Origin: Acidobacteriota bacterium
Lineage (GTDB): Bacteria; Acidobacteriota; Thermoanaerobaculia; Multivoradales; JBCCEF01
Length of the DNA stretch: 49,174 nt
Direction: 5' to 3'
Assembly: GCA_039028635.1 (NCBI GenBank)
Contig: JBCCHV010000051.1
Location: 1-49,174, forward strand
Translations under genes and position numbers: made by a program
Part shown: positions 1 to 49,174 of the stretch, in pieces
How the letters are laid out: the number at the start of each line of letters is the position of its first letter
Numbering within the stretch: the stretch's first letter is position 1
The notes under the pieces: model-generated
The model's input: the letters and a program-made list of their open reading frames with translations, nothing else
Database searches by the model: none
Told to the model about the DNA's origin: nothing

Positions 1-153
1 ACCCCCCCACCCCCACCCCGTCGGGCCGGCGTTTTTAATAAATTTCCTAACCCCCCGGTTTTTGCCCTTTGTTTTTTTGGGGGGGCCGCGGGGGGGGGGG
101 GTTCCCCCCCCCCCCCGGGCTCGACACCACCAGCCCAGGGAGCGGCGCCGCAA
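1..153. other. Low-complexity terminal sequence, probably assembly or sequencing artefact
   Basis: The first ~120 bases are runs of C, G and T (for example 11 G followed soon by 14 C), unlike anything else in the window. No credible reading frame enters from the left. The VWA gene begins to read cleanly only from base 154 (its stop codon end). I interpret this as low-quality contig-end sequence. Confidence 0.6.
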
Positions 154-2121
154 TCAGTCGTTGGCCTCGGAAAAGAGACTCTCCTCCCCCTCTTCCACCT
201 GAAGCACGGCGGCCCGACGAATCAAGCCCACGAGATCGTCATAGGACTGGTTACCGGCAAAATGCGGACTGAGGGCTTCGGCCTCGAGGAGAAGATCGTC
301 GAGGGAGGAGCCCCGGGCCCAGAAGGAACGGCGCAGGATCTCCGCAAACTCGGCCGTGATCGCCGCCAGCCGGGCGTCCGGAGCGAGTTGCGACCAGCGG
401 CGGACGAGATCGCGCCGGCGGATGGGGAGCTCCTGCTCGACGAATTCAGAATCTCCGACAGGACGGTAGCGCAGCCGAACCGTGCCCAGTAGTCCCCTGC
501 CGGGCAGGCGACGCCGTAGACGCACTTCGTAGAGGGCGGTCACCGTTTGACCCGCTCCGACCTCGCCACCATCGACTCCGTCGTCGCGAAAGGACTCATC
601 CGGGATATCGCGATTCTCATAGCCGAGGAGTCGATACTGCTGCACCGCCCAGGGCCGGAACTCCACCTGGATGCGGGCCTCTTCGGCCACCGTCTGGAGC
701 GTTCCGGTGAGCTCCTCGACAAAGATCCGGCGCGCCTCCTCGAGGCAATCGACGTAGGCGTAGTCGCCGTCGCCGCGATCGGCGAGCTGCTCCATCAGGG
801 TGTCGTTGTAGTTGCCCATGCCGAAACCGACGGTCGACAGCTCGATACCGCGCCCCGCCTCGAGGGAGATCCGCTGCAGGATCGCATCGGGACCCGTCGC
901 ACCGACGTTGGCGACGCCGTCGGAACAGAGGATGACGCGGTTGATCGCCCCCTCGACGAAACCTTCGGACGCCAGCCGATAGCCCAGGACGAGACCTTCC
1001 TCGGCATTGGTGGAGCCTTCGCTCTCGAGGCGATCGATCGCTTCGCCAATCGCCTCGAGATCGGAAGTGTGCTCGAGCACCACTCGCCCCGCGCTGCCGT
1101 AAACCACCAGCGCGACTCGATCCTCCGCGGTGAGTTGTTCGAGCAGGAGACGGAGCGACCGCTTGACCAGACCGAGCCGGTTCTCCAGGTCCATCGACCC
1201 GGAGACGTCCACCACGAAGGTGAGCACCGCCGGCTTGCGGTTCTCGGCGACGACGTCGCGCGCCCGGACCGTGATGCGGAGCAGGCGAGCCCGCACGCCG
1301 GCCGCACCGACGCCGGGTCCGAGGAACGGGCTCGGGCCACCGTCGACGGCGAGGGCGATGTCGCCATCCCGCGGGCCTTCCCGCCAGGGCCTCAGTGGAT
1401 CGAGCCTCAGTGAATTGACCAACTCTTCGACCCGCACCGCTTCACGCGGCGGCAAGTAGCCGTCGCGGAGATACCTGCGCACGACGCCATAGGACGCCGT
1501 ATCGACGTCCAATCCGAAAGTCGACAGGCGATCATCCGCCGTGTTGACGAAGGGATTGGTCCCCCAGGTCTGGAAGAACATGTCGGGGTAGGGAGCGTCG
1601 ACCCGGCCGAGGCCGTTGCCCGGCAGGTAGGTGGGGTTGGTCGTGAAGCTCGCTCCGGCGGTCATCGACGTCCGGTCGAACACCGGCGCCATCTCGGCCA
1701 CGGTGATTTCGTCGCGGATCGTGGCGGGCTGCCGCGGCGCAGCGATCACGACTTTTGGCGGCATGGCGGGCTCGGGCGCCAAGACCTCATCGGACAGGAC
1801 CGTCGTCTCGTCAATCGCCGGAGAAGACACGGCAGGCTCGAAGACCCACGCTTTCTCGGTCCCCTGCGGTTGCTTGGGAACCGAAGATGCCAAAGCCCAG
1901 AAGAGCATCGCGCCCAAGGCCGCACTGCCCAGGCCAGCCGCCAGGCGAGTCGCCCAGAGGGGCAGGAAGCGCTCCTCGACCGGTGCCGCCTCGACCAGCT
2001 CGAAGGACGGCAGATTGGCCGGTATACGCGCCACGATCTCGTCGATCAGTCCGGGCGGCGGCTCGGCCGGCAGGTCGACGCTCATCAGTCGCTCGAGGCG
2101 TTGCTCACTTCGGCTGCTCAT
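154..2121 (-). CDS. VWA-domain protein of the YfbK type with a membrane-anchored anti-sigma-like N terminus
   Basis: A 655-aa membrane protein. Residues 1-55 are cytoplasmic and resemble the N terminus of an anti-sigma factor. A single transmembrane helix lies at about 57-80, followed by a Pro/Ala linker. Around residues 190-240 is the conserved block that precedes VWA in the YfbK family (NTADDRLSTFGLDVDTASY), then a VWA domain (about 300-470) with an intact MIDAS motif DVSGSM, then the C-terminal DUF3520-type region. The VWA domain is expected to bind a divalent cation and a protein ligand outside the cytoplasm. The start ATG overlaps the stop of the upstream sigma factor gene by 4 bp (ATGA), so the two are translationally coupled. 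I infer that this protein is the sigma factor's membrane partner. The role of the family is poorly known. Confidence 0.85.
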   Translation of the reverse strand: MSSRSEQRLERLMSVDLPAEPPPGLIDEIVARIPANLPSFELVEAAPVEERFLPLWATRLAAGLGSAALGAMLFWALASSVPKQPQGTEKAWVFEPAVSSPAIDETTVLSDEVLAPEPAMPPKVVIAAPRQPATIRDEITVAEMAPVFDRTSMTAGASFTTNPTYLPGNGLGRVDAPYPDMFFQTWGTNPFVNTADDRLSTFGLDVDTASYGVVRRYLRDGYLPPREAVRVEELVNSLRLDPLRPWREGPRDGDIALAVDGGPSPFLGPGVGAAGVRARLLRITVRARDVVAENRKPAVLTFVVDVSGSMDLENRLGLVKRSLRLLLEQLTAEDRVALVVYGSAGRVVLEHTSDLEAIGEAIDRLESEGSTNAEEGLVLGYRLASEGFVEGAINRVILCSDGVANVGATGPDAILQRISLEAGRGIELSTVGFGMGNYNDTLMEQLADRGDGDYAYVDCLEEARRIFVEELTGTLQTVAEEARIQVEFRPWAVQQYRLLGYENRDIPDESFRDDGVDGGEVGAGQTVTALYEVRLRRRLPGRGLLGTVRLRYRPVGDSEFVEQELPIRRRDLVRRWSQLAPDARLAAITAEFAEILRRSFWARGSSLDDLLLEAEALSPHFAGNQSYDDLVGLIRRAAVLQVEEGEESLFSEAND

Positions 2122-2741
2122 CGCTTCTCCTCGGCCATCGCCTGCCGCAGCAGGGCCTCGGCGCGCTTCAGACGTTTTCGAATCGCCACCGCCGTCACCC
2201 CTTCGAGCTCGGCGATCTCGGCCACCGAGATCTCGCCCCAGAAGCGCGCCGTCACCGTCAAGCGCAACGGTTCCGGCAAGGCGATCACCGCCTGACGCAG
2301 GCGAGTTGCCCGTTCACTACGCTCCAGGTTTCCCTGCGGCCCGGCACCGGGCGCGGCGAGATCGGCCTCACCCTCGGAGTCGAGGGCGGCCACCAAGCGC
2401 GGCCGGCGGCGACTGCTGATGAAGGTGTTGTAGGCGATGCGGTAGAGCCAGGTCGAAAACAAGGATCGACCGTCGAACTTGCCGATGGCGGCCCAGGCGC
2501 GCTGGAAGGTGTCCTGGGTCAGGTCGGCAGCCAGGTCCGGCTCACCACACAGCTTGACCAAGGCGACGAAGACCCGGCGATAGCAGCCGCGGGCCAAGGC
2601 CTCGGCGGCGTCTCCATCGCCGGCGGCGAGGGCCGCCGACAGGCGCCGCTCGGTCGCCCCATCGAGAGGGTCGCCGCCGCGATCGCGGGTAGGTTGGTGG
2701 GAATCGTAGGCCGCTCTGTCGATCACGCCCCTTGGACGCAC
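2118..2741 (-). CDS. ECF-type RNA polymerase sigma factor (sigma-70 family)
   Basis: A 207-aa sigma factor with the two ECF regions. Region 2 (about residues 45-115) includes the DLTQDTFQRAW and FSTWLYRIAYN segments that bind core polymerase and the -10 element. Region 4 (about 150-200) has the helix-turn-helix ISVAEIAELEGVTAVAIRKR. There is no region 1.1 or 3. It overlaps the downstream VWA gene by 4 bp, and that gene probably encodes its membrane regulator. The start is GTG at 2741; a second GTG at 2726 is also possible, and neither has a strong Shine-Dalgarno sequence. The target promoters cannot be deduced from the window. Confidence 0.85.
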   Translation of the reverse strand: MRPRGVIDRAAYDSHQPTRDRGGDPLDGATERRLSAALAAGDGDAAEALARGCYRRVFVALVKLCGEPDLAADLTQDTFQRAWAAIGKFDGRSLFSTWLYRIAYNTFISSRRRPRLVAALDSEGEADLAAPGAGPQGNLERSERATRLRQAVIALPEPLRLTVTARFWGEISVAEIAELEGVTAVAIRKRLKRAEALLRQAMAEEKR

Positions 2742-2811
2742 GAGCCGGCGAAAGAGAAACCCCGCGGCCGAAAGTTCTCGCCTCGCGGGCTCGCCACGGC
2801 AATGACGGACA

Positions 2812-3882
2812 TCACTCGCGGGCGACGCTTGCCGCAGGCTCGGAGGCGCCTACCGCAGGCGCCGTCGCGACCGCCGCCTGCTCCACCGCTGCGGCAGCGA
2901 AGCGGCGGATGATGTCGCCGGCGGGTTCGATGCGGTGAACCCCGGCAGCACTCTTGCCCGCCTGCCAGTACTCGCGTGAAGCGCTCTCGTCGAGGGAGGC
3001 ACGCTTGAGCTGCCAGACGGACTTGAGGGCGTAGAAGGTGCGCATCCAGTGCTTGCGGCGCCGTCCGCGCAGCATCCAGCGGGCGAAGGGCCCGGCCTTG
3101 AGCCCCATGCGCTCGATGTAGGGCGTATTGATCACCGCCACCGGCACGCCGGTGATGCGCTCCGAGAGCACGATGTCGTCTTCGCCGGCGTCGATGATGG
3201 CCTGCTTGTAGGCGGCCGCGGCGCGACACTCCTCGGTGGCGATGAAGCGTGTGCCCATCTGCACGCCGGCATAGCCCAGGCGCAGGGCGGCGACGAAATC
3301 CTCTTCACTGCCGACTCCACCGGCGCAGACCACCGGCAGGCCGAGGTCACCGATCTCGTCGAGGAGCTCGGCGGGGGTGCGGTCGCCGGCGTGGCCGCCG
3401 GCACGGCCGTTGACGGCGATCAGGCCATCGACTCCACCCTCGGCCCCCTTGAGGGCCCACTTGCGCTCGGTGACGTCGTGGTAGACGAAGCCGCCGACGG
3501 CGTGGACCTTCTCCACCACCCAACGGGGATTGCCCAAGGAGGTGACGAAGAAGCGCACCCCTTCTTCGAGGGCGATGTCGATCCAGCGCTGCATACGTTC
3601 GAAGTAGGTCTTCGAGGACTTCTCGATCAGGGCGTTCATGCCGATCGGACGGCCACCGGCGAGCTGCTGGATCAGGCGCACTCCGGCGCGGAAGTCGTGA
3701 CCGTGGACGTAGGTCAGAGAGATCGGCTGCAGCACCCCCATCCCGCCGGCGGCGGACGCCGCTCCGACCAGCTCCGGATTGCTGCAGGGATACATCGGCC
3801 CGCAGATCAGCGGCACCTCGATGCCGAGCTGGCGGGTCAGCTCCGTTTCGAGGGCGGACGTCGCAATCGGCGAATCACTCAT
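2812..3882 (-). CDS. Nitronate monooxygenase / 2-nitropropane dioxygenase-like FMN oxidoreductase
   Basis: A 356-aa TIM-barrel flavoprotein of the NAD(P)H-dependent flavin oxidoreductase / nitronate monooxygenase family. Family features are the N-terminal [13 protein letters not shown] segment, the glycine-rich phosphate-binding segment [10 protein letters not shown] (about residues 160-170), and [14 protein letters not shown] followed by [13 protein letters not shown] in the C-terminal half, which hold FMN. The family oxidises nitronates, but many members have other or unknown substrates; a role in lipid or nitro-compound metabolism cannot be chosen from sequence. The C terminus ends in an Ala-rich tail. 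The start ATG at 3882 overlaps the stop of the upstream DUF4442 gene by 4 bp, so the two form an operon. Confidence 0.85.
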
Positions 3883-4358
3883 TTCGGGCTCAACCTCCAG
3901 TGGGCGGTCACCCGCGCCACCACGTCGCCGGCATCATCGCGAATCTCCGCTACCACCGGAAAGTCCTGGGTTTCGACAACCTCCGGCGGCTCGCAGCGGC
4001 ACTCGGCGATCAGCCGCCCGCGGGCTTTCTTGAGGTAGTCGGCGGAAAGTCGGGTGACGATGCCGCGCACCGACGGTTTCAGACCGGTGAGCATCGCCAG
4101 ACCGCTGGCGAACTCGCCGACATTGACCAGGGCGACGGCGTGGATCGACGCCAGGTGGTTGCGCACCTTGCGGCGGTCGCGGAGGGACACCACCACATGC
4201 CCCGGCTCGAGGCTCTCGACCCGCGCCCCGACGGTACCGGTATAGGGAACGGAGAAGGCCACGGCGCGGCTGAACATCCACCGCCCCAAGGGCAGCGAGC
4301 TCAGGCGCTGCCAGCTTGCCAGGGTTTGAGCACCGGGAGAGGGATTCGCTTTCGCCAT
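3879..4358 (-). CDS. DUF4442 hotdog-fold protein (thioesterase-like)
   Basis: A 159-aa protein with the pattern of a DUF4442/PaaI-like hotdog domain: [20 protein letters not shown], then the central helix [20 protein letters not shown], then the strand [19 protein letters not shown]. Such proteins usually hydrolyse or bind acyl-CoA. The ATG at 4358 is chosen over the one at 4406 because a GAGAA sequence lies 7 nt upstream and the extra N-terminal residues are not family-like. It overlaps the downstream nitronate monooxygenase gene by 4 bp. The substrate is unknown. Confidence 0.75.
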
Positions 4359-4528
4359 GGCGCCATTCTCACCCACGGCCGCGGTCGGCACCAAGCGGGC
4401 GGACAACCTCTCCTGTTCGACCCGCGTACCAGGAGGCGAGGGCCGCCCCCGGAGACGGCGACCCGCAGAGGGATAATCCCAGCAGACCGACTCTTTCTTT
4501 CCGCCGTCCGACCTCGAGGAGATCCGTC

Positions 4529-5827
4529 ATGATGCGCCCAGTGCTCACCGTCCTTTTCGCGCTCTCCCTGCCTTCGGTCATGGTGGCGGCCCCCGGAGCA
4601 GAGTCCACCTACTTGCTGCCGAGCGACGGCGAAGGACAGCAGCACTGGCCGCGCTGGCGCGGTCCTGGCGGACAAGGTGAGGCGGTGGGTAGCGGCTTTC
4701 CGGATCGCTGGTCCGCCACCGAGAACGTCCGGTGGAAGGTGCCGGTGGCCGGCCGCGGTAACTCGTCGCCCATTCTGTGGCGCGACAAGATCTTCCTCAC
4801 CACCGCCTACGACGGCGGCAAACGGCGCTCGCTGATCGCCTTCGACCGCGCCACCGGCCGCCAGCTCTGGGAGACCTTCGCCCCGGACACCCAGCCCGAA
4901 GGCGCCCACGCCAAGAACGGCTTCGCCTCCTCGACGCCGACCACCGACGGTGAGCGCATCTACGCCTACTTCGGCAACCACGGCCTGCTCGCCGTCGACT
5001 TCGCCGGCAAGCTCGCCTGGCATCGTCCGGTGGGTACCTTCGACGCCTTCCACGGCACCGCCTCCTCGCCGCTGCTGCATGACGGACGACTCTTCCTGGT
5101 GCAGGATCACCGCGGTACCGGGGGCTCCTTCGTCGCCGCCTACGAGCCGGCAACCGGCAACCCACTGTGGCGCACACCGCGCCAGGCCAAGGTCGGCTGG
5201 AACACGCCCATCGCCGTTCGCGTCGGCGAGCGCGACGAGCTGATCGTCAGCGGCCAGCAGCAAGTGCAGGCCTACGACCCGGCCAACGGCAAGGAGCTGT
5301 GGACTGCCCGCGGCAACACCTTCGAAGCCATCCCCACCCCGGTGGTGGGCCACGGTTTGCTCTTCGCCTCTTCCGGCCGCGGCGGGCCGACCCTCGCCAT
5401 CCGCCCCGGCGGTAAGGGCGACGTCACCGACAGCCACATCGTCTGGCAAGCGCCGAAGGGCTCCCCCTTCGTGCCCTCCACCCAGCTCGCCGGCGACTAT
5501 CTCTACATGGTCAACGACATGGCCGCCATCGCCACCTGTTACGCGGCGAAGAGCGGCGAGGTGGTCTGGCAAGGGCGCCTCGGCAAGGCCCGGCGCGAAG
5601 GTTTCTCGGCCTCACCGGTGCTGGCCGACGACAAGGTCTTCTTCACCAACGACGAAGGCGAGACTTTCGTCCTCGCCACCGGACCGAAGTTCGAGATCCT
5701 GCGGGTCAACGAGCTGGGCGAGAACGTCCTCGCCTCGCCGGCGGCGGTCGACGGCGTGTGGTACTTCCGCACCGCCGGGCACCTGCTCGCGATCGGCCAT
5801 CCGCAACCGAAGCCGGCGGCCAAGTGA
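4529..5827 (+). CDS. Exported PQQ-like beta-propeller repeat protein
   Basis: A 432-aa protein starting MMRPVLTVLFALSLPSVMVA, a signal peptide probably cut near residue 20. The reading frame is open further upstream to 4316, but ATG 4529 follows a GAGGAG Shine-Dalgarno (4516-4521) and starts directly with the signal peptide. The body has repeated blades of the quinoprotein type (AYDPANGKELW, SGEVVWQGRLG), preceded by the WPRWRGPGGQG motif common in Planctomycetes and Acidobacteriota propellers. No catalytic residues of PQQ dehydrogenases are evident, so it is more likely a periplasmic scaffold or binding protein. It overlaps the following gene by 4 bp (GTGA). Confidence 0.85.
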   Translation: MMRPVLTVLFALSLPSVMVAAPGAESTYLLPSDGEGQQHWPRWRGPGGQGEAVGSGFPDRWSATENVRWKVPVAGRGNSSPILWRDKIFLTTAYDGGKRRSLIAFDRATGRQLWETFAPDTQPEGAHAKNGFASSTPTTDGERIYAYFGNHGLLAVDFAGKLAWHRPVGTFDAFHGTASSPLLHDGRLFLVQDHRGTGGSFVAAYEPATGNPLWRTPRQAKVGWNTPIAVRVGERDELIVSGQQQVQAYDPANGKELWTARGNTFEAIPTPVVGHGLLFASSGRGGPTLAIRPGGKGDVTDSHIVWQAPKGSPFVPSTQLAGDYLYMVNDMAAIATCYAAKSGEVVWQGRLGKARREGFSASPVLADDKVFFTNDEGETFVLATGPKFEILRVNELGENVLASPAAVDGVWYFRTAGHLLAIGHPQPKPAAK

Positions 5828-6369
5828 GCCCTCGCCAGCGCTGCCGGTGGCGACTCATGGGTTGGATGCTCCTGCTGGCCGCCAGCCCCCTCGCCGCCGA
5901 AGTCGAAACGGCGCCCTTCGACTGGACCCTCGGCACCTGGGAAGGAGTGCGCCGTGACGCCGCCGACGGCAGCGAGGAAGCGATGACCTTGCGGGTCGAG
6001 CCCATCCTCGGCGGTGCCGGCCAGCAGCGCCACCTCGAGGTGCGTCTCGACGATCGCGTCTACCGCGGCTACTCGGTCCAGCTGTTCGATCACCGCCTCG
6101 GCAAGTGGGTGCGGCAGTACGCCAACCAGGTTCGCGGGCGATTCACCCGCCTCGAAGGAGAGATCGAGGCCGACGGCCGAAGTGTTTGGCGCGGGGCGGC
6201 CCGCGAACGGACCCGCGAGTCGCGCCTCACCTCGGAGCGCCTCGGCACCGACCGTTGGCGGCGCACCATGGCGGTCTCCGACGATGACGGCAAGAGCTGG
6301 CGGGGGTTGTGGACCGATGAGCTGCGGCGGGCAGAAGGCGGCGCAGATTCCCTGCCCGCGCCGCCTTAG
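5824..6369 (+). CDS. Small exported protein of unknown function
   Basis: A 181-aa protein. GTG 5824 overlaps the stop of the propeller gene by 4 bp; an alternative ATG at 5857 would begin immediately before the hydrophobic stretch GWMLLLAASPLAAEV, which looks like a signal peptide. The mature part begins with FDWTLGTWEGVRRDA and then WR- and R-rich beta strands. This resembles calycin/lipocalin-like domains that open with a G-x-W motif and are annotated as DUF1579-like proteins. I cannot name a function. Its coupling to the beta-propeller gene suggests a shared periplasmic task. Confidence 0.7.
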   Translation: MSPRQRCRWRLMGWMLLLAASPLAAEVETAPFDWTLGTWEGVRRDAADGSEEAMTLRVEPILGGAGQQRHLEVRLDDRVYRGYSVQLFDHRLGKWVRQYANQVRGRFTRLEGEIEADGRSVWRGAARERTRESRLTSERLGTDRWRRTMAVSDDDGKSWRGLWTDELRRAEGGADSLPAPP

Positions 6370-6409
6370 CTCGCAACCGGCTCGGCCTGAGCCGGAGCCG
6401 GTTGCGAGC
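6369..6409. terminator. Bidirectional hairpin terminator between convergent genes
   Basis: A perfect 15-bp inverted repeat (6369-6383 with 6395-6409) with an 11-base loop lies exactly between the convergent stop codons of the small exported protein and the DUF2911 gene. The loop can form a further short GGC/GCC pair. No long T run follows on either strand. Confidence 0.7.
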
Positions 6410-6419
6410 TCGACCAGGT

Positions 6420-7463
6420 TCAGCTCATCGAGTTCAGAATGCCCTCGATGCGAGGCTTCTGGTTCTCGGGTGCCATCTCGAGAGCCTTCTGGTAGAGGCG
6501 ACGGGAGGACTGAGTGTCGCCCTTGGCGCCATAGGCCTCGCCCAGGCTGTCGTAAACGTTCCAGGACTCGGGGTGATCGTCGACGTTCTTCTGGAAGATC
6601 TCGATGGCGCGCTCGACCTGGCCGGCCTGCAGATACTGGTAGCCGGCGAAGTTGACCTGCTGCTCGTTACCCAGCGGCAGGGCCTTCGCCATCATGGCCT
6701 CGGCTTCGCCGTCGCCCATCCGCTGCAGCAGGCGGCCCTTGACGAACAAGGTGTTGAAGTTCTCCTGGCGGGCGATGGCCTGGTCGGCCCACTGCAGCGC
6801 CTCCTCGAGGTTGGTGTCATTCTGCAAGCAGAAGTTTGCCGCCGCCACGAAGCCCCGCCAGTCGAAGCCGGCCCGCGACCGCAGCTGATTGCGAATCTCG
6901 GCCAGCGCCAGGGCGGTGGTGTCGAACTCCACCTCGAAGGGCACTTTGGTCTCCTCCCAGTGGACGTAGACCCGACCGGAATCGTTGTCGAGGCTGTCGA
7001 AACCAAAGGTGACGCGCTCTTCGAAGGACGCCTTCTCGGCCTGAGCGGTCACCCGCAGGGCATCTTCCTCCTGGTCGTAGGAGAAGCTGCCCCAGGAGGT
7101 CGAGTTGGTCGAGAAAATGACCGTCCAGTCCTTTTCCCCGGGGATCATGTGGAGGCCGTAGGTGCCGGCCGCCAGGCTTTCACCCTCGACCTTGACGGGA
7201 TCGCTGAAGGTGATGGTGGTGTTCTCGTTGGCGCCGGCACGCCAAACCTGATCGTTGGGCACCAGGGCGCCCATGATGGTGCGGCCACGAACCGCCGGGC
7301 GGTGATAGTCGATGGTGATCTTGGACACGCCGATGACCTGGCTCACGCTGGCATCGGGACTCGCCTCGGGCATGCCCTGAAGCTGGGCCACGGCGGCCGG
7401 CGCGGTGAGCAGGGCAAGGGCCATGATGCCGACAGCCCACAGGCTTTTCCTCTGGATGTTCAT
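6420..7463 (-). CDS. Exported DUF2911 protein with C-terminal TPR repeats
   Basis: A 347-aa protein. ATG 7463 follows a strong GAGGAGG Shine-Dalgarno and opens a clear signal peptide (RKSLWAVGIMALALLTAPAAVAQ); the longer reading frame to 7598 lacks these. Residues ~30-175 form the DUF2911 domain: SKITIDYHRPAVRGRTIMG, then WRAGANENTTITFS, then AGTYGLHMIPGEKDWTVIFS, then WGSFSYDQEEDALRV. Residues ~240-347 contain tetratricopeptide-like helices (for example WNVYDSLGEAYGAKGDTQSS). DUF2911 proteins are common exported proteins of Bacteroidota and Acidobacteriota with no established activity. It follows a terminator hairpin in convergent orientation. Confidence 0.9.
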   Translation of the reverse strand: MNIQRKSLWAVGIMALALLTAPAAVAQLQGMPEASPDASVSQVIGVSKITIDYHRPAVRGRTIMGALVPNDQVWRAGANENTTITFSDPVKVEGESLAAGTYGLHMIPGEKDWTVIFSTNSTSWGSFSYDQEEDALRVTAQAEKASFEERVTFGFDSLDNDSGRVYVHWEETKVPFEVEFDTTALALAEIRNQLRSRAGFDWRGFVAAANFCLQNDTNLEEALQWADQAIARQENFNTLFVKGRLLQRMGDGEAEAMMAKALPLGNEQQVNFAGYQYLQAGQVERAIEIFQKNVDDHPESWNVYDSLGEAYGAKGDTQSSRRLYQKALEMAPENQKPRIEGILNSMS

Positions 7464-7623
7464 GCGTCCTCCTCTCTGCAGTTGCTTGCCTGGAGCCGGC
7501 CTGCCTGCCGACTTCGTCGACGGCGAACACCGGAGAGCGATGTTCCGGCCCATCCCGGTCTGGCGCGGGAGCTCCTTCCGCAGCCAGTTACGAAACACTA
7601 AGCGTCAGGTTGCGGAGCAAAAC

Positions 7624-9537
7624 CTACAAACGTACGAGACGAGGCCCCGCCAGGGTGGCCGCCGCCACCGCCACCACCAGGCCCGCCCCCACCAGGTTGA
7701 GGGCCGAGAAGCCGGCTCCCGAGGCCGGCGGGAAGAGCGCCAGGAGGGCGGCGACCATCAGCAGGGTGCGGGTCGCCGGCCCGAGCGGAAAGCGCAGGTA
7801 GCCGGCCACCGAAGCCACCAGCGGCAGGATGCCGAGGAGGGCCGCACACACCGCCAGGGCGATGGCTCCCAGTGTCGCCGGACCACCATCGCCGGCGAGC
7901 ATCAAGAGCTCCGGCCGGAAAACGAACAGATAGGGCAGGGTGAAGCCGGCCAGCGCGAAGCGAAAGGCGGCCAGGCCGCTTTCCAGCAGGCCGGAGCCGG
8001 CGATCGAGCTGGCGGCGTAGGCGGCCAGGGCCACCGGCGGCGTCACCATCGACATCATGCCGAAGTAGAAGATGAACAGGTGGGCGGCGAGGGCCGGCAC
8101 TCCGAGCTGTCCCAGCACTGGCCCGATCAGCGTCGCCATCAGCAGGTAGCAAACCGCCGACGGCAGACCCATGCCGAGGATGATCGACGACACCATGATG
8201 GCGATCAAGGCGAGCAGCAGGTTGCCTTCGGCGAGCGGCAGAATCATCGCCGGCAAGCGAGTGCCGAGGCCGGTCAAGGTGACCACGCCGATGATCACGC
8301 CGACGCTGCCGGCGGCGGTGATCAGGGCGACGCCGGCATGGGCGGCGCCCGCCAAGGCGGTTCGCAAGGCGCCCCAAGAGAGCCGGGTGCGGCGATTCGC
8401 GAAGGACAGAGCCAGCACCACGGCGAGGGCCAGGGTGACGGCGCGAAAGATGCTGGTGCCGGAAAGCAGGAAGGCGATCAGCGCCCCGAAGCCACCCAAG
8501 AACACCAACCCTTCGTAGCGCCAGCCGGGATCAGGGCCGACTTCTTTCTCGACGGCGGTTTCCGTCGCCGCCTGGCGCCGGGAGAAAAGGTGCACGATCA
8601 ACAGCAGGGAGAGGTAGTAGAGCACCGCCGGCAGCAGCGCCGCCCGCAGAATCTCGACATAGGTGACCGCCGGCTGGACGATCTCGAGCATCATGTAGGC
8701 GCCGGCTCCCATCACCGGCGGCATCAGCGCTCCACCGGAGGAGGCCGCGGCCTCGAGGCCGGCGGCGATGCGCGGCGCGAAGCCCGCCGAGCGCATCATC
8801 GGGATGGTGAAGGTCCCGGTGGTCGCGGTGTTGGCGACGGCGCTGCCGGAGAGCGAGCCGAGCAGGCCGCTCGACAGCACGGCCACCTTCGCCGGGGCGC
8901 CGCTGCTCCCCCGGAACAACCGCCGCACCACGTCGAGAATGTAGCGGGTGGCGCCGCTGGCCTCGAGTACCGCACCGAAGATCAGGAACAGGAAGACATA
9001 GCGGAACATCACCCGCAGGGCGACGCCGAAAACCCCCTGACTCTGCAGGAAGGTCTGCGACACGATGCGCTCCCAGGAGTAGCCACGATGGGGCATCAGG
9101 GCATCCGGCAGGGAGCTGCCGAAGGCGGCGTAGAGGAGGAAGATGCCGGCCAGGATGGGCAAGGGCCAGCCGACGGAGCGCACCGTCGCCAGGAGCACCA
9201 GCGCCAAGCCGAGGGAGCCGACGATCAGATCGACCGGGAGCTCCGCACCGGCGCGCTCGCCGAGGGCACGGCCTCCCAGCCAGAGCGACTCGAAGAAGGG
9301 CTCGTTCTGAGTCAGCAGGTAGAGGCCGACGACGGCGAAAGCGGCGGCGGCCCAGGGAAAGACCCAGGCGCCGCGGTGGTCGGCCGTCGGCCGCAGGAAG
9401 GCCAGCACGACGCCGAAGAGGGCGAACACCGCCAGGTCACCGCCAGGGGTGAGCAGCGGGTAGTTGACCTCGACGAGGCAGAACAGGGCGAGCAGCAGGG
9501 CCGCCCCATCGCGCCAACGGGACAGCCAGCCGCTCAC
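7624..9537 (-). CDS. TRAP transporter permease, fused small and large subunits (TAXI/DctQM type)
   Basis: A 637-aa integral membrane protein with about 16-18 hydrophobic helices. The N-terminal four or five helices correspond to the small DctQ-like part and the remainder to the DctM-like large subunit, as usual for TAXI-family TRAP systems. Family signatures include GLLGSLSGSAVANTATTGTFTIPMM-type residues near position 230 and LTGLGTRLPAMILPLA in the second half. It imports a substrate with Na+ or H+ using the receptor encoded immediately upstream (20 bp gap). The start is GTG 9537 without an obvious Shine-Dalgarno. The substrate is unknown. Confidence 0.92.
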   Translation of the reverse strand: MSGWLSRWRDGAALLLALFCLVEVNYPLLTPGGDLAVFALFGVVLAFLRPTADHRGAWVFPWAAAAFAVVGLYLLTQNEPFFESLWLGGRALGERAGAELPVDLIVGSLGLALVLLATVRSVGWPLPILAGIFLLYAAFGSSLPDALMPHRGYSWERIVSQTFLQSQGVFGVALRVMFRYVFLFLIFGAVLEASGATRYILDVVRRLFRGSSGAPAKVAVLSSGLLGSLSGSAVANTATTGTFTIPMMRSAGFAPRIAAGLEAAASSGGALMPPVMGAGAYMMLEIVQPAVTYVEILRAALLPAVLYYLSLLLIVHLFSRRQAATETAVEKEVGPDPGWRYEGLVFLGGFGALIAFLLSGTSIFRAVTLALAVVLALSFANRRTRLSWGALRTALAGAAHAGVALITAAGSVGVIIGVVTLTGLGTRLPAMILPLAEGNLLLALIAIMVSSIILGMGLPSAVCYLLMATLIGPVLGQLGVPALAAHLFIFYFGMMSMVTPPVALAAYAASSIAGSGLLESGLAAFRFALAGFTLPYLFVFRPELLMLAGDGGPATLGAIALAVCAALLGILPLVASVAGYLRFPLGPATRTLLMVAALLALFPPASGAGFSALNLVGAGLVVAVAAATLAGPRLVRL

Positions 9538-9557
9538 CGGGGGCGCCGCGGCGGCTT

Positions 9558-10568
9558 CTACTCCTCCGGCCAGAGGCCCGCCTCCCGGTAGAAGCGAATC
9601 GCTCCAGGGTGGTAGGGGGTGCCGGTGTCGCGTTGCGCCGACCCCGGCCGGATGGCGCGGCCCACCGGGTGACGCTCGGCCACCTTGTCGCGCTGCTCCC
9701 AGAGAGTGCGCACGATCTGGTAGGCGGTCTCGTCGTCCATGTCGGCGGAAGCGATGAGGTGCATCGAACCGACGTCGAGGCCCTCGAAGTCGGTGCTCTG
9801 GCCGCGGTAGGTCTCGGCGGGAATGGTGGCCGCGGCGAAGAACGGATAGCCGGCGATCAGCTCATTGCGGCGCTCCGGCGTGAAGGGCAGGAAGTGAATC
9901 TCGCGCGAGGCCGCCGCTTGGGTGATCGACGGCGTCGGCACTCCGCCGCCGAGGACGGCGGCGTCGGCGGCACCGTCGGCCATCAGGTCGACGGCGCCAT
10001 TCTGGGTGGCGTTGAGGGGAGTGAAATCGTCGTAGGTCAGGCCGTGAGCCGCCAGAATCGGCTCGACGAAGTGCTCGAAGCCGGCGCCGGCAGGACCCAC
10101 CACCACGCGCTTGCCGCGCAGATCCTCGATCTGCTCGATTCCAGAGTCGCCGGGGGTGACGAAGAGGGCGACGTTGGGGGCCAGGGTCAACAGCGAGCGA
10201 ATCGGCATGGCCTCATCCCAACGGCCTTCGCCGCGCACCGCGAAATAGCTGATCGCGGCATTGGCGAGGGCCAGATCGAGCTCGCCGCGGGCCAGCCGAC
10301 GAATGTTCTCCTGAGTGCCCTTGGTGGCTTCGGCGGTCACCCGCCAGCCGGCGCCACCGTGCTCGGCGAGGACTTCCGCCAGCGCCCCTCCGACCACGAA
10401 GAAGGTGCCTCCGGGAGGTGCGGTTCCGACCGAAAGGAATCGCCGCTCGTCCGAGGCGGAAGCCTGCGAGCTTTCGTCCCCGGCGCCGCCACCACAAGCG
10501 ACCAAACCGCCGAGCAGGAACACCAGGGCGAGAGACAGAACGACACTACGAGGGATCCACCGCATCAT
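9558..10568 (-). CDS. TAXI-family TRAP transporter solute-binding lipoprotein
   Basis: A 336-aa receptor. The N terminus is a lipoprotein signal with lipobox LVAC (Cys about residue 25), so it is lipid-anchored rather than freely periplasmic. TAXI features are SVGTAPPGGTFFVVGGALAEVL, the TKGTQENIRRLARGELDLALANAAIS segment, and VVVGPAGAGFEHFVEPIL. TAXI receptors are reported to bind small dicarboxylates or amino acids such as glutamate; the ligand cannot be assigned here. It overlaps the upstream propeller gene by 4 bp and precedes the permease gene by 20 bp, forming one transport operon. Confidence 0.92.
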   Translation of the reverse strand: MMRWIPRSVVLSLALVFLLGGLVACGGGAGDESSQASASDERRFLSVGTAPPGGTFFVVGGALAEVLAEHGGAGWRVTAEATKGTQENIRRLARGELDLALANAAISYFAVRGEGRWDEAMPIRSLLTLAPNVALFVTPGDSGIEQIEDLRGKRVVVGPAGAGFEHFVEPILAAHGLTYDDFTPLNATQNGAVDLMADGAADAAVLGGGVPTPSITQAAASREIHFLPFTPERRNELIAGYPFFAAATIPAETYRGQSTDFEGLDVGSMHLIASADMDDETAYQIVRTLWEQRDKVAERHPVGRAIRPGSAQRDTGTPYHPGAIRFYREAGLWPEE

Positions 10569-12139
10569 GACTCACTCTCCTCCCGTGGAATCGGCGTGAC
10601 GGGAAGATCCCCCGCCGCGGTGAGGGGCAGCCGATAGCAAACCGCCTCACGGTTGTTGCGCACCAAGAGATACGGACCGGCGAGCGCCGGGTTGTTCCAG
10701 GTCTTGCCCGACAGGGCCTGCATCCGAGCCAGCTCCCGATGACCGGTGGGATCGGCGACCACCAGGACCACCTCGCCCTTCTCGGTGACGATCAACAGCA
10801 CGTCGCCCACCAGCAGGGTCTGGCCGTGGCCGTAGCGGCCACGCTTCCAGTGGCGCTCGCCGGTTTCCGGATCGAGGCTCACCAGGGTGCCGTCGTCGAG
10901 CCCGAAGATGGCACCGCGAGCGCTCACGATGGTGGTGAACTTGGCCTTCAGCCGGGGCGACTTCCAGAGCATCTCCGGCTGCCACTCGCCGTCCGCCGAG
11001 CGCCCGATGCGGTAGAGGCGACTGCCCTGGCCGTAGCCGGTCGACAGCAGCACCCGATCCGGCGGGAGCACCAAGGGCTGGGCGACGTTGGGCTGAGCCG
11101 GTGGCCACTCGACACTCCACAGGACGGTTCCGTCGGCCGGATCATGGGCCGTCATCGAGGCCTGATTGAAGGACAGGATCTGCTCCATCCCGGCGAGATT
11201 CACCCTCACCGGCGAGGAGTATCCGGCGCGGTCGTCGCCGCCGCTCCAGCGCAGCTCACCGGTGGCGGCATCGAGGGCCACCAGGGAGCGCCGGTTGGAG
11301 CCTCCAACACTCACCACCACCAGGTCGTCGACCACCAGCGGCGAGCCGGCGACGCCCCATTCCGGCAGCGGCGCCTGCAGCTCGGCGAAGAGATCGCGCG
11401 ACCACAGCAGCGAGCCATCGGCCAGTTGCAATGCGGTGACCCGGCCGGTGGCGCCGACGGTGAAGACCCGCCCGCCGGCGAGAGTCGGCGTCGCCCGTGG
11501 ACCGACCCCGGCGATCGGGCTGGCGTAGCGCGCCGCGTAGCCGTGGGACCAGACCTCCTCACCGCTCTCCAGCCGGTAAGCCACCACCCGCTCCTCGTCG
11601 TCGTGTTGCTCTTGGGTGACGGCCAGGCCATCGCCGACCGCGAAGGCCGACCAGCCCTCTCCCACCGGTCGCCGCCAGATCTCCTCCGGCGGCCGCGCCT
11701 GCCAGTCGGTGGCCAGAGCGACCTCGGTGACGGTGGCGTCGCGCCGCGGACCGAGGAATTGCGGGAAGCTGATCTCGCCGAGATCGCGCGGCGGCGGCAC
11801 CTCGAGACGTACCGTGGCGCGCTGCGAGTCGCCCCACTTCCAGTCGAGGATCGGCACCAGATCGCCGGTCACGCCGACCACCCGAACCGACGACACGATG
11901 AGGCCCACCGCCCCGACCAACACCAGCAGCGCCAGCAAACGACGGTACCAACGCCAGCCGGAGAGCAGAACCAGCCAGAGGATTCCCACCAACAGCGTCA
12001 GCAAGACCACCAGGCTGGTGGTCATCACTCGGTCTTGGCCGGTGCGTTCGCCGACGCCCCAGATCCACACCAGGGCCAGCGCCACCAGGATCAGGGTGGC
12101 CAGGGGAACAGCGCGGCGAAGGAAGGCGAGGATTTTCAT
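10565..12139 (-). CDS. Membrane-anchored PQQ-like beta-propeller protein
   Basis: A 524-aa protein. ATG 12139 is chosen because the first residues (MKILAFLRRAVPLATLILVA) begin the first of three transmembrane helices within residues 1-90; a further in-frame start at 12217 adds only unlikely charged sequence. Residues ~120-524 are a beta-propeller with blades such as LESGEEVWSHGYAARY, ADGSLLWSRDL and DAATGELRWSGGDD, facing the periplasm. It is translationally coupled (4-bp overlap) to the TAXI receptor gene. A role in presenting substrate or sensing for the transporter is only inferred from this linkage; quinone cofactor residues are not recognisable. Confidence 0.85.
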   Translation of the reverse strand: MKILAFLRRAVPLATLILVALALVWIWGVGERTGQDRVMTTSLVVLLTLLVGILWLVLLSGWRWYRRLLALLVLVGAVGLIVSSVRVVGVTGDLVPILDWKWGDSQRATVRLEVPPPRDLGEISFPQFLGPRRDATVTEVALATDWQARPPEEIWRRPVGEGWSAFAVGDGLAVTQEQHDDEERVVAYRLESGEEVWSHGYAARYASPIAGVGPRATPTLAGGRVFTVGATGRVTALQLADGSLLWSRDLFAELQAPLPEWGVAGSPLVVDDLVVVSVGGSNRRSLVALDAATGELRWSGGDDRAGYSSPVRVNLAGMEQILSFNQASMTAHDPADGTVLWSVEWPPAQPNVAQPLVLPPDRVLLSTGYGQGSRLYRIGRSADGEWQPEMLWKSPRLKAKFTTIVSARGAIFGLDDGTLVSLDPETGERHWKRGRYGHGQTLLVGDVLLIVTEKGEVVLVVADPTGHRELARMQALSGKTWNNPALAGPYLLVRNNREAVCYRLPLTAAGDLPVTPIPREESES

Positions 12140-12279
12140 GACCGGTCGACAGCGTTCGCCGCAAGGGTAGCGAATTCGCCCGCCGGTCGCCACGGCGTCG
12201 CGACGCGAGACCGGCATTCACGACCGAACCGCCGTTCCTCGACACCGATGAGCGGGGATTTTCGAGCTAGCATCGGTCC

Positions 12280-13329
12280 ATGCGCGGATTGATCTTTCAC
12301 GACGTCGAGTCGGTCGCCTATGAACGGCTGCCCGATCCCGCTCTCGAAGAGCCGACGGACGCCATCGTTCAGGTCGACCTGGCGGGCCTCTGCGGATCCG
12401 ACCTACACGTCTACCACGGCCGCGAGCGCGGCCTCGACACCGGCACCATTCTCGGCCATGAGCTTCTCGGCGAGATCGTCGCGGTGGGAGCGGAGGTGAG
12501 CCGGTTCCGAGTCGGGGACCGCGTGGTGAGCCCCTTCACCACCAGCTGCGGCGCCTGCTTCTACTGCCACCGCGGTCTCACCTGTCGCTGCGAACGAGGT
12601 CAGCTCTACGGCTGGGTGGAGGGCGGCCACGGGCTGCACGGCGCCCAGGCGGAGCTGGTGCGAGTGCCGCTGGCCGACTCCACCCTGGTGGCCGTCCCAC
12701 CGGAAGCGGACGACGACGTGGCCCTGTTCACCGGCGACATCCTGGCGACCGGCTTCTTCTGTGCCGAGCTCGCCGCCTTCGAGCCCGGCGCCGTCGTGGT
12801 GGTCCTGGGCTGCGGGCCGGTGGGGTTGATGGCGGCGGTGGCGGCCTGCGAGCTCGAGGCCGGCCGGGTCTTCGCCGTCGACGGCGTCGCCGGACGGCGC
12901 GAGCTGGCGGCGCGCCTCGGCGCCGAGCCCCTGCCCCTCGGAGAATCCACCCGCGACCTCGTCCTCGAGGCCACTGCCGGCCGCGGCGCCGACGCCGTCC
13001 TCGAAGCCGTCGGTAGCGCCGACGCCAGCCGTCTGGCGGTCGACCTGCTGCGTCCCGGTGGCACCCTCGCCGCGGTCGGCGTGCACAACGAGCCAACCTT
13101 CGCCTTCACCCCCGCCGAGGCCTACGACAAGAACCTCACTTTCCGCACCGGCCGCTGCCCGGCAAGGGCTTACATGGATCGCCTGGTACCGCTGGTGGCG
13201 GCGGGCAAGTACGAGCTGTCGGCGATCATCTCCCATCGCCTGCCGCTGGCCGAGGGGGCCGCCGCCTACGAGCTCTTCGCCTCCCGCGCCCCGGGCTGCA
13301 ACAAAATCCTGCTACGCCCCGGGGGGTGA
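12280..13329 (+). CDS. Zinc-dependent alcohol dehydrogenase family protein (MDR)
   Basis: A 349-aa medium-chain dehydrogenase/reductase. Catalytic zinc ligands Cys38 (in LCGSDLH), His60 and Glu61 (GHE) are present. The structural zinc lobe is SCGACFYCHRGLTCRC (Cys90, 93, 96 and 102 or 104). The Rossmann fold has VLGCGPVG at about residues 176-183. This set predicts NAD(P)-dependent oxidation of an alcohol or polyol; the best relatives are the threonine, sorbitol and glutathione-independent formaldehyde dehydrogenases, and I cannot choose between them. The gene stands alone on the plus strand, divergent from the TRAP operon and convergent, with a 10-bp gap, with the STN-barrel gene. Confidence 0.9.
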   Translation: MRGLIFHDVESVAYERLPDPALEEPTDAIVQVDLAGLCGSDLHVYHGRERGLDTGTILGHELLGEIVAVGAEVSRFRVGDRVVSPFTTSCGACFYCHRGLTCRCERGQLYGWVEGGHGLHGAQAELVRVPLADSTLVAVPPEADDDVALFTGDILATGFFCAELAAFEPGAVVVVLGCGPVGLMAAVAACELEAGRVFAVDGVAGRRELAARLGAEPLPLGESTRDLVLEATAGRGADAVLEAVGSADASRLAVDLLRPGGTLAAVGVHNEPTFAFTPAEAYDKNLTFRTGRCPARAYMDRLVPLVAAGKYELSAIISHRLPLAEGAAAYELFASRAPGCNKILLRPGG

Positions 13330-13339
13330 GTGCCGAAAG

Positions 13340-16300
13340 CTACTGACGCCGGCGGATGAAGACTCCGTAGCCGACCTCGCCTTCCTCACTGGCGATGGAA
13401 GAGACGATGTTGTAGCGGATCGACGGCCAGATATCGAGCTTGAAGGGACCGTTGATGAGAAATCGGAACTGCAGCCGCAGGCGGTGGTTTTCGCCTTCCG
13501 TGTCACGCGTCTCGTCGAGCCACTTGTAGCTGTTGTCGAGGCGCCAGTTGACCGGCGTCTTCCACAGGTGGGTGGCCCAGCCCAGGCTGACGACGGCCGC
13601 TTCGTCGGCCTCGGTGGGATAGCCGAAGCCGACCAGGCCGCGGCGCGAGGGATTGCCCTCCAGACGCGAGAAGTAGTCGAGGTTCCAACCCTTCCAGTAG
13701 CCGATGGCGCTGTTCAAGCTGCTGCCCTGACCGACCCTCCAGAACCCACCGAGGCTGGCGCGTGCCACCTGGTACTCGTCCTCCAGGGGCGCCGCGGCGT
13801 CGATCCCCCAGGGCTGCCAGTCGTCGCGCTCGGCGGCCTCGTAGCCGACCTCGGCGGTGAAATGACCCCAGCGGCGGGTGAGGGCGAGATCCAAGACCCG
13901 TTCTTGCGTCTCGTTGGGAAGCACGAACCGCGGGTCGGTGTCGTCGGTCCCGTCGAAGGACAGGTCCGTCAGCACCAGTGAGCTGGTGAGGGAGGTTCGC
14001 CGGCTCAACGGCATGGCGAGGCTGAGGGCGAGGGCGGACCGCTGTATCTCGAGGGAGCCGTCGAGCTCGCCGTCGGCGGTCGGGATCTTCAGGTTGCGGC
14101 GATCGGAAGAGTAGGGGACCTGCAGAAAGGCCGAGAAGGTCCAATCGTTGCGCAGGAAGTTTGGAATGCTCAGTCCGAGGTTGGCGTCTTCCAGGAAGAA
14201 GCCGATGAAGGCCTGGTAGCCACGGTCCAGGAAATCCTGATCGGAGATGGTGATGCCGGGATAGAAGTCGGAATCTTCGTCGTCCCCCAGCCCGAAGAGC
14301 GAAAGGTTGGTTCGGGTCGAGAAGGCATGGATATCCGCCAGGGAGCGATCTCCATAGTCCGCCGGCGGTGGACTGGCAGGCTCGGACGACGAAGCGGCCT
14401 CGGCTTGCCCTGCCGTTGAGGTGCCCGCAGGAGTCGCGGCCGCCGGTGCCGGCTCGGCCACCTCGAAGCCGGCCAGGTGACGATCACCGCCGCGGTCCTT
14501 GACCAGCCAGCGATGCCCCTCCGGCGGCGTCTCGACGTGGATCATGATGTCGCTGGCGTAGGCCTCTTGGACCACCTGCTCGATATCCGGCCGGTTGAAC
14601 TTGAAGTCTTCGCGCACGGTGTCCGTCTGCACCGTGAACATGCGGCCAAAGCTGCTGCTGGTGCGGGTGCCGCGGCGCCGGGTCCAGTCCCACCAGCACT
14701 GCCCGTCCTGGGCGATCCAACGATAGAAGTAGGTGCGATCCTGGCTGATGAAGCGGCCGTCGATGCCCCTCTGGATCGTCCTCAGGCGATGGTGGGCGTG
14801 ATTCTCTTGGTCCAGCCACACCACCCCACTGACGAAGCTGCCATCCTCGCGAGTGCTCGCCCGCAGCGGCCGGAAGCCGATCTTGTAGGTCGGCCGGCCA
14901 TCGATTTCCTCGTCGCCGAGATAGTCGTAGGCGTAGGTCTCGTCGAGCTCGACATCCAGAGGGTTGAGCTGCAGCAGGGCCTCGCTGCGGAACAGTCGCC
15001 CCTTGAGCAGCTTCTCCTCGGGATAGGGCACGCCATTGATGCTCAAGCGGAGGTGGTGATAGTCCGTCAGGCGGCCTTTTCGCTGGATGATGCGATGGGT
15101 CCAGGTGGTGCGGTCGGCGCCCGGAAAGTGCCCCATGCCGCTGAGGTATTCCATGACATCGAGGGACTCGAAGCGCTCGAGCTGACGCTCCCGGAAGACC
15201 TGGTTTTCGACCACCTCCTCGTAGGGATTGACGATGGGCGTGTCGCTCACCTCGACTCCCAGGGTGGTGGTCTTGGGGCCGAGAGGCTCGAGCTCGAAGA
15301 GGTACTGGTCGTACTGCCCGTCGACGGTCAGGGTCGAGCCCTTGCCGGTGCTCTCGAACTCGAATCCTGCCCCTCCCGGGAACACCAGCCTGGCCTCCAG
15401 GCGATCGGCCAGGGCGATCTCGATCTGCTCTCGCCCGGCGGCGTAGAGCGCCAGGAAGAGGTTGCCGGTTTCGGCCTTGAGAAAGAACCGCACCCGCTCC
15501 GAATCGATGCCGCGCACCGACGGCTGGGTGTCGAGGACGGCGATACCCGAGGCCTGAATCTCTTCGAGAAAGAGATGGTGAACCTCGCTCAGGCGCAGGT
15601 TTTCGAGGATCACCACCTCGTCTCCCCGAACCCCGGCCTCGAGCAGGTGACTCAAGACCGGCCGATGGCGAGCCGCGGCACGAGACCACAGGCGGGCCGT
15701 CGCATCGACCTCGGGTACCGCCGTCGACGACGAATCGTTGCGGACGTAGGAATCGACATAGGGCGCCAAGCCGAAGCTCACCAGCCGTGCCACCGCCGGG
15801 GCATCGCCCTCCAGCGCGACCTTCAGGTGGCTGGCGCCGGAGCGCGCTTCGAGAATGCGGTTCTTGAGCTCGAAGGCGGCCCCTTGCCAGTCGTCGATCT
15901 GCTGGCCGGCAATGCGAATGGCGAGGAAGCGGTGATGTCGAGGCACCGCGAACGGGGGTCCCGGAAAAGTGGCCTCCGAAACCTCTCCCTGCTCGACCCA
16001 GATCGGAAGCACTCCTTCGGCGCGCGGAATCCGGGAGGCGGCAGGAACCGTCGTCTGTCCCCGGCCGTCCCGCACCACCACCAGCACTCCGCGGCCACCG
16101 TCCTTGGCCAGCAGGTCGAAGGGCGCCAGAACCTGGTCGAGGAGATCCCGCGGCGTCGCCGCCGACAGAGGGCGAGCGATCTGCATGTCGTCGCGCACCA
16201 GGTCACTGCTGTAGACCACGTTGAGACCGTGATCGCGCAGATCGTGGAGGACATCGCGCAGCTGCCAGCAGAGATAGCGGCTGCCATCGAAGGACTCGGC

Positions 16301-16390
16301 GGCGACTGAGCCTGCCGTCAGGAGAACGGCCAGCATTGCCAGCGAACGCAGTGCGAGCCGCGAGGGGCGAGTGGTCACCGTGCAGGTCAT
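13340..16390 (-). CDS. Large exported protein: STN domain, central beta-sandwich region, C-terminal beta-barrel-like region
   Basis: A 1016-aa protein. ATG 16390 overlaps the FecR-like gene by 4 bp and opens a signal peptide cut near Ala31; the longer open frame to 17248 only shadows that gene. Residues ~40-110 (LRDVLHDLRDHGLNVVYSS, then DLLDQVLAPFDLLA) match the secretin/TonB short N-terminal (STN) fold. Residues ~110-390 are an unrecognised mixed region. Residues ~390-640 (YAYDYLGDEEIDGRPTYKIG, VSGVVWLDQENHAHHRLRTI) resemble a LolA-like sandwich. A Pro/Ala linker follows (about 660-700). The last ~290 residues alternate polar and aromatic residues like outer-membrane beta-strands. I see no TonB box or plug domain, and the last residue is Gln, not aromatic. 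Likely an outer-membrane signalling component; function unknown. Confidence 0.75.
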   Translation of the reverse strand: MTCTVTTRPSRLALRSLAMLAVLLTAGSVAAESFDGSRYLCWQLRDVLHDLRDHGLNVVYSSDLVRDDMQIARPLSAATPRDLLDQVLAPFDLLAKDGGRGVLVVVRDGRGQTTVPAASRIPRAEGVLPIWVEQGEVSEATFPGPPFAVPRHHRFLAIRIAGQQIDDWQGAAFELKNRILEARSGASHLKVALEGDAPAVARLVSFGLAPYVDSYVRNDSSSTAVPEVDATARLWSRAAARHRPVLSHLLEAGVRGDEVVILENLRLSEVHHLFLEEIQASGIAVLDTQPSVRGIDSERVRFFLKAETGNLFLALYAAGREQIEIALADRLEARLVFPGGAGFEFESTGKGSTLTVDGQYDQYLFELEPLGPKTTTLGVEVSDTPIVNPYEEVVENQVFRERQLERFESLDVMEYLSGMGHFPGADRTTWTHRIIQRKGRLTDYHHLRLSINGVPYPEEKLLKGRLFRSEALLQLNPLDVELDETYAYDYLGDEEIDGRPTYKIGFRPLRASTREDGSFVSGVVWLDQENHAHHRLRTIQRGIDGRFISQDRTYFYRWIAQDGQCWWDWTRRRGTRTSSSFGRMFTVQTDTVREDFKFNRPDIEQVVQEAYASDIMIHVETPPEGHRWLVKDRGGDRHLAGFEVAEPAPAAATPAGTSTAGQAEAASSSEPASPPPADYGDRSLADIHAFSTRTNLSLFGLGDDEDSDFYPGITISDQDFLDRGYQAFIGFFLEDANLGLSIPNFLRNDWTFSAFLQVPYSSDRRNLKIPTADGELDGSLEIQRSALALSLAMPLSRRTSLTSSLVLTDLSFDGTDDTDPRFVLPNETQERVLDLALTRRWGHFTAEVGYEAAERDDWQPWGIDAAAPLEDEYQVARASLGGFWRVGQGSSLNSAIGYWKGWNLDYFSRLEGNPSRRGLVGFGYPTEADEAAVVSLGWATHLWKTPVNWRLDNSYKWLDETRDTEGENHRLRLQFRFLINGPFKLDIWPSIRYNIVSSIASEEGEVGYGVFIRRRQ

Positions 16391-17376
16391 CGGACGCCTC
16401 CCTCTTCGATCCGCACCACGCCATCGGTCCGCTGGTGCGAGAGACCACTGGATTGGAGAATCACCGGCAGAGCGACATCCGGAGTCAGGCCGCGCAGATC
16501 CCCGTGCAGAGTGATCTCGCGGGCGCGCCGCTCGAGGCCAGGATCGGCGTACTCGAGACGCCAGCCGGTCTCGCGACTCGCCCAGTCGAGGAACTCGCGC
16601 AGCTTGCGACCCTCGAGGTCGAAGCGCGGCGCGATCTCCAGGTTCCAGCTCCAAGGCGCGCCATGAAGGGCGATGGCAGCACGCCGCACGGCGCCATCGC
16701 GCGCCAAGACCAACTCGTCGCCGACCCCGGCCTCGAGCCTCCGCCGGCCCTGCTCCACCCGCACCCGGCCCTCGCGCACCCGCACCCGCAGGGCGTCCTG
16801 GGCCAGCCGCACCTCGAACTGGGTTCCGAGGTTGCGCACCACGCCGAAGCCGGTATGGACCGCGAGCTCGTCGGCATCCACGCCGGCGGAGTCGAGATAG
16901 AGGGCACCACGCTCGAGGTGAAGCTCGCGATCGGAGCTCAGGCGGACGCGAGAATCGACATCCAGGCGCAGAGATTGACCACCGGCGAGGCGCAGGGCGG
17001 CGCGACCGGAAGGGGTCGTCGCCACCACCGCATCGGCCATCAGCTCTTCGCCGAAGCGCAGGGCCTCGCCGGCCACCGCCACCGATCCGCTCATCGCCTC
17101 CACCGTCGCCACGACGGTGGAAGAGGCGGTGCCCGGACGCCACGGTCCGCTGGCGATCCAAACGCCGACGATCGCCAACGCCAGGGCCGCGGCCGCCAAG
17201 GTGAGCTGCCAACGACGACGGCGACGGTGACGCAGCAGGCCGCGCCACTCCTCGCGCACCGCTCGGTGGACTCGCTGCCGAACCTCCGACGGCGCTTCCT
17301 CCGGCTGGGGCACGGCGCGCAGTAGCCGTGCGATCTGGTCCTGACCGGCACCGGCGCGACGTTTCTCACGGGTCAT
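16387..17376 (-). CDS. FecR-like transmembrane regulator with C-terminal STN-like domain
   Basis: A 329-aa protein. ATG 17376 follows a GAGGAGG Shine-Dalgarno and overlaps the sigma factor stop by 4 bp. Residues 1-55 are cytoplasmic and Arg-rich; a transmembrane helix spans ~57-76 (WQLTLAAAALALAIVGVWIA). The FecR domain (~95-215) has VEAMSGSVAVAG, AALRLAGGQSLRLDVDSRVR and GFGVVRNLGTQFEVRL. Residues ~240-329 (FDLEGRKLREFLDWASRETG, then ITLHGDLRGLTPDVALPVIL) form an STN-like module. FecR proteins relay an outer-membrane signal to a cognate ECF sigma factor; the gene order sigma factor, FecR, STN-barrel supports this. Confidence 0.85.
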   Translation of the reverse strand: MTREKRRAGAGQDQIARLLRAVPQPEEAPSEVRQRVHRAVREEWRGLLRHRRRRRWQLTLAAAALALAIVGVWIASGPWRPGTASSTVVATVEAMSGSVAVAGEALRFGEELMADAVVATTPSGRAALRLAGGQSLRLDVDSRVRLSSDRELHLERGALYLDSAGVDADELAVHTGFGVVRNLGTQFEVRLAQDALRVRVREGRVRVEQGRRRLEAGVGDELVLARDGAVRRAAIALHGAPWSWNLEIAPRFDLEGRKLREFLDWASRETGWRLEYADPGLERRAREITLHGDLRGLTPDVALPVILQSSGLSHQRTDGVVRIEEGGVR

Positions 17377-17993
17377 GGGGATGCCTCCTCGGCGAGGCCG
17401 AGCCTGCCCGGACCCAGGTCGCGGGCGGCGTTCAAGCTGTCGCGAAAAGCGCGGCGGGCCCGGGTCAGCAGCGACTCGGCAGCCTTGGGACCGACTCCCA
17501 GCCGTGCCGCGATCTCCCTCACCGAGCGATCCTGCATGTACTTCCAGGTCAATACCTGGCCGTAGCGCCGCGGCAGGCGATCGAGTACCGCCTGAACGAA
17601 GCGAGCGACCTCCCGCGCCTCGAGCCGAGCCTCGGGACCATCGCCCTCGGCGGCGATCAGTGACTCGAGGGCGGCCCGCACTTCGGGGAGATCTTCGATC
17701 AGCGGGTAAGCGGCGCGTCGTCGCGGCGCCGTGGCGCTGATCTCGCGACGGCAGAAGGTACACAGCCAACTGAAGAGGGGCGCTTCGCCACGGTAGGTAA
17801 CGAGCTTGGAGATGGCCCGGCAGAGGGACGCCTGAACGATCTCTTCGGCGAGATCGGCATCACCACCGAGCCGTGTCAGGGCGAAGCGATAGAGGCTGGG
17901 AAAGTAGTGTCCGAAGAACTCCTCGAAGGCAGGATCCTGGCCCGCGAGCATGCGCTGGACCAGAATCTTGTCGTCGAGATGGATCGTCGTCAT
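17373..17993 (-). CDS. ECF-type RNA polymerase sigma factor
   Basis: A 206-aa sigma factor from ATG 17993 (MTTIHLDDKILVQRMLAGQD). GTG 18017 is possible but its GAAGAG sequence would sit too close. Region 2 is FGHYFPSLYRFALTRLGGDA, then EEIVQASLCRA, then FSWLCTFCRREI. Region 4 is DRLPRRYGQVLTWKYMQDRS followed by VREIAARLGVGPKAAESLLT. It heads a three-gene translationally coupled operon with the FecR-like regulator and the STN-barrel protein, so it is likely controlled by cell-surface signalling. The CxxxC-like pair in WLCTFCRRE is unusual in this position but may be chance. Confidence 0.88.
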   Translation of the reverse strand: MTTIHLDDKILVQRMLAGQDPAFEEFFGHYFPSLYRFALTRLGGDADLAEEIVQASLCRAISKLVTYRGEAPLFSWLCTFCRREISATAPRRRAAYPLIEDLPEVRAALESLIAAEGDGPEARLEAREVARFVQAVLDRLPRRYGQVLTWKYMQDRSVREIAARLGVGPKAAESLLTRARRAFRDSLNAARDLGPGRLGLAEEASP

Positions 17994-18101
17994 CGCCGTC
18001 TTCAGCCTCGTGTTCACCCTCTTCGATCATAAGAGGGGCCGAGCCGGCGAAATCCTTCGCCGCCGCTGAAGGACGACCCACATTCCACTCAGCGCCGGAA
18101 A

Positions 18102-18131
18102 CAAAAAGAGCCCGGGGGCAAGCCCCCGGGC
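18102..18131 (-). terminator. Rho-independent terminator of the M23/propeller gene
   Basis: A 10-bp perfect GC stem (18110-18119 with 18122-18131) with a two-base AA loop lies 37 bp beyond the stop at 18168. Read on the minus strand it is followed by CTCTTTTTG, the expected T run. Confidence 0.8.
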
Positions 18132-18167
18132 GACCAGCTTCAGGAGGTTCGAGAAGGAATCCGTGGA

Positions 18168-20357
18168 CTAAGGTCCAGGCTCGAGAGCCACTTCCCAGGA
18201 GGTCAGGCGGAGGTCGCCGTTCGAGTCCCGCACCGCCGTCACCGCCTGGCGACGGTTGGTCGGATTGACGAACATGGCCTTGCCGAGGGCGACCTCCGAG
18301 ATCGCCCCGCCGGGGGCCTCGCCGTGACGGCTGATGGTGCCGTCGACGGCGATCTCCCAGCCGATCAGCTTGAAGTCGCCGCTGGCGGTGCGCACCGCCG
18401 TCAGGACGTGGAAGTCACCGCCGTCGGAGATCGAGAAGTCGCTCACCGGGCCGGCACCGGCCTGCGAAACCTCCAGGATGGAGCCGTCCGCATAGACATC
18501 CCAAGCCGTCACCAAGAGGTTGCCGGCGGCGGTACGAGCCGCGGTCACCAGGCGATCGCGGCCGGGAAGAGTCCGCAGATAGGCGATCTCGACATCCGTG
18601 ATGTCGCCGCCGACCCACTGGTCCCGCCAGTCCACCAGCACCTCGTTCTCGGCCACTTCCCAGGAATCGATGACCAGCTTGCCACCGCTGCTGCGTGACG
18701 CCGTCACCACGCCCGCGAAGTTCGAGCCGGTGGCGATGGCGACATCGCTGACCGCCACCCCCTGATCCTTGCCACCCTTCTGGAGATCGTTCCAGGGGCT
18801 GACGTCCCAGCCGATCACCTCGAGGTTGCCGGCACTGCTGCGGGTCGCCGTCACCACCCCCGGCAAATGCGGCGAGGGCGTGATGGCGACATCCGTCACC
18901 GGTCCGGCGGTCCAGCTGCTGTCGCGGTCCAGGTTGCTGTTCCAGGCGATCATCTTGAGGTTGTCGGTATTGGTGCGAACGGCGGTGACGAAGTCGGTGG
19001 TCACCGACGGCTTCGCCATCGCCACCTGCTTGAAGCCGCCGCCCCCGTCGACCTCGAGGTCGACGAGGTCACCGTTTCCAATCCGACCGAAGGTGCGCAC
19101 GTCGAGGTTGCCGCCGGCGTCCTTCATGGCCGTCACCACCGTGTCCGAGCTGAGATCGAGGATCTCGAGGTCGCTCCCCGGCGCCACCACCAGACGATCC
19201 CGCCGACGCAGCGGCGAGGGCCAGATGGCGAGCACCTCCCACGGCATGCCGAGACCATCGACGTACTGCCAGTCGGCATTGCCCTGGGGGTCCGTGAAGC
19301 CATCGCGCTCGACGATGAAGGTGTCCCGGAAGAGCAGCGGGAAGCCCTGGCCGGAGCGGTCGATGTGGATGTGGAGGTGGGGCGCCGTCGACCAGCCGGA
19401 GTTGCCCGCCAAGCCGAGAAAGTCTCCGGCCTGGACATTGGCGCCGGCAAAGCAAATCGCGCCGTTGGTGGTGTTCTGCATCAGATGCAGGTAGCTCGCC
19501 CGCTCGTCGCCGTGATCGATGACGAAGCTGTTCGAGGTGTTGCCGCGCACCCCCGGCACGTTGTCGGCAATGCCGTCGGTGCAGCTCACCACCACGCCAT
19601 CGGCCATCGCATAGATCGGCTTGCCCCAGACCAGCCAGTCCTGGTTCTCGTCGCCGTTGTTGGTCTCGCCATCGCTCAGTGGATGACGATCGACCCAGGC
19701 CGAGGTGGCGTCGTCCCAGCGCACCACGCCGGCGTCGTAGGAAAACATCTGACGAGCGCTCTGGCGGTGCGAATTGGCGATGCCGGTGCTGCGGGTGGAC
19801 CAGAACTCGCCCTCCGCGAGATCATCGACCGAGGCCGGAAACAGAAATCCACCCCGCGGCTGGTCGTTGGCGTAGACCACCGTCTGGAAGGTCTCCGTCA
19901 CCGGCTTCTGGTCCTCGCCGTTGAAGAACAGGTTGAGGGTCACCCACTCCGGCACCCAAGGCGTCAGCCGAGGGTCGTCGGTGAGCAGCAAGCGACAGGT
20001 CTGGCCCGGTTGGATGACCGCGCTGGTGGTGACGGCGGTGACCGAGCCGCCACCGCACTGCATCATCAGGTTGTTGAACAGACTGGCGGTGCTGGGAGTG
20101 AACCCGGCACCGAAGACGAGATCGGCACCGCTGATCGAAACCGCGTCCGGCTCATTGTTGCGAATCTGAGCGTCGAGGGAGATCTCGAAGCTGCGATCGC
20201 CGGTCGAGCTCGGCGCTGCCAGCGGAAAGGCTTGGGCAGCACCGAATTGGCGCGGCTGGATGTCGAGGATATCGACGTTCGGCTGCGCCACGGCGGGAAC
20301 CGCGAGGGCGCTGAAGAGAAGCAGTGAAGATATGAAAATCCGAGCATGAAGATGCAT
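18168..20357 (-). CDS. Exported M23-like (LytM) protein with a seven-repeat C-terminal beta-propeller
   Basis: A 729-aa protein from ATG 20357; signal peptide through about Ala24. Residues ~25-180 are an Ig-like or CARDB-like beta region. Residues ~240-335 are an M23/LytM-like fold: GKPIYAMADGVVVSC, IDHGDERASYLHLM (His282, His291), VQAGDFLGLAGNSG and APHLHIHI (His327, His329). The first expected HxxxD zinc ligand pair appears as Gln203...Asp208 (ARQMFSYD), so peptidase activity is uncertain. Residues ~400-729 contain seven repeats of VTAxRxxxGxLxxxxWxV starting near 408, 457, 502, 551, 604, 652 and 706, suggesting a seven-bladed propeller. Likely a secreted wall- or glycan-binding protein. 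Confidence 0.85.
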   Translation of the reverse strand: MHLHARIFISSLLLFSALAVPAVAQPNVDILDIQPRQFGAAQAFPLAAPSSTGDRSFEISLDAQIRNNEPDAVSISGADLVFGAGFTPSTASLFNNLMMQCGGGSVTAVTTSAVIQPGQTCRLLLTDDPRLTPWVPEWVTLNLFFNGEDQKPVTETFQTVVYANDQPRGGFLFPASVDDLAEGEFWSTRSTGIANSHRQSARQMFSYDAGVVRWDDATSAWVDRHPLSDGETNNGDENQDWLVWGKPIYAMADGVVVSCTDGIADNVPGVRGNTSNSFVIDHGDERASYLHLMQNTTNGAICFAGANVQAGDFLGLAGNSGWSTAPHLHIHIDRSGQGFPLLFRDTFIVERDGFTDPQGNADWQYVDGLGMPWEVLAIWPSPLRRRDRLVVAPGSDLEILDLSSDTVVTAMKDAGGNLDVRTFGRIGNGDLVDLEVDGGGGFKQVAMAKPSVTTDFVTAVRTNTDNLKMIAWNSNLDRDSSWTAGPVTDVAITPSPHLPGVVTATRSSAGNLEVIGWDVSPWNDLQKGGKDQGVAVSDVAIATGSNFAGVVTASRSSGGKLVIDSWEVAENEVLVDWRDQWVGGDITDVEIAYLRTLPGRDRLVTAARTAAGNLLVTAWDVYADGSILEVSQAGAGPVSDFSISDGGDFHVLTAVRTASGDFKLIGWEIAVDGTISRHGEAPGGAISEVALGKAMFVNPTNRRQAVTAVRDSNGDLRLTSWEVALEPGP

Positions 20358-20561
20358 CTTTGGAGTCTCCTGATCTTGTAGGCACTGCGGACCCCTCCGG
20401 CTTCGAACCGGTAGCGATCCGCCCGTCCTGGGCCGGCCCACGGGACCGGACCAGAGCGCCCGCCTCGGCGGGCACAGCAGGAGAACGAAGGCGAGCGGTA
20501 AAAGTGCTCACCCCAAAATGCAAAAGTCGCGAAATGCCGCGAGAAGACTCAGAGAAGTGGT

Positions 20562-20903
20562 TCAGGCACCCTCGGTGACCAGCGCAATGAGGATGAGAAT
20601 GCCGTAGGCCAGGGCACCCAGAGCCCACAGTCCGAACCCGACCAAGCAGAGGTTCTTGGCGTAGCGGGACGACATCTCGGCCCCCTGGTAGTCGCCATGA
20701 TCGAGCTTGGGCTTGACCTGGGCGGCGAAGACGATCGCCGGAATGCCCAGCGGCGTGCAGCAACAGAAACACATCAGGATGGACTCGACCAGCCAGCTCC
20801 GCACCGTCGGTCGCGGACCGTTGTAGGCCACCGCGTTCAAGCAGCTCGGACAGGTGACGACGTCTTCTTCGAGGGCTCGTCCGCAGGATGTGCAGTACAT
20901 CAT
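20562..20903 (-). CDS. Zinc-ribbon plus CD225/dispanin-like membrane protein
   Basis: A 113-aa protein. Residues 1-25 are a zinc ribbon with two CxxC pairs (YCTSCGRALEEDVVTCPSC). The rest matches the CD225/dispanin pattern: first helix with the LMCFCCCTPLGIPAIVFAAQ intramembrane segment, then the loop VKPKLDHGDYQGAEMSSRYAKNL, then a second transmembrane helix. Bacterial members have no established function; the eukaryotic IFITM relatives affect membrane fusion. It lies 57 bp downstream of another zinc-ribbon membrane protein on the same strand and may share its transcript. Upstream of the M23 gene lies a ~200-bp AT-richer gap that probably holds that gene's promoter. Confidence 0.8.
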   Translation of the reverse strand: MMYCTSCGRALEEDVVTCPSCLNAVAYNGPRPTVRSWLVESILMCFCCCTPLGIPAIVFAAQVKPKLDHGDYQGAEMSSRYAKNLCLVGFGLWALGALAYGILILIALVTEGA

Positions 20904-20960
20904 CTCTCTCCCATCGCCCCGCAGGCCGCTGCGAGGTCGTCGAGGTTTCTCTTCAACCCC

Positions 20961-21539
20961 TTACTGCGGGGCGAGCAGCTCGCCGCTGGAGCCATAGACG
21001 AGATCACGATCGTAGTCGGACGCCGGGTAGCCCTCTTCTTCGTAGGCAAAGGGATCTTCCTGCTCGAAGACGCCGTCTTTGCCGGCGCTGACCAGACGAA
21101 AGTCGTCGCAGGGACCGCCGAGTTCGCTCTGGCTGCACTGGTAGCGGTAGGCCTGCTGCCAGCCATCGACCCGCGACAACGATTCGAGATACTCCGGCTC
21201 GAGGGCCGCTGCCAGGGCCGCCAGGGTGGTCACATTGGGATAGGTATCGTTTTCGAGGTAGTACGCTTCCAAGGCTTCGGAAACGAAGTAGAACTCGGCC
21301 AGAGTGCGCTTCTGCTTGGCCTTCTGCAGGGCGTCGAGAAAGTTGGGAACGAAGATCGCCGAGACGATACCGAGAATGGCGATCAGAGCGATGCCGCCGC
21401 CGACCACCAGGGCGACCACGCCACCTGTCGAGGTCGTGGCTTTGGTCTGCGGCCGGACTCCCGGCCGCGGCTTGCCGCAGACCGAGCAGAAATCACGCTC
21501 CGCCGCCTTTGGCTTGCCGCAATGGGCGCAGTAGCTCAT
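20961..21539 (-). CDS. Zinc-ribbon protein with a type IV pilin/GspG-like body
   Basis: A 192-aa protein. Residues 1-25 form a zinc ribbon with two CxxC pairs (MSYCAHCGK, DFCSVCGK). A long hydrophobic helix follows at ~39-65 (GVVALVVGGGIALIAILGIV), then FVPNFLDALQKAKQKRTLAE and a GspG-like region (VSEALEAYYLENDTYPNVTT, DGWQQAYRYQ, FRLVSAGKDGVFEQEDPFAY). The last segment resembles the calcium loop of major pseudopilins. No prepilin G|FxxxE cleavage site precedes the helix: it is replaced by the cytoplasmic ribbon. It may be a membrane-anchored pilin-fold protein rather than an assembled pilin. The neighbour downstream also has a zinc ribbon. Confidence 0.75.
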   Translation of the reverse strand: MSYCAHCGKPKAAERDFCSVCGKPRPGVRPQTKATTSTGGVVALVVGGGIALIAILGIVSAIFVPNFLDALQKAKQKRTLAEFYFVSEALEAYYLENDTYPNVTTLAALAAALEPEYLESLSRVDGWQQAYRYQCSQSELGGPCDDFRLVSAGKDGVFEQEDPFAYEEEGYPASDYDRDLVYGSSGELLAPQ

Positions 21540-21666
21540 GGGTCCCCCCCAGCGAATCAGATACTCACAGTTACCCTGGAATCATACACCCGGCCCAGAT
21601 CATCAGACGCCGCAGCGGCCCTTGCCTTTAGCGGCAGCCCGAGCGCGGCAAACGCGAGCGTAGTCC

Positions 21667-22740
21667 TCAGGTTGCCGCAAAGGGAATGCGGCTGGCGGCC
21701 TCGACCTCGAAGGGATCATCGGCGGTGCCACGACGCCACCGGCGCAGCGCCGCAAAGGCGATCATGGCGGCGTTGTCGCCGGAATAGGTCAAAGGAACGG
21801 ACCACAGGTTGACTCGATGCTCCTCGGCCCAGGCGGCCGCCAGACGCCGCAGGAGACGGTTCGCCGCCACCCCGCCGGAGAGGGCGAGGTGCTCGAAGGG
21901 CCGGCGGCGGTGCAGACGATCGAGGCGATCGAGTAGCTGACGAACGGCGGCGGCGCGGAATCCGGCCAGCAGATCGAGCACCTCGGCCGGTGTCGCACCG
22001 GTCGACAGGTCGGTGGCGATGCCGCGCTGCTCGAGGCGCTCGATCGCCATCAGCACCTGGCTCTTGAGGCCGGAATAGGAAAAGGCGAGAGAGTCGCCGT
22101 CGACGGAGGCCACCGCGAAAGGTGCCTTGGCGCCGTCACCGTCTTCCGCCAGGCGATCGACATGGGGACCCTGCGGGTAGGGCAAGCCGAGACGCTTGCC
22201 GATCTTGTCGAAGACCTCGCCCATGGCGTCGTCGCGGGTTTCGGCGAGGCTGGTGACGCGATCGACATCGACATCGAACAGGTTGGTGTGTCCGCCCGAC
22301 ACCACCAGCCCGATGAAGCGCTCCGGAACTTCGCGACTGGGCTCGCCGTCGAGGGCCAGGAAGGGCGAGTAGAGATGCCCCTCGAGATGGTGAACGGCGA
22401 AGAACGGAACACCTCGCCCGTAGGCGATCGATTTGCCGAGGGAGAGACCGACCAGCAGCGCCCCCATCAGCCCGGGCCCACGGGTCGCGGCGACGGCACC
22501 GAGCTCTTCGACCGCCACCCCCGCCCGCTCCAGGGCCTCGCCGAACACCGCCGGCCAGTTGGTCAGATGTTCACGGGAGGCGATCTCCGGCACCACGCCG
22601 CCGAAGGGACGGTGGGCTTCGAGCTGGCTCGACACCACCGAAGCCAACACCCGACCTTCGGCGTCGAGGACAGCGCAGGCGGTGTCATCGCAGGAGGTTT
22701 CGATTCCGAGGACCAATGGGGTCTCGTCAGAGGCCTTCAT
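21667..22740 (-). CDS. tsaD: tRNA N6-adenosine threonylcarbamoyltransferase TsaD
   Basis: A 357-aa member of the Kae1/TsaD (YgjD) family. It transfers the threonylcarbamoyl group to A37 of ANN-decoding tRNAs, with TsaB and TsaE. Seen here: the opening VLGIETSCDDTACAV, GGVVPEIASREH, TRGPGLMGALLVGLSLGKSI, metal-binding HHLEGH (His118 and His122), VSGGHTNLF, and LALSGGVAANRLLR near the C terminus. ATG 22740 begins the conserved N terminus; the frame is open further up but shadows intergenic DNA. It is divergent from gap with 74 bp between the starts. Confidence 0.97.
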   Translation of the reverse strand: MKASDETPLVLGIETSCDDTACAVLDAEGRVLASVVSSQLEAHRPFGGVVPEIASREHLTNWPAVFGEALERAGVAVEELGAVAATRGPGLMGALLVGLSLGKSIAYGRGVPFFAVHHLEGHLYSPFLALDGEPSREVPERFIGLVVSGGHTNLFDVDVDRVTSLAETRDDAMGEVFDKIGKRLGLPYPQGPHVDRLAEDGDGAKAPFAVASVDGDSLAFSYSGLKSQVLMAIERLEQRGIATDLSTGATPAEVLDLLAGFRAAAVRQLLDRLDRLHRRRPFEHLALSGGVAANRLLRRLAAAWAEEHRVNLWSVPLTYSGDNAAMIAFAALRRWRRGTADDPFEVEAASRIPFAAT

Positions 22741-22814
22741 GGAAGATATTGTTGCACTCTCGGGCCGCTGAAGGGATGGGTTTCCGCCGCGGCCCCGCTG
22801 TGGAGAGAACCTCG

Positions 22815-23825
22815 ATGGCCGTACCTTTCGCAATCAACGGCTTTGGCCGCATCGGCCGCGCCGTCGCTCGCCTCGCCCGCGGGCGCTCGGACGTTCGCCT
22901 GGTGGCACTCAACGATCCCGCCCCCGTCGCGGTGTTGGCCGACCGCCTGAAGTACGACTCGGTGCGCGGCCCATACGCCGGCAAGGTCACCGTCCGAGCC
23001 GCCGACCTCGAGCTCGACGGTCACCCGGTGGCGGTCTTTCGGTCCGATCGTCCGGCCGACGTTCCCTGGTCCCGCAGCACGGCCCGCATCGTGCTCGAGT
23101 GCAGCGGCCAGTTTCTCGACCGCGAGTCGGCCGCGGGCCACCTCGGGAACGGCGTCGAGCGGGTGGTGTGGTCCGCCAACAGCCCGCAGGCGGACGTCAC
23201 CCTGTGCCGCAGCATCAACGAGGGTGCCTACGATCCCCGCCGCCACCGGCTGATCAGCAACGCTTCCTGCACCACCCATTGCCTGGCGCCGCTGCTCCGC
23301 GTGCTCGAGCAGGTCGCCGGCATCGAACATGGCGCCATGACTTCGGTGCACAGCTACACGCCCAGCCAGGAGCTGCTCGACGCCAGCCAGGCGAGCGGGC
23401 GCCGGGCGCGCGCCGCCGGCCTCAACCTGGTCCCCCTGGCGACCACCGCGCCGCGCGCCATCGACGAGCTGATCCCCAGCCTGGCGGGCAAAATCTCGGG
23501 GCTGGTGGTGCGGGTGCCATCGCCCGCCGGCGCCTGGCTCGAGGTGGTTGCCCGAGTCCAGCGCGAGACCACCACCGAGGCCCTGCGCGCAGCCTTTCGC
23601 AAAGCCGCCACCAGCGCACCGCTGGCCGGAGTTCTGGGAGTCTGCGAAGAGGAGCTGGTGTCGTCGGACTTCGTCGGCAGCCCCGAGTCGGCGATCGTCG
23701 ACCTCTCGACCACCGCGGTCACCGATGGCCGCCTGGTGCGGGTCGCCGCCTGGTATGACAACGAGTGGGGCTATGCCCACCGCCTGATCGAGCTGGTGGC
23801 GGCCCTCGGAGAGCAAGCTTCTTGA
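22815..23825 (+). CDS. gap: Glyceraldehyde-3-phosphate dehydrogenase, divergent type
   Basis: A 336-aa GAPDH from ATG 22815. NAD-binding [13 protein letters not shown] is at the N terminus. The catalytic Cys152 lies in [14 protein letters not shown] and the partner His179 in [10 protein letters not shown]; the terminal block [14 protein letters not shown] is conserved. Differences from the usual family: CTTNC is CTTHC (Asn to His at 155), and the SAPSKD segment after strand SANS is replaced. It is the first gene of a gap-pgk-tpiA-secG run, so a glycolytic function is most likely. The altered residue next to the nucleophile might affect kinetics or cofactor use; an erythrose-4-phosphate dehydrogenase is less likely in this context. 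Confidence 0.93.
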
Positions 23826-23892
23826 GGCGCCTGTGGTAGAAGTCTCGCAACCCTGTCACCGCCCGCAATCGAAGTCTTCGAACGGAGACCCC

Positions 23893-25089
23893 ATGAGCCG
23901 ACTGTCGACCCTCGATGACCTCCCCCTCGACTCCGGAACGCGCGTCTTCCTGCGGGTCGACTTCAACGTTCCCCTGTCGGCCGACGGCGAGGTGCTCGAC
24001 GACACTCGCATCGTCGAGGCGCTGCCGACGATCGGCGAGCTGCGCGCCGCCGGCTGCCGCCTGATCCTGGCCTCCCATTGCGGCCGGCCGAAGGGCCAAG
24101 CCGATCCCCGCTACAGCCTGCGACCGGCGGCGGAAGCCCTCGGAAGTCTGCTCGGCACGACCGTCGCCTTCGCCACTGACACCGTCGGTGAGTCCGCCCA
24201 CCGAATGGTGGCGGCGCTCCAGCCGGGCGAGGTCGGCGTGCTCGAGAACCTGCGCTTCGATGCCGGCGAGACCGGCAACGACGAAACCTTCTCCGAGCGC
24301 CTGGCGGGCTTCGCCGATGTCTTCGTCAACGACGCCTTCGGCACCGCCCACCGCGCCCACGCCTCGGTAGTCGGAGTCGCCGAGCGCCTGCCACAGCGGG
24401 CCGCCGGCCGGTTGATCGAACGCGAGGTCGCGGCCCTCGGCCGCCTGCTCGGCGAACCGGACCGCCCCTTCGCGGCAATCCTCGGAGGCGCCAAGATCAG
24501 CGGCAAGATCGACACGCTGCTCAACCTCCTACCCCGCCTGAACGTTCTGCTGGTGGGCGGTGGCATGGCCAACACCTTCCTCGCCGCCCGCGGCCACGAC
24601 ATGGCGGCTTCGCTGGTCGAAGAAGACCGCCTCGACACCGCCCGCGAGATCCTGCACGACGCCGATCAGGGCGGGGTCACCGTCTGGCTGCCGGAAGATC
24701 TGGTGGTCACCGACGACTTTGCCAATCCGCGAGAGGTGCTCACCGTTTCGCCAGCGGCTGTTCCCGCCGACCATCTCGCCGTCGACATCGGACCCGAGAC
24801 CCGACGACGCTTCGCCGGCGCCGTGGCGGAGGCTCGCACCCTGTTCTGGAACGGCCCCTTGGGGGTGTTCGAGAAGGCCCCCTTCGACGCCGGCACCCGC
24901 GCCGTCGCCGATGCTCTCTCCGAGTGCTCCGGGTTCTCCGTGATCGGAGGCGGCGAAACGGTGGCCGCCGTGCGCCAAGCCGGAGTCGCCGATGAACTCG
25001 GACACGTCTCGACCGGCGGCGGCGCCTCGCTGCAGTTCCTCTCCGGCAAAGCCCTTCCCGGAATCTCTGCCCTGGAGGTGGTGGCGTAA
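23893..25089 (+). CDS. pgk: Phosphoglycerate kinase
   Basis: A 398-aa kinase converting 1,3-bisphosphoglycerate and ADP to 3-phosphoglycerate and ATP. Family blocks are [20 protein letters not shown] (residues ~19-38), [53 protein letters not shown] and the C-terminal [11 protein letters not shown] followed by [13 protein letters not shown]. The ATG at 23893 follows GGAGA; the open frame from 23833 lacks family similarity. It is 67 bp after gap and overlaps tpiA by one base (TAATG). Confidence 0.98.
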
Positions 25090-25829
25090 TGGCTCGCCAA
25101 CCGCTGGTCGCCGCCAACTGGAAGATGAATCTGCTGCGGTCCGAGGCCGCGAGCTTCTGTGACCGCCTGCTCTCTCAACCGCCGACGGCGGCGGAGGTCG
25201 CCATCTTTCCGCCGGCGCCCCTGCTCGATACGGTCGAGCGCCACCTCACCGGAAGCGCCGTCCGCTGGGGTGGCCAGGACCTGCACCCAGAAGACGCCGG
25301 CGCCCACACCGGCGACACTTCGGCTCGACACCTCGTCGACCTGGGCTGCCACTGGGCCCTCTGCGGCCACAGCGAGCGGCGCCAAGATCACGGCGAAGAC
25401 GATGCCTTGGTGGCCGCCAAGGCGGCCGCCGCCGTGCGCCACGGCCTCGAGCCGATGCTGTGCCTGGGTGAGACTCGGGAGGAACGCCGGGCCGGCCGCA
25501 CCATGGAGGTGCTTCGGCGTCAGCTCCTCTCCGCACTGCCCCACCTGGGAAAGCGATTCGCCTTGGCCTATGAGCCCGTTTGGGCCATCGGGACCGGCGA
25601 AACCGCAACTCCGGAGCTGGCCCAGGAAGCGCACGCCTTCCTGCGCTCCCTGCTCGCCGAATCGCTGGCTGAGGAAGCGGCTCAGGCAACCCGCATTCTC
25701 TACGGTGGCTCCGCCAAGCCGGCAAACGCCGCCTCGTTGATCGCGCAACCGGACCTCGACGGGTTCCTGGTTGGAGGCGCAAGCCTTGACCCGCAGCCGT
25801 TCCTCGCTATCATAGGCGCTTGCGCCTGA
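25089..25829 (+). CDS. tpiA: Triosephosphate isomerase
   Basis: A 246-aa TIM-barrel enzyme interconverting dihydroxyacetone phosphate and glyceraldehyde 3-phosphate. Seen: VAANWKMN (catalytic Asn/Lys), WALCGHSERRQ (catalytic His), YEPVWAIGTGETATPE (catalytic Glu and the mobile loop 6), LYGGSAKPANA and FLVGGASLDP (phosphate-binding). The length is normal. It shares one base with the pgk stop, so the two are translationally coupled. Confidence 0.98.
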   Translation: MARQPLVAANWKMNLLRSEAASFCDRLLSQPPTAAEVAIFPPAPLLDTVERHLTGSAVRWGGQDLHPEDAGAHTGDTSARHLVDLGCHWALCGHSERRQDHGEDDALVAAKAAAAVRHGLEPMLCLGETREERRAGRTMEVLRRQLLSALPHLGKRFALAYEPVWAIGTGETATPELAQEAHAFLRSLLAESLAEEAAQATRILYGGSAKPANAASLIAQPDLDGFLVGGASLDPQPFLAIIGACA

Positions 25830-25871
25830 CGGGAGACCCTCGGGCCAGCTCAACAGCGGAGGTTCGCGACC

Positions 25872-26291
25872 GTGATCTATTTGTTCTATACCCTCCACGT
25901 GATCGTCTGTTTCTTTCTGATCCTCGTGGTTTTGTTGCAGCAGGGCAAAGGAGCCGACCTGTCGGTCTTCGGTGGTGGCAGCACCCAGACGGCCTTCGGC
26001 GCCCGCAGCGCGGCGACACTGCTCCACAAGCTCACCGTGGCCAGCTTCGTGGTATTCATTCTCACCACCATCAGCATCGCCGTCCTGAAGGGCGGCCTGG
26101 GTAGCTCGACGGTGATCGGCGATGTCGCCCCCATCGAGGCGACCGCCTCAGAGGCGACGGGAGACGCGACCGAGGATGACGCTGCTCCGGCAACCGAGAG
26201 CGAGGCCCTGCCCGCTGACGACGGCAGCGCCGCTGCGCCCGCAGAGGCCGCCAGCGAAGGCGACGCCGGGGCCGACGAACCGGCCCAGTAG
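25872..26291 (+). CDS. secG: Preprotein translocase subunit SecG
   Basis: A 139-aa membrane protein. The first ~75 residues are SecG-like: a helix with FFLILVVLLQQGKGADLSVF, the conserved GGGSTQTAFGARSA segment, and a second helix (VASFVVFILTTISIAVLKGG). It assists SecYE in export. The C-terminal ~60 residues are an acidic Ala/Glu/Thr tail (PIEATASEATGDATEDDAAP), longer than in most family members. The gene lies 42 bp after tpiA, the common gap-pgk-tpiA-secG-tRNA-Leu order in bacteria. Confidence 0.93.
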   Translation: MIYLFYTLHVIVCFFLILVVLLQQGKGADLSVFGGGSTQTAFGARSAATLLHKLTVASFVVFILTTISIAVLKGGLGSSTVIGDVAPIEATASEATGDATEDDAAPATESEALPADDGSAAAPAEAASEGDAGADEPAQ

Positions 26292-26358
26292 GGGGAGTCC
26301 GCTCCTCCGCGAGAAACTGCTTTTCCCGGTCGGAACCTCCTGGTAGGATGCCGACCTC

Positions 26359-26443
26359 GCCGAAGTGGCGGAATTGGTAGACGCGCACGGTTGAGGGCCG
26401 TGTGGGGCGACCCGTGCCGGTTCGAGTCCGGCCTTCGGCACCA
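26359..26443 (+). tRNA. tRNA-Leu, anticodon GAG
   Basis: A full class II tRNA of 85 nt with encoded CCA. The acceptor stem GCCGAAG pairs with CTTCGGC, followed by ACCA. The D arm GGCGGAATTGGTAGACGC, the anticodon stem CACGG/CCGTG around loop TTGAGGG (anticodon GAG, reading CUC and CUU), the long variable arm and the T arm GCCGG-TTCGAGT-CCGGC are all present. Confidence 0.96.
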
Positions 26444-26882
26444 TTCCCTTCCTCCCACAAATCTGAACCGACACCGTCGAAAGACGGCCCCGGCAGCAGC
26501 GCCGAGGGTCTGAGAACCGGGCCGTCGCAAAGGTCCTGTGGAGCCCATGCCGCGGCCCGGGCTCAGAGGCGCCGTTCGCACTCTTAAATTCAGTTTTTGT
26601 GAAAATTCAGATAACAAAAAACGGTCATGTGTTTATAACAACCCGTTTTCGCCATCGTCGCAGAATTACCTCGATAAAGCCATAAAAATGAAAGACTTGG
26701 GGAGATTTCAACGGAGATATCAATCTCCTCTCGAGGTGTACAGGCGGCTCCTCGAGGAGATCAAATCGTTCAAAACATTTGCCTTTTGCGTTGGTCGGTG
26801 AAAGACTTTGATGCTCATCCGAACATCGGCGGGCTCCCACCCGCCACCAAGACCCTGGTCGACCGAGGAGTGACTTAAGACC
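26444..26882 (+). promoter_or_regulatory. Unusual AT-rich upstream region of the cold-shock gene
   Basis: A 439-bp gap without a convincing gene. From about 26580 to 26800 the sequence turns distinctly AT-rich (runs such as TTTTTGTGAAAATTC and AACAAAAAACGG), in contrast to the surrounding GC-rich DNA. A possible hairpin pairs AAAACGG (26617-26623 area) with CCGTTTT about 18 bases later, and a second (GGCGGG/CCCGCC, 26828-26845) lies just before the GAGGAG Shine-Dalgarno at 26865-26870. Long leaders with structure are typical of cold-shock mRNAs, so I read this as promoter and leader. The exact promoter is not assigned. Confidence 0.5.
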
Positions 26883-27101
26883 ATGTCAGAAACAGGGACC
26901 GTCAAGTGGTTCAACAACGCCAAGGGTTTCGGATTCATCGCTCGTGACGGCGAGGCTGATGTTTTCGTGCACCACAGCTCGATCTCGATGGAGGGATTCC
27001 GCACCCTCAACGAAGGGGACCAGGTTTCCTTCGAAGTGGTTGATGGCCCGAAGGGCCTGCAAGCACGCAACGTCGTGCGCGCCCACGGAACCGGCGCCTG
27101 A
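26883..27101 (+). CDS. Cold-shock protein, CspA family
   Basis: A 72-aa single cold-shock domain that binds single-stranded RNA and DNA. The two RNA-binding motifs are KGFGFI (RNP1) and VFVHHS (RNP2), within [20 protein letters not shown] and [14 protein letters not shown]. Length and sequence are those of standard Csp proteins. The ATG follows GAGGAG at 26865-26870. The long AT-rich leader upstream suggests temperature-dependent translation, but this is inference. Confidence 0.97.
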
Positions 27102-27209
27102 TCCAACGACAGCAGACGAACCTCGACCCAGGCCACCTCACGGCAGCGCCAGCGAACCGGAGTTCCCGCACTGAGCAGATGAGGAGAGCGGGACGAGGTG
27201 GGTGGGATT

Positions 27210-27245
27210 CAACCGCCGCGTCAGCGGACGCCGACGCGGCGGTTG
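27210..27245. terminator. Bidirectional terminator hairpin between cold-shock and cyclophilin genes
   Basis: A perfect 13-bp inverted repeat (27210-27222 with 27233-27245) with a 10-base loop sits between the convergent stops at 27101 and 27252. It is GC-rich and can serve both directions; T runs are weak. Confidence 0.75.
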
Positions 27246-27251
27246 AAGAAT

Positions 27252-27851
27252 CTACTCGGCGGGCGCGGCGACGCGCTTCGCCGCCTTGATCACCACATCC
27301 TCGACCGGCACGTCCCGATAGCGCGCTCGGGTGCCGGTTTTGACGCCTTCGATGGCATCCACCACCTCCATACCCTCGACAACTCGGCCGAACACCGCGT
27401 AACCCCAGCCTCGAACGTCCTTCGAGCGATGGTCGAGGGCGGCATTGTCGACGGTGTTGATGAAGAACTGGGCCGTGGCGCTGTTGGGATCCATGGTGCG
27501 CGCCATGGCGATCGATCCCCGGACGTTGTCGAGACCGTTGTCGGCCTCGTTGGGGACTGGCTCACCGGTCTTCTTCTGCTTCAAGTCCGGGGTGAAGCCG
27601 CCCCCCTGAACCATGAAGCTCCGAATCACGCGGTGGAAAATGGTGCCGTCGTAGTGGCCGGAGTCGACATAGCCCAGGAAATTGGCCGTCGACTTGGGAG
27701 CGCGCTCGGCATCGAGCTCGAGCACGATGTTGCCAAGGCTGGTCTCGAGAACCACCTGCGGGTTGGTGGTGGCAGGAGCATCCGCCACCTCCTCAGCGAC
27801 CGCGGCGATCGCGGCGAGGCCGAAGATCAGCAAAGGAATCACGGACTTCAT
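27252..27851 (-). CDS. Exported cyclophilin-type peptidyl-prolyl isomerase
   Basis: A 199-aa protein with a signal peptide (MKSVIPLLIFGLAAIAAVAE), so a periplasmic enzyme. The cyclophilin domain (~30-195) has FHRVIRSFMVQGGGF, SIAMARTMDPNSATAQFFIN and VFGRVVEGMEVVDAIE, the usual active-site blocks (Arg, Phe, Met, Gln). ATG 27851 opens the signal peptide; the longer frame to 28001 shadows the DUF971 gene. It lies 16 bp after the DUF971 gene. Confidence 0.93.
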   Translation of the reverse strand: MKSVIPLLIFGLAAIAAVAEEVADAPATTNPQVVLETSLGNIVLELDAERAPKSTANFLGYVDSGHYDGTIFHRVIRSFMVQGGGFTPDLKQKKTGEPVPNEADNGLDNVRGSIAMARTMDPNSATAQFFINTVDNAALDHRSKDVRGWGYAVFGRVVEGMEVVDAIEGVKTGTRARYRDVPVEDVVIKAAKRVAAPAE

Positions 27852-27867
27852 GGAGTTCTCTCCTGTG

Positions 27868-28221
27868 TCAGAGCTTCCTTGCCCGAGCGATGTCGAGCTG
27901 CGAGGCACCGCCACAGGCGGAGCAGGGACAGATGTCGCGCAGGAAGTCGTAGCGATAGATCCCCGTGCCGTGACCGTCGGACCACAGGACCGAAAAGGCA
28001 TAACGGCCCACCGGCTCGATGTTCTCGACCCGCACGTTGGCGGCCGGGGGATGGTATTGAAGGGTCAGCGCCGCGTGCCCTTGGCAGGCGGCGCAGGGGC
28101 ACCAACCGCGCAGATAAGCGGCATCGAAATCCGCCGAATGACCGTCCGCCCAGGTCAACCGCAGCTTGTTCTCGGCAGGCAGACGGCGAACCTCGGTCAG
28201 GATCTTGGCGGCGGTCGTCAC
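27868..28221 (-). CDS. DUF971 protein with two CPCxxC motifs
   Basis: A 117-aa protein. The family core is LRLTWADGHSADFDAAYLRG, then WCPCAACQGH, then the repeated half with SVLWSDGHGTGIYRYDFLRD and CPCSACGG. DUF971 domains also occur in proteins of iron-sulfur and redox metabolism (for example next to Mrp/ApbC), but activity is not established. The start is uncertain: GTG 28221 (MTTAAKILTEV) gives the best family fit and lacks a clear Shine-Dalgarno. The open frame further upstream is a shadow of the GGDEF gene. The gene runs directly into the cyclophilin gene. Confidence 0.8.
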   Translation of the reverse strand: MTTAAKILTEVRRLPAENKLRLTWADGHSADFDAAYLRGWCPCAACQGHAALTLQYHPPAANVRVENIEPVGRYAFSVLWSDGHGTGIYRYDFLRDICPCSACGGASQLDIARARKL

Positions 28222-28288
28222 GGTGATCTCGACAGGTGCGGACTGGGCATACTGGCCGGGCTCGCGAGCCCCTCCGGAGCGGCCCCGA

Positions 28289-30604
28289 TCAGGCCCGAAT
28301 CGTAGCACCCCGAGTCTGGGCCGAGTCCAGCCGAACCGGCGGGAAAATGCGGTTCCGGCCAGCCTCCTTGGCGCGATAGAGGCTGTGGTCGGCGGCAGCG
28401 ATGAGGTCTTCGATGGACGGCTCGTGGATCTGCTCCCGAACCTGAGCCAGGGACGCCAATCCGATCGAAACGGTGACCCGCGCTTCACACTCGTCATCGA
28501 TCGGCAACCCGGTCTCACGCACCGCGGCGAGCAGCTTCTCGGCCACCGCCCCGGATGCCTCGAGATCCGTCTCCGGCAAGACCAAGAGAAACTCCTCGCC
28601 TCCGTAACGGCCGACCGCGTCCGTATGTCGCAGGCTGTCCTCGATCGAGTAGGCCAGGCGTTTGAGGAGACCGTCCCCGGCGAGGTGACCAAAGCGGTCG
28701 TTGATGCCCTTGAAGTGGTCGAGGTCGGCGATCCCGATGGTCAGAGGACGGTCGTAGCGCAGCGCCCGGTCGAGCTCCGCCGCCGCCTTCTCGAGAATCG
28801 CCTCGCGGCGCAGCAGGCCGGTCAGATTCTCGTAGGTGGCGGATTCGAACAGGCGGGCGTTCTCGAGCACCGAGGCGACATGGTGAGACAGCAGGTCGAG
28901 GAGCTCGACCTGCTCCGAGGAGTAGCCGCCGGGAGCTTGCGATCCACCGAGGACGATCAAACCGATCAAGCGCTCTCGACTCGACAGGGGCACCACCAGC
29001 TCGGCCCGCGATACCCGCAGGTAGCGGCCGAACTGGTCGTCGTAGCTCATCAACTGGCTCGCCGGCAGGGTCCGTCCCGCCTTTTCGACCGCCAGCACAC
29101 TGCCGTCGCGCACCGAGAGCAGCGACGGTGGCTCGTGGTTCTCGGGCCCCTCGGAAGCGAGGGTCGCCAGCAGATCGGTGACCGGCCCGCCGATGCACAC
29201 CGCCACCGAACGGGCCGCGAAGATCTCGCCCAGACCATCGACCAGTCGCTCCCCCATCAAGGGCAGCTTGCCTTCCGCCGGCAGCTCCGCGGCAAGGGTC
29301 ACCAGCCGGGCGCGGGTCTCGTCGCGCTCCGGAAAGAACCGCCGTCCGATGGAGCGATGCAGAAAACGGCGCAGCGGAGTGAACAGCAGCCCGAGGATCA
29401 GGGTCGCGCCCGAGATCACCCAGATCGATCCGTCCTCGCCGACGAGTTGCGAGACCAGCGCCCCACCGGCTCCCAGGGAGGAGTAGAAGAACAGCAGCAG
29501 GCTGCCGGTAAGAATGGTGTAGACCAGGCTCCGGCGAACCGCCAACTCGATATCGAGCAGGTGGTACCGGAAGATCGCGACGAAGACCGCCAGCGGGTAG
29601 CAGAGCAGGATCAGTGGCTCGATGCGCAACCAGCGGTTGACCTCGTCGTTGGTCATCACCCACGGCGTGGTGAGAAAGACGAAGGCCACCCAGGGGAGCA
29701 CACCGGCCAGCACCAGGGCGGCCTGCCGCCGCCCTCGGGAATCCGGAAAGCTGAGGGTCTGGACGATCAGGATCGAGGCCACGGCGATCGCCCAGAGAGG
29801 GACCCCGTAGGTCAGCAGGAGGCGTTCCGCTTGGTAGCTGGTCCAGGGAAACAGGTTGACCGTAGCGATCTCTTCGATCAGATAGGTGAGGGTCGCGGCC
29901 AGCGCCGCACCGAGGCCGAGCACGTAGTAGAGGGGCACCAGCCAGGGCCGCCTACTGAGCCAGCGGGAGCGAGCCGGAATCACCGAGGCGAGATGCAGCT
30001 CGAGACCAATCTCGAGACCGGTGAGGAGGTAGAACAGGCACAGGGTGGCGTTCGAGAGCAGATGGTTGCCGATGCTCAGGGTCGGCAGCGCCATCTCTGT
30101 GGCGATCGCCAAGGCGAGCAGCAAAAGGAGCTTCGCCCGCAGCCGATCGGTCCACTGCATCAACACCACCAGGATCAAGGAAAGATAGACGGCGACGGCC
30201 AGGCACAGCAGGCTGAAACCGAACCAATCGGCATCGGCGCCGGGCCGAACCTCGAGCTGGACCGTCTGACCCTCTCTCTCGACCTCGAAGGTGACCGGCT
30301 GATCGCGCTCGAAATCGCCCGCCGCCCGGTCCCAATCGGTCACCGAACCGATCAACCGCGAGCCGATGCGCTGGACGCGATCACCGGGGAGCAAACCGGC
30401 AGTGTCGGCACCGCCGCCTGCCACCACCTCCAGGAGGTGGATGCCACCCACCGGTGACTGCTCGATGGCTACCCCGACCATGCGCTGAGCACTCTTGGCG
30501 CGCTCGATTCCCTGCACCGCCACCATCGTCACCAAGGTGACGGCGATCACCAGCGCAAGAATGCCTCGGCGGCGCGGGTTGGAGAGGAGGTTCTCTATAG
30601 CCAT
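28289..30604 (-). CDS. Membrane-bound PDZ-GAF-GGDEF diguanylate cyclase
   Basis: A 771-aa protein. After a first transmembrane helix (~15-33) comes a PDZ-like domain (~45-120; GLLPGDRVQRIGSRLIGSVT), then about eight transmembrane helices (~125-400), then a GAF-like domain (~440-595) and a GGDEF domain (~605-760). The catalytic GGEEF is intact, and an RxxD I-site (RHTD) lies five residues before it, so c-di-GMP synthesis with product inhibition is predicted. Helices with 7TM-like spacing and PDZ suggest sensing of an envelope ligand or protein terminus. It is not closely linked to other c-di-GMP genes in the window. Confidence 0.9.
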   Translation of the reverse strand: MAIENLLSNPRRRGILALVIAVTLVTMVAVQGIERAKSAQRMVGVAIEQSPVGGIHLLEVVAGGGADTAGLLPGDRVQRIGSRLIGSVTDWDRAAGDFERDQPVTFEVEREGQTVQLEVRPGADADWFGFSLLCLAVAVYLSLILVVLMQWTDRLRAKLLLLLALAIATEMALPTLSIGNHLLSNATLCLFYLLTGLEIGLELHLASVIPARSRWLSRRPWLVPLYYVLGLGAALAATLTYLIEEIATVNLFPWTSYQAERLLLTYGVPLWAIAVASILIVQTLSFPDSRGRRQAALVLAGVLPWVAFVFLTTPWVMTNDEVNRWLRIEPLILLCYPLAVFVAIFRYHLLDIELAVRRSLVYTILTGSLLLFFYSSLGAGGALVSQLVGEDGSIWVISGATLILGLLFTPLRRFLHRSIGRRFFPERDETRARLVTLAAELPAEGKLPLMGERLVDGLGEIFAARSVAVCIGGPVTDLLATLASEGPENHEPPSLLSVRDGSVLAVEKAGRTLPASQLMSYDDQFGRYLRVSRAELVVPLSSRERLIGLIVLGGSQAPGGYSSEQVELLDLLSHHVASVLENARLFESATYENLTGLLRREAILEKAAAELDRALRYDRPLTIGIADLDHFKGINDRFGHLAGDGLLKRLAYSIEDSLRHTDAVGRYGGEEFLLVLPETDLEASGAVAEKLLAAVRETGLPIDDECEARVTVSIGLASLAQVREQIHEPSIEDLIAAADHSLYRAKEAGRNRIFPPVRLDSAQTRGATIRA

Positions 30605-30687
30605 GGGCGTCTTTTAAGACCTACCGGAGTAGTGCAAATTCGCCGGGACCCCGGGACGCCTGCTCGCTCCATGGCTACAAGGGTCGC

Positions 30688-31017
30688 TCACGGAAAGTCT
30701 TCGGTCCCGCGGGGAGTCCAGGGGCCACAGCGAGCGAGCCGGCGCACGGTCATCGCCGAGCCTAGCAGCGCACCATGGCGATGCACCGCCATCTCGGCAT
30801 AGCGGCTGCAGGTGGGGTGAAACCGACAGCGACCGCCGAAGCGGGCCAAATGGGGCGAGAGGAAGGTCTGATAAGCGGTCACTCCGCCGGCCAGGAGATG
30901 CACCGTCCACTGCCGTTCCGGGGGTCGCGAAAGATCGACACACCACAGCAGCAAACCACACCAAAGGATGACCCGCCAGCGGGGAGGGCGGCCGAGAAAC
31001 GCCGATCGCGAGGTCAC
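30688..31017 (-). CDS. yidD: Membrane protein insertion efficiency factor YidD
   Basis: A 109-aa protein with the YidD signature: YQTFLSPHLARFGGRCRFHPTCSRYAEMAVHRHGALLG, containing the conserved CRFHPTCS. An N-terminal hydrophobic stretch (WRVILWCGLLLWCVDL) precedes it, longer than in typical ~70-90-aa YidD. YidD aids YidC-dependent insertion of membrane proteins. Here it is not next to rnpA/yidC but downstream of a run of small membrane-protein genes. Confidence 0.9.
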   Translation of the reverse strand: MTSRSAFLGRPPRWRVILWCGLLLWCVDLSRPPERQWTVHLLAGGVTAYQTFLSPHLARFGGRCRFHPTCSRYAEMAVHRHGALLGSAMTVRRLARCGPWTPRGTEDFP

Positions 31018-31075
31018 GGGGCGGCGCGTTGGCGGTGCGTTGGCCCGACTTTTTTCACCGGCGAAGGGAGATCGC

Positions 31076-31459
31076 CTAGGCGCCGGTGACGATCAGATAG
31101 GCCCAGTTGGCCAGCAGCAGCCCGAGCACCGACCAACGCTGGAGATCGCTCAGGGTCGCCGGCGGCTGAGGCGGCTCCCGACCGATCATGGCGAGACCAC
31201 CGGCCACCAGGCCACCGCCAATGACGGCGATCCAAGCCAAGGTCGCCAGCGGCGAAACGGTGAGCGCCGCGACGATATCGAAGTCGGCGAGGGAGAGGGC
31301 GGAGCGGGTCGTACCGCAGGTCGGGCACGGAACTCCGGCCACTCCCTTGAACAGGCAGGTCGGCAACCCGGTGGCCAATCGATGGGCCCAGGGAGAGACG
31401 ACCACGGCGAGCAGCGCCATGGTCCCCCAGATGAAGCCGAGTTGCCGACCGGGAGTCAT
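31076..31459 (-). CDS. DUF2752 membrane protein
   Basis: A 127-aa protein with three or four hydrophobic helices and the DUF2752 motif CPTCGTTRSALSLADFDIVA followed by the conserved NPL-like TVSPLATL. ATG 31459 shares its first base with the stop of the YIP1 gene (TGATG), so the genes are coupled. The CPxCGxTR motif may bind metal or be redox active; no function is known. Confidence 0.85.
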   Translation of the reverse strand: MTPGRQLGFIWGTMALLAVVVSPWAHRLATGLPTCLFKGVAGVPCPTCGTTRSALSLADFDIVAALTVSPLATLAWIAVIGGGLVAGGLAMIGREPPQPPATLSDLQRWSVLGLLLANWAYLIVTGA

Positions 31460-32193
31460 CAGCCTCCGGCCTGGCTCACCGCCGACATGATCGCGCCACC
31501 GGCCAAGACGAGACCCAGGATGACGCACAGGCAGCACAGGGCGATCGGAATCAGCACGCCGCCGGCCGCCTTGCCTTCGGTGGTCTGATGCAGACGGGCG
31601 AGGCCGATGATCTGCAGGAAGATCGTCCAGACGAGGGCGATCAAGCCGCCGACGAAGGGAATGATCTGGGCCAGATTGGCGGTGTAGGAGTAGGAGATCG
31701 CCCGCATCGTGCCCTCGAAGCCGGCGTCGCTGGTGCCCTTCAGCATCATCAAAACGAGATGCACGATGCCGCTCCACACGAAGACGCCGACGGCCACCAT
31801 GATCGGGGCCATGATGATTCCCATGATCAGGCTGCCTCCCTGAGCCGCCATCATCGGTCCCATCTGATCGCGCATCTCGGCCGGCAACATGGTCAGCATG
31901 CTGCCGCTGAACAGCGTCGACCAGAGCTGGCCGATGATGCCGCCGACGGAGCCGACGATGATGGCGTAGAGCAGCGGGCTCATGAAATCGCCCATGCGCT
32001 GCATCCGGCCATAGGCATCGCGCGGCGCCGTCGCCACCAACTTGACGGTCTCGATCAAGGACGGCATGAAGCCGGAGCGCTGGCGGTTCTCCCACGGCAG
32101 GGAGCTGCCCTCGGTGCCGCCGGTGGGGCCGTAGGGAGGTGGTCCTTCGCCGCCCGGAGGCGGCGGGGGAGGCGTCGACATCGGATCGGTCAT
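31459..32193 (-). CDS. YIP1-family membrane protein with Pro-rich N terminus
   Basis: A 244-aa protein. Residues 1-40 are rich in Pro and Gly (PPPPPPGGEGPPPYG); residues ~55-240 hold five or six hydrophobic helices in a YIP1-like arrangement (FMSPLLYAIIVGSVGGIIG, VGVFVWSGIVHLVLMMLKGT, MRAISYSYTANLAQIIPFVG). ATG 32193 opens with MTDPMSTPPP and follows GGAGGGAAACC. YIP1 proteins are widespread in bacteria without a defined role. It is translationally coupled to the DUF2752 gene downstream. Confidence 0.85.
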   Translation of the reverse strand: MTDPMSTPPPPPPGGEGPPPYGPTGGTEGSSLPWENRQRSGFMPSLIETVKLVATAPRDAYGRMQRMGDFMSPLLYAIIVGSVGGIIGQLWSTLFSGSMLTMLPAEMRDQMGPMMAAQGGSLIMGIIMAPIMVAVGVFVWSGIVHLVLMMLKGTSDAGFEGTMRAISYSYTANLAQIIPFVGGLIALVWTIFLQIIGLARLHQTTEGKAAGGVLIPIALCCLCVILGLVLAGGAIMSAVSQAGG

Positions 32194-32236
32194 GGTTTCC
32201 CTCCTTCGCAAGCTCGGTCCCGCAGCGGGACCAGTA

Positions 32237-32686
32237 TTACCAGGGGAGCGTTCCGGTGGCCAAACGACCGAGCCACAGCGCTCCAAGGACGATTACGTGA
32301 GACAGCAACAGCTCATCGAGCCGAGACCAGAGCCAGCGCAGCTCCAGACCGAGAAGCTTCAGTCCCCAAAACAGCCAGCCCAGCCCGAGCTCGAGGGCGA
32401 GCAGTGGCGCCAGGGGGTGAAGCTGCCAGGCGCGAGACCACTCGCCGAGAGCCAGATGACCGAAGGCTCGGGTCATGCCGCAGCCCGGGCAGGGAACCGC
32501 CGTCCAACGACGGATCGCACACCACGAAGACGCAGCGTCACCCGCTCCTTGGCTGACCACCGCAGCGGCGACCGCGAGAGCGATCGCCGCCAGTGGCAGG
32601 GCCACCAGCCAAAGGGCCGGCAGCAGCCAGGGCCGGAATGAGATCAGGCTCGGCCTAGAGAGTACCAAGAACCACCAAGGCGGCAA
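32237..32686 (-). CDS. DUF2752 membrane protein, second copy
   Basis: A 149-aa protein with the motif CPGCGMTRAFGHLALGEWSRA and the following HPLAPLLAL, plus hydrophobic helices at both sides. The ATG at 32686 overlaps the DUF4190 gene by 32 bp; no closer in-frame ATG or GTG exists. It is a diverged paralog of the DUF2752 protein two genes downstream, with the YIP1 gene between the two. Confidence 0.82.
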   Translation of the reverse strand: MPPWWFLVLSRPSLISFRPWLLPALWLVALPLAAIALAVAAAVVSQGAGDAASSWCAIRRWTAVPCPGCGMTRAFGHLALGEWSRAWQLHPLAPLLALELGLGWLFWGLKLLGLELRWLWSRLDELLLSHVIVLGALWLGRLATGTLPW

Positions 32687-32996
32687 TCAAGATCCACACC
32701 AGACCCACCGCCAAGACCATCGCCAGGGCCACGGTCGCGATGATGCCCAGGATCTTGCCTGCCAGGGCCATGCCTTCATCCTGTGCCGACCCTCGGCCGG
32801 AGGCCCGAATTGCCTGCAGCTCCTGGTGTCCCAGGTACCAGGCAATCGGCCCCAGGACCTGACAAGAAGCCAGGCCGAGAATGCCGAGGATGAGCGCGAT
32901 GACGGCCTGCGAGCCGGCGGCCGGCGCCGACCCCGCCGTGGCGGGGGTCGGAGCTGGCGCCGGCGGGAGCTCAGCCGATGGAGCGTCGGAGGACAT
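32655..32996 (-). CDS. DUF4190-like small membrane protein
   Basis: A 113-aa protein. An Ala/Pro-rich N terminus (~1-28) is followed by two transmembrane helices (AVIALILGILGLASCQVLG and IIATVALAMVLAVGLVWIL) separated by the loop WYLGHQELQAIRASGRGSAQDEGMALAGKILG, the pattern of DUF4190/Trypco-type proteins. Such small proteins often accompany CD225- and DUF4870-type genes. No function can be given. Confidence 0.8.
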   Translation of the reverse strand: MSSDAPSAELPPAPAPTPATAGSAPAAGSQAVIALILGILGLASCQVLGPIAWYLGHQELQAIRASGRGSAQDEGMALAGKILGIIATVALAMVLAVGLVWILIAALVVLGTL

Positions 32997-33017
32997 CGGA
33001 GTCCGCTCGATCGCTCC

Positions 33018-33503
33018 CTAGAACCGGTCCGCGTAGTGACTGACGCCCGGAACCAGTTGGCGCTTGCCGTTGACTCCCTTGACGATGCAAACGATGTGGA
33101 GCACCAAAATCGCCAGCCAGGAGAACAGGCTCAGCAGGGTGGTCAGGCAACCGAGGATGTCGCCGATGAAGGTCAGGATCACCCCGAGGATGAAGATCCC
33201 GATCCAGAGCACGATCTCGGCCGCGAACAGCACCAGCCCGTGCTTGGCGTGCCACTGCACCTCCTGATCGTCCTTCTCCACCAGCAGCGGAATGATCGCC
33301 AACGGCCAGAGGTAGGCCAGCGCGATCATCAGGCCGCGGTTCTGGGAAACGCTGCCGTTCGACGGCTGGCTTCCGGGCGGTGAAGGTTGCGGTGCCGCCC
33401 CCTGGTTGGGTGGCGGTGGTGGCGGCGGAGTATCGCCCGGCGGCGACGGAGGAGGCGGAGGGGGAGTGTCGCCCGGCGGTGGGGGAGTTCCTGCGTCGTT
33501 CAA
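33018..33503 (-). CDS. DUF4870 membrane protein with Pro-rich N terminus
   Basis: A 161-aa protein. Residues 1-50 consist of repeated GDTPPPPPP-type segments. The DUF4870/TM2-adjacent fold follows: YLWPLAIIPLLVEKDDQEVQ, then WHAKHGLVLFAAEIVLWIGI, then a second helix pair and the conserved C-terminal VKGVNGKRQLVPGV. The ATG follows AAGGAGAGGACACC. It begins a run of five similar-sized membrane proteins on the same strand. Confidence 0.85.
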   Translation of the reverse strand: MNDAGTPPPPGDTPPPPPPSPPGDTPPPPPPPNQGAAPQPSPPGSQPSNGSVSQNRGLMIALAYLWPLAIIPLLVEKDDQEVQWHAKHGLVLFAAEIVLWIGIFILGVILTFIGDILGCLTTLLSLFSWLAILVLHIVCIVKGVNGKRQLVPGVSHYADRF

Positions 33504-33578
33504 GGTGTCCTCTCCTTGTCTTCTCAGATTGTGATCACGAACAGTCTACCGAGGACGGCGGAGGGAAACCAAACTCGC

Positions 33579-33602
33579 GCGCCGCCCTCGACACCGCGGC
33601 GC
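33579..33602 (-). terminator. Weak hairpin after the bacillithiol operon
   Basis: A 7-bp GC inverted repeat (33579-33585 with 33596-33602) lies 60-90 bp after the yigZ stop. Read on the minus strand it is followed by GTTTGGTTT, a poor T tract. It may terminate the operon, but a chance palindrome in GC-rich DNA cannot be excluded. Confidence 0.35.
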
Positions 33603-33664
33603 CTGCGCAGACGTCGAGAGTTGTTCGATCGGTTGTTCATGCTTGGTGGCTCTAGCCTACACCC

Positions 33665-34273
33665 CTACGCATTCCCGGCGGGGTTGTTCCGCTCGAAGGT
33701 CAGGCCGAGATCGGCGAGGCTGGCCTCGACGACCTCCAGCTCGTCGAGGCGGACTCGCAGTTCGACCCGCACCCGCTCACCGAACTCCTCCCCCAAACGC
33801 TCGACCGCCGGAGGACGCACCAACCGGTGAACCGCGCCGAGAAGCTCGTAGGAAACCTCGACCCGGCCGGCCACCGTCGGAGCGCGCTCGACGGTGGCCA
33901 GATGGGCGATGGCCTCGCGGGCCGCCCCGCCATAGGCCCGCACCAACCCCCCTTTGCCGAGCTTGGTGCCCCCGAACCAACGCACCACGACGGCGAGGAC
34001 GTCGGAAAGCTCGGCGCCCTGCAGAACTCGCAGGATGGGCAGGCCGGCGGTGCCGGCAGGCTCGCCGTCGTCGGAGGAGCGTTCCTCGGTTCTGGCCCCC
34101 AAGCGCCAGGCGAAGCAGTGATGGGTGGCGTCCGGAAACTCTCGGCGAATCGCCTCGAGGGCGGCGACGGCAGCGGGCCGGCTGTCCGCCGGCGCCAGGA
34201 CACAAAGGAATCTCGAGCCCTTCTCGCGCAGCTCGGCACGGACGGCGGCCCGTGGAGCGCGATAGGTCTTCAA
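33665..34273 (-). CDS. YigZ/IMPACT family protein
   Basis: A 202-aa protein with the UPF0029 N-terminal domain: KGSRFLCVLAPADSR, DATHHCFAWRL, SSDDGEPAGTAGLPIL, VVVRWFGGTKLGKGGLVRAY, followed by the UPF0029 C-terminal domain. The start is inferred as TTG 34273, overlapping the bshA stop in TTGA; the frame has no other start near the family N terminus. YigZ proteins have been linked to ribosome or translation factors (IMPACT-like), not to thiols. The coupling to bshA is thus a positional oddity. Confidence 0.88.
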   Translation of the reverse strand: MKTYRAPRAAVRAELREKGSRFLCVLAPADSRPAAVAALEAIRREFPDATHHCFAWRLGARTEERSSDDGEPAGTAGLPILRVLQGAELSDVLAVVVRWFGGTKLGKGGLVRAYGGAAREAIAHLATVERAPTVAGRVEVSYELLGAVHRLVRPPAVERLGEEFGERVRVELRVRLDELEVVEASLADLGLTFERNNPAGNA

Positions 34274-35397
34274 GGAGCGGTCGCCAGAACGCGCTCGTAG
34301 AGCTGCCGGTACTGGGCCACGATCTGTCGCTGACTGAAGCACTCGATGGCGCGGCGGCGCCCGGCCTTGCCGAAGCGTCCGGCGAGATCCGGATCGCGCA
34401 GCAGTCGCAGGGCCGCCGCGGCCATCGCCTCGACGTCGCCGACCGGACAAAGAAAGCCGGTCTCGCCATCCGCCACCACCTCCGGCACGCCACCGACCCG
34501 AGTCGCCACCACCGGCACGCCGCAGGCCATCGCCTCGAGCACCGCCAAGCCGAAGGACTCGGTTTCGGAGGTCAGCAGAAAGAGGTCGGCGCCGAGCAGG
34601 CCTTCCTCGACCAAGGGCATGTTGCCGACGAAGGTGATCGACTGACAGATGCCGTGGTCGCGGCAGTACTGCTCCGCCTGGGGGCGGTCCGGCCCGTCGC
34701 CGATCATCAGCAGCCGCACCGGCATCTCGCCGTGGAGGCGCCGAAAAACGCCGAGGACATCGAGCACCCGCTTCACCGGCCGGAAGTTCGAGACGTGCAC
34801 CAAGACCTTCTCCCCGGGCTCGGACCAGCGCTTCGCCCCGGGACGGCCGGCGGCGGGATCGAAGCGCTCGGGATCGATGAAGTTGTGGATGACATCGATC
34901 GGCAGCTCGCGGTCGAGCTCTCCGAGGGTGGTCTGGCGCAAAGACTCGGAGACGGTGGTCACGGCATCGCTGGCGACGATGCCGAAACGGGTGGTCTCGA
35001 GGTAGCTCGGGTCGACCCCCACCAGGGTGATGTCGGTGCCGTGCAGGGTGGTCACCACGGGCAGCCGCTGAGGCGCCATCATCTGGCGCGCCAACACCGC
35101 CGAAACGGCGTTGGGCACGGCGTAGTGGACGTGCAGCAGGTCGAGGCGATTGTGGCGCGCCACCTCGACCATCTTGGTGGCGAGAGCGAGGGAGTACGGG
35201 GGGTACTCGAACAGCGGATAGCGCGGCACCGTGACTTCGTGGAAGAACAGACGCGAGTTGAGAAAGGACAGCCGCGAAGGCACCGCATAGCTGATCACGT
35301 GGACTTCGTCGCCGCCCTCCGCCAGCGCCATGGCGAGCTCCGTCGCCACCACTCCGGAGCCACCGTAGGTCGGATAGCAGCTGATGCCGATCTTCAT
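34270..35397 (-). CDS. bshA: N-acetyl-alpha-D-glucosaminyl L-malate synthase BshA
   Basis: A 375-aa GT-B glycosyltransferase of family GT4. It joins GlcNAc from UDP-GlcNAc to L-malate, the first step of bacillithiol synthesis. The BshA-specific N terminus is [20 protein letters not shown]; further matches are [48 protein letters not shown], and the donor-site [20 protein letters not shown]. The 4-bp overlap with bshB1 and the neighbours support the assignment over a generic glycosyltransferase. Confidence 0.95.
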
Positions 35398-36119
35398 CGC
35401 ACGCCTCCCGGAATCAAGCCCATCAGGTCGCCCACGGCGAGCGGTTGGCGGCTGCCGAAGGGCTCTCCGAACTCGGCACCGACGATCTCTCCGAAGTGTC
35501 GCGCTCGGCCCTCGACGGCGAGGGCGAACTGCCGGGTGGCGATCTTGGTGGTCGCCTCGCCGTCCGAGGCGTCAGGGCGATAGAACTGGCTACCGTAGGC
35601 GGCGAGGGCTTCGCTGCGCTGGTGCCAGGTGGCGCTCACGTCGACGATGAAGCGCGGCTCGAAGAGATGATGTTGCATGTAGAAAAACACCGCCCCGGGC
35701 CGATGCGGAGAGCCTTCACCGCGGGCCTCGAGGCCGGCATAGAAGCTCGCCGCCTCGACCAACGCACTGGCGCGACCGTGGTCCGGATGCCGGTCCCGCG
35801 GCGGCGGGGCCAGCACCACCTCCGGGCGCCGGCGGCGGAGCACCGCGATGAGGGCGTCCTCTTCTGCCGGGCCGGTGCGCAAGGCGCCATCGCCGCAATC
35901 GAGAAAGTCGAGCTGCGCAGCGCCCAGGATCTCCGCCGCCCGCTCGGCCTCGCGCAGTCTTTCTTCGGCGGAGCCTCGAGTGCCGCCTTCGCCGCGCGTC
36001 AGGTGGAGAAGGCCAACCCGCCGGCCGGCCGCCGCCAGCCGAGCCACGGTCCCTCCGCAACACAGCTCGACGTCGTCCGGATGGGTCCCGATGGCGAGCA
36101 CATCGACTGTTTCGTTCAT
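35394..36119 (-). CDS. bshB1: N-acetylglucosaminyl-malate deacetylase BshB1
   Basis: A 241-aa zinc amidohydrolase of the LmbE/PIG-L family. It deacetylates GlcNAc-malate, the second step of bacillithiol synthesis. Seen: VLAIGTHPDDVELCCGGTVA (zinc ligands His and Asp), LTRGEGGTRG typical of BshB1, and PPPRDRHPDHGRAS (third zinc ligand His). ATG 36119 begins the family N terminus and overlaps the bshC stop by 4 bp. Its own stop overlaps bshA by 4 bp. Confidence 0.93.
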   Translation of the reverse strand: MNETVDVLAIGTHPDDVELCCGGTVARLAAAGRRVGLLHLTRGEGGTRGSAEERLREAERAAEILGAAQLDFLDCGDGALRTGPAEEDALIAVLRRRRPEVVLAPPPRDRHPDHGRASALVEAASFYAGLEARGEGSPHRPGAVFFYMQHHLFEPRFIVDVSATWHQRSEALAAYGSQFYRPDASDGEATTKIATRQFALAVEGRARHFGEIVGAEFGEPFGSRQPLAVGDLMGLIPGGVR

Positions 36120-37750
36120 GGCGTGATCACCTGCAGCACACCGCCATCGAGATCCATCTGCTGCCACAGGCTGTCGACGAAGCGCTGCTCATGCTTGCCC
36201 CGGAAGTGGGCCGAGAAGACCACCCGCTCCTGCATCCGGCCATCCGGCAACAAGGCTTCCCGCAACCGGTCGATGCGCCGCGAACGCACCTCGTCGGAGC
36301 GCACTGCGGCGGCGGCCACCTTGTCCGAGAATTTGTCGAGAGCCCGCAGAATCTGCTCGCGGGTCTTGTCGAAGGGGCGCTCGAGATTGCCATCCACCGC
36401 CAAAGCGGCCGTGCCGACCTCGGCCAGGATCGCCTCCACCCGCTGGCGGGGCGCTGCCAGCAGGTCGCCGCCACCGAGCTCGGAAAGCTTGCGATCGAGG
36501 CTGCGACGATCGCCCAGCAGGCTTTCGAGGGGCAGAGACAGCTCTTCGAGGTGCTCGAGCTGATGGCCTTCGACCACCATCGCCTGCGGCCGCAGAGTCG
36601 TCCAGGGGGCGGTGATCCCGAGCACCGGATAAAGCGCCGCCACCTGCGGCATGTAGGACAGCTCGCCGGGTCCGAGGAGCTGCAGATCACTGGCCAGCAA
36701 AGCGTCTTGAATCGCCGGCCGGGCGAGCACCCCCGGGCTCACCACGGCGGGATTATCGCGCACGATCTCGAGCAGCTCGGCGATCGAGCCGCCGGCATCG
36801 TCGCCGCCGCGCAGGCGATAGCCTTCGGCGGTCCACTCGATCCGCCGGCGCTCGCCGCGATGCAACAAGAACAGCGGCGAGGTCCCCGGCTGGGGCGAGA
36901 CCTGGAGCGCAAAGCCACGCTCCACGATGCGCTCGTCGGCAGCGGCGCTGGCGGCCGCAACCTCGGCCCGGCGCTCGACGATCTTCTCGAGCCAGGGGCG
37001 CTGGAGCCGCTTGATGTCGGCATCCATCGCATCGAGAAAAAGCGGGCTGTAGTCCCCCAGAAGACCGCTCATCAGGCGGCAGAAAGCTTCGCCGAAGCGC
37101 GCCTCCGGGCGATACCAGTGGCGGATCTCGTCGAGCCAACGGCCATAGCGGTCGCCGGGCATGAGCTCCGCGAGCTCGGCGAGAACGGCCTCGATGCCGC
37201 GACCGAGGGTGCGCATTCCGACCGGCGCCAGCGGTTCCGGATCCTCACCCAGGGAGAGCTTCCGGGACCCACCTCGGGCGAGCACCGTGAGGGCCGAGAC
37301 CTCGCGAAAGTCGTGATCTTCGGTGGCCACCCAGAAAACCGCGACGGCCGGCTGGCCGGCCGCTTCGAGAGCCGCCGCCCAGCGCGCCGCGGCCACCGCT
37401 TTCGACAGGGTGTAGAGGGGACCGCCGAGAATTCCCGGCTGCTGGCCGGTGACCACGACGCGGGTCTCGGGCCTCGCCAAGAGATCCGCCAGTTCGTCGG
37501 CGCGGCGATTGCCGTAGGCCCGATTGGCAACCCTCAGGGCTTCCGCCAGGGCGCGGCGATCCGGTGCCGGCTGTGGGCGCGGCGCGGGCAGCTCGCCCGG
37601 CGGCAGAAAGCGCAACGGCGCCAACAGGTCGCGCTCCCGACCTTCGAGAAAGGCTCGCGGCATCGCCGGCAGCAGACCACTGCCGGCGAGCTCGACGCGC
37701 AGGCCGTCAGAGCGGCTTGTCGCAGAGAAGGATGAGGCGTTCGCTGTCAC
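36116..37750 (-). CDS. bshC: Bacillithiol synthase BshC (cysteine-adding enzyme)
   Basis: An about 540-aa Rossmann-type protein with a C-terminal coiled coil, the third enzyme of bacillithiol synthesis, adding L-cysteine to GlcN-malate. Family blocks are VVVTGQQPGILGGPLYTLSK, VAVFWVATEDHDFREVSALT, SPLFLLHRGERRRIEWTAEG and SYMPQVAALYPVLGI. The stop and position are firm, the start is not: GTG 37750 has GGGAGA 11 nt upstream and gives normal length but overlaps the methyltransferase by 44 bp. ATG 37663 would remove family-like residues, and CTG 37702 is also possible. Confidence 0.9.
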   Translation of the reverse strand: MTANASSFSATSRSDGLRVELAGSGLLPAMPRAFLEGRERDLLAPLRFLPPGELPAPRPQPAPDRRALAEALRVANRAYGNRRADELADLLARPETRVVVTGQQPGILGGPLYTLSKAVAAARWAAALEAAGQPAVAVFWVATEDHDFREVSALTVLARGGSRKLSLGEDPEPLAPVGMRTLGRGIEAVLAELAELMPGDRYGRWLDEIRHWYRPEARFGEAFCRLMSGLLGDYSPLFLDAMDADIKRLQRPWLEKIVERRAEVAAASAAADERIVERGFALQVSPQPGTSPLFLLHRGERRRIEWTAEGYRLRGGDDAGGSIAELLEIVRDNPAVVSPGVLARPAIQDALLASDLQLLGPGELSYMPQVAALYPVLGITAPWTTLRPQAMVVEGHQLEHLEELSLPLESLLGDRRSLDRKLSELGGGDLLAAPRQRVEAILAEVGTAALAVDGNLERPFDKTREQILRALDKFSDKVAAAAVRSDEVRSRRIDRLREALLPDGRMQERVVFSAHFRGKHEQRFVDSLWQQMDLDGGVLQVITP

Positions 37751-38426
37751 GATCGAATGGTTCTCCCTGGAAGTTCCCGAACACCTCGGCCACCTCGAGG
37801 CCCGCCCAGCGCAGACCGACGGTGACCTCCTCGGGCGCATAGGCGCGCACACTCTCGAGATAGGTACGCGGCGCGGCGCCCACGGGACGAAGCGTGATCC
37901 GTTTGTTGATCCGGCAAGTTGCCGGGTCATACCAACGCTCGATGTCGACCCGACGGCCCTCCTCCTGGCGACTCTCCCGGGGGCGCAGCTGATCGAGAAC
38001 CCGATCGCGGTTCATCAGGTCGATCAAGAAACGGCCCCCAGGGGCCAGGATCCGGACAACCTCTTCGAGGACGCGGAAATTCTCGCGTTCACTCTCGAAG
38101 TATCCGAAGGAGGTGAAGAAATTCAACACCCAGTCGAAGGAGTCGGCCGCAAAGGGCAGCTCCTTCATGTCGGCCCGCACCCTGGGAAGCTCCGGTCGGC
38201 GCGAGAGAAGAGTCAGGGAGAGGTCGACCCCGAGAGCCCGAATGCCACGCCGCCGCAGCGCCTCCGTGTGGCGGCCGGCACCGCAGGCCAGATCGAGCAC
38301 CGCCCGCGGTTTTGTGGGCCCGAAGTGACGCTCGACGAAGTCGACGTTCTTTTCGGCTTCTTGTTCGTCGCGATGGGAATAGAGCGCCAGGTAGTCCTGG
38401 CCAAACCATTCTCTATACCAGGCCAT
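37707..38426 (-). CDS. Class I SAM-dependent methyltransferase at the head of the bacillithiol operon
   Basis: A 239-aa methyltransferase. SAM-binding motif I is VLDLACGAGRHTEAL, followed by acidic ALGVDLS, motif II LPFAADSFDWVLNFFTSFGYF and post-II ILAPGGRFLIDL. Its start ATG 38426 is the first gene of the run and its stop lies inside the N terminus of bshC, so it is co-expressed with the bacillithiol genes. In Chlorobiaceae a SAM methyltransferase (NmbA) converts bacillithiol to N-methyl-bacillithiol; I infer a possible counterpart here. Sequence alone cannot separate it from other small-molecule methyltransferases. Confidence 0.85.
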   Translation of the reverse strand: MAWYREWFGQDYLALYSHRDEQEAEKNVDFVERHFGPTKPRAVLDLACGAGRHTEALRRRGIRALGVDLSLTLLSRRPELPRVRADMKELPFAADSFDWVLNFFTSFGYFESERENFRVLEEVVRILAPGGRFLIDLMNRDRVLDQLRPRESRQEEGRRVDIERWYDPATCRINKRITLRPVGAAPRTYLESVRAYAPEEVTVGLRWAGLEVAEVFGNFQGEPFDRDSERLILLCDKPL

Positions 38427-38596
38427 GGGGACGGATCATAGCGTGCCTTCGTCGCCACCGGATGGCGCGAGAAATCCAAGAAATTGCCTTCCGACGACCC
38501 GTGATGCCTTTGGAGAGCACTTCTATTGGAGGAAGGCGAGGTCACGGTACCGCCGACGCACCTCGCGAAGACCTTTTATCCGATAGGAGATTCTCC

Positions 38597-38863
38597 ATGC
38601 TTCATGCGCTCCCCTCGCCCCGCTTCCTGGCTCTGATCCTCTTGACCACGCTGCTGGCCCTGCCGGTGGCCGCTGCGCCGGCGACCGAGGACGTCGCTCA
38701 CGGCCCGCTCGAACAGGTCGTCTCTTGGCTCGAGGAGGCCTGGAACGGAGTCGTCTCGGCGCTCTTGCCGGGCCAGCAGCCGAGCTCCGACCACCCAGCT
38801 CAGCGCACCCTGACCCAGGACCGCGGCCCGACCATGGACCCGAACGGCGTCGCCTACCGCTGA
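38597..38863 (+). CDS. Small secreted protein of unknown function
   Basis: An 88-aa protein. ATG 38597 follows GGAGATTCTCC with a proper AGGAGA Shine-Dalgarno. Residues 1-28 are a strong signal peptide (SPRFLALILLTTLLALPVAA), then a short mature part of about 60 residues rich in Gln, Pro and Asp (LEEAWNGVVSALLPGQQPSS, LTQDRGPTMDPNGVAYR). No Cys. No known family recognised. The gene lies between the divergent bacillithiol operon and the TPR gene. It might be an exported signal or an outer-layer peptide, but this is a guess. Confidence 0.65.
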   Translation: MLHALPSPRFLALILLTTLLALPVAAAPATEDVAHGPLEQVVSWLEEAWNGVVSALLPGQQPSSDHPAQRTLTQDRGPTMDPNGVAYR

Positions 38864-39101
38864 GGCCGGGCCGCCTTCGAACATCGAGGCCAGCCCGTCG
38901 TCCCGTCGAGGGTCGGCGGCGCGCCTTCGACGCCGCGGCGGAGGCCGATGTCGAAAGAAACGGCGTTCGATTGCCGTCAGAGGCTCGTCCTCAAATTTCA
39001 TCTATTAAAATAAGTCAAACTTTCAAATTCCCACAATTATCTCCCGCGACATCTCGAGAGACGACAGGATCGGTTATCCTATTCAGAGGAGGGTTGATTC
39101 A
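38864..39101 (+). promoter_or_regulatory. AT-rich promoter region of the TPR gene
   Basis: A 238-bp gap. Bases ~38990-39115 are AT-rich (TTTCATCTATTAAAATAAGTC, AATTATCTCCC), standing out from the coding DNA, as expected for a promoter. AGAGGAGGG at 39086-39094 is a strong Shine-Dalgarno for TTG 39102. No protein gene is visible in the gap. The exact -35/-10 pair is not assigned. Confidence 0.45.
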
Positions 39102-40427
39102 TTGTCTGATGTACATATAAATCGAGAGTTGCTACAAGCCATCACGCGGGGGGAAATTCACCCCTCGGCCCTCGTCGAGGTCATCGTCGAGCACTTGCTC
39201 CAGGCTTGCCCCGCGTGCCGCACCGAGATCGAGGCTTGGCGCGAGAACCCGACCGGCGAAAACCCCGACTACGGCAGCGTTTTCGATCGCCTGATCGCCG
39301 GCGTCCGGGACCAGACGGAACGCATCGAAGACGAGCGGCTCGAGGCGCAGCAGGACTTCGACGAGCTGCAGAAAGTCCCGCCAGCGGAGCGCGGCGACAA
39401 GATCCTTCAGGCCCACAAGCGCTTCCGCAGCCACCTCCTCGCCGACCTCCTCCTGACTGCGAGCCGGGAGGGAATACCGGCCGACCCGGCCCACGCGCTG
39501 CATTTCGCCGAGCTCGCCGAGCTGGTCGCCTGCCGCTGTCCGTCGACCGCCCTCGGCACCGAGAGCCAAGTGCGGGCTCTCGCCAACCAGGCCAATGCCC
39601 AGCGCTGTCTCGGCAACCCCCAGAAGGCCCACGAGCTGTTCGGTCAGGCGCGCTCCCTGATGCGCACCAAGGGCGTCACGGACAAGCTCGTCTATGCCGA
39701 GATCGACAGCTTCGAAGGCTCTTTGAGAACCGATCAGCGCCGCTACCGTCAGGCCGACATGCTGCTGCGCCGGGCCACCATGCACTACCGCTTGGCGCGC
39801 GACGACGAGAAGGTCGCCAGCACCCTGCTGCAGCTCGCCAACCTGAACTACTACCAACAGAAGCTCGACAAGGCCATCGCCTCGATCAAGGATGCCCTGA
39901 CCTCCTTGGCCGGCAGCGACAACTCGCGCCTTCTCCTGATGGCCCACTACAACCTCGCGGTCTATCAGAACGAGGCCGGCGAGCAGTCCGATGCCGCCGC
40001 CACCCTGCGCCGAGCCCACCGCCTGGCGGTTGAGTTCGGCGACGATTGGACCCAGCTCCGGCTGCGCTGGCTGGAGGGCAAGATCGCTCGCGACCTGGAC
40101 GACGCCGAGACCGCCGAGAGCGCTCTCCTCGAAGTTCGGGAGGGCTTCATCGCCGCCGGCTCCGGGTACGACGCCGCCATGGCCTCCCTCGACCTCGCCG
40201 TGCTCTACGCCCAGCAGGGGCAGGCCAGGCCGATCCGCCAGCTCGCCGAAGAGATGATGCCGATCTTCGAGGCCGAGGACGTCCACCGGGAAGCGATGGC
40301 GGCCCTCATCCTCTTCCAGGAGGCGGCGCGCCAAGAGGTGGTCAACATCGCGATGGCGAAGGAGGTGCTCGACTACCTCGACCGCGCCCGTCAGGACCCC
40401 ACCCTGAAGTACCGCGAGCCGTCGTAG
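39102..40427 (+). CDS. TPR-repeat protein with His/Cys zinc-finger-like N terminus
   Basis: A 441-aa protein. The start is TTG 39102, fixed by the GGAGGG Shine-Dalgarno 8 nt before it; there is no nearby ATG. Residues 31-39 hold His31, Cys36 and Cys39 (HLLQACPAC), similar to the HxxxCxxC finger of zinc anti-sigma (zf-HC2) domains. Residues ~155-430 are tetratricopeptide helices (ALANQANAQRCLGNPQKAHE, LLQLANLNYYQQKLDKAIAS, AHYNLAVYQNEAGEQSDAAA). The protein has no signal peptide or DNA-binding domain and is presumably a cytoplasmic scaffold or regulator. Proteins of this layout recur in Acidobacteriota, function unknown. Confidence 0.8.
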   Translation: MSDVHINRELLQAITRGEIHPSALVEVIVEHLLQACPACRTEIEAWRENPTGENPDYGSVFDRLIAGVRDQTERIEDERLEAQQDFDELQKVPPAERGDKILQAHKRFRSHLLADLLLTASREGIPADPAHALHFAELAELVACRCPSTALGTESQVRALANQANAQRCLGNPQKAHELFGQARSLMRTKGVTDKLVYAEIDSFEGSLRTDQRRYRQADMLLRRATMHYRLARDDEKVASTLLQLANLNYYQQKLDKAIASIKDALTSLAGSDNSRLLLMAHYNLAVYQNEAGEQSDAAATLRRAHRLAVEFGDDWTQLRLRWLEGKIARDLDDAETAESALLEVREGFIAAGSGYDAAMASLDLAVLYAQQGQARPIRQLAEEMMPIFEAEDVHREAMAALILFQEAARQEVVNIAMAKEVLDYLDRARQDPTLKYREPS

Positions 40428-40437
40428 TTTCAGGCGG

Positions 40438-40536
40438 GCTCGTGCCCCCCTCAGGCCTGCGCGGCCCGGCGACGCACAGGTCGTGCGCCTTCACCCCCCT
40501 CCAGGGCGGCCCCATCCAGGGCGGCTTCGAGATCTG
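40438..40536. repeat. Dispersed GC-rich repeat, copy A
   Basis: The sequence GCCCCCCTC...GCCTGCGCGGCCCGG, ...GCACAGGTCGTGCG..., CACCCCC and CCAGGGCGGCC-ATCCAGGGCGG occurs here and again, with the same order, at about 48895-49100. A small hairpin GCGCACG/CGTGCG-like pair is included. It fills the gap between the TPR gene and dusB. Comparison was by eye. Confidence 0.7.
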
Positions 40537-40548
40537 TAGAATCAGCCC

Positions 40549-41532
40549 ATGCTGCACCTCGGCACCGTTCCCGTCGATCCACCGCTGATTCTCGCGCCAA
40601 TGGCAGGAGTCACCGATCGTGACTTCCGCCGCATCGTGCGCCGGATCGGAGGCGTCGGCATCGTCACCATGGAGTTTCTGTCGTCGAAGGGTCTCGTCGG
40701 CAAGGATCCGCGGGTTCTCCGCCTGCTCCATTTCTGTGAGGAAGAGCGGCCCCTTTCGATCCAGATCTATGGCTCCGATGCGGACACCATGGCGGAGGCG
40801 GCGCGCCGGGTCGAGGCGATGGGAGCCGACGTCTGCGACATCAACATGGGCTGCCCCGCCAACAAGGTCTTGAAGGGTTGCGCCGGGGCCGCCTTGATGG
40901 GGGACCTCGAGCTCGCTCAGCGCATCATTCGCCAGGTTCGCCAGGTCTTGACCATTCCGCTGACGGTCAAGTTCCGCCTCGGCCTCGACGCCGAAAGCGC
41001 CAACTACCTCGAGCTCGGGCGAATCTGCCAAGGAGAAGGCGTCGACGGCGTCGCCATGCACGGGCGCACCGCCAAGGAAATGTTCCGCGGCCAGGCCGAC
41101 TGGTCACCGATCGCCCGCCTCAAAGACAGCCTCGACATCCCGGTCTTCGGCAACGGCGACGTGCGCACCGCCGACGATGCCCTCGAGATGCTCCGCACCA
41201 CCGGCTGCGACGCCGTCATGATTGGCCGTGGCGCGACGCGCAACCCGTGGATTTTTCGACAGACCGCTTGCCGCCTCGCTGGCGAGCGCTGGCCCGAGCC
41301 GACCCTCGCCGAACGACGGCGCTTGATGCTCGATCACTTCAGCGCCGTCATCGAACGCGAAGACCCGGTCTATGCCCTCCACAAGCTGCGCGGCTTCACC
41401 AACTGGTACAGCCACGGCCTGCCCGAAGGTCTGAGCCTGAGGCGACAGCTCAGCGGGCTGGACGACGCACCGGCGGTGATGGCGGCGGTGCGTCGGCACT
41501 TCGAACGGATCGCCGTCGAGCAGGCGGCCTGA
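40549..41532 (+). CDS. dusB: tRNA-dihydrouridine synthase, DusB type
   Basis: A 327-aa TIM-barrel FMN enzyme reducing uridine to dihydrouridine in the tRNA D-loop. Seen: LILAPMAGVTDRDFRRIVRR, QIYGSDADTMAEAARRVE, the catalytic cysteine in DINMGCPANKVLKG, VKFRLGLDAE, VDGVAMHGRT, IPVFGNGDV and VMIGRGATRNPWIF. The C-terminal helical domain is present. The arrangement fits DusB rather than DusA or DusC. The small gene following starts 10 bp later. Confidence 0.95.
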   Translation: MLHLGTVPVDPPLILAPMAGVTDRDFRRIVRRIGGVGIVTMEFLSSKGLVGKDPRVLRLLHFCEEERPLSIQIYGSDADTMAEAARRVEAMGADVCDINMGCPANKVLKGCAGAALMGDLELAQRIIRQVRQVLTIPLTVKFRLGLDAESANYLELGRICQGEGVDGVAMHGRTAKEMFRGQADWSPIARLKDSLDIPVFGNGDVRTADDALEMLRTTGCDAVMIGRGATRNPWIFRQTACRLAGERWPEPTLAERRRLMLDHFSAVIEREDPVYALHKLRGFTNWYSHGLPEGLSLRRQLSGLDDAPAVMAAVRRHFERIAVEQAA

Positions 41533-41542
41533 GGCGGTTTCT

Positions 41543-42019
41543 TTGGCCCAGACTTACGACATCGCAAGCGAGCGCGAGCGCGTTTTGGGAGCGGTTTCCG
41601 ACGCCGCCGATGCCTGGGGGGCGGAGTGGCAGCGTCACGGCACCGGCGGTCGCCTGGTGATTCCCCTGCTCGCCGGAATCCGCGTCGGCTTCGCTCGCGG
41701 AGAGGTCTCGGTGCAGGCGTCGGGCGACTCCTCGGTCCTACGATTCGACGCGGAGGAGACCCAGTACCGGCTGCAGACCCCGGCGGTCATGATCTTGATC
41801 TTCTCCGCCTTCGGGGCCTCGCTGACGGTGCTCTGGCCGTTCTTCCCCAGCCTGCTGCCGATGGCACCGGTGGGCGCCATCCTCGCCCTCGGAGGTTGGT
41901 TCCTGGTGGTCAGCCGGTTGCAGACCAATACCCCGGAGGATTTCTTCGGCCTGGTGCGGGAAATGGCGACCGATGAACAAGCACCGGACGAAGACGCCCT
42001 TCGAGCCGAAAACTCCTGA
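41543..42019 (+). CDS. Small membrane protein of unknown function
   Basis: A 158-aa protein from TTG 41543, preceded by GAGGCGG 6 nt upstream of the codon; no ATG is near. Residues ~1-75 are soluble with LVIPLLAGIRVGFARGEVSV. Two hydrophobic helices follow at ~82-125 (AVMILIFSAFGASLTVLWPF and MAPVGAILALGGWFLVVSRL). The acidic tail ends EDALRAENS. I recognise no family. Its close distance to dusB suggests co-transcription. It lies directly before ssrA. Confidence 0.65.
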   Translation: MAQTYDIASERERVLGAVSDAADAWGAEWQRHGTGGRLVIPLLAGIRVGFARGEVSVQASGDSSVLRFDAEETQYRLQTPAVMILIFSAFGASLTVLWPFFPSLLPMAPVGAILALGGWFLVVSRLQTNTPEDFFGLVREMATDEQAPDEDALRAENS

Positions 42020-42076
42020 GACGGAATTTCCAGGCTCGGGCGGCCGTTGTAGACTGCGAGTTCTTTGGCAACTGAT

Positions 42077-42426
42077 GGGGGCGTACTGGATTCGACGGGG
42101 AACAGAGCGGGCCGACGGTAGCGTGTCGAGTTTCTCTCGTAAAAAGAAAAAAGTAACTGCGAACGACAACTTCGCTCTCGCGGCCTAGAGGCCGCGCGTG
42201 CCACCGGGAGCCTGATCCGCGGCGCCCGGCCGGTGCGACGCTAATGCGGATCTAAGGAATCGGTCGGCCTCGTGCCGATTCCGGATTACTCAGTGAGGCT
42301 GGCCACCGCGCCGGAGGCCTTCTTCCAAAGCGCGATTGGCGAGATCCCCTAAAACGAAGGATACGCACGTAGAAGCCGCCGGAACGCGTTTCTCGGACGC
42401 GGGTTCAATTCCCGCCGCCTCCACCA
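42077..42426 (+). ncRNA. ssrA: Transfer-messenger RNA (tmRNA)
   Basis: 350 nt. The 5' end GGGGGCG pairs with CGCCTCC at the 3' end before ACCA, forming the tRNA-like acceptor stem; the T arm GCGGG-TTCAATT-CCCGC precedes it. GGACGCGGGTTCAATTCCCGCC is the typical 3' block. The tag reading frame begins at GCG 42159 and encodes ANDNFALAA with stop TAG 42186-42188. The tag ends in LAA, the recognition end for ClpXP-type proteases. The interior has the usual pseudoknot-like GC blocks. Confidence 0.96.
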
Positions 42427-42451
42427 TCCGCCAGTCTTTCCTGATAGATCC

Positions 42452-43519
42452 CTACTCTTCAACCGCCTCGAAGGCGCGGCGAATGCTCTCTTCATAGGGC
42501 GCTTCGAGCACACCGGCATCGGTGATGATCGCCGCGATGAGCTCCGCCGGGGTGACGTCGAAGGCGAAGTTCATCGCTTCCGTTTGCCGCGGCGCCGCCG
42601 TCTGGCCGAGGATCTCCGTGACCTCGCCGGACGCTCGCTCCTCGATCGGAATCGCATCCCCCGAAGCCGTTTCGCGATCGATGGTCGAGAGCGGAGCGGC
42701 GACATAGAAGGGCACTCCGTGGCGCGCCGCCAGGACGGCCAGTGGATAGGTGCCGATCTTGTTGGCGGCATCGCCGTTGGCGGCGATGCGGTCCGCCCCC
42801 ACCACCACCCGGTCCACCATGCCGCGGGCGAGCAGGGTTCCGGCGCTCGAGTCGGTGACCAACCGATGGGGAATGCCGAGGCCGGCGAGCTCCCAGGCGG
42901 TGAGCCGGGCGCCCTGCAGCAGCGGCCGCGTCTCGTCGACCCACACCAGCGAAACCTTGCCGTCGTCCCAAGCCGACCGGATCACTCCCAGCGCGGTGCC
43001 GTAGCCGGCGGTGGCCAAGGCCCCGGTGTTGCAATGGGTCAAGACCCGCTCCTCGGCGGCGAACAGGCCGGCTCCATGGCTGCCGATTCGACGGTTGGCG
43101 GCGATGTCTTCGCGATGCAGCCGCCGGGCCCAGGCAAGGAGCTCCGTCCGCACCGCCTCGCGCCCCGCCGAGCGATGCCGCACCCAGAGCTCGCGCCCCT
43201 GACGCAGGGCCCAGCGCAGGTTGACGGCCGTCGGCCGGGTGGCGCCGAGAAGCTCGGCCTGGCGATCAAAGCAGTCCGCCCAATCCTCGCCGGCGCACTC
43301 GTCGAGGGCGACCACCAGACCGTAGGCGGCGGTGACCCCGATGGCCGGTGCCCCACGCACCGAAAGTCGCCGGATGGCGCCGGCGACATCCTCCACCCGA
43401 CGGCACTCGAGCCAGATTTCTTCCGCCGGCAGGCGGGTTTGATCGAGGAGCTCTAGGAAACCCCTTTCGGACCAGCGGATGGGAGAGAAGTCTTCGCGGG
43501 AATGGGAGCTGTCGGTCAT
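42452..43519 (-). CDS. mtnA: S-methyl-5-thioribose-1-phosphate isomerase
   Basis: A 355-aa member of the eIF2B-like MtnA family, the isomerase of the methionine salvage pathway. Seen: VEDVAGAIRRLSVRGAPAIG, VNLRWALRQG, ILTHCNTGALATAGYGTALG with the catalytic Cys, VDETRPLLQGARLTAWEL, VVVGADRIAANGDAANKIGT with the catalytic Asp, and PFYVAAPLSTID. ATG 43519 is the start consistent with family length; the open frame to 43834 is not family-like. The gene points away from the cystathionine synthase-like gene (220 bp between starts). Confidence 0.96.
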   Translation of the reverse strand: MTDSSHSREDFSPIRWSERGFLELLDQTRLPAEEIWLECRRVEDVAGAIRRLSVRGAPAIGVTAAYGLVVALDECAGEDWADCFDRQAELLGATRPTAVNLRWALRQGRELWVRHRSAGREAVRTELLAWARRLHREDIAANRRIGSHGAGLFAAEERVLTHCNTGALATAGYGTALGVIRSAWDDGKVSLVWVDETRPLLQGARLTAWELAGLGIPHRLVTDSSAGTLLARGMVDRVVVGADRIAANGDAANKIGTYPLAVLAARHGVPFYVAAPLSTIDRETASGDAIPIEERASGEVTEILGQTAAPRQTEAMNFAFDVTPAELIAAIITDAGVLEAPYEESIRRAFEAVEE

Positions 43520-43739
43520 GGGTTGAGATCCTAGCGGATCGGAGGTCGCCTGCGAGCCTCCTCCGACGTGCGATCGGGCTTCTACGCGGCCCCCCGGTGG
43601 CGGCGAAAAACACTGCAAATCAAGCCCGAGCCAGGAGCCGTGACCGGCTTGCGAAGAAAGGGCTACAATCGGTCGCCAATGCTCTCGGCAGGTCTCCGGG
43701 GGAGGCCCGCCACTGCTCTGCGGAAGGGGAGGAATCGAC

Positions 43740-44897
43740 ATGAAGGGCGACACTCGAGGTCGCGGGTTTTCCACCCGCGCCATCCACGCCGGCCAGGCGC
43801 CGGATCCGCGCACCGGCGCGGTGGCCGTTCCCATCTACCAGACGTCGACCTACGTGCAGCCGGAGCTCGGCCACGAACCGACCTACGAGTATGCCCGGGT
43901 GCAGAATCCGACCCGCGAAGCCCTCGAAGAGAACATCGCTTCGCTCGAGTCCGGCGCCACCGGCCACGCTTTCGCTTCCGGCATGGCGGCGATCGGTGCG
44001 CTCATGACCTTCCTGGAGTCCGGCGACCACGCCGTGGTCTCCCAGAACGTCTACGGCGGCACCTATCGCTACTTTCACCAGATGCTCGAGCGCCAGGGAT
44101 TGACCTTCACCTGGGTCGACACCAGCGACCTGGCGGCGGTCGAAGGGGCGATGACGGACCGCACCCGCATGGTCTTCGTCGAGACGCCGACCAATCCGCT
44201 GATGGAGATCGCCGACCTCGCCGGCATCGCCGAGATCGCCCATCGGCGCCAGGCCCTGCTCACCGTCGACAACACCTTCCTGTCACCCTACCTGCAGCGC
44301 CCAATCGAGCACGGTGCCGATCTGGTGGTGCACTCGACGACCAAGTTCCTCAACGGTCACAGCGATTCCATCGGCGGTGTGGTGGCGACGGCGCGGACTG
44401 AGCTCGGCGAGTGGCTCGACTTCGTCCAGAAGTCCGCCGGCGGCATCCTCTCGCCCTTCGACAGCTTCCTCATCCTGCGCGGTATCAAGACCCTGCCGGT
44501 GCGCATGGATCGCCACGAGAGCAACACCCGCCGCATCGTCGAGCTGCTCACCGCCCACCCGCGAGTCGAGTCGGTGCTCTATCCCGGCCTGCCGGATCAC
44601 CCGGGTCATGCCCTCCAGCAGCGTCAGGCCTCCGGCTTCGGCGCCATGGTGAGCTTCGAGGTCGGCTCCTACGAGGTCGCCAAGCAGATCCTCGACCGGG
44701 TGCGGGTGATGAGCCTGGCGGAGAGCCTCGGCGGCGTCGAGACCCTGATCTCGCATCCCGCCTCGATGACCCACGCCTCGGTGCCACCGGAGCGCCGCGC
44801 CGCCATCGGCCTGAGCGACAGCCTGGTGCGCATCTCCGTCGGCCTCGAAGACGTCGAGGACCTGGTCGAAGACCTGAGCCAAGCCCTGGACGACTAG
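43740..44897 (+). CDS. Cystathionine gamma-synthase / gamma-lyase family PLP enzyme
   Basis: A 385-aa Cys/Met-metabolism PLP enzyme. ATG follows GGGGAGG. Seen: FSTRAIHAGQ, PIYQTSTYVQ, YARVQNPTREALE, SLESGATGHAFASGMAAIGA, ETPTNPLMEI, VDNTF and the PLP lysine Lys202 in HSTTKFLNGHSD. The C-terminal block LAESLGGVETLISHPASMTH is typical of synthase/lyase types. It could make cystathionine from an activated homoserine (MetB) or cleave it (gamma-lyase); the sequence read here does not decide. Divergent to mtnA, both in sulfur amino acid metabolism. Confidence 0.93.
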   Translation: MKGDTRGRGFSTRAIHAGQAPDPRTGAVAVPIYQTSTYVQPELGHEPTYEYARVQNPTREALEENIASLESGATGHAFASGMAAIGALMTFLESGDHAVVSQNVYGGTYRYFHQMLERQGLTFTWVDTSDLAAVEGAMTDRTRMVFVETPTNPLMEIADLAGIAEIAHRRQALLTVDNTFLSPYLQRPIEHGADLVVHSTTKFLNGHSDSIGGVVATARTELGEWLDFVQKSAGGILSPFDSFLILRGIKTLPVRMDRHESNTRRIVELLTAHPRVESVLYPGLPDHPGHALQQRQASGFGAMVSFEVGSYEVAKQILDRVRVMSLAESLGGVETLISHPASMTHASVPPERRAAIGLSDSLVRISVGLEDVEDLVEDLSQALDD

Positions 44898-45090
44898 CAG
44901 GCTGCTGATTTTTCCGGAGAGGGGCTACGCGCCCCTCTCCGGCCCAAGAAGCGCGGTTCTTGGGCCTCCTCTCCCGTCGCGGCGGCTGCCCCGCCGCCGG
45001 GCCCTTCCGGTCCCGGAAGCAGGCTGCTCAAAAAGTCTGCTTCGCGACTTTTCCAACGCTGCTAGCTGTTTGTCTCAGGGGGGCTAGAGG
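44896..45090. repeat. Cluster of palindromic repeats after the cystathionine enzyme gene
   Basis: Overlapping inverted repeats: a 12-bp stem 44914-44925/44931-44942; a 10-bp stem 44941-44950/44957-44966; and an AAAAAGTC...GACTTTT palindrome (45028-45052) preceded by GCAGGCTGCT. GCAGGCTGCT occurs at 44898 and 45019, and a related palindrome is at 45532-45576. A GGGGGGCTAGAGGCGCCC hairpin at about 45078-45095 resembles one at 48884-48902. No gene is visible. The first hairpin probably terminates the upstream gene. Confidence 0.65.
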
Positions 45091-45098
45091 CGCCCTGC

Positions 45099-45491
45099 TT
45101 AGAAGTCGGTGTCGTCGGGGTTGGCGAAGGCCACCCGCTCTTCTTCATCGACGAAGTCGGCGTCTTTGTCGACACTCTCGCCGATCCACTGCAAGAAGGA
45201 GGCATCGCCCTTCTGGACCGAGAAAGAGAGGATCTCGGGCAGCTCGTAGTTGTGGAGCTCGCGGATGGTGTTGGCGACGGCCTCGAACTCGGCCGCGACG
45301 GTCTTGATCACCAGCATCATCTCGCCGTCGGTGCAGATCTTCCCCTGCCAGCGATAGATCGACCGAATTCCTGGAACGATATTGACGCAGGCGGCTCTGC
45401 GACGCGCCACCAGCTCGCGAGCAATGAGATTGGCCTGTTCTTCCGTTCCGGCGGTGGTGACGACGACGATTGCACCCATCGGCGAGACCAT
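45099..45491 (-). CDS. cutA: Divalent cation tolerance protein CutA
   Basis: A 130-aa protein of the CutA1 family, a small trimeric ferredoxin-like fold. Matches: IVVVTTAGTEEQANLIAREL, RRAACVNIVPGIRSIYRWQG (Cys and Arg typical), EMMLVIKTVAAEFEAV, IRELHNYELPEILSFSV. The role in copper tolerance is historical and not proven in most species. The tail (DADFVDEEERVAFANPDDTD) is longer and more acidic than usual. The start ATG 45491 gives MVSPMGAIV; ATG 45479 is also possible. Confidence 0.93.
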   Translation of the reverse strand: MVSPMGAIVVVTTAGTEEQANLIARELVARRRAACVNIVPGIRSIYRWQGKICTDGEMMLVIKTVAAEFEAVANTIRELHNYELPEILSFSVQKGDASFLQWIGESVDKDADFVDEEERVAFANPDDTDF

Positions 45492-45531
45492 ACTGCAGTC
45501 GATTCCGGGGAGTCAATTTCCGCCGGCCCCT

Positions 45532-45576
45532 AGCAGGCGCTCAAAAAGTCGTCACGCGACTTTTCAGCAGCCTGCC
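45532..45576. repeat. GCAGGC-AAAAAGTC palindromic repeat
   Basis: A near-perfect inverted repeat: AGCAGGCGCTCAAAAAGTCG, a short loop, CGACTTTTCAGCAGCCTGC. It shares the AAAAAGTC/GACTTTT core and GCAGGC ends with the element at 45019-45066. It lies 7 bp beyond the stop of the GspH-like gene and 40 bp upstream of cutA, so it may terminate the former. Confidence 0.75.
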
Positions 45577-45583
45577 AGCGCCC

Positions 45584-46168
45584 TCAGCGCCAGCGTTCTC
45601 GGCGCTCGTCGTAGACCAGGATTCGGATGCGGCCGGTGGTGCCGGTGACCCGCACCGCCGACAGGCGTGACCGGCCATCGGTCAGGTAGACGGTACCCGG
45701 CGTCGCGGTGCCGAGGGGCCCGAAGGAGGCGATGTTCGAGCGATTGAAGCGAATCGGATCTTCGAGGCGATCGAGGCGACGGCCGAGATTCCCGGGGTCG
45801 CGCGGCGCCGGCCCCGGAGGAAACCCGAATCGTGCCGCCGGACCGAGATGGCCGAGGGGTTTGCCGAGGAACTCGGGATCGATCCCGGCGGCGATGTCGT
45901 CGGCCCGAATGCCGTCGCCGTCGCCGTCGTAGTACAGCCGCCAGAAGGCCGGCGAGCCGTCCTGAAAACGCACCCCGACATGGGCGCTGTAGCGCACCGC
46001 ATAGGACTTGGCGAGCTGAAAGATTCCGGCCACCTCGGCGGCGCCGGCTCGCACTCGAGCTCCCGCCACCGCCCGCAGCAAGGGCGGCACGGAGAGGGTG
46101 AGCAGGACCATCAACAAGGCCGATGAGATGACCACATCGAGCAACTGGAAACCACGCTGAGAGCCCAC
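45584..46168 (-). CDS. GspH/FimT-like pseudopilin
   Basis: About 194 aa. The start is taken as GTG 46168 after AAGGGGGAT; GTG 46195 would also be in frame. The short leader MGSQRG precedes the cleavage site and FQLLDVVISSALLMVLLTLS, a class III pilin helix. The residue at mature position 5 is Asp instead of the usual Glu. The mature part (~30-190) is GspH-like: VAGIFQLAKSYAVRYSAHVG, VRFQDGSPAFWRLYYDGDGD, GTVYLTDGRSRLSAVRVTGT. Minor pseudopilin of a type II secretion or type IV pilus machine that lies elsewhere. Confidence 0.8.
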   Translation of the reverse strand: MGSQRGFQLLDVVISSALLMVLLTLSVPPLLRAVAGARVRAGAAEVAGIFQLAKSYAVRYSAHVGVRFQDGSPAFWRLYYDGDGDGIRADDIAAGIDPEFLGKPLGHLGPAARFGFPPGPAPRDPGNLGRRLDRLEDPIRFNRSNIASFGPLGTATPGTVYLTDGRSRLSAVRVTGTTGRIRILVYDERRERWR

Positions 46169-46271
46169 AGATCCCCCTTGGGCGCCGGACGGCACCGGAT
46201 CGACTGCTTTCGCTGGATGGCGGTATTCGAACCGCAGGGAAAGGCCGGGGCTGCCGCCCCGGCCCCGAGGA

Positions 46272-46619
46272 TCAGCCTTCGTCCGCGGGCTTCTCGGCCG
46301 ACCGCGAAGTTCGCACCTTGGTGGCCAGAGTGGTTTCGCCCTCGAGAGTGATGTAGGGCGCGAGCTGCTCGAAGGTCTTCTCGCCGATTCCGCGAACCAA
46401 CATCAACTCCTCGAGGCTGCGGAACTCACCGTTCTCGGCGCGGAAGTCGACGATCCGCTGGGAGACGGCCGGCCCGACGCGCGGCAGCAGAGCGAGCTCC
46501 TGGGCGTCAGCCTGATTGATGTTGACGACTCCCGAATCGGCCACCGCGACGGCCGGCATCAGGCAGGCGAAGAACGAAAGGGCGAGCAACTGGATGAGCA
46601 GGTTGGAAATCTTGAACAT
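46272..46619 (-). CDS. ComEA-type helix-hairpin-helix protein, exported
   Basis: A 115-aa protein with a signal peptide (NLLIQLLALSFFACLMPAVA) and a ComEA HhH pair: VNINQADAQELALLPRVGPA followed by SQRIVDFRAENGEFRSLEEL and RGIGEKTFEQLAPYI. HhH domains bind DNA without sequence specificity; ComEA proteins capture DNA during transformation. The C-terminal tail is charged. The ATG at 46619 follows AAGGAGAAT. The pseudopilin gene downstream fits a link with competence pili, but the pairing is only positional. Confidence 0.88.
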   Translation of the reverse strand: MFKISNLLIQLLALSFFACLMPAVAVADSGVVNINQADAQELALLPRVGPAVSQRIVDFRAENGEFRSLEELMLVRGIGEKTFEQLAPYITLEGETTLATKVRTSRSAEKPADEG

Positions 46620-47083
46620 GGGTATTCTCCTTGGTCATGGATGGTTCATTGGTCGGGGCCGATGACCCCGGGATCGGGTCGGCCGGGCTCTTCCGCCCGG
46701 CCTCCCTTCGTGCCTTGTCGGTGTGACTTCATCCTTCTTTCCCCGACACCCCCTTTCTCCCGTTCTTGGTTACGGGATGGAGGTACTACAAGGCCCCTGC
46801 CACCATCCAAAGATGGAATAAAGTTTTATTTTTCAACCACTTGAGAGATTCTGGCGAAGCTGGAAAAGATTCCGTTCGGTCAAAGAACTTTGCGCCCGAG
46901 GGCCGAAAAAGGGCCGCGACCCGGTCGAATCACCAGGGAGCATCGGTCTCGAAAACCATGTCCAGTGATTTGGACGGCGGGAAAATCTTTGGACATCTGC
47001 CGCGGCCAGGGCGGCAGCAGCGGTCTTCGACCGACCTGGAGCGCGTTGGAATCGTCGGGGTCTTGCTGTAGATTCGAGCGGTC
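46620..47083. other. Intergenic region between comEA-like and lepB genes
   Basis: 464 bp between divergent genes. It holds a perfect GGCCGGGC/GCCCGGCC hairpin (46681-46688 with 46695-46702) and AT-richer tracts at about 46790-46880 that could carry promoters. An open frame at 46766-47071 has no family-like features, so I do not call it. Confidence 0.6.
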
Positions 47084-47764
47084 ATGGCGAAGAACCGCTC
47101 GTTTCTCGGCCTGTTTCGGGAGTACTCCGAGGCGATCTTGATCGCCGCCATCTTCCTGCGCTTCGCCAACACCTTCGTGGTGCAGACTTTCTACATTCCC
47201 AGCGGCTCGATGGAAGAAACGCTGCTGATCGGGGACCACCTGTTCGTCAACCGCTTTCTCTACGGCCCCACCGCCACCGGCGTCGAGAACAGCCTGTTCC
47301 CGCAGCGCCCGATCGAGCGCGGCGACATCGTCGTCTTCCGCTCTCCGGAAGACAAGAAGACCGATGTGGTCAAGCGCTGCGTGGGGATTCCCGGCGATCG
47401 CATCGAGGTGGTGCGCAAGCAGCTCTGGATCAACGGCGAACCGGTCGACGATTCCTCCTACACGAGCCATCGCGACGGTCGCATGCGGCCGATCCGAGAC
47501 TTCATGAAGCCACTCGTCGTGCCCGATGGCGAGTACTTCTGCATGGGGGACAACCGCGACTTCTCCTACGACTCGCGCTACTGGGGAACCTTGCCGGCAC
47601 ACCTGGTGAAGGGCCGAGCGGTGGTCGTCTACTGGTCCTACGGAGGCGAGCCGCCCCCCCAGAGCTGGCCCGGCCTCCGGGGCAAGCTCGCTCAACTCGG
47701 TCGCACCGCGGTCGGCTTCTTCAGTCGGACCCGATGGGAGCGCACCTTTCACCTCATCCGGTAG
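47084..47764 (+). CDS. lepB: Signal peptidase I, first of a tandem pair
   Basis: A 226-aa inner-membrane serine protease that removes signal peptides. One N-terminal helix (~17-33) is followed by the catalytic Ser42 in YIPSGSMEETL and Lys97 in DVVKRCVGIPGD, then the conserved GEYFCMGDNRDFSYDSRYWG. ATG 47084 is the only good start. The C-terminal extension (~190-226; GLRGKLAQLGRTAVGFFSRT) is not part of the catalytic core. The gene is 3 bp ahead of a second signal peptidase gene. Confidence 0.97.
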   Translation: MAKNRSFLGLFREYSEAILIAAIFLRFANTFVVQTFYIPSGSMEETLLIGDHLFVNRFLYGPTATGVENSLFPQRPIERGDIVVFRSPEDKKTDVVKRCVGIPGDRIEVVRKQLWINGEPVDDSSYTSHRDGRMRPIRDFMKPLVVPDGEYFCMGDNRDFSYDSRYWGTLPAHLVKGRAVVVYWSYGGEPPPQSWPGLRGKLAQLGRTAVGFFSRTRWERTFHLIR

Positions 47765-47767
47765 GTC

Positions 47768-48442
47768 GTGGCGCGGCGTTTCGCAGGCGTTCTCGATGCG
47801 GTCGAAGCGATTCTGATCGCGTTGGTCTTCGCCACCTTCGCCAAGACCTTCGTCGTCCAGGCGTTCAAGATCCCGTCCGGCTCGATGGAGCAGAATCTCC
47901 TGGTCGGAGATCACATCCTGGTCAACAAGTTCATCTACGGACCGAGCCCGACCGCCCTCGAGCGCAAGCTCCTGCCGGTGAGGCCGCTGGAGCGCGGCGA
48001 CGTCACCGTGTTCAAGTTCCCGCAGGACCCGAGTCGCGACTTCATCAAGCGCTGCGTCGCCCTTCCGGGGGACCGCGTCGAGCTGGTCGATAAGCGTTTG
48101 TTCGTCAACGAGACCGAGGTCGACGAGTCGCGCTACACCCTGTTCACCGATCCCAGGGTCTACCCGGCGTCACGGTTTCTCCCGGAGAGCCGTCGCTTCC
48201 GCGACAACTACGGCCCCTATTTGGTACCCGCCGCGGGCTATTTCTGCCTCGGCGACAATCGCGACAACTCCAACGACTCGCGAGTTTGGGAGTCCGTACC
48301 GCAGGGATTCGTGCGTGGCCGGGCTTTCATGATCTACTGGTCTTTGGAACCGGCAGAAATGGTCGGAATCGAGGAATCTTCCGTCTTCGGCCGGATCTGG
48401 GAGAGGATCCGCTGGGATCGTAGCTTCCGTGTCGTGCGATAA
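47768..48442 (+). CDS. lepB: Signal peptidase I, second of a tandem pair
   Basis: A 224-aa paralog of the preceding protein. The start is GTG 47768, 3 bp after the previous stop. Catalytic Ser39 lies in KIPSGSMEQNL and Lys94 in FIKRCVALPGD; the final block is YFCLGDNRDNSNDSRVWESV. Both copies keep all catalytic residues, so both should be active. The region between the catalytic blocks differs, suggesting different substrate preferences. Confidence 0.96.
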   Translation: MARRFAGVLDAVEAILIALVFATFAKTFVVQAFKIPSGSMEQNLLVGDHILVNKFIYGPSPTALERKLLPVRPLERGDVTVFKFPQDPSRDFIKRCVALPGDRVELVDKRLFVNETEVDESRYTLFTDPRVYPASRFLPESRRFRDNYGPYLVPAAGYFCLGDNRDNSNDSRVWESVPQGFVRGRAFMIYWSLEPAEMVGIEESSVFGRIWERIRWDRSFRVVR

Positions 48443-48477
48443 CCGTTCTTTGTTTTTTGTGGGAAAGGAGCTTCGTC

Positions 48478-48849
48478 GTGTACAAGCGAGCCGGCGAACG
48501 TGGAGAGGGCCGAATCGGCTGTCTATTTTGGAGTCTTCTGCTGGGAATTGCGGTGATCGTGGCCTGGGAAATGGTTCCCATCAAGATCCGCACTGCCGAG
48601 TTCTACGACTACATGATCGATCAGGCGGCGATCGCCACCAACGATCGCTCGGAAGAGAACATCAAGCGCCGCATCCTGCGCAAGGCCGCCGAGCTCGATA
48701 TTCCCCTCGACAAGAAGAACCTGGTGGTGAAGCGCATCGGAGACCGCATCCAGATGCGAGCTTCCTACATGATTCCCGCCGAGTTCCCGGGCTACACCTA
48801 CGAGTGGAAGTTCGAGCACGAGGTGGACCGCAACCTCTACATCTTCTAG
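48478..48849 (+). CDS. DUF4845-like membrane-anchored protein
   Basis: A 123-aa protein. GTG 48478 follows AAAGGAG 7 nt upstream; an upstream in-frame start at 48457 lacks this signal. A single N-terminal transmembrane helix (~13-30; LFWSLLLGIAVIVAW) precedes a soluble part resembling DUF4845: EFYDYMIDQAAIATNDRSEE, ILRKAAELDIPLDKKNLVVK, ASYMIPAEFPGYTYEWKFEH. DUF4845 genes commonly sit next to lepB in Gammaproteobacteria, which supports the call. It may be a partner or regulator of the signal peptidases. Confidence 0.75.
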   Translation: MYKRAGERGEGRIGCLFWSLLLGIAVIVAWEMVPIKIRTAEFYDYMIDQAAIATNDRSEENIKRRILRKAAELDIPLDKKNLVVKRIGDRIQMRASYMIPAEFPGYTYEWKFEHEVDRNLYIF

Positions 48850-48879
48850 CACGCGGCTGGAAGCCGCGTGCTGTTTTCC

Positions 48880-49174
48880 GAGGGGGGCTAAAGGCGCCCC
48901 CCTCGCCTACGCGGCCCGGCCCGCACGCACAGGTCGTGCGGGCTCACCCCCGTCCTCAGCGGCTTTCACCGCTGCCTCGCCCGTTGGGCTCGGACGCCGA
49001 GTGCTCGCTAGCACACGGCGACTTGCTGGTGAGAGCCGAAGGATCTGAACCCTCGCGGCCGAACCGGTACCCCCGTCCAGGGCGGCCCAATCCAGGGCGG
49101 ATCCGTCCACAGCGCCGATGGCGCTGCCTCGCCCGTTGGGCTCGGACGCCGAGTGCTCGCTAGCACACGGCGAC
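48880..49174. repeat. Dispersed repeat, copy B, with a nested insertion and contig-end direct repeats
   Basis: No gene. A GAGGGGGGC/GCCCCCCTC hairpin is followed by the same blocks as in copy A at 40438 (GCCTACGCGGCCCGG, GCACAGGTCGTGCG). Here the copy is split: ACCCCCGTCC at 48946-48955 and again at 49069-49078 flank an extra ~113-bp block before the CCAGGGCGGCCCAATCCAGG part. Inside this area two identical 53-bp segments lie at 48970-49022 and 49122-49174; each carries the palindrome GTGCTCGCTAGCAC. The second ends exactly at the window end. Confidence 0.7.

Follow-up and report, generated by a model that had tools for sequence, protein, structure and literature searches.

A probable FecIR-type surface-signalling operon of an Acidobacteriota bacterium in which a plugless barrel protein replaces the TonB-dependent transducer

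In FecIR signalling, the usual outer-membrane sensor is a TonB-dependent receptor. A three-gene operon on the reverse strand, at positions 13340-17993 of the 49,174-nucleotide stretch of Acidobacteriota DNA analyzed here (the window), specifies an ECF sigma factor, a FecR-type anti-sigma factor and a 1016-aa envelope protein. The original prediction, made from the DNA letters, described these genes as coupled by 4-bp overlaps; both overlaps are indeed ATGA, the gene coordinates are correct, and the assignment of the first two products was borne out by Pfam matches above the cut-offs. We consider it probable, at roughly 70%, that this is an auto-inducing FecIR-type surface-signalling operon in which the TonB-dependent transducer has been replaced by a plugless barrel protein. 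The operon and its upstream region contain the following features:

18110..18131, reverse strand: terminator-like hairpin between the preceding gene and the operon (such sites are regionally no commoner than in shuffles)
18030..18059, reverse strand: predicted operon promoter CGAAGGAT-N16-CTCTTA, a putative site of the sigma family and the only exact match in the window's 6.28-Mb genome
17373..17993, reverse strand: ECF sigma factor (Pfam Sigma70_r4_2 3.9e-12 and Sigma70_r2 2.5e-5)
16387..17376, reverse strand: FecR-type anti-sigma factor (Pfam FecR 1.1e-14)
16822..16827, reverse strand: FecR Gly184-Thr185, putative self-cleavage bond, by alignment with E. coli K-12 FecR
16402..16674, reverse strand: C-terminal STN-like module of FecR, by profile-profile match to the partner STN family
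13340..16390, reverse strand: 1016-aa protein, the putative plugless outer-membrane transducer (an open frame with full-length relatives)

The sigma gene could start at ATG 17993 or, at the earliest, at the in-frame GTG 18017; the ATG is favored because the predicted promoter ends at 18030, nearly abutting the GTG. FecR has one hydrophobic segment, read by eye at about residues 56-78, and its putative cleavage site corresponds to Gly181-Thr182, given as the self-cleavage bond of E. coli FecR in PMC9249621. Gly-Thr is kept in 9 of the 10 aligned FecRs of this family, the tenth (L038) having Ala-Thr. Comparison of the FecR-end profile with the partner STN profile by hhalign gave E 1.1e-5 one way and 6.1e-5 the other. 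Against E. coli proteins, the profiles of the STN and of the FecR end produced weak matches to the signalling domain of FecA (E 0.01 and 0.0066) and none to the end of FecR (E 0.075 and 0.13); neither profile found a solved STN by sequence. The STN-like module originally noticed at the end of FecR is thus present, but it is not unusual: an STN ending FecR is described in PMC7186176, with the PupR structure, as a known architecture of regulators of cell-surface signalling (CSS) sigma factors, and its occurrence in both FecR and partner is ordinary, since PupR and PupB share that arrangement. STN domains in this group were also found on VWA proteins linked to the same sigma/FecR family. Sigma/FecR pairs are homologous whether their partner is plugless, TonB-type or VWA-type, and in a tree they group by partner. 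The TonB-type labels of this tree were set by length, and a Pfam plug was later found in every protein so labelled; L093, labelled 'short', also has a Pfam plug.

The large protein could be divided into the following parts:

16295..16390, reverse strand: signal peptide, residues 1-32, read by eye
16067..16294, reverse strand: STN domain, residues 33-108 (sequence comparison, AF2 model and a weak Pfam match)
15281..16012, reverse strand: shrunken glycosidase-like alpha/beta module plus beta-sandwich, residues 127-370 (AF2, VIA-align)
14615..15109, reverse strand: LolA/RseB-like sandwich, residues 428-592 (Pfam, PDB and Foldseek; low to middling model confidence)
13346..14317, reverse strand: predicted 16-strand barrel with an Omp85-like fold, residues 692-1015 (AF2 strands, VIA-align)

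Whole-protein single-sequence scans of Pfam, NCBIfam and the PDB returned no useful match, and the AF2 model, built from 8 sequences, was of moderate quality (mean pLDDT 63.9, pTM 0.45). The excised STN matched Pfam STN at E 0.024, under the curated cut-off. It is 35-49% identical over 73-100 residues to the STNs of seven other related-FecR loci (28-44% in a 31-row alignment), which upholds the STN-like domain proposed from the sequence. No Plug or TonB-barrel profile matched any of 10 family members in Pfam at E<=1, in keeping with the plugless protein first described. By contrast, the plug was recovered at E<=0.01 from each of the 20 remaining STN proteins fetched (VWA type aside), 18 of them above the curated cut-off, and 19 of these 20 adjoin a FecR gene. 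A TonB-box pattern after the STN was found in none of 9 members, with a pattern so insensitive that it detected only 9 of the 20 plug-bearing proteins.

The original prediction of a barrel-like C terminus, for which 8-16 strands had been asked, agrees with the AF2 model, which gives 16 long strands in a predicted barrel of BamA type. The best 50 VIA-align rows for this region were all Omp85/two-partner-secretion barrels (Z 17.0-21.3), while the best 50 from Foldseek also held OmpG, OprD/Occ, MOMP, AlgE and one TonB-dependent FrpB. At the profile level, homology to Omp85 is only suggestive: Pfam Omp85 matched 4 of 14 members (best 0.0013), and the barrel profile matched an Omp85 profile weakly (E 0.0013, probability 18%), the latter built from 17 of 24 Omp85 loci after removal of three whose trimmed stretch contained stops and four on account of length. 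POTRA families were absent from the Pfam matches of the 10 members at E<=1. In Omp85 proteins, the loop that joins strands 11 and 12 carries the motif VRG[FY]. Here this motif is incomplete, the Arg before the invariant Gly being absent in 14/14 members; the window protein reads LVGF, and others read, for example, VPGY or IVGF. Against the TonB barrels of sister systems, the barrel profile matched 41 columns at E 0.068. An identity with DUF5686 was considered and rejected: 4 of 14 members gave weak Pfam matches (best 0.011), but none of 21 relatives did at E<=1.

Between STN and barrel, the 'long middle region' initially left unexplained is largely accounted for by the glycosidase-like fold. 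AF2 blocks here reach 59-92 from residue 131, and VIA-align superposed the module on GH51/44/30/39/29 and other glycosidases with Z 9.0-12.2 and rmsd 4.1-6.4 over 222-251 residues. Paired catalytic acids were not found, D229 being the single invariant acidic residue in 11 sequences. The LolA-type sandwich that had been proposed is present: Pfam LolA_like matched 11/14 members, at best with E 3.7e-6 and in the window copy with E 0.022 (14.9 of 30 bits, below the curated cut-off), and MucB_RseB matched 6/14. This was the sole region whose profile matched a solved structure by sequence (4z48 at E 9e-4, also 9tp6 and 3bk5), with Foldseek rows to 3bk5, 3buu, 4z48 and 9tp6; profiles of the STN, FecR end, barrel and middle region found no related solved structure in this way.

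Full-length relatives of the large protein were found in 10 of the 98 genomes searched, including the window's own, and 9 of them carry the STN. The neighborhood count originally suggested as a check showed the sigma and FecR genes adjoining the STN-barrel gene in 8 of these 9; the exception, G010, has the FecR gene alongside, on a contig that ends within it, and the sigma gene at a contig end elsewhere. The gene arrangement is not due to chance. A species-genome scan with a single sequence and a scan of viral sequences found no relative of the large protein, and querying the species genomes with an alignment gave 7 loci, each in a record titled as a MAG of Thermoanaerobaculia, Acidobacteria or Acidobacteriota. 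L100, retrieved because of an STN match, yielded no STN gene and was left out.

Upstream of the sigma gene, the motif CGAAGGAT-N16-STCHWA occurs in 9/9 genomes with the system, the window's included, a count that is not an independent test because those loci were among the sigma upstream regions used to fit the pattern. In three genomes, the barrel gene is divergent from the sigma gene and forms its own unit, preceded in all three by this same motif. Across 12 genomes there were 13 exact matches, compared with 0 for the reversed-pattern control, and 12 of them lie at the STN-barrel system, including the operon's own; the thirteenth (G005) is not upstream of a system gene, with a sigma/FecR pair ~1.7 kb away. 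Hence the sigma factor is predicted in silico to recognize the promoters of its own system, and the shared promoter gives an in silico answer of yes to the earlier question of whether it drives its own operon. No target genes beyond the operon were found. In the window's genome, one-mismatch matches (7) were not above the control (8), and we therefore claim no wider regulon. The motif is common to TonB-type, VWA-type and plugless systems.

We propose that the 16-strand barrel would lie in the outer membrane with its N and C ends both in the periplasm, which would position the STN to bind the FecR C-terminal domain. A ligand may contact the glycosidase-like or LolA-like domains, or traverse the barrel, altering the STN-FecR contact; a glycan or lipid-linked compound is the type of substrate that would fit the domains. 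FecR, with its Gly-Thr site, would then be processed, and the freed sigma factor would induce its own operon and thereby more barrel protein. The operon would in this way carry a signal from the outer membrane to the genome, much like iron-uptake systems. No TonB energy input is predicted, and the lack of a TonB plug suggests a relay not tied to TonB-driven nutrient import.

Might the protein instead be a true TonB-dependent transducer, its plug and TonB box overlooked because they have diverged? Its STN relatives mostly belong to plug-bearing receptors, the TonB-box pattern fails on 11 of 20 true receptors, and FrpB appears among the Foldseek matches. We nevertheless regard this as very improbable, given the control in which every other non-VWA STN protein yielded its plug, the short match to sister-system TonB barrels, and the 16 modelled strands, compared with the 22 that PMC2729926 gives for TonB-dependent receptor barrels. 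Neither a plug nor a C terminus other than a barrel, the two findings named at the outset as refuting the idea, was detected by profile or model. It is also improbable, though less so, that the STN-barrel gene is a mere, non-signalling target of sigma/FecR with the STN as a relic. Its divergent placement under the shared promoter in three genomes would fit such a role, but all 9 members associated with the sigma/FecR pair retain the STN, and the three closest relatives without a detected STN (L040, L088 and L089, L088 being a gene called short whose STN absence rests on one search) showed no sigma or FecR gene within the 8-12 kb taken. Moreover, the barrels with an STN group together as one clade (98/98) within a family that otherwise lacks it, which fits a single gain of the STN.

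What a plugless transducer would sense can be proposed tentatively. In one reading, an Omp85-like barrel with dead-glycosidase and RseB/LolA-like sensors would report a glycan or lipid-linked ligand, or an envelope state, to FecR through the STN, as a TonB-energy-free route in which the STN is a portable adaptor coupling unrelated envelope proteins; we hold this as a possibility short of an even chance. A doubtful alternative, with the architecture unchanged but another signal, is an envelope-integrity sensor in place of a nutrient sensor, in which the LolA/RseB-like domain binds a mislocalized lipoprotein or lipid, or the barrel misassembles, and the STN informs FecR. RseB and unfolded porins signal envelope state to RseA, and the LolA_like, MucB_RseB and LolA-type PDB matches and the Omp85-like fold would suit such a sensor. 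However, a stress regulon would be expected to span other envelope genes, whereas the sole exact promoter in the window's genome is that of the operon itself, and the glycosidase-like module would be left without a role.

Among known systems, FecA-FecR-FecI and PupB-PupR-PupI resemble this operon in having an ECF sigma factor and a FecR with a C-terminal STN and Gly-Thr site, as described in PMC7186176 and PMC9249621, together with an envelope partner bearing an N-terminal STN and with auto-induction, which is predicted here. They differ in the putative promoter and in the partner: in ours, neither a plug nor a TonB-type barrel was detected, and glycosidase-like, LolA-like and 16-strand Omp85-like parts stand in their place. 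Of the new signalling system first envisaged, the plugless partner stands, within a variant of FecIR signalling that is not wholly new. The nearest precedent is VreA-VreR-VreI (PUMA3) of Pseudomonas aeruginosa, in which a FecR-type regulator has a non-TonB-dependent STN partner; PMC2729926 presents VreA as small, mostly soluble and without a barrel, with a TolA/TonB-like C-terminal domain, unlike the modelled barrel here. Among the matches listed in literature searches, none described a CSS protein that joins an STN to a barrel of Omp85 type or to another barrel outside the TonB type. Omp85 superfamily members (BamA, TamA, FhaC, CdiB) share the predicted 16-strand barrel, although the protein here has no POTRA match, lacks the VRG[FY] Arg and matches Pfam Omp85 weakly. 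RseB/MucB likewise has a LolA-type sandwich tied to an anti-sigma pathway, but here the sandwich is joined with a barrel, and its target, reached via the STN, would be FecR and not RseA.

If true, a plugless, TonB-box-free barrel partner would represent a signalling module uncoupled from TonB energy, making it testable which CSS steps require TonB. Searching Acidobacteriota for the shared promoter motif offers a means of finding such systems there, whether plugless, VWA-type or TonB-type. That the STN-bearing barrels fall in a single clade hints at how an outer-membrane protein already present may have been recruited as a sensor. STN-less LolA/barrel proteins, with LolA-like and barrel parts as here and no STN detected, are common among Acidobacteriota relatives. 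One is a paralogue in the window's own genome (G000:C52:21069-23999, equivalent to L033:5070-8000), and neither it nor the STN-less L040, L088, L089 and L048 has a FecR gene in the stretches taken. An unrelated ECF sigma gene lies ~3.6 kb downstream of the paralogue in L033.

Three genes on the minus strand form the operon and, as the original prediction held, are coupled by 4-bp overlaps, with ATGA at the junctions:

17373-17993 (-): ECF sigma gene, ATGA overlap with the FecR gene
16387-17376 (-): FecR gene, ATGA overlap with the 1016-aa protein gene
13340-16390 (-): gene of the 1016-aa barrel protein, third of the overlapping set
18131-18110: terminator-like hairpin at the end of the gene upstream of the operon; shuffled sequence holds such hairpins at least as often as the region does

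On the downstream side, a gene for a zinc alcohol dehydrogenase faces the operon in convergent orientation. The sigma factor matched Pfam region 4 at 3.9e-12 and region 2 at 2.5e-5, and the anti-sigma protein matched Pfam FecR at 1.1e-14. By alignment, its Gly184-Thr185 occupies the position of Gly181-Thr182 in E. coli FecR, the bond reported as the self-cleavage site (PMC9249621), and Gly-Thr was present there in 9/10 FecR family members. A further ECF sigma gene of the window (2118-2726) shares 4 bp with the gene of a YfbK-like VWA protein (154-2121), both on the minus strand.

The N-terminal signalling (STN) domain of the barrel protein shared 35-49% identity over 73-100 residues with the STN domains of seven further loci whose FecR genes are related. 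Pfam STN was detected at E<=1 in 13 of 31 such domains (best 0.0039), and the window copy scored 0.024, under the curated cut-off. Profile-profile alignment related the FecR C terminus (25 sequences) to the partner STN (31 sequences), with E 1.1e-5 one way and 6.1e-5 the other; both profiles weakly matched the single E. coli FecA signalling domain (E 0.01 and 0.0066), and neither gave a real match to the single E. coli FecR end (E 0.075 and 0.13). STN modules thus do occur on both sides of the signal chain, as first noted, but this is a normal design rather than an oddity, because in PMC7186176 the FecR-type regulator PupR is described as carrying an STN at its end, which acts with a neighbouring subdomain to bind the transducer STN.

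We found no Plug or TonB barrel at E<=1 in any of ten barrel family members (one without STN), in line with the prediction of a partner lacking a plug. As a positive control, we scanned the remaining 23 STN proteins encoded at the fetched loci, three of them with a VWA domain; all 20 non-VWA proteins contained Plug at E<=0.01, 18 above the curated cut-off, and 19 adjoined a FecR gene, the exception being at locus L094. The window's own genome yielded 28 plug matches. A TonB-box pattern following the STN was found in 0/9 barrel proteins, a pattern that recovers just 9/20 true receptors.

An AF2 model of the full protein (8 sequences, mean pLDDT 63.9, pTM 0.45) placed the STN at the N-terminal side, followed by:

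residues 127-370: alpha/beta module and beta-sandwich
residues 428-592: sandwich, low to middling confidence
residues 595-692: linker, low confidence
residues 692-1015: 16 long strands (barrel)

The barrel-like end was therefore recovered in the model, with a strand count inside the 8-16 named at the outset as support for the idea. Each of the 50 VIA-align matches listed was a barrel of the Omp85 or two-partner-secretion type (Z 17.0-21.3, rmsd 3.3-4.7, 263-295 aligned residues), and the best 50 Foldseek matches were mostly the same barrels, together with OmpG, OprD/Occ channels, MOMP, AlgE and TonB-dependent FrpB. Pfam Omp85 was detected in 4/14 members (best 0.0013), and hhalign against Omp85 domains of relatives (17 rows) gave E 0.0013 over 226 columns, compared with E 0.068 over 41 columns against TonB barrels; the profile comparison is only suggestive of homology to Omp85. 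At L094:3351-4133 (-), a 260-aa protein beside the STN TonB receptor matched the barrel profile at E 3.5e-8, and a Pfam scan assigned it no family at E<=0.01.

The sandwich described earlier as LolA-like was borne out by Pfam in 11/14 members (best 3.7e-6), by PDB sequence matches and by Foldseek (3bk5, 3buu, 4z48, 9tp6); six of the 14 also matched MucB_RseB (best 1.3e-4). What had been called a long middle region acquired a partial assignment: in a second model (residues 118-640, mean pLDDT 59.7), residues 124-370 grouped with glycosidases (GH51, 44, 30, 39 and others) at Z 9.0-12.2 and rmsd 4.1-6.4, values above the Z of 8 below which a match may mean merely a common arrangement, yet not strong. 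An active enzyme is unlikely, since the module is about half the size of a glycosidase and has a single invariant acidic residue across 11 sequences.

A putative promoter, CGAAGGAT-N16-STCHWA, precedes the sigma family. Of 26 sigma genes, 16 had an exact CGAAGGAT upstream and 24 had it with at most one mismatch, the exceptions being L043, which lacks upstream sequence, and L107, with two mismatches; in most, 16 bases and STCHWA or a near match followed. In 12 genomes (nine with the system and three without the STN form), 13 exact matches were found and none with a reversed-pattern control. Nine lay upstream of the sigma gene, one per genome with the system, three upstream of the divergent barrel gene (3/3 divergent cases) and one elsewhere. 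Since all of these sites but that of G010 were known when the pattern was fitted, the counts provide no independent test beyond the G010 site. The control result and the rarity elsewhere are stronger facts for the promoter than the match counts. Genomes G046 and G004 had no exact motif. In the window's own 6.28-Mb genome, the sole exact match was at 18059-18030, with 0.14 expected from base composition for a genome of this size; one-mismatch matches were at background (7 versus 8 in the control). A slightly looser pattern, run on 389 kb of loci chosen for sigma/STN genes, gave 21 matches, 20 of which precede one of those genes. The motif also precedes sigma genes with TonB-type or VWA-type partners.

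The remaining exact match, at 2829 (-) in L153 (G005:C1), is not upstream of a called gene and is probably due to chance; a sigma/FecR pair lies at 4481-6123 (+). Another motif copy, at L049:2476 (+), precedes an unassigned 384-aa frame that has a sigma/FecR pair close by. The window's genome has four more FecR-domain matches, one at G000:C108:1390-1668 (L157) and the others on C70, C1 and C4; none carries the exact motif, as it occurs in the window only.

Full-length relatives of the barrel protein were found in 10/98 genomes, the window's own included; nine carry the STN, eight of these with adjoining sigma and FecR genes, either co-linear (five: window, L034, L036, L037, L038) or divergent (three: L039, L041, L042). 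In the ninth, G010, FecR adjoins the barrel gene, the contig ends inside the FecR gene, and the sigma gene lies elsewhere, 222 bases from a contig end. The tenth, G046, showed no STN, FecR or sigma within the 8 kb taken. The seven titled related loci come from MAGs, five of Thermoanaerobaculia, one of 'Acidobacteria' and one of Acidobacteriota. Across the phylum, 29/396 genomes matched residues 1-385, six over the STN and middle region, two over the middle region without STN and the rest over the STN only. At L035:208-2055 (-), the gene after the barrel gene is of the DUF885 family and shares 29 bp with the called barrel frame; in L036, too, the barrel gene is followed by another gene.

In a tree of LolA and barrel regions (33 rows, two identical; root not inferred), the nine STN-bearing proteins grouped in a single clade with 98/98 support, nested among relatives that lack the STN; one STN gain is the simplest reading. 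The sigma and FecR tree (26 rows) clustered by partner type, with 4 changes against a shuffled mean of 9.9; the best tree did not recover the plugless type (8 rows) as a clade, but a topology with one such clade was not rejected (p-AU 0.452). An STN-less paralogue is encoded in the window's genome at G000:C52:21069-23999 (L033:5070-8000), with similar proteins in many relatives.

At the level of sequence, the system is marked by gene overlap, a shared promoter motif, its domain make-up, no detectable plug and a conserved cleavage site. Because a 16-strand barrel would have both ends toward the periplasm, the STN could meet FecR; this contact may shift when the inner modules or the barrel sense a ligand or the state of the envelope, leading to FecR processing and induction of the operon by the sigma factor. 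The barrel protein itself appears to be what the circuit produces, as is the case for uptake systems induced by their substrate.

Cell-surface signalling with a non-receptor partner is already known from VreA, which is described in PMC2729926 as having an STN, no barrel and a mostly soluble form, whereas the partner here combines an STN with a modelled barrel. A Leptospira sigma/FecR pair has been reported without any TonB receptor bearing an N-terminal extension (PMC12155086). Among the literature matches listed, we found no paper describing a plugless or Omp85-like barrel that carries an STN. The same sigma/FecR family also has another class of non-TonB partner, at L043:2-4086, L044:60-3521 and L045:2695-6868, in the order sigma, FecR, a protein of about 370 aa and an STN protein with Big_7 Ig-like and VWA domains; in L044 the sigma gene lies outside the captured stretch and the ~370-aa protein has TPR repeats, and L045 carries the same promoter motif.
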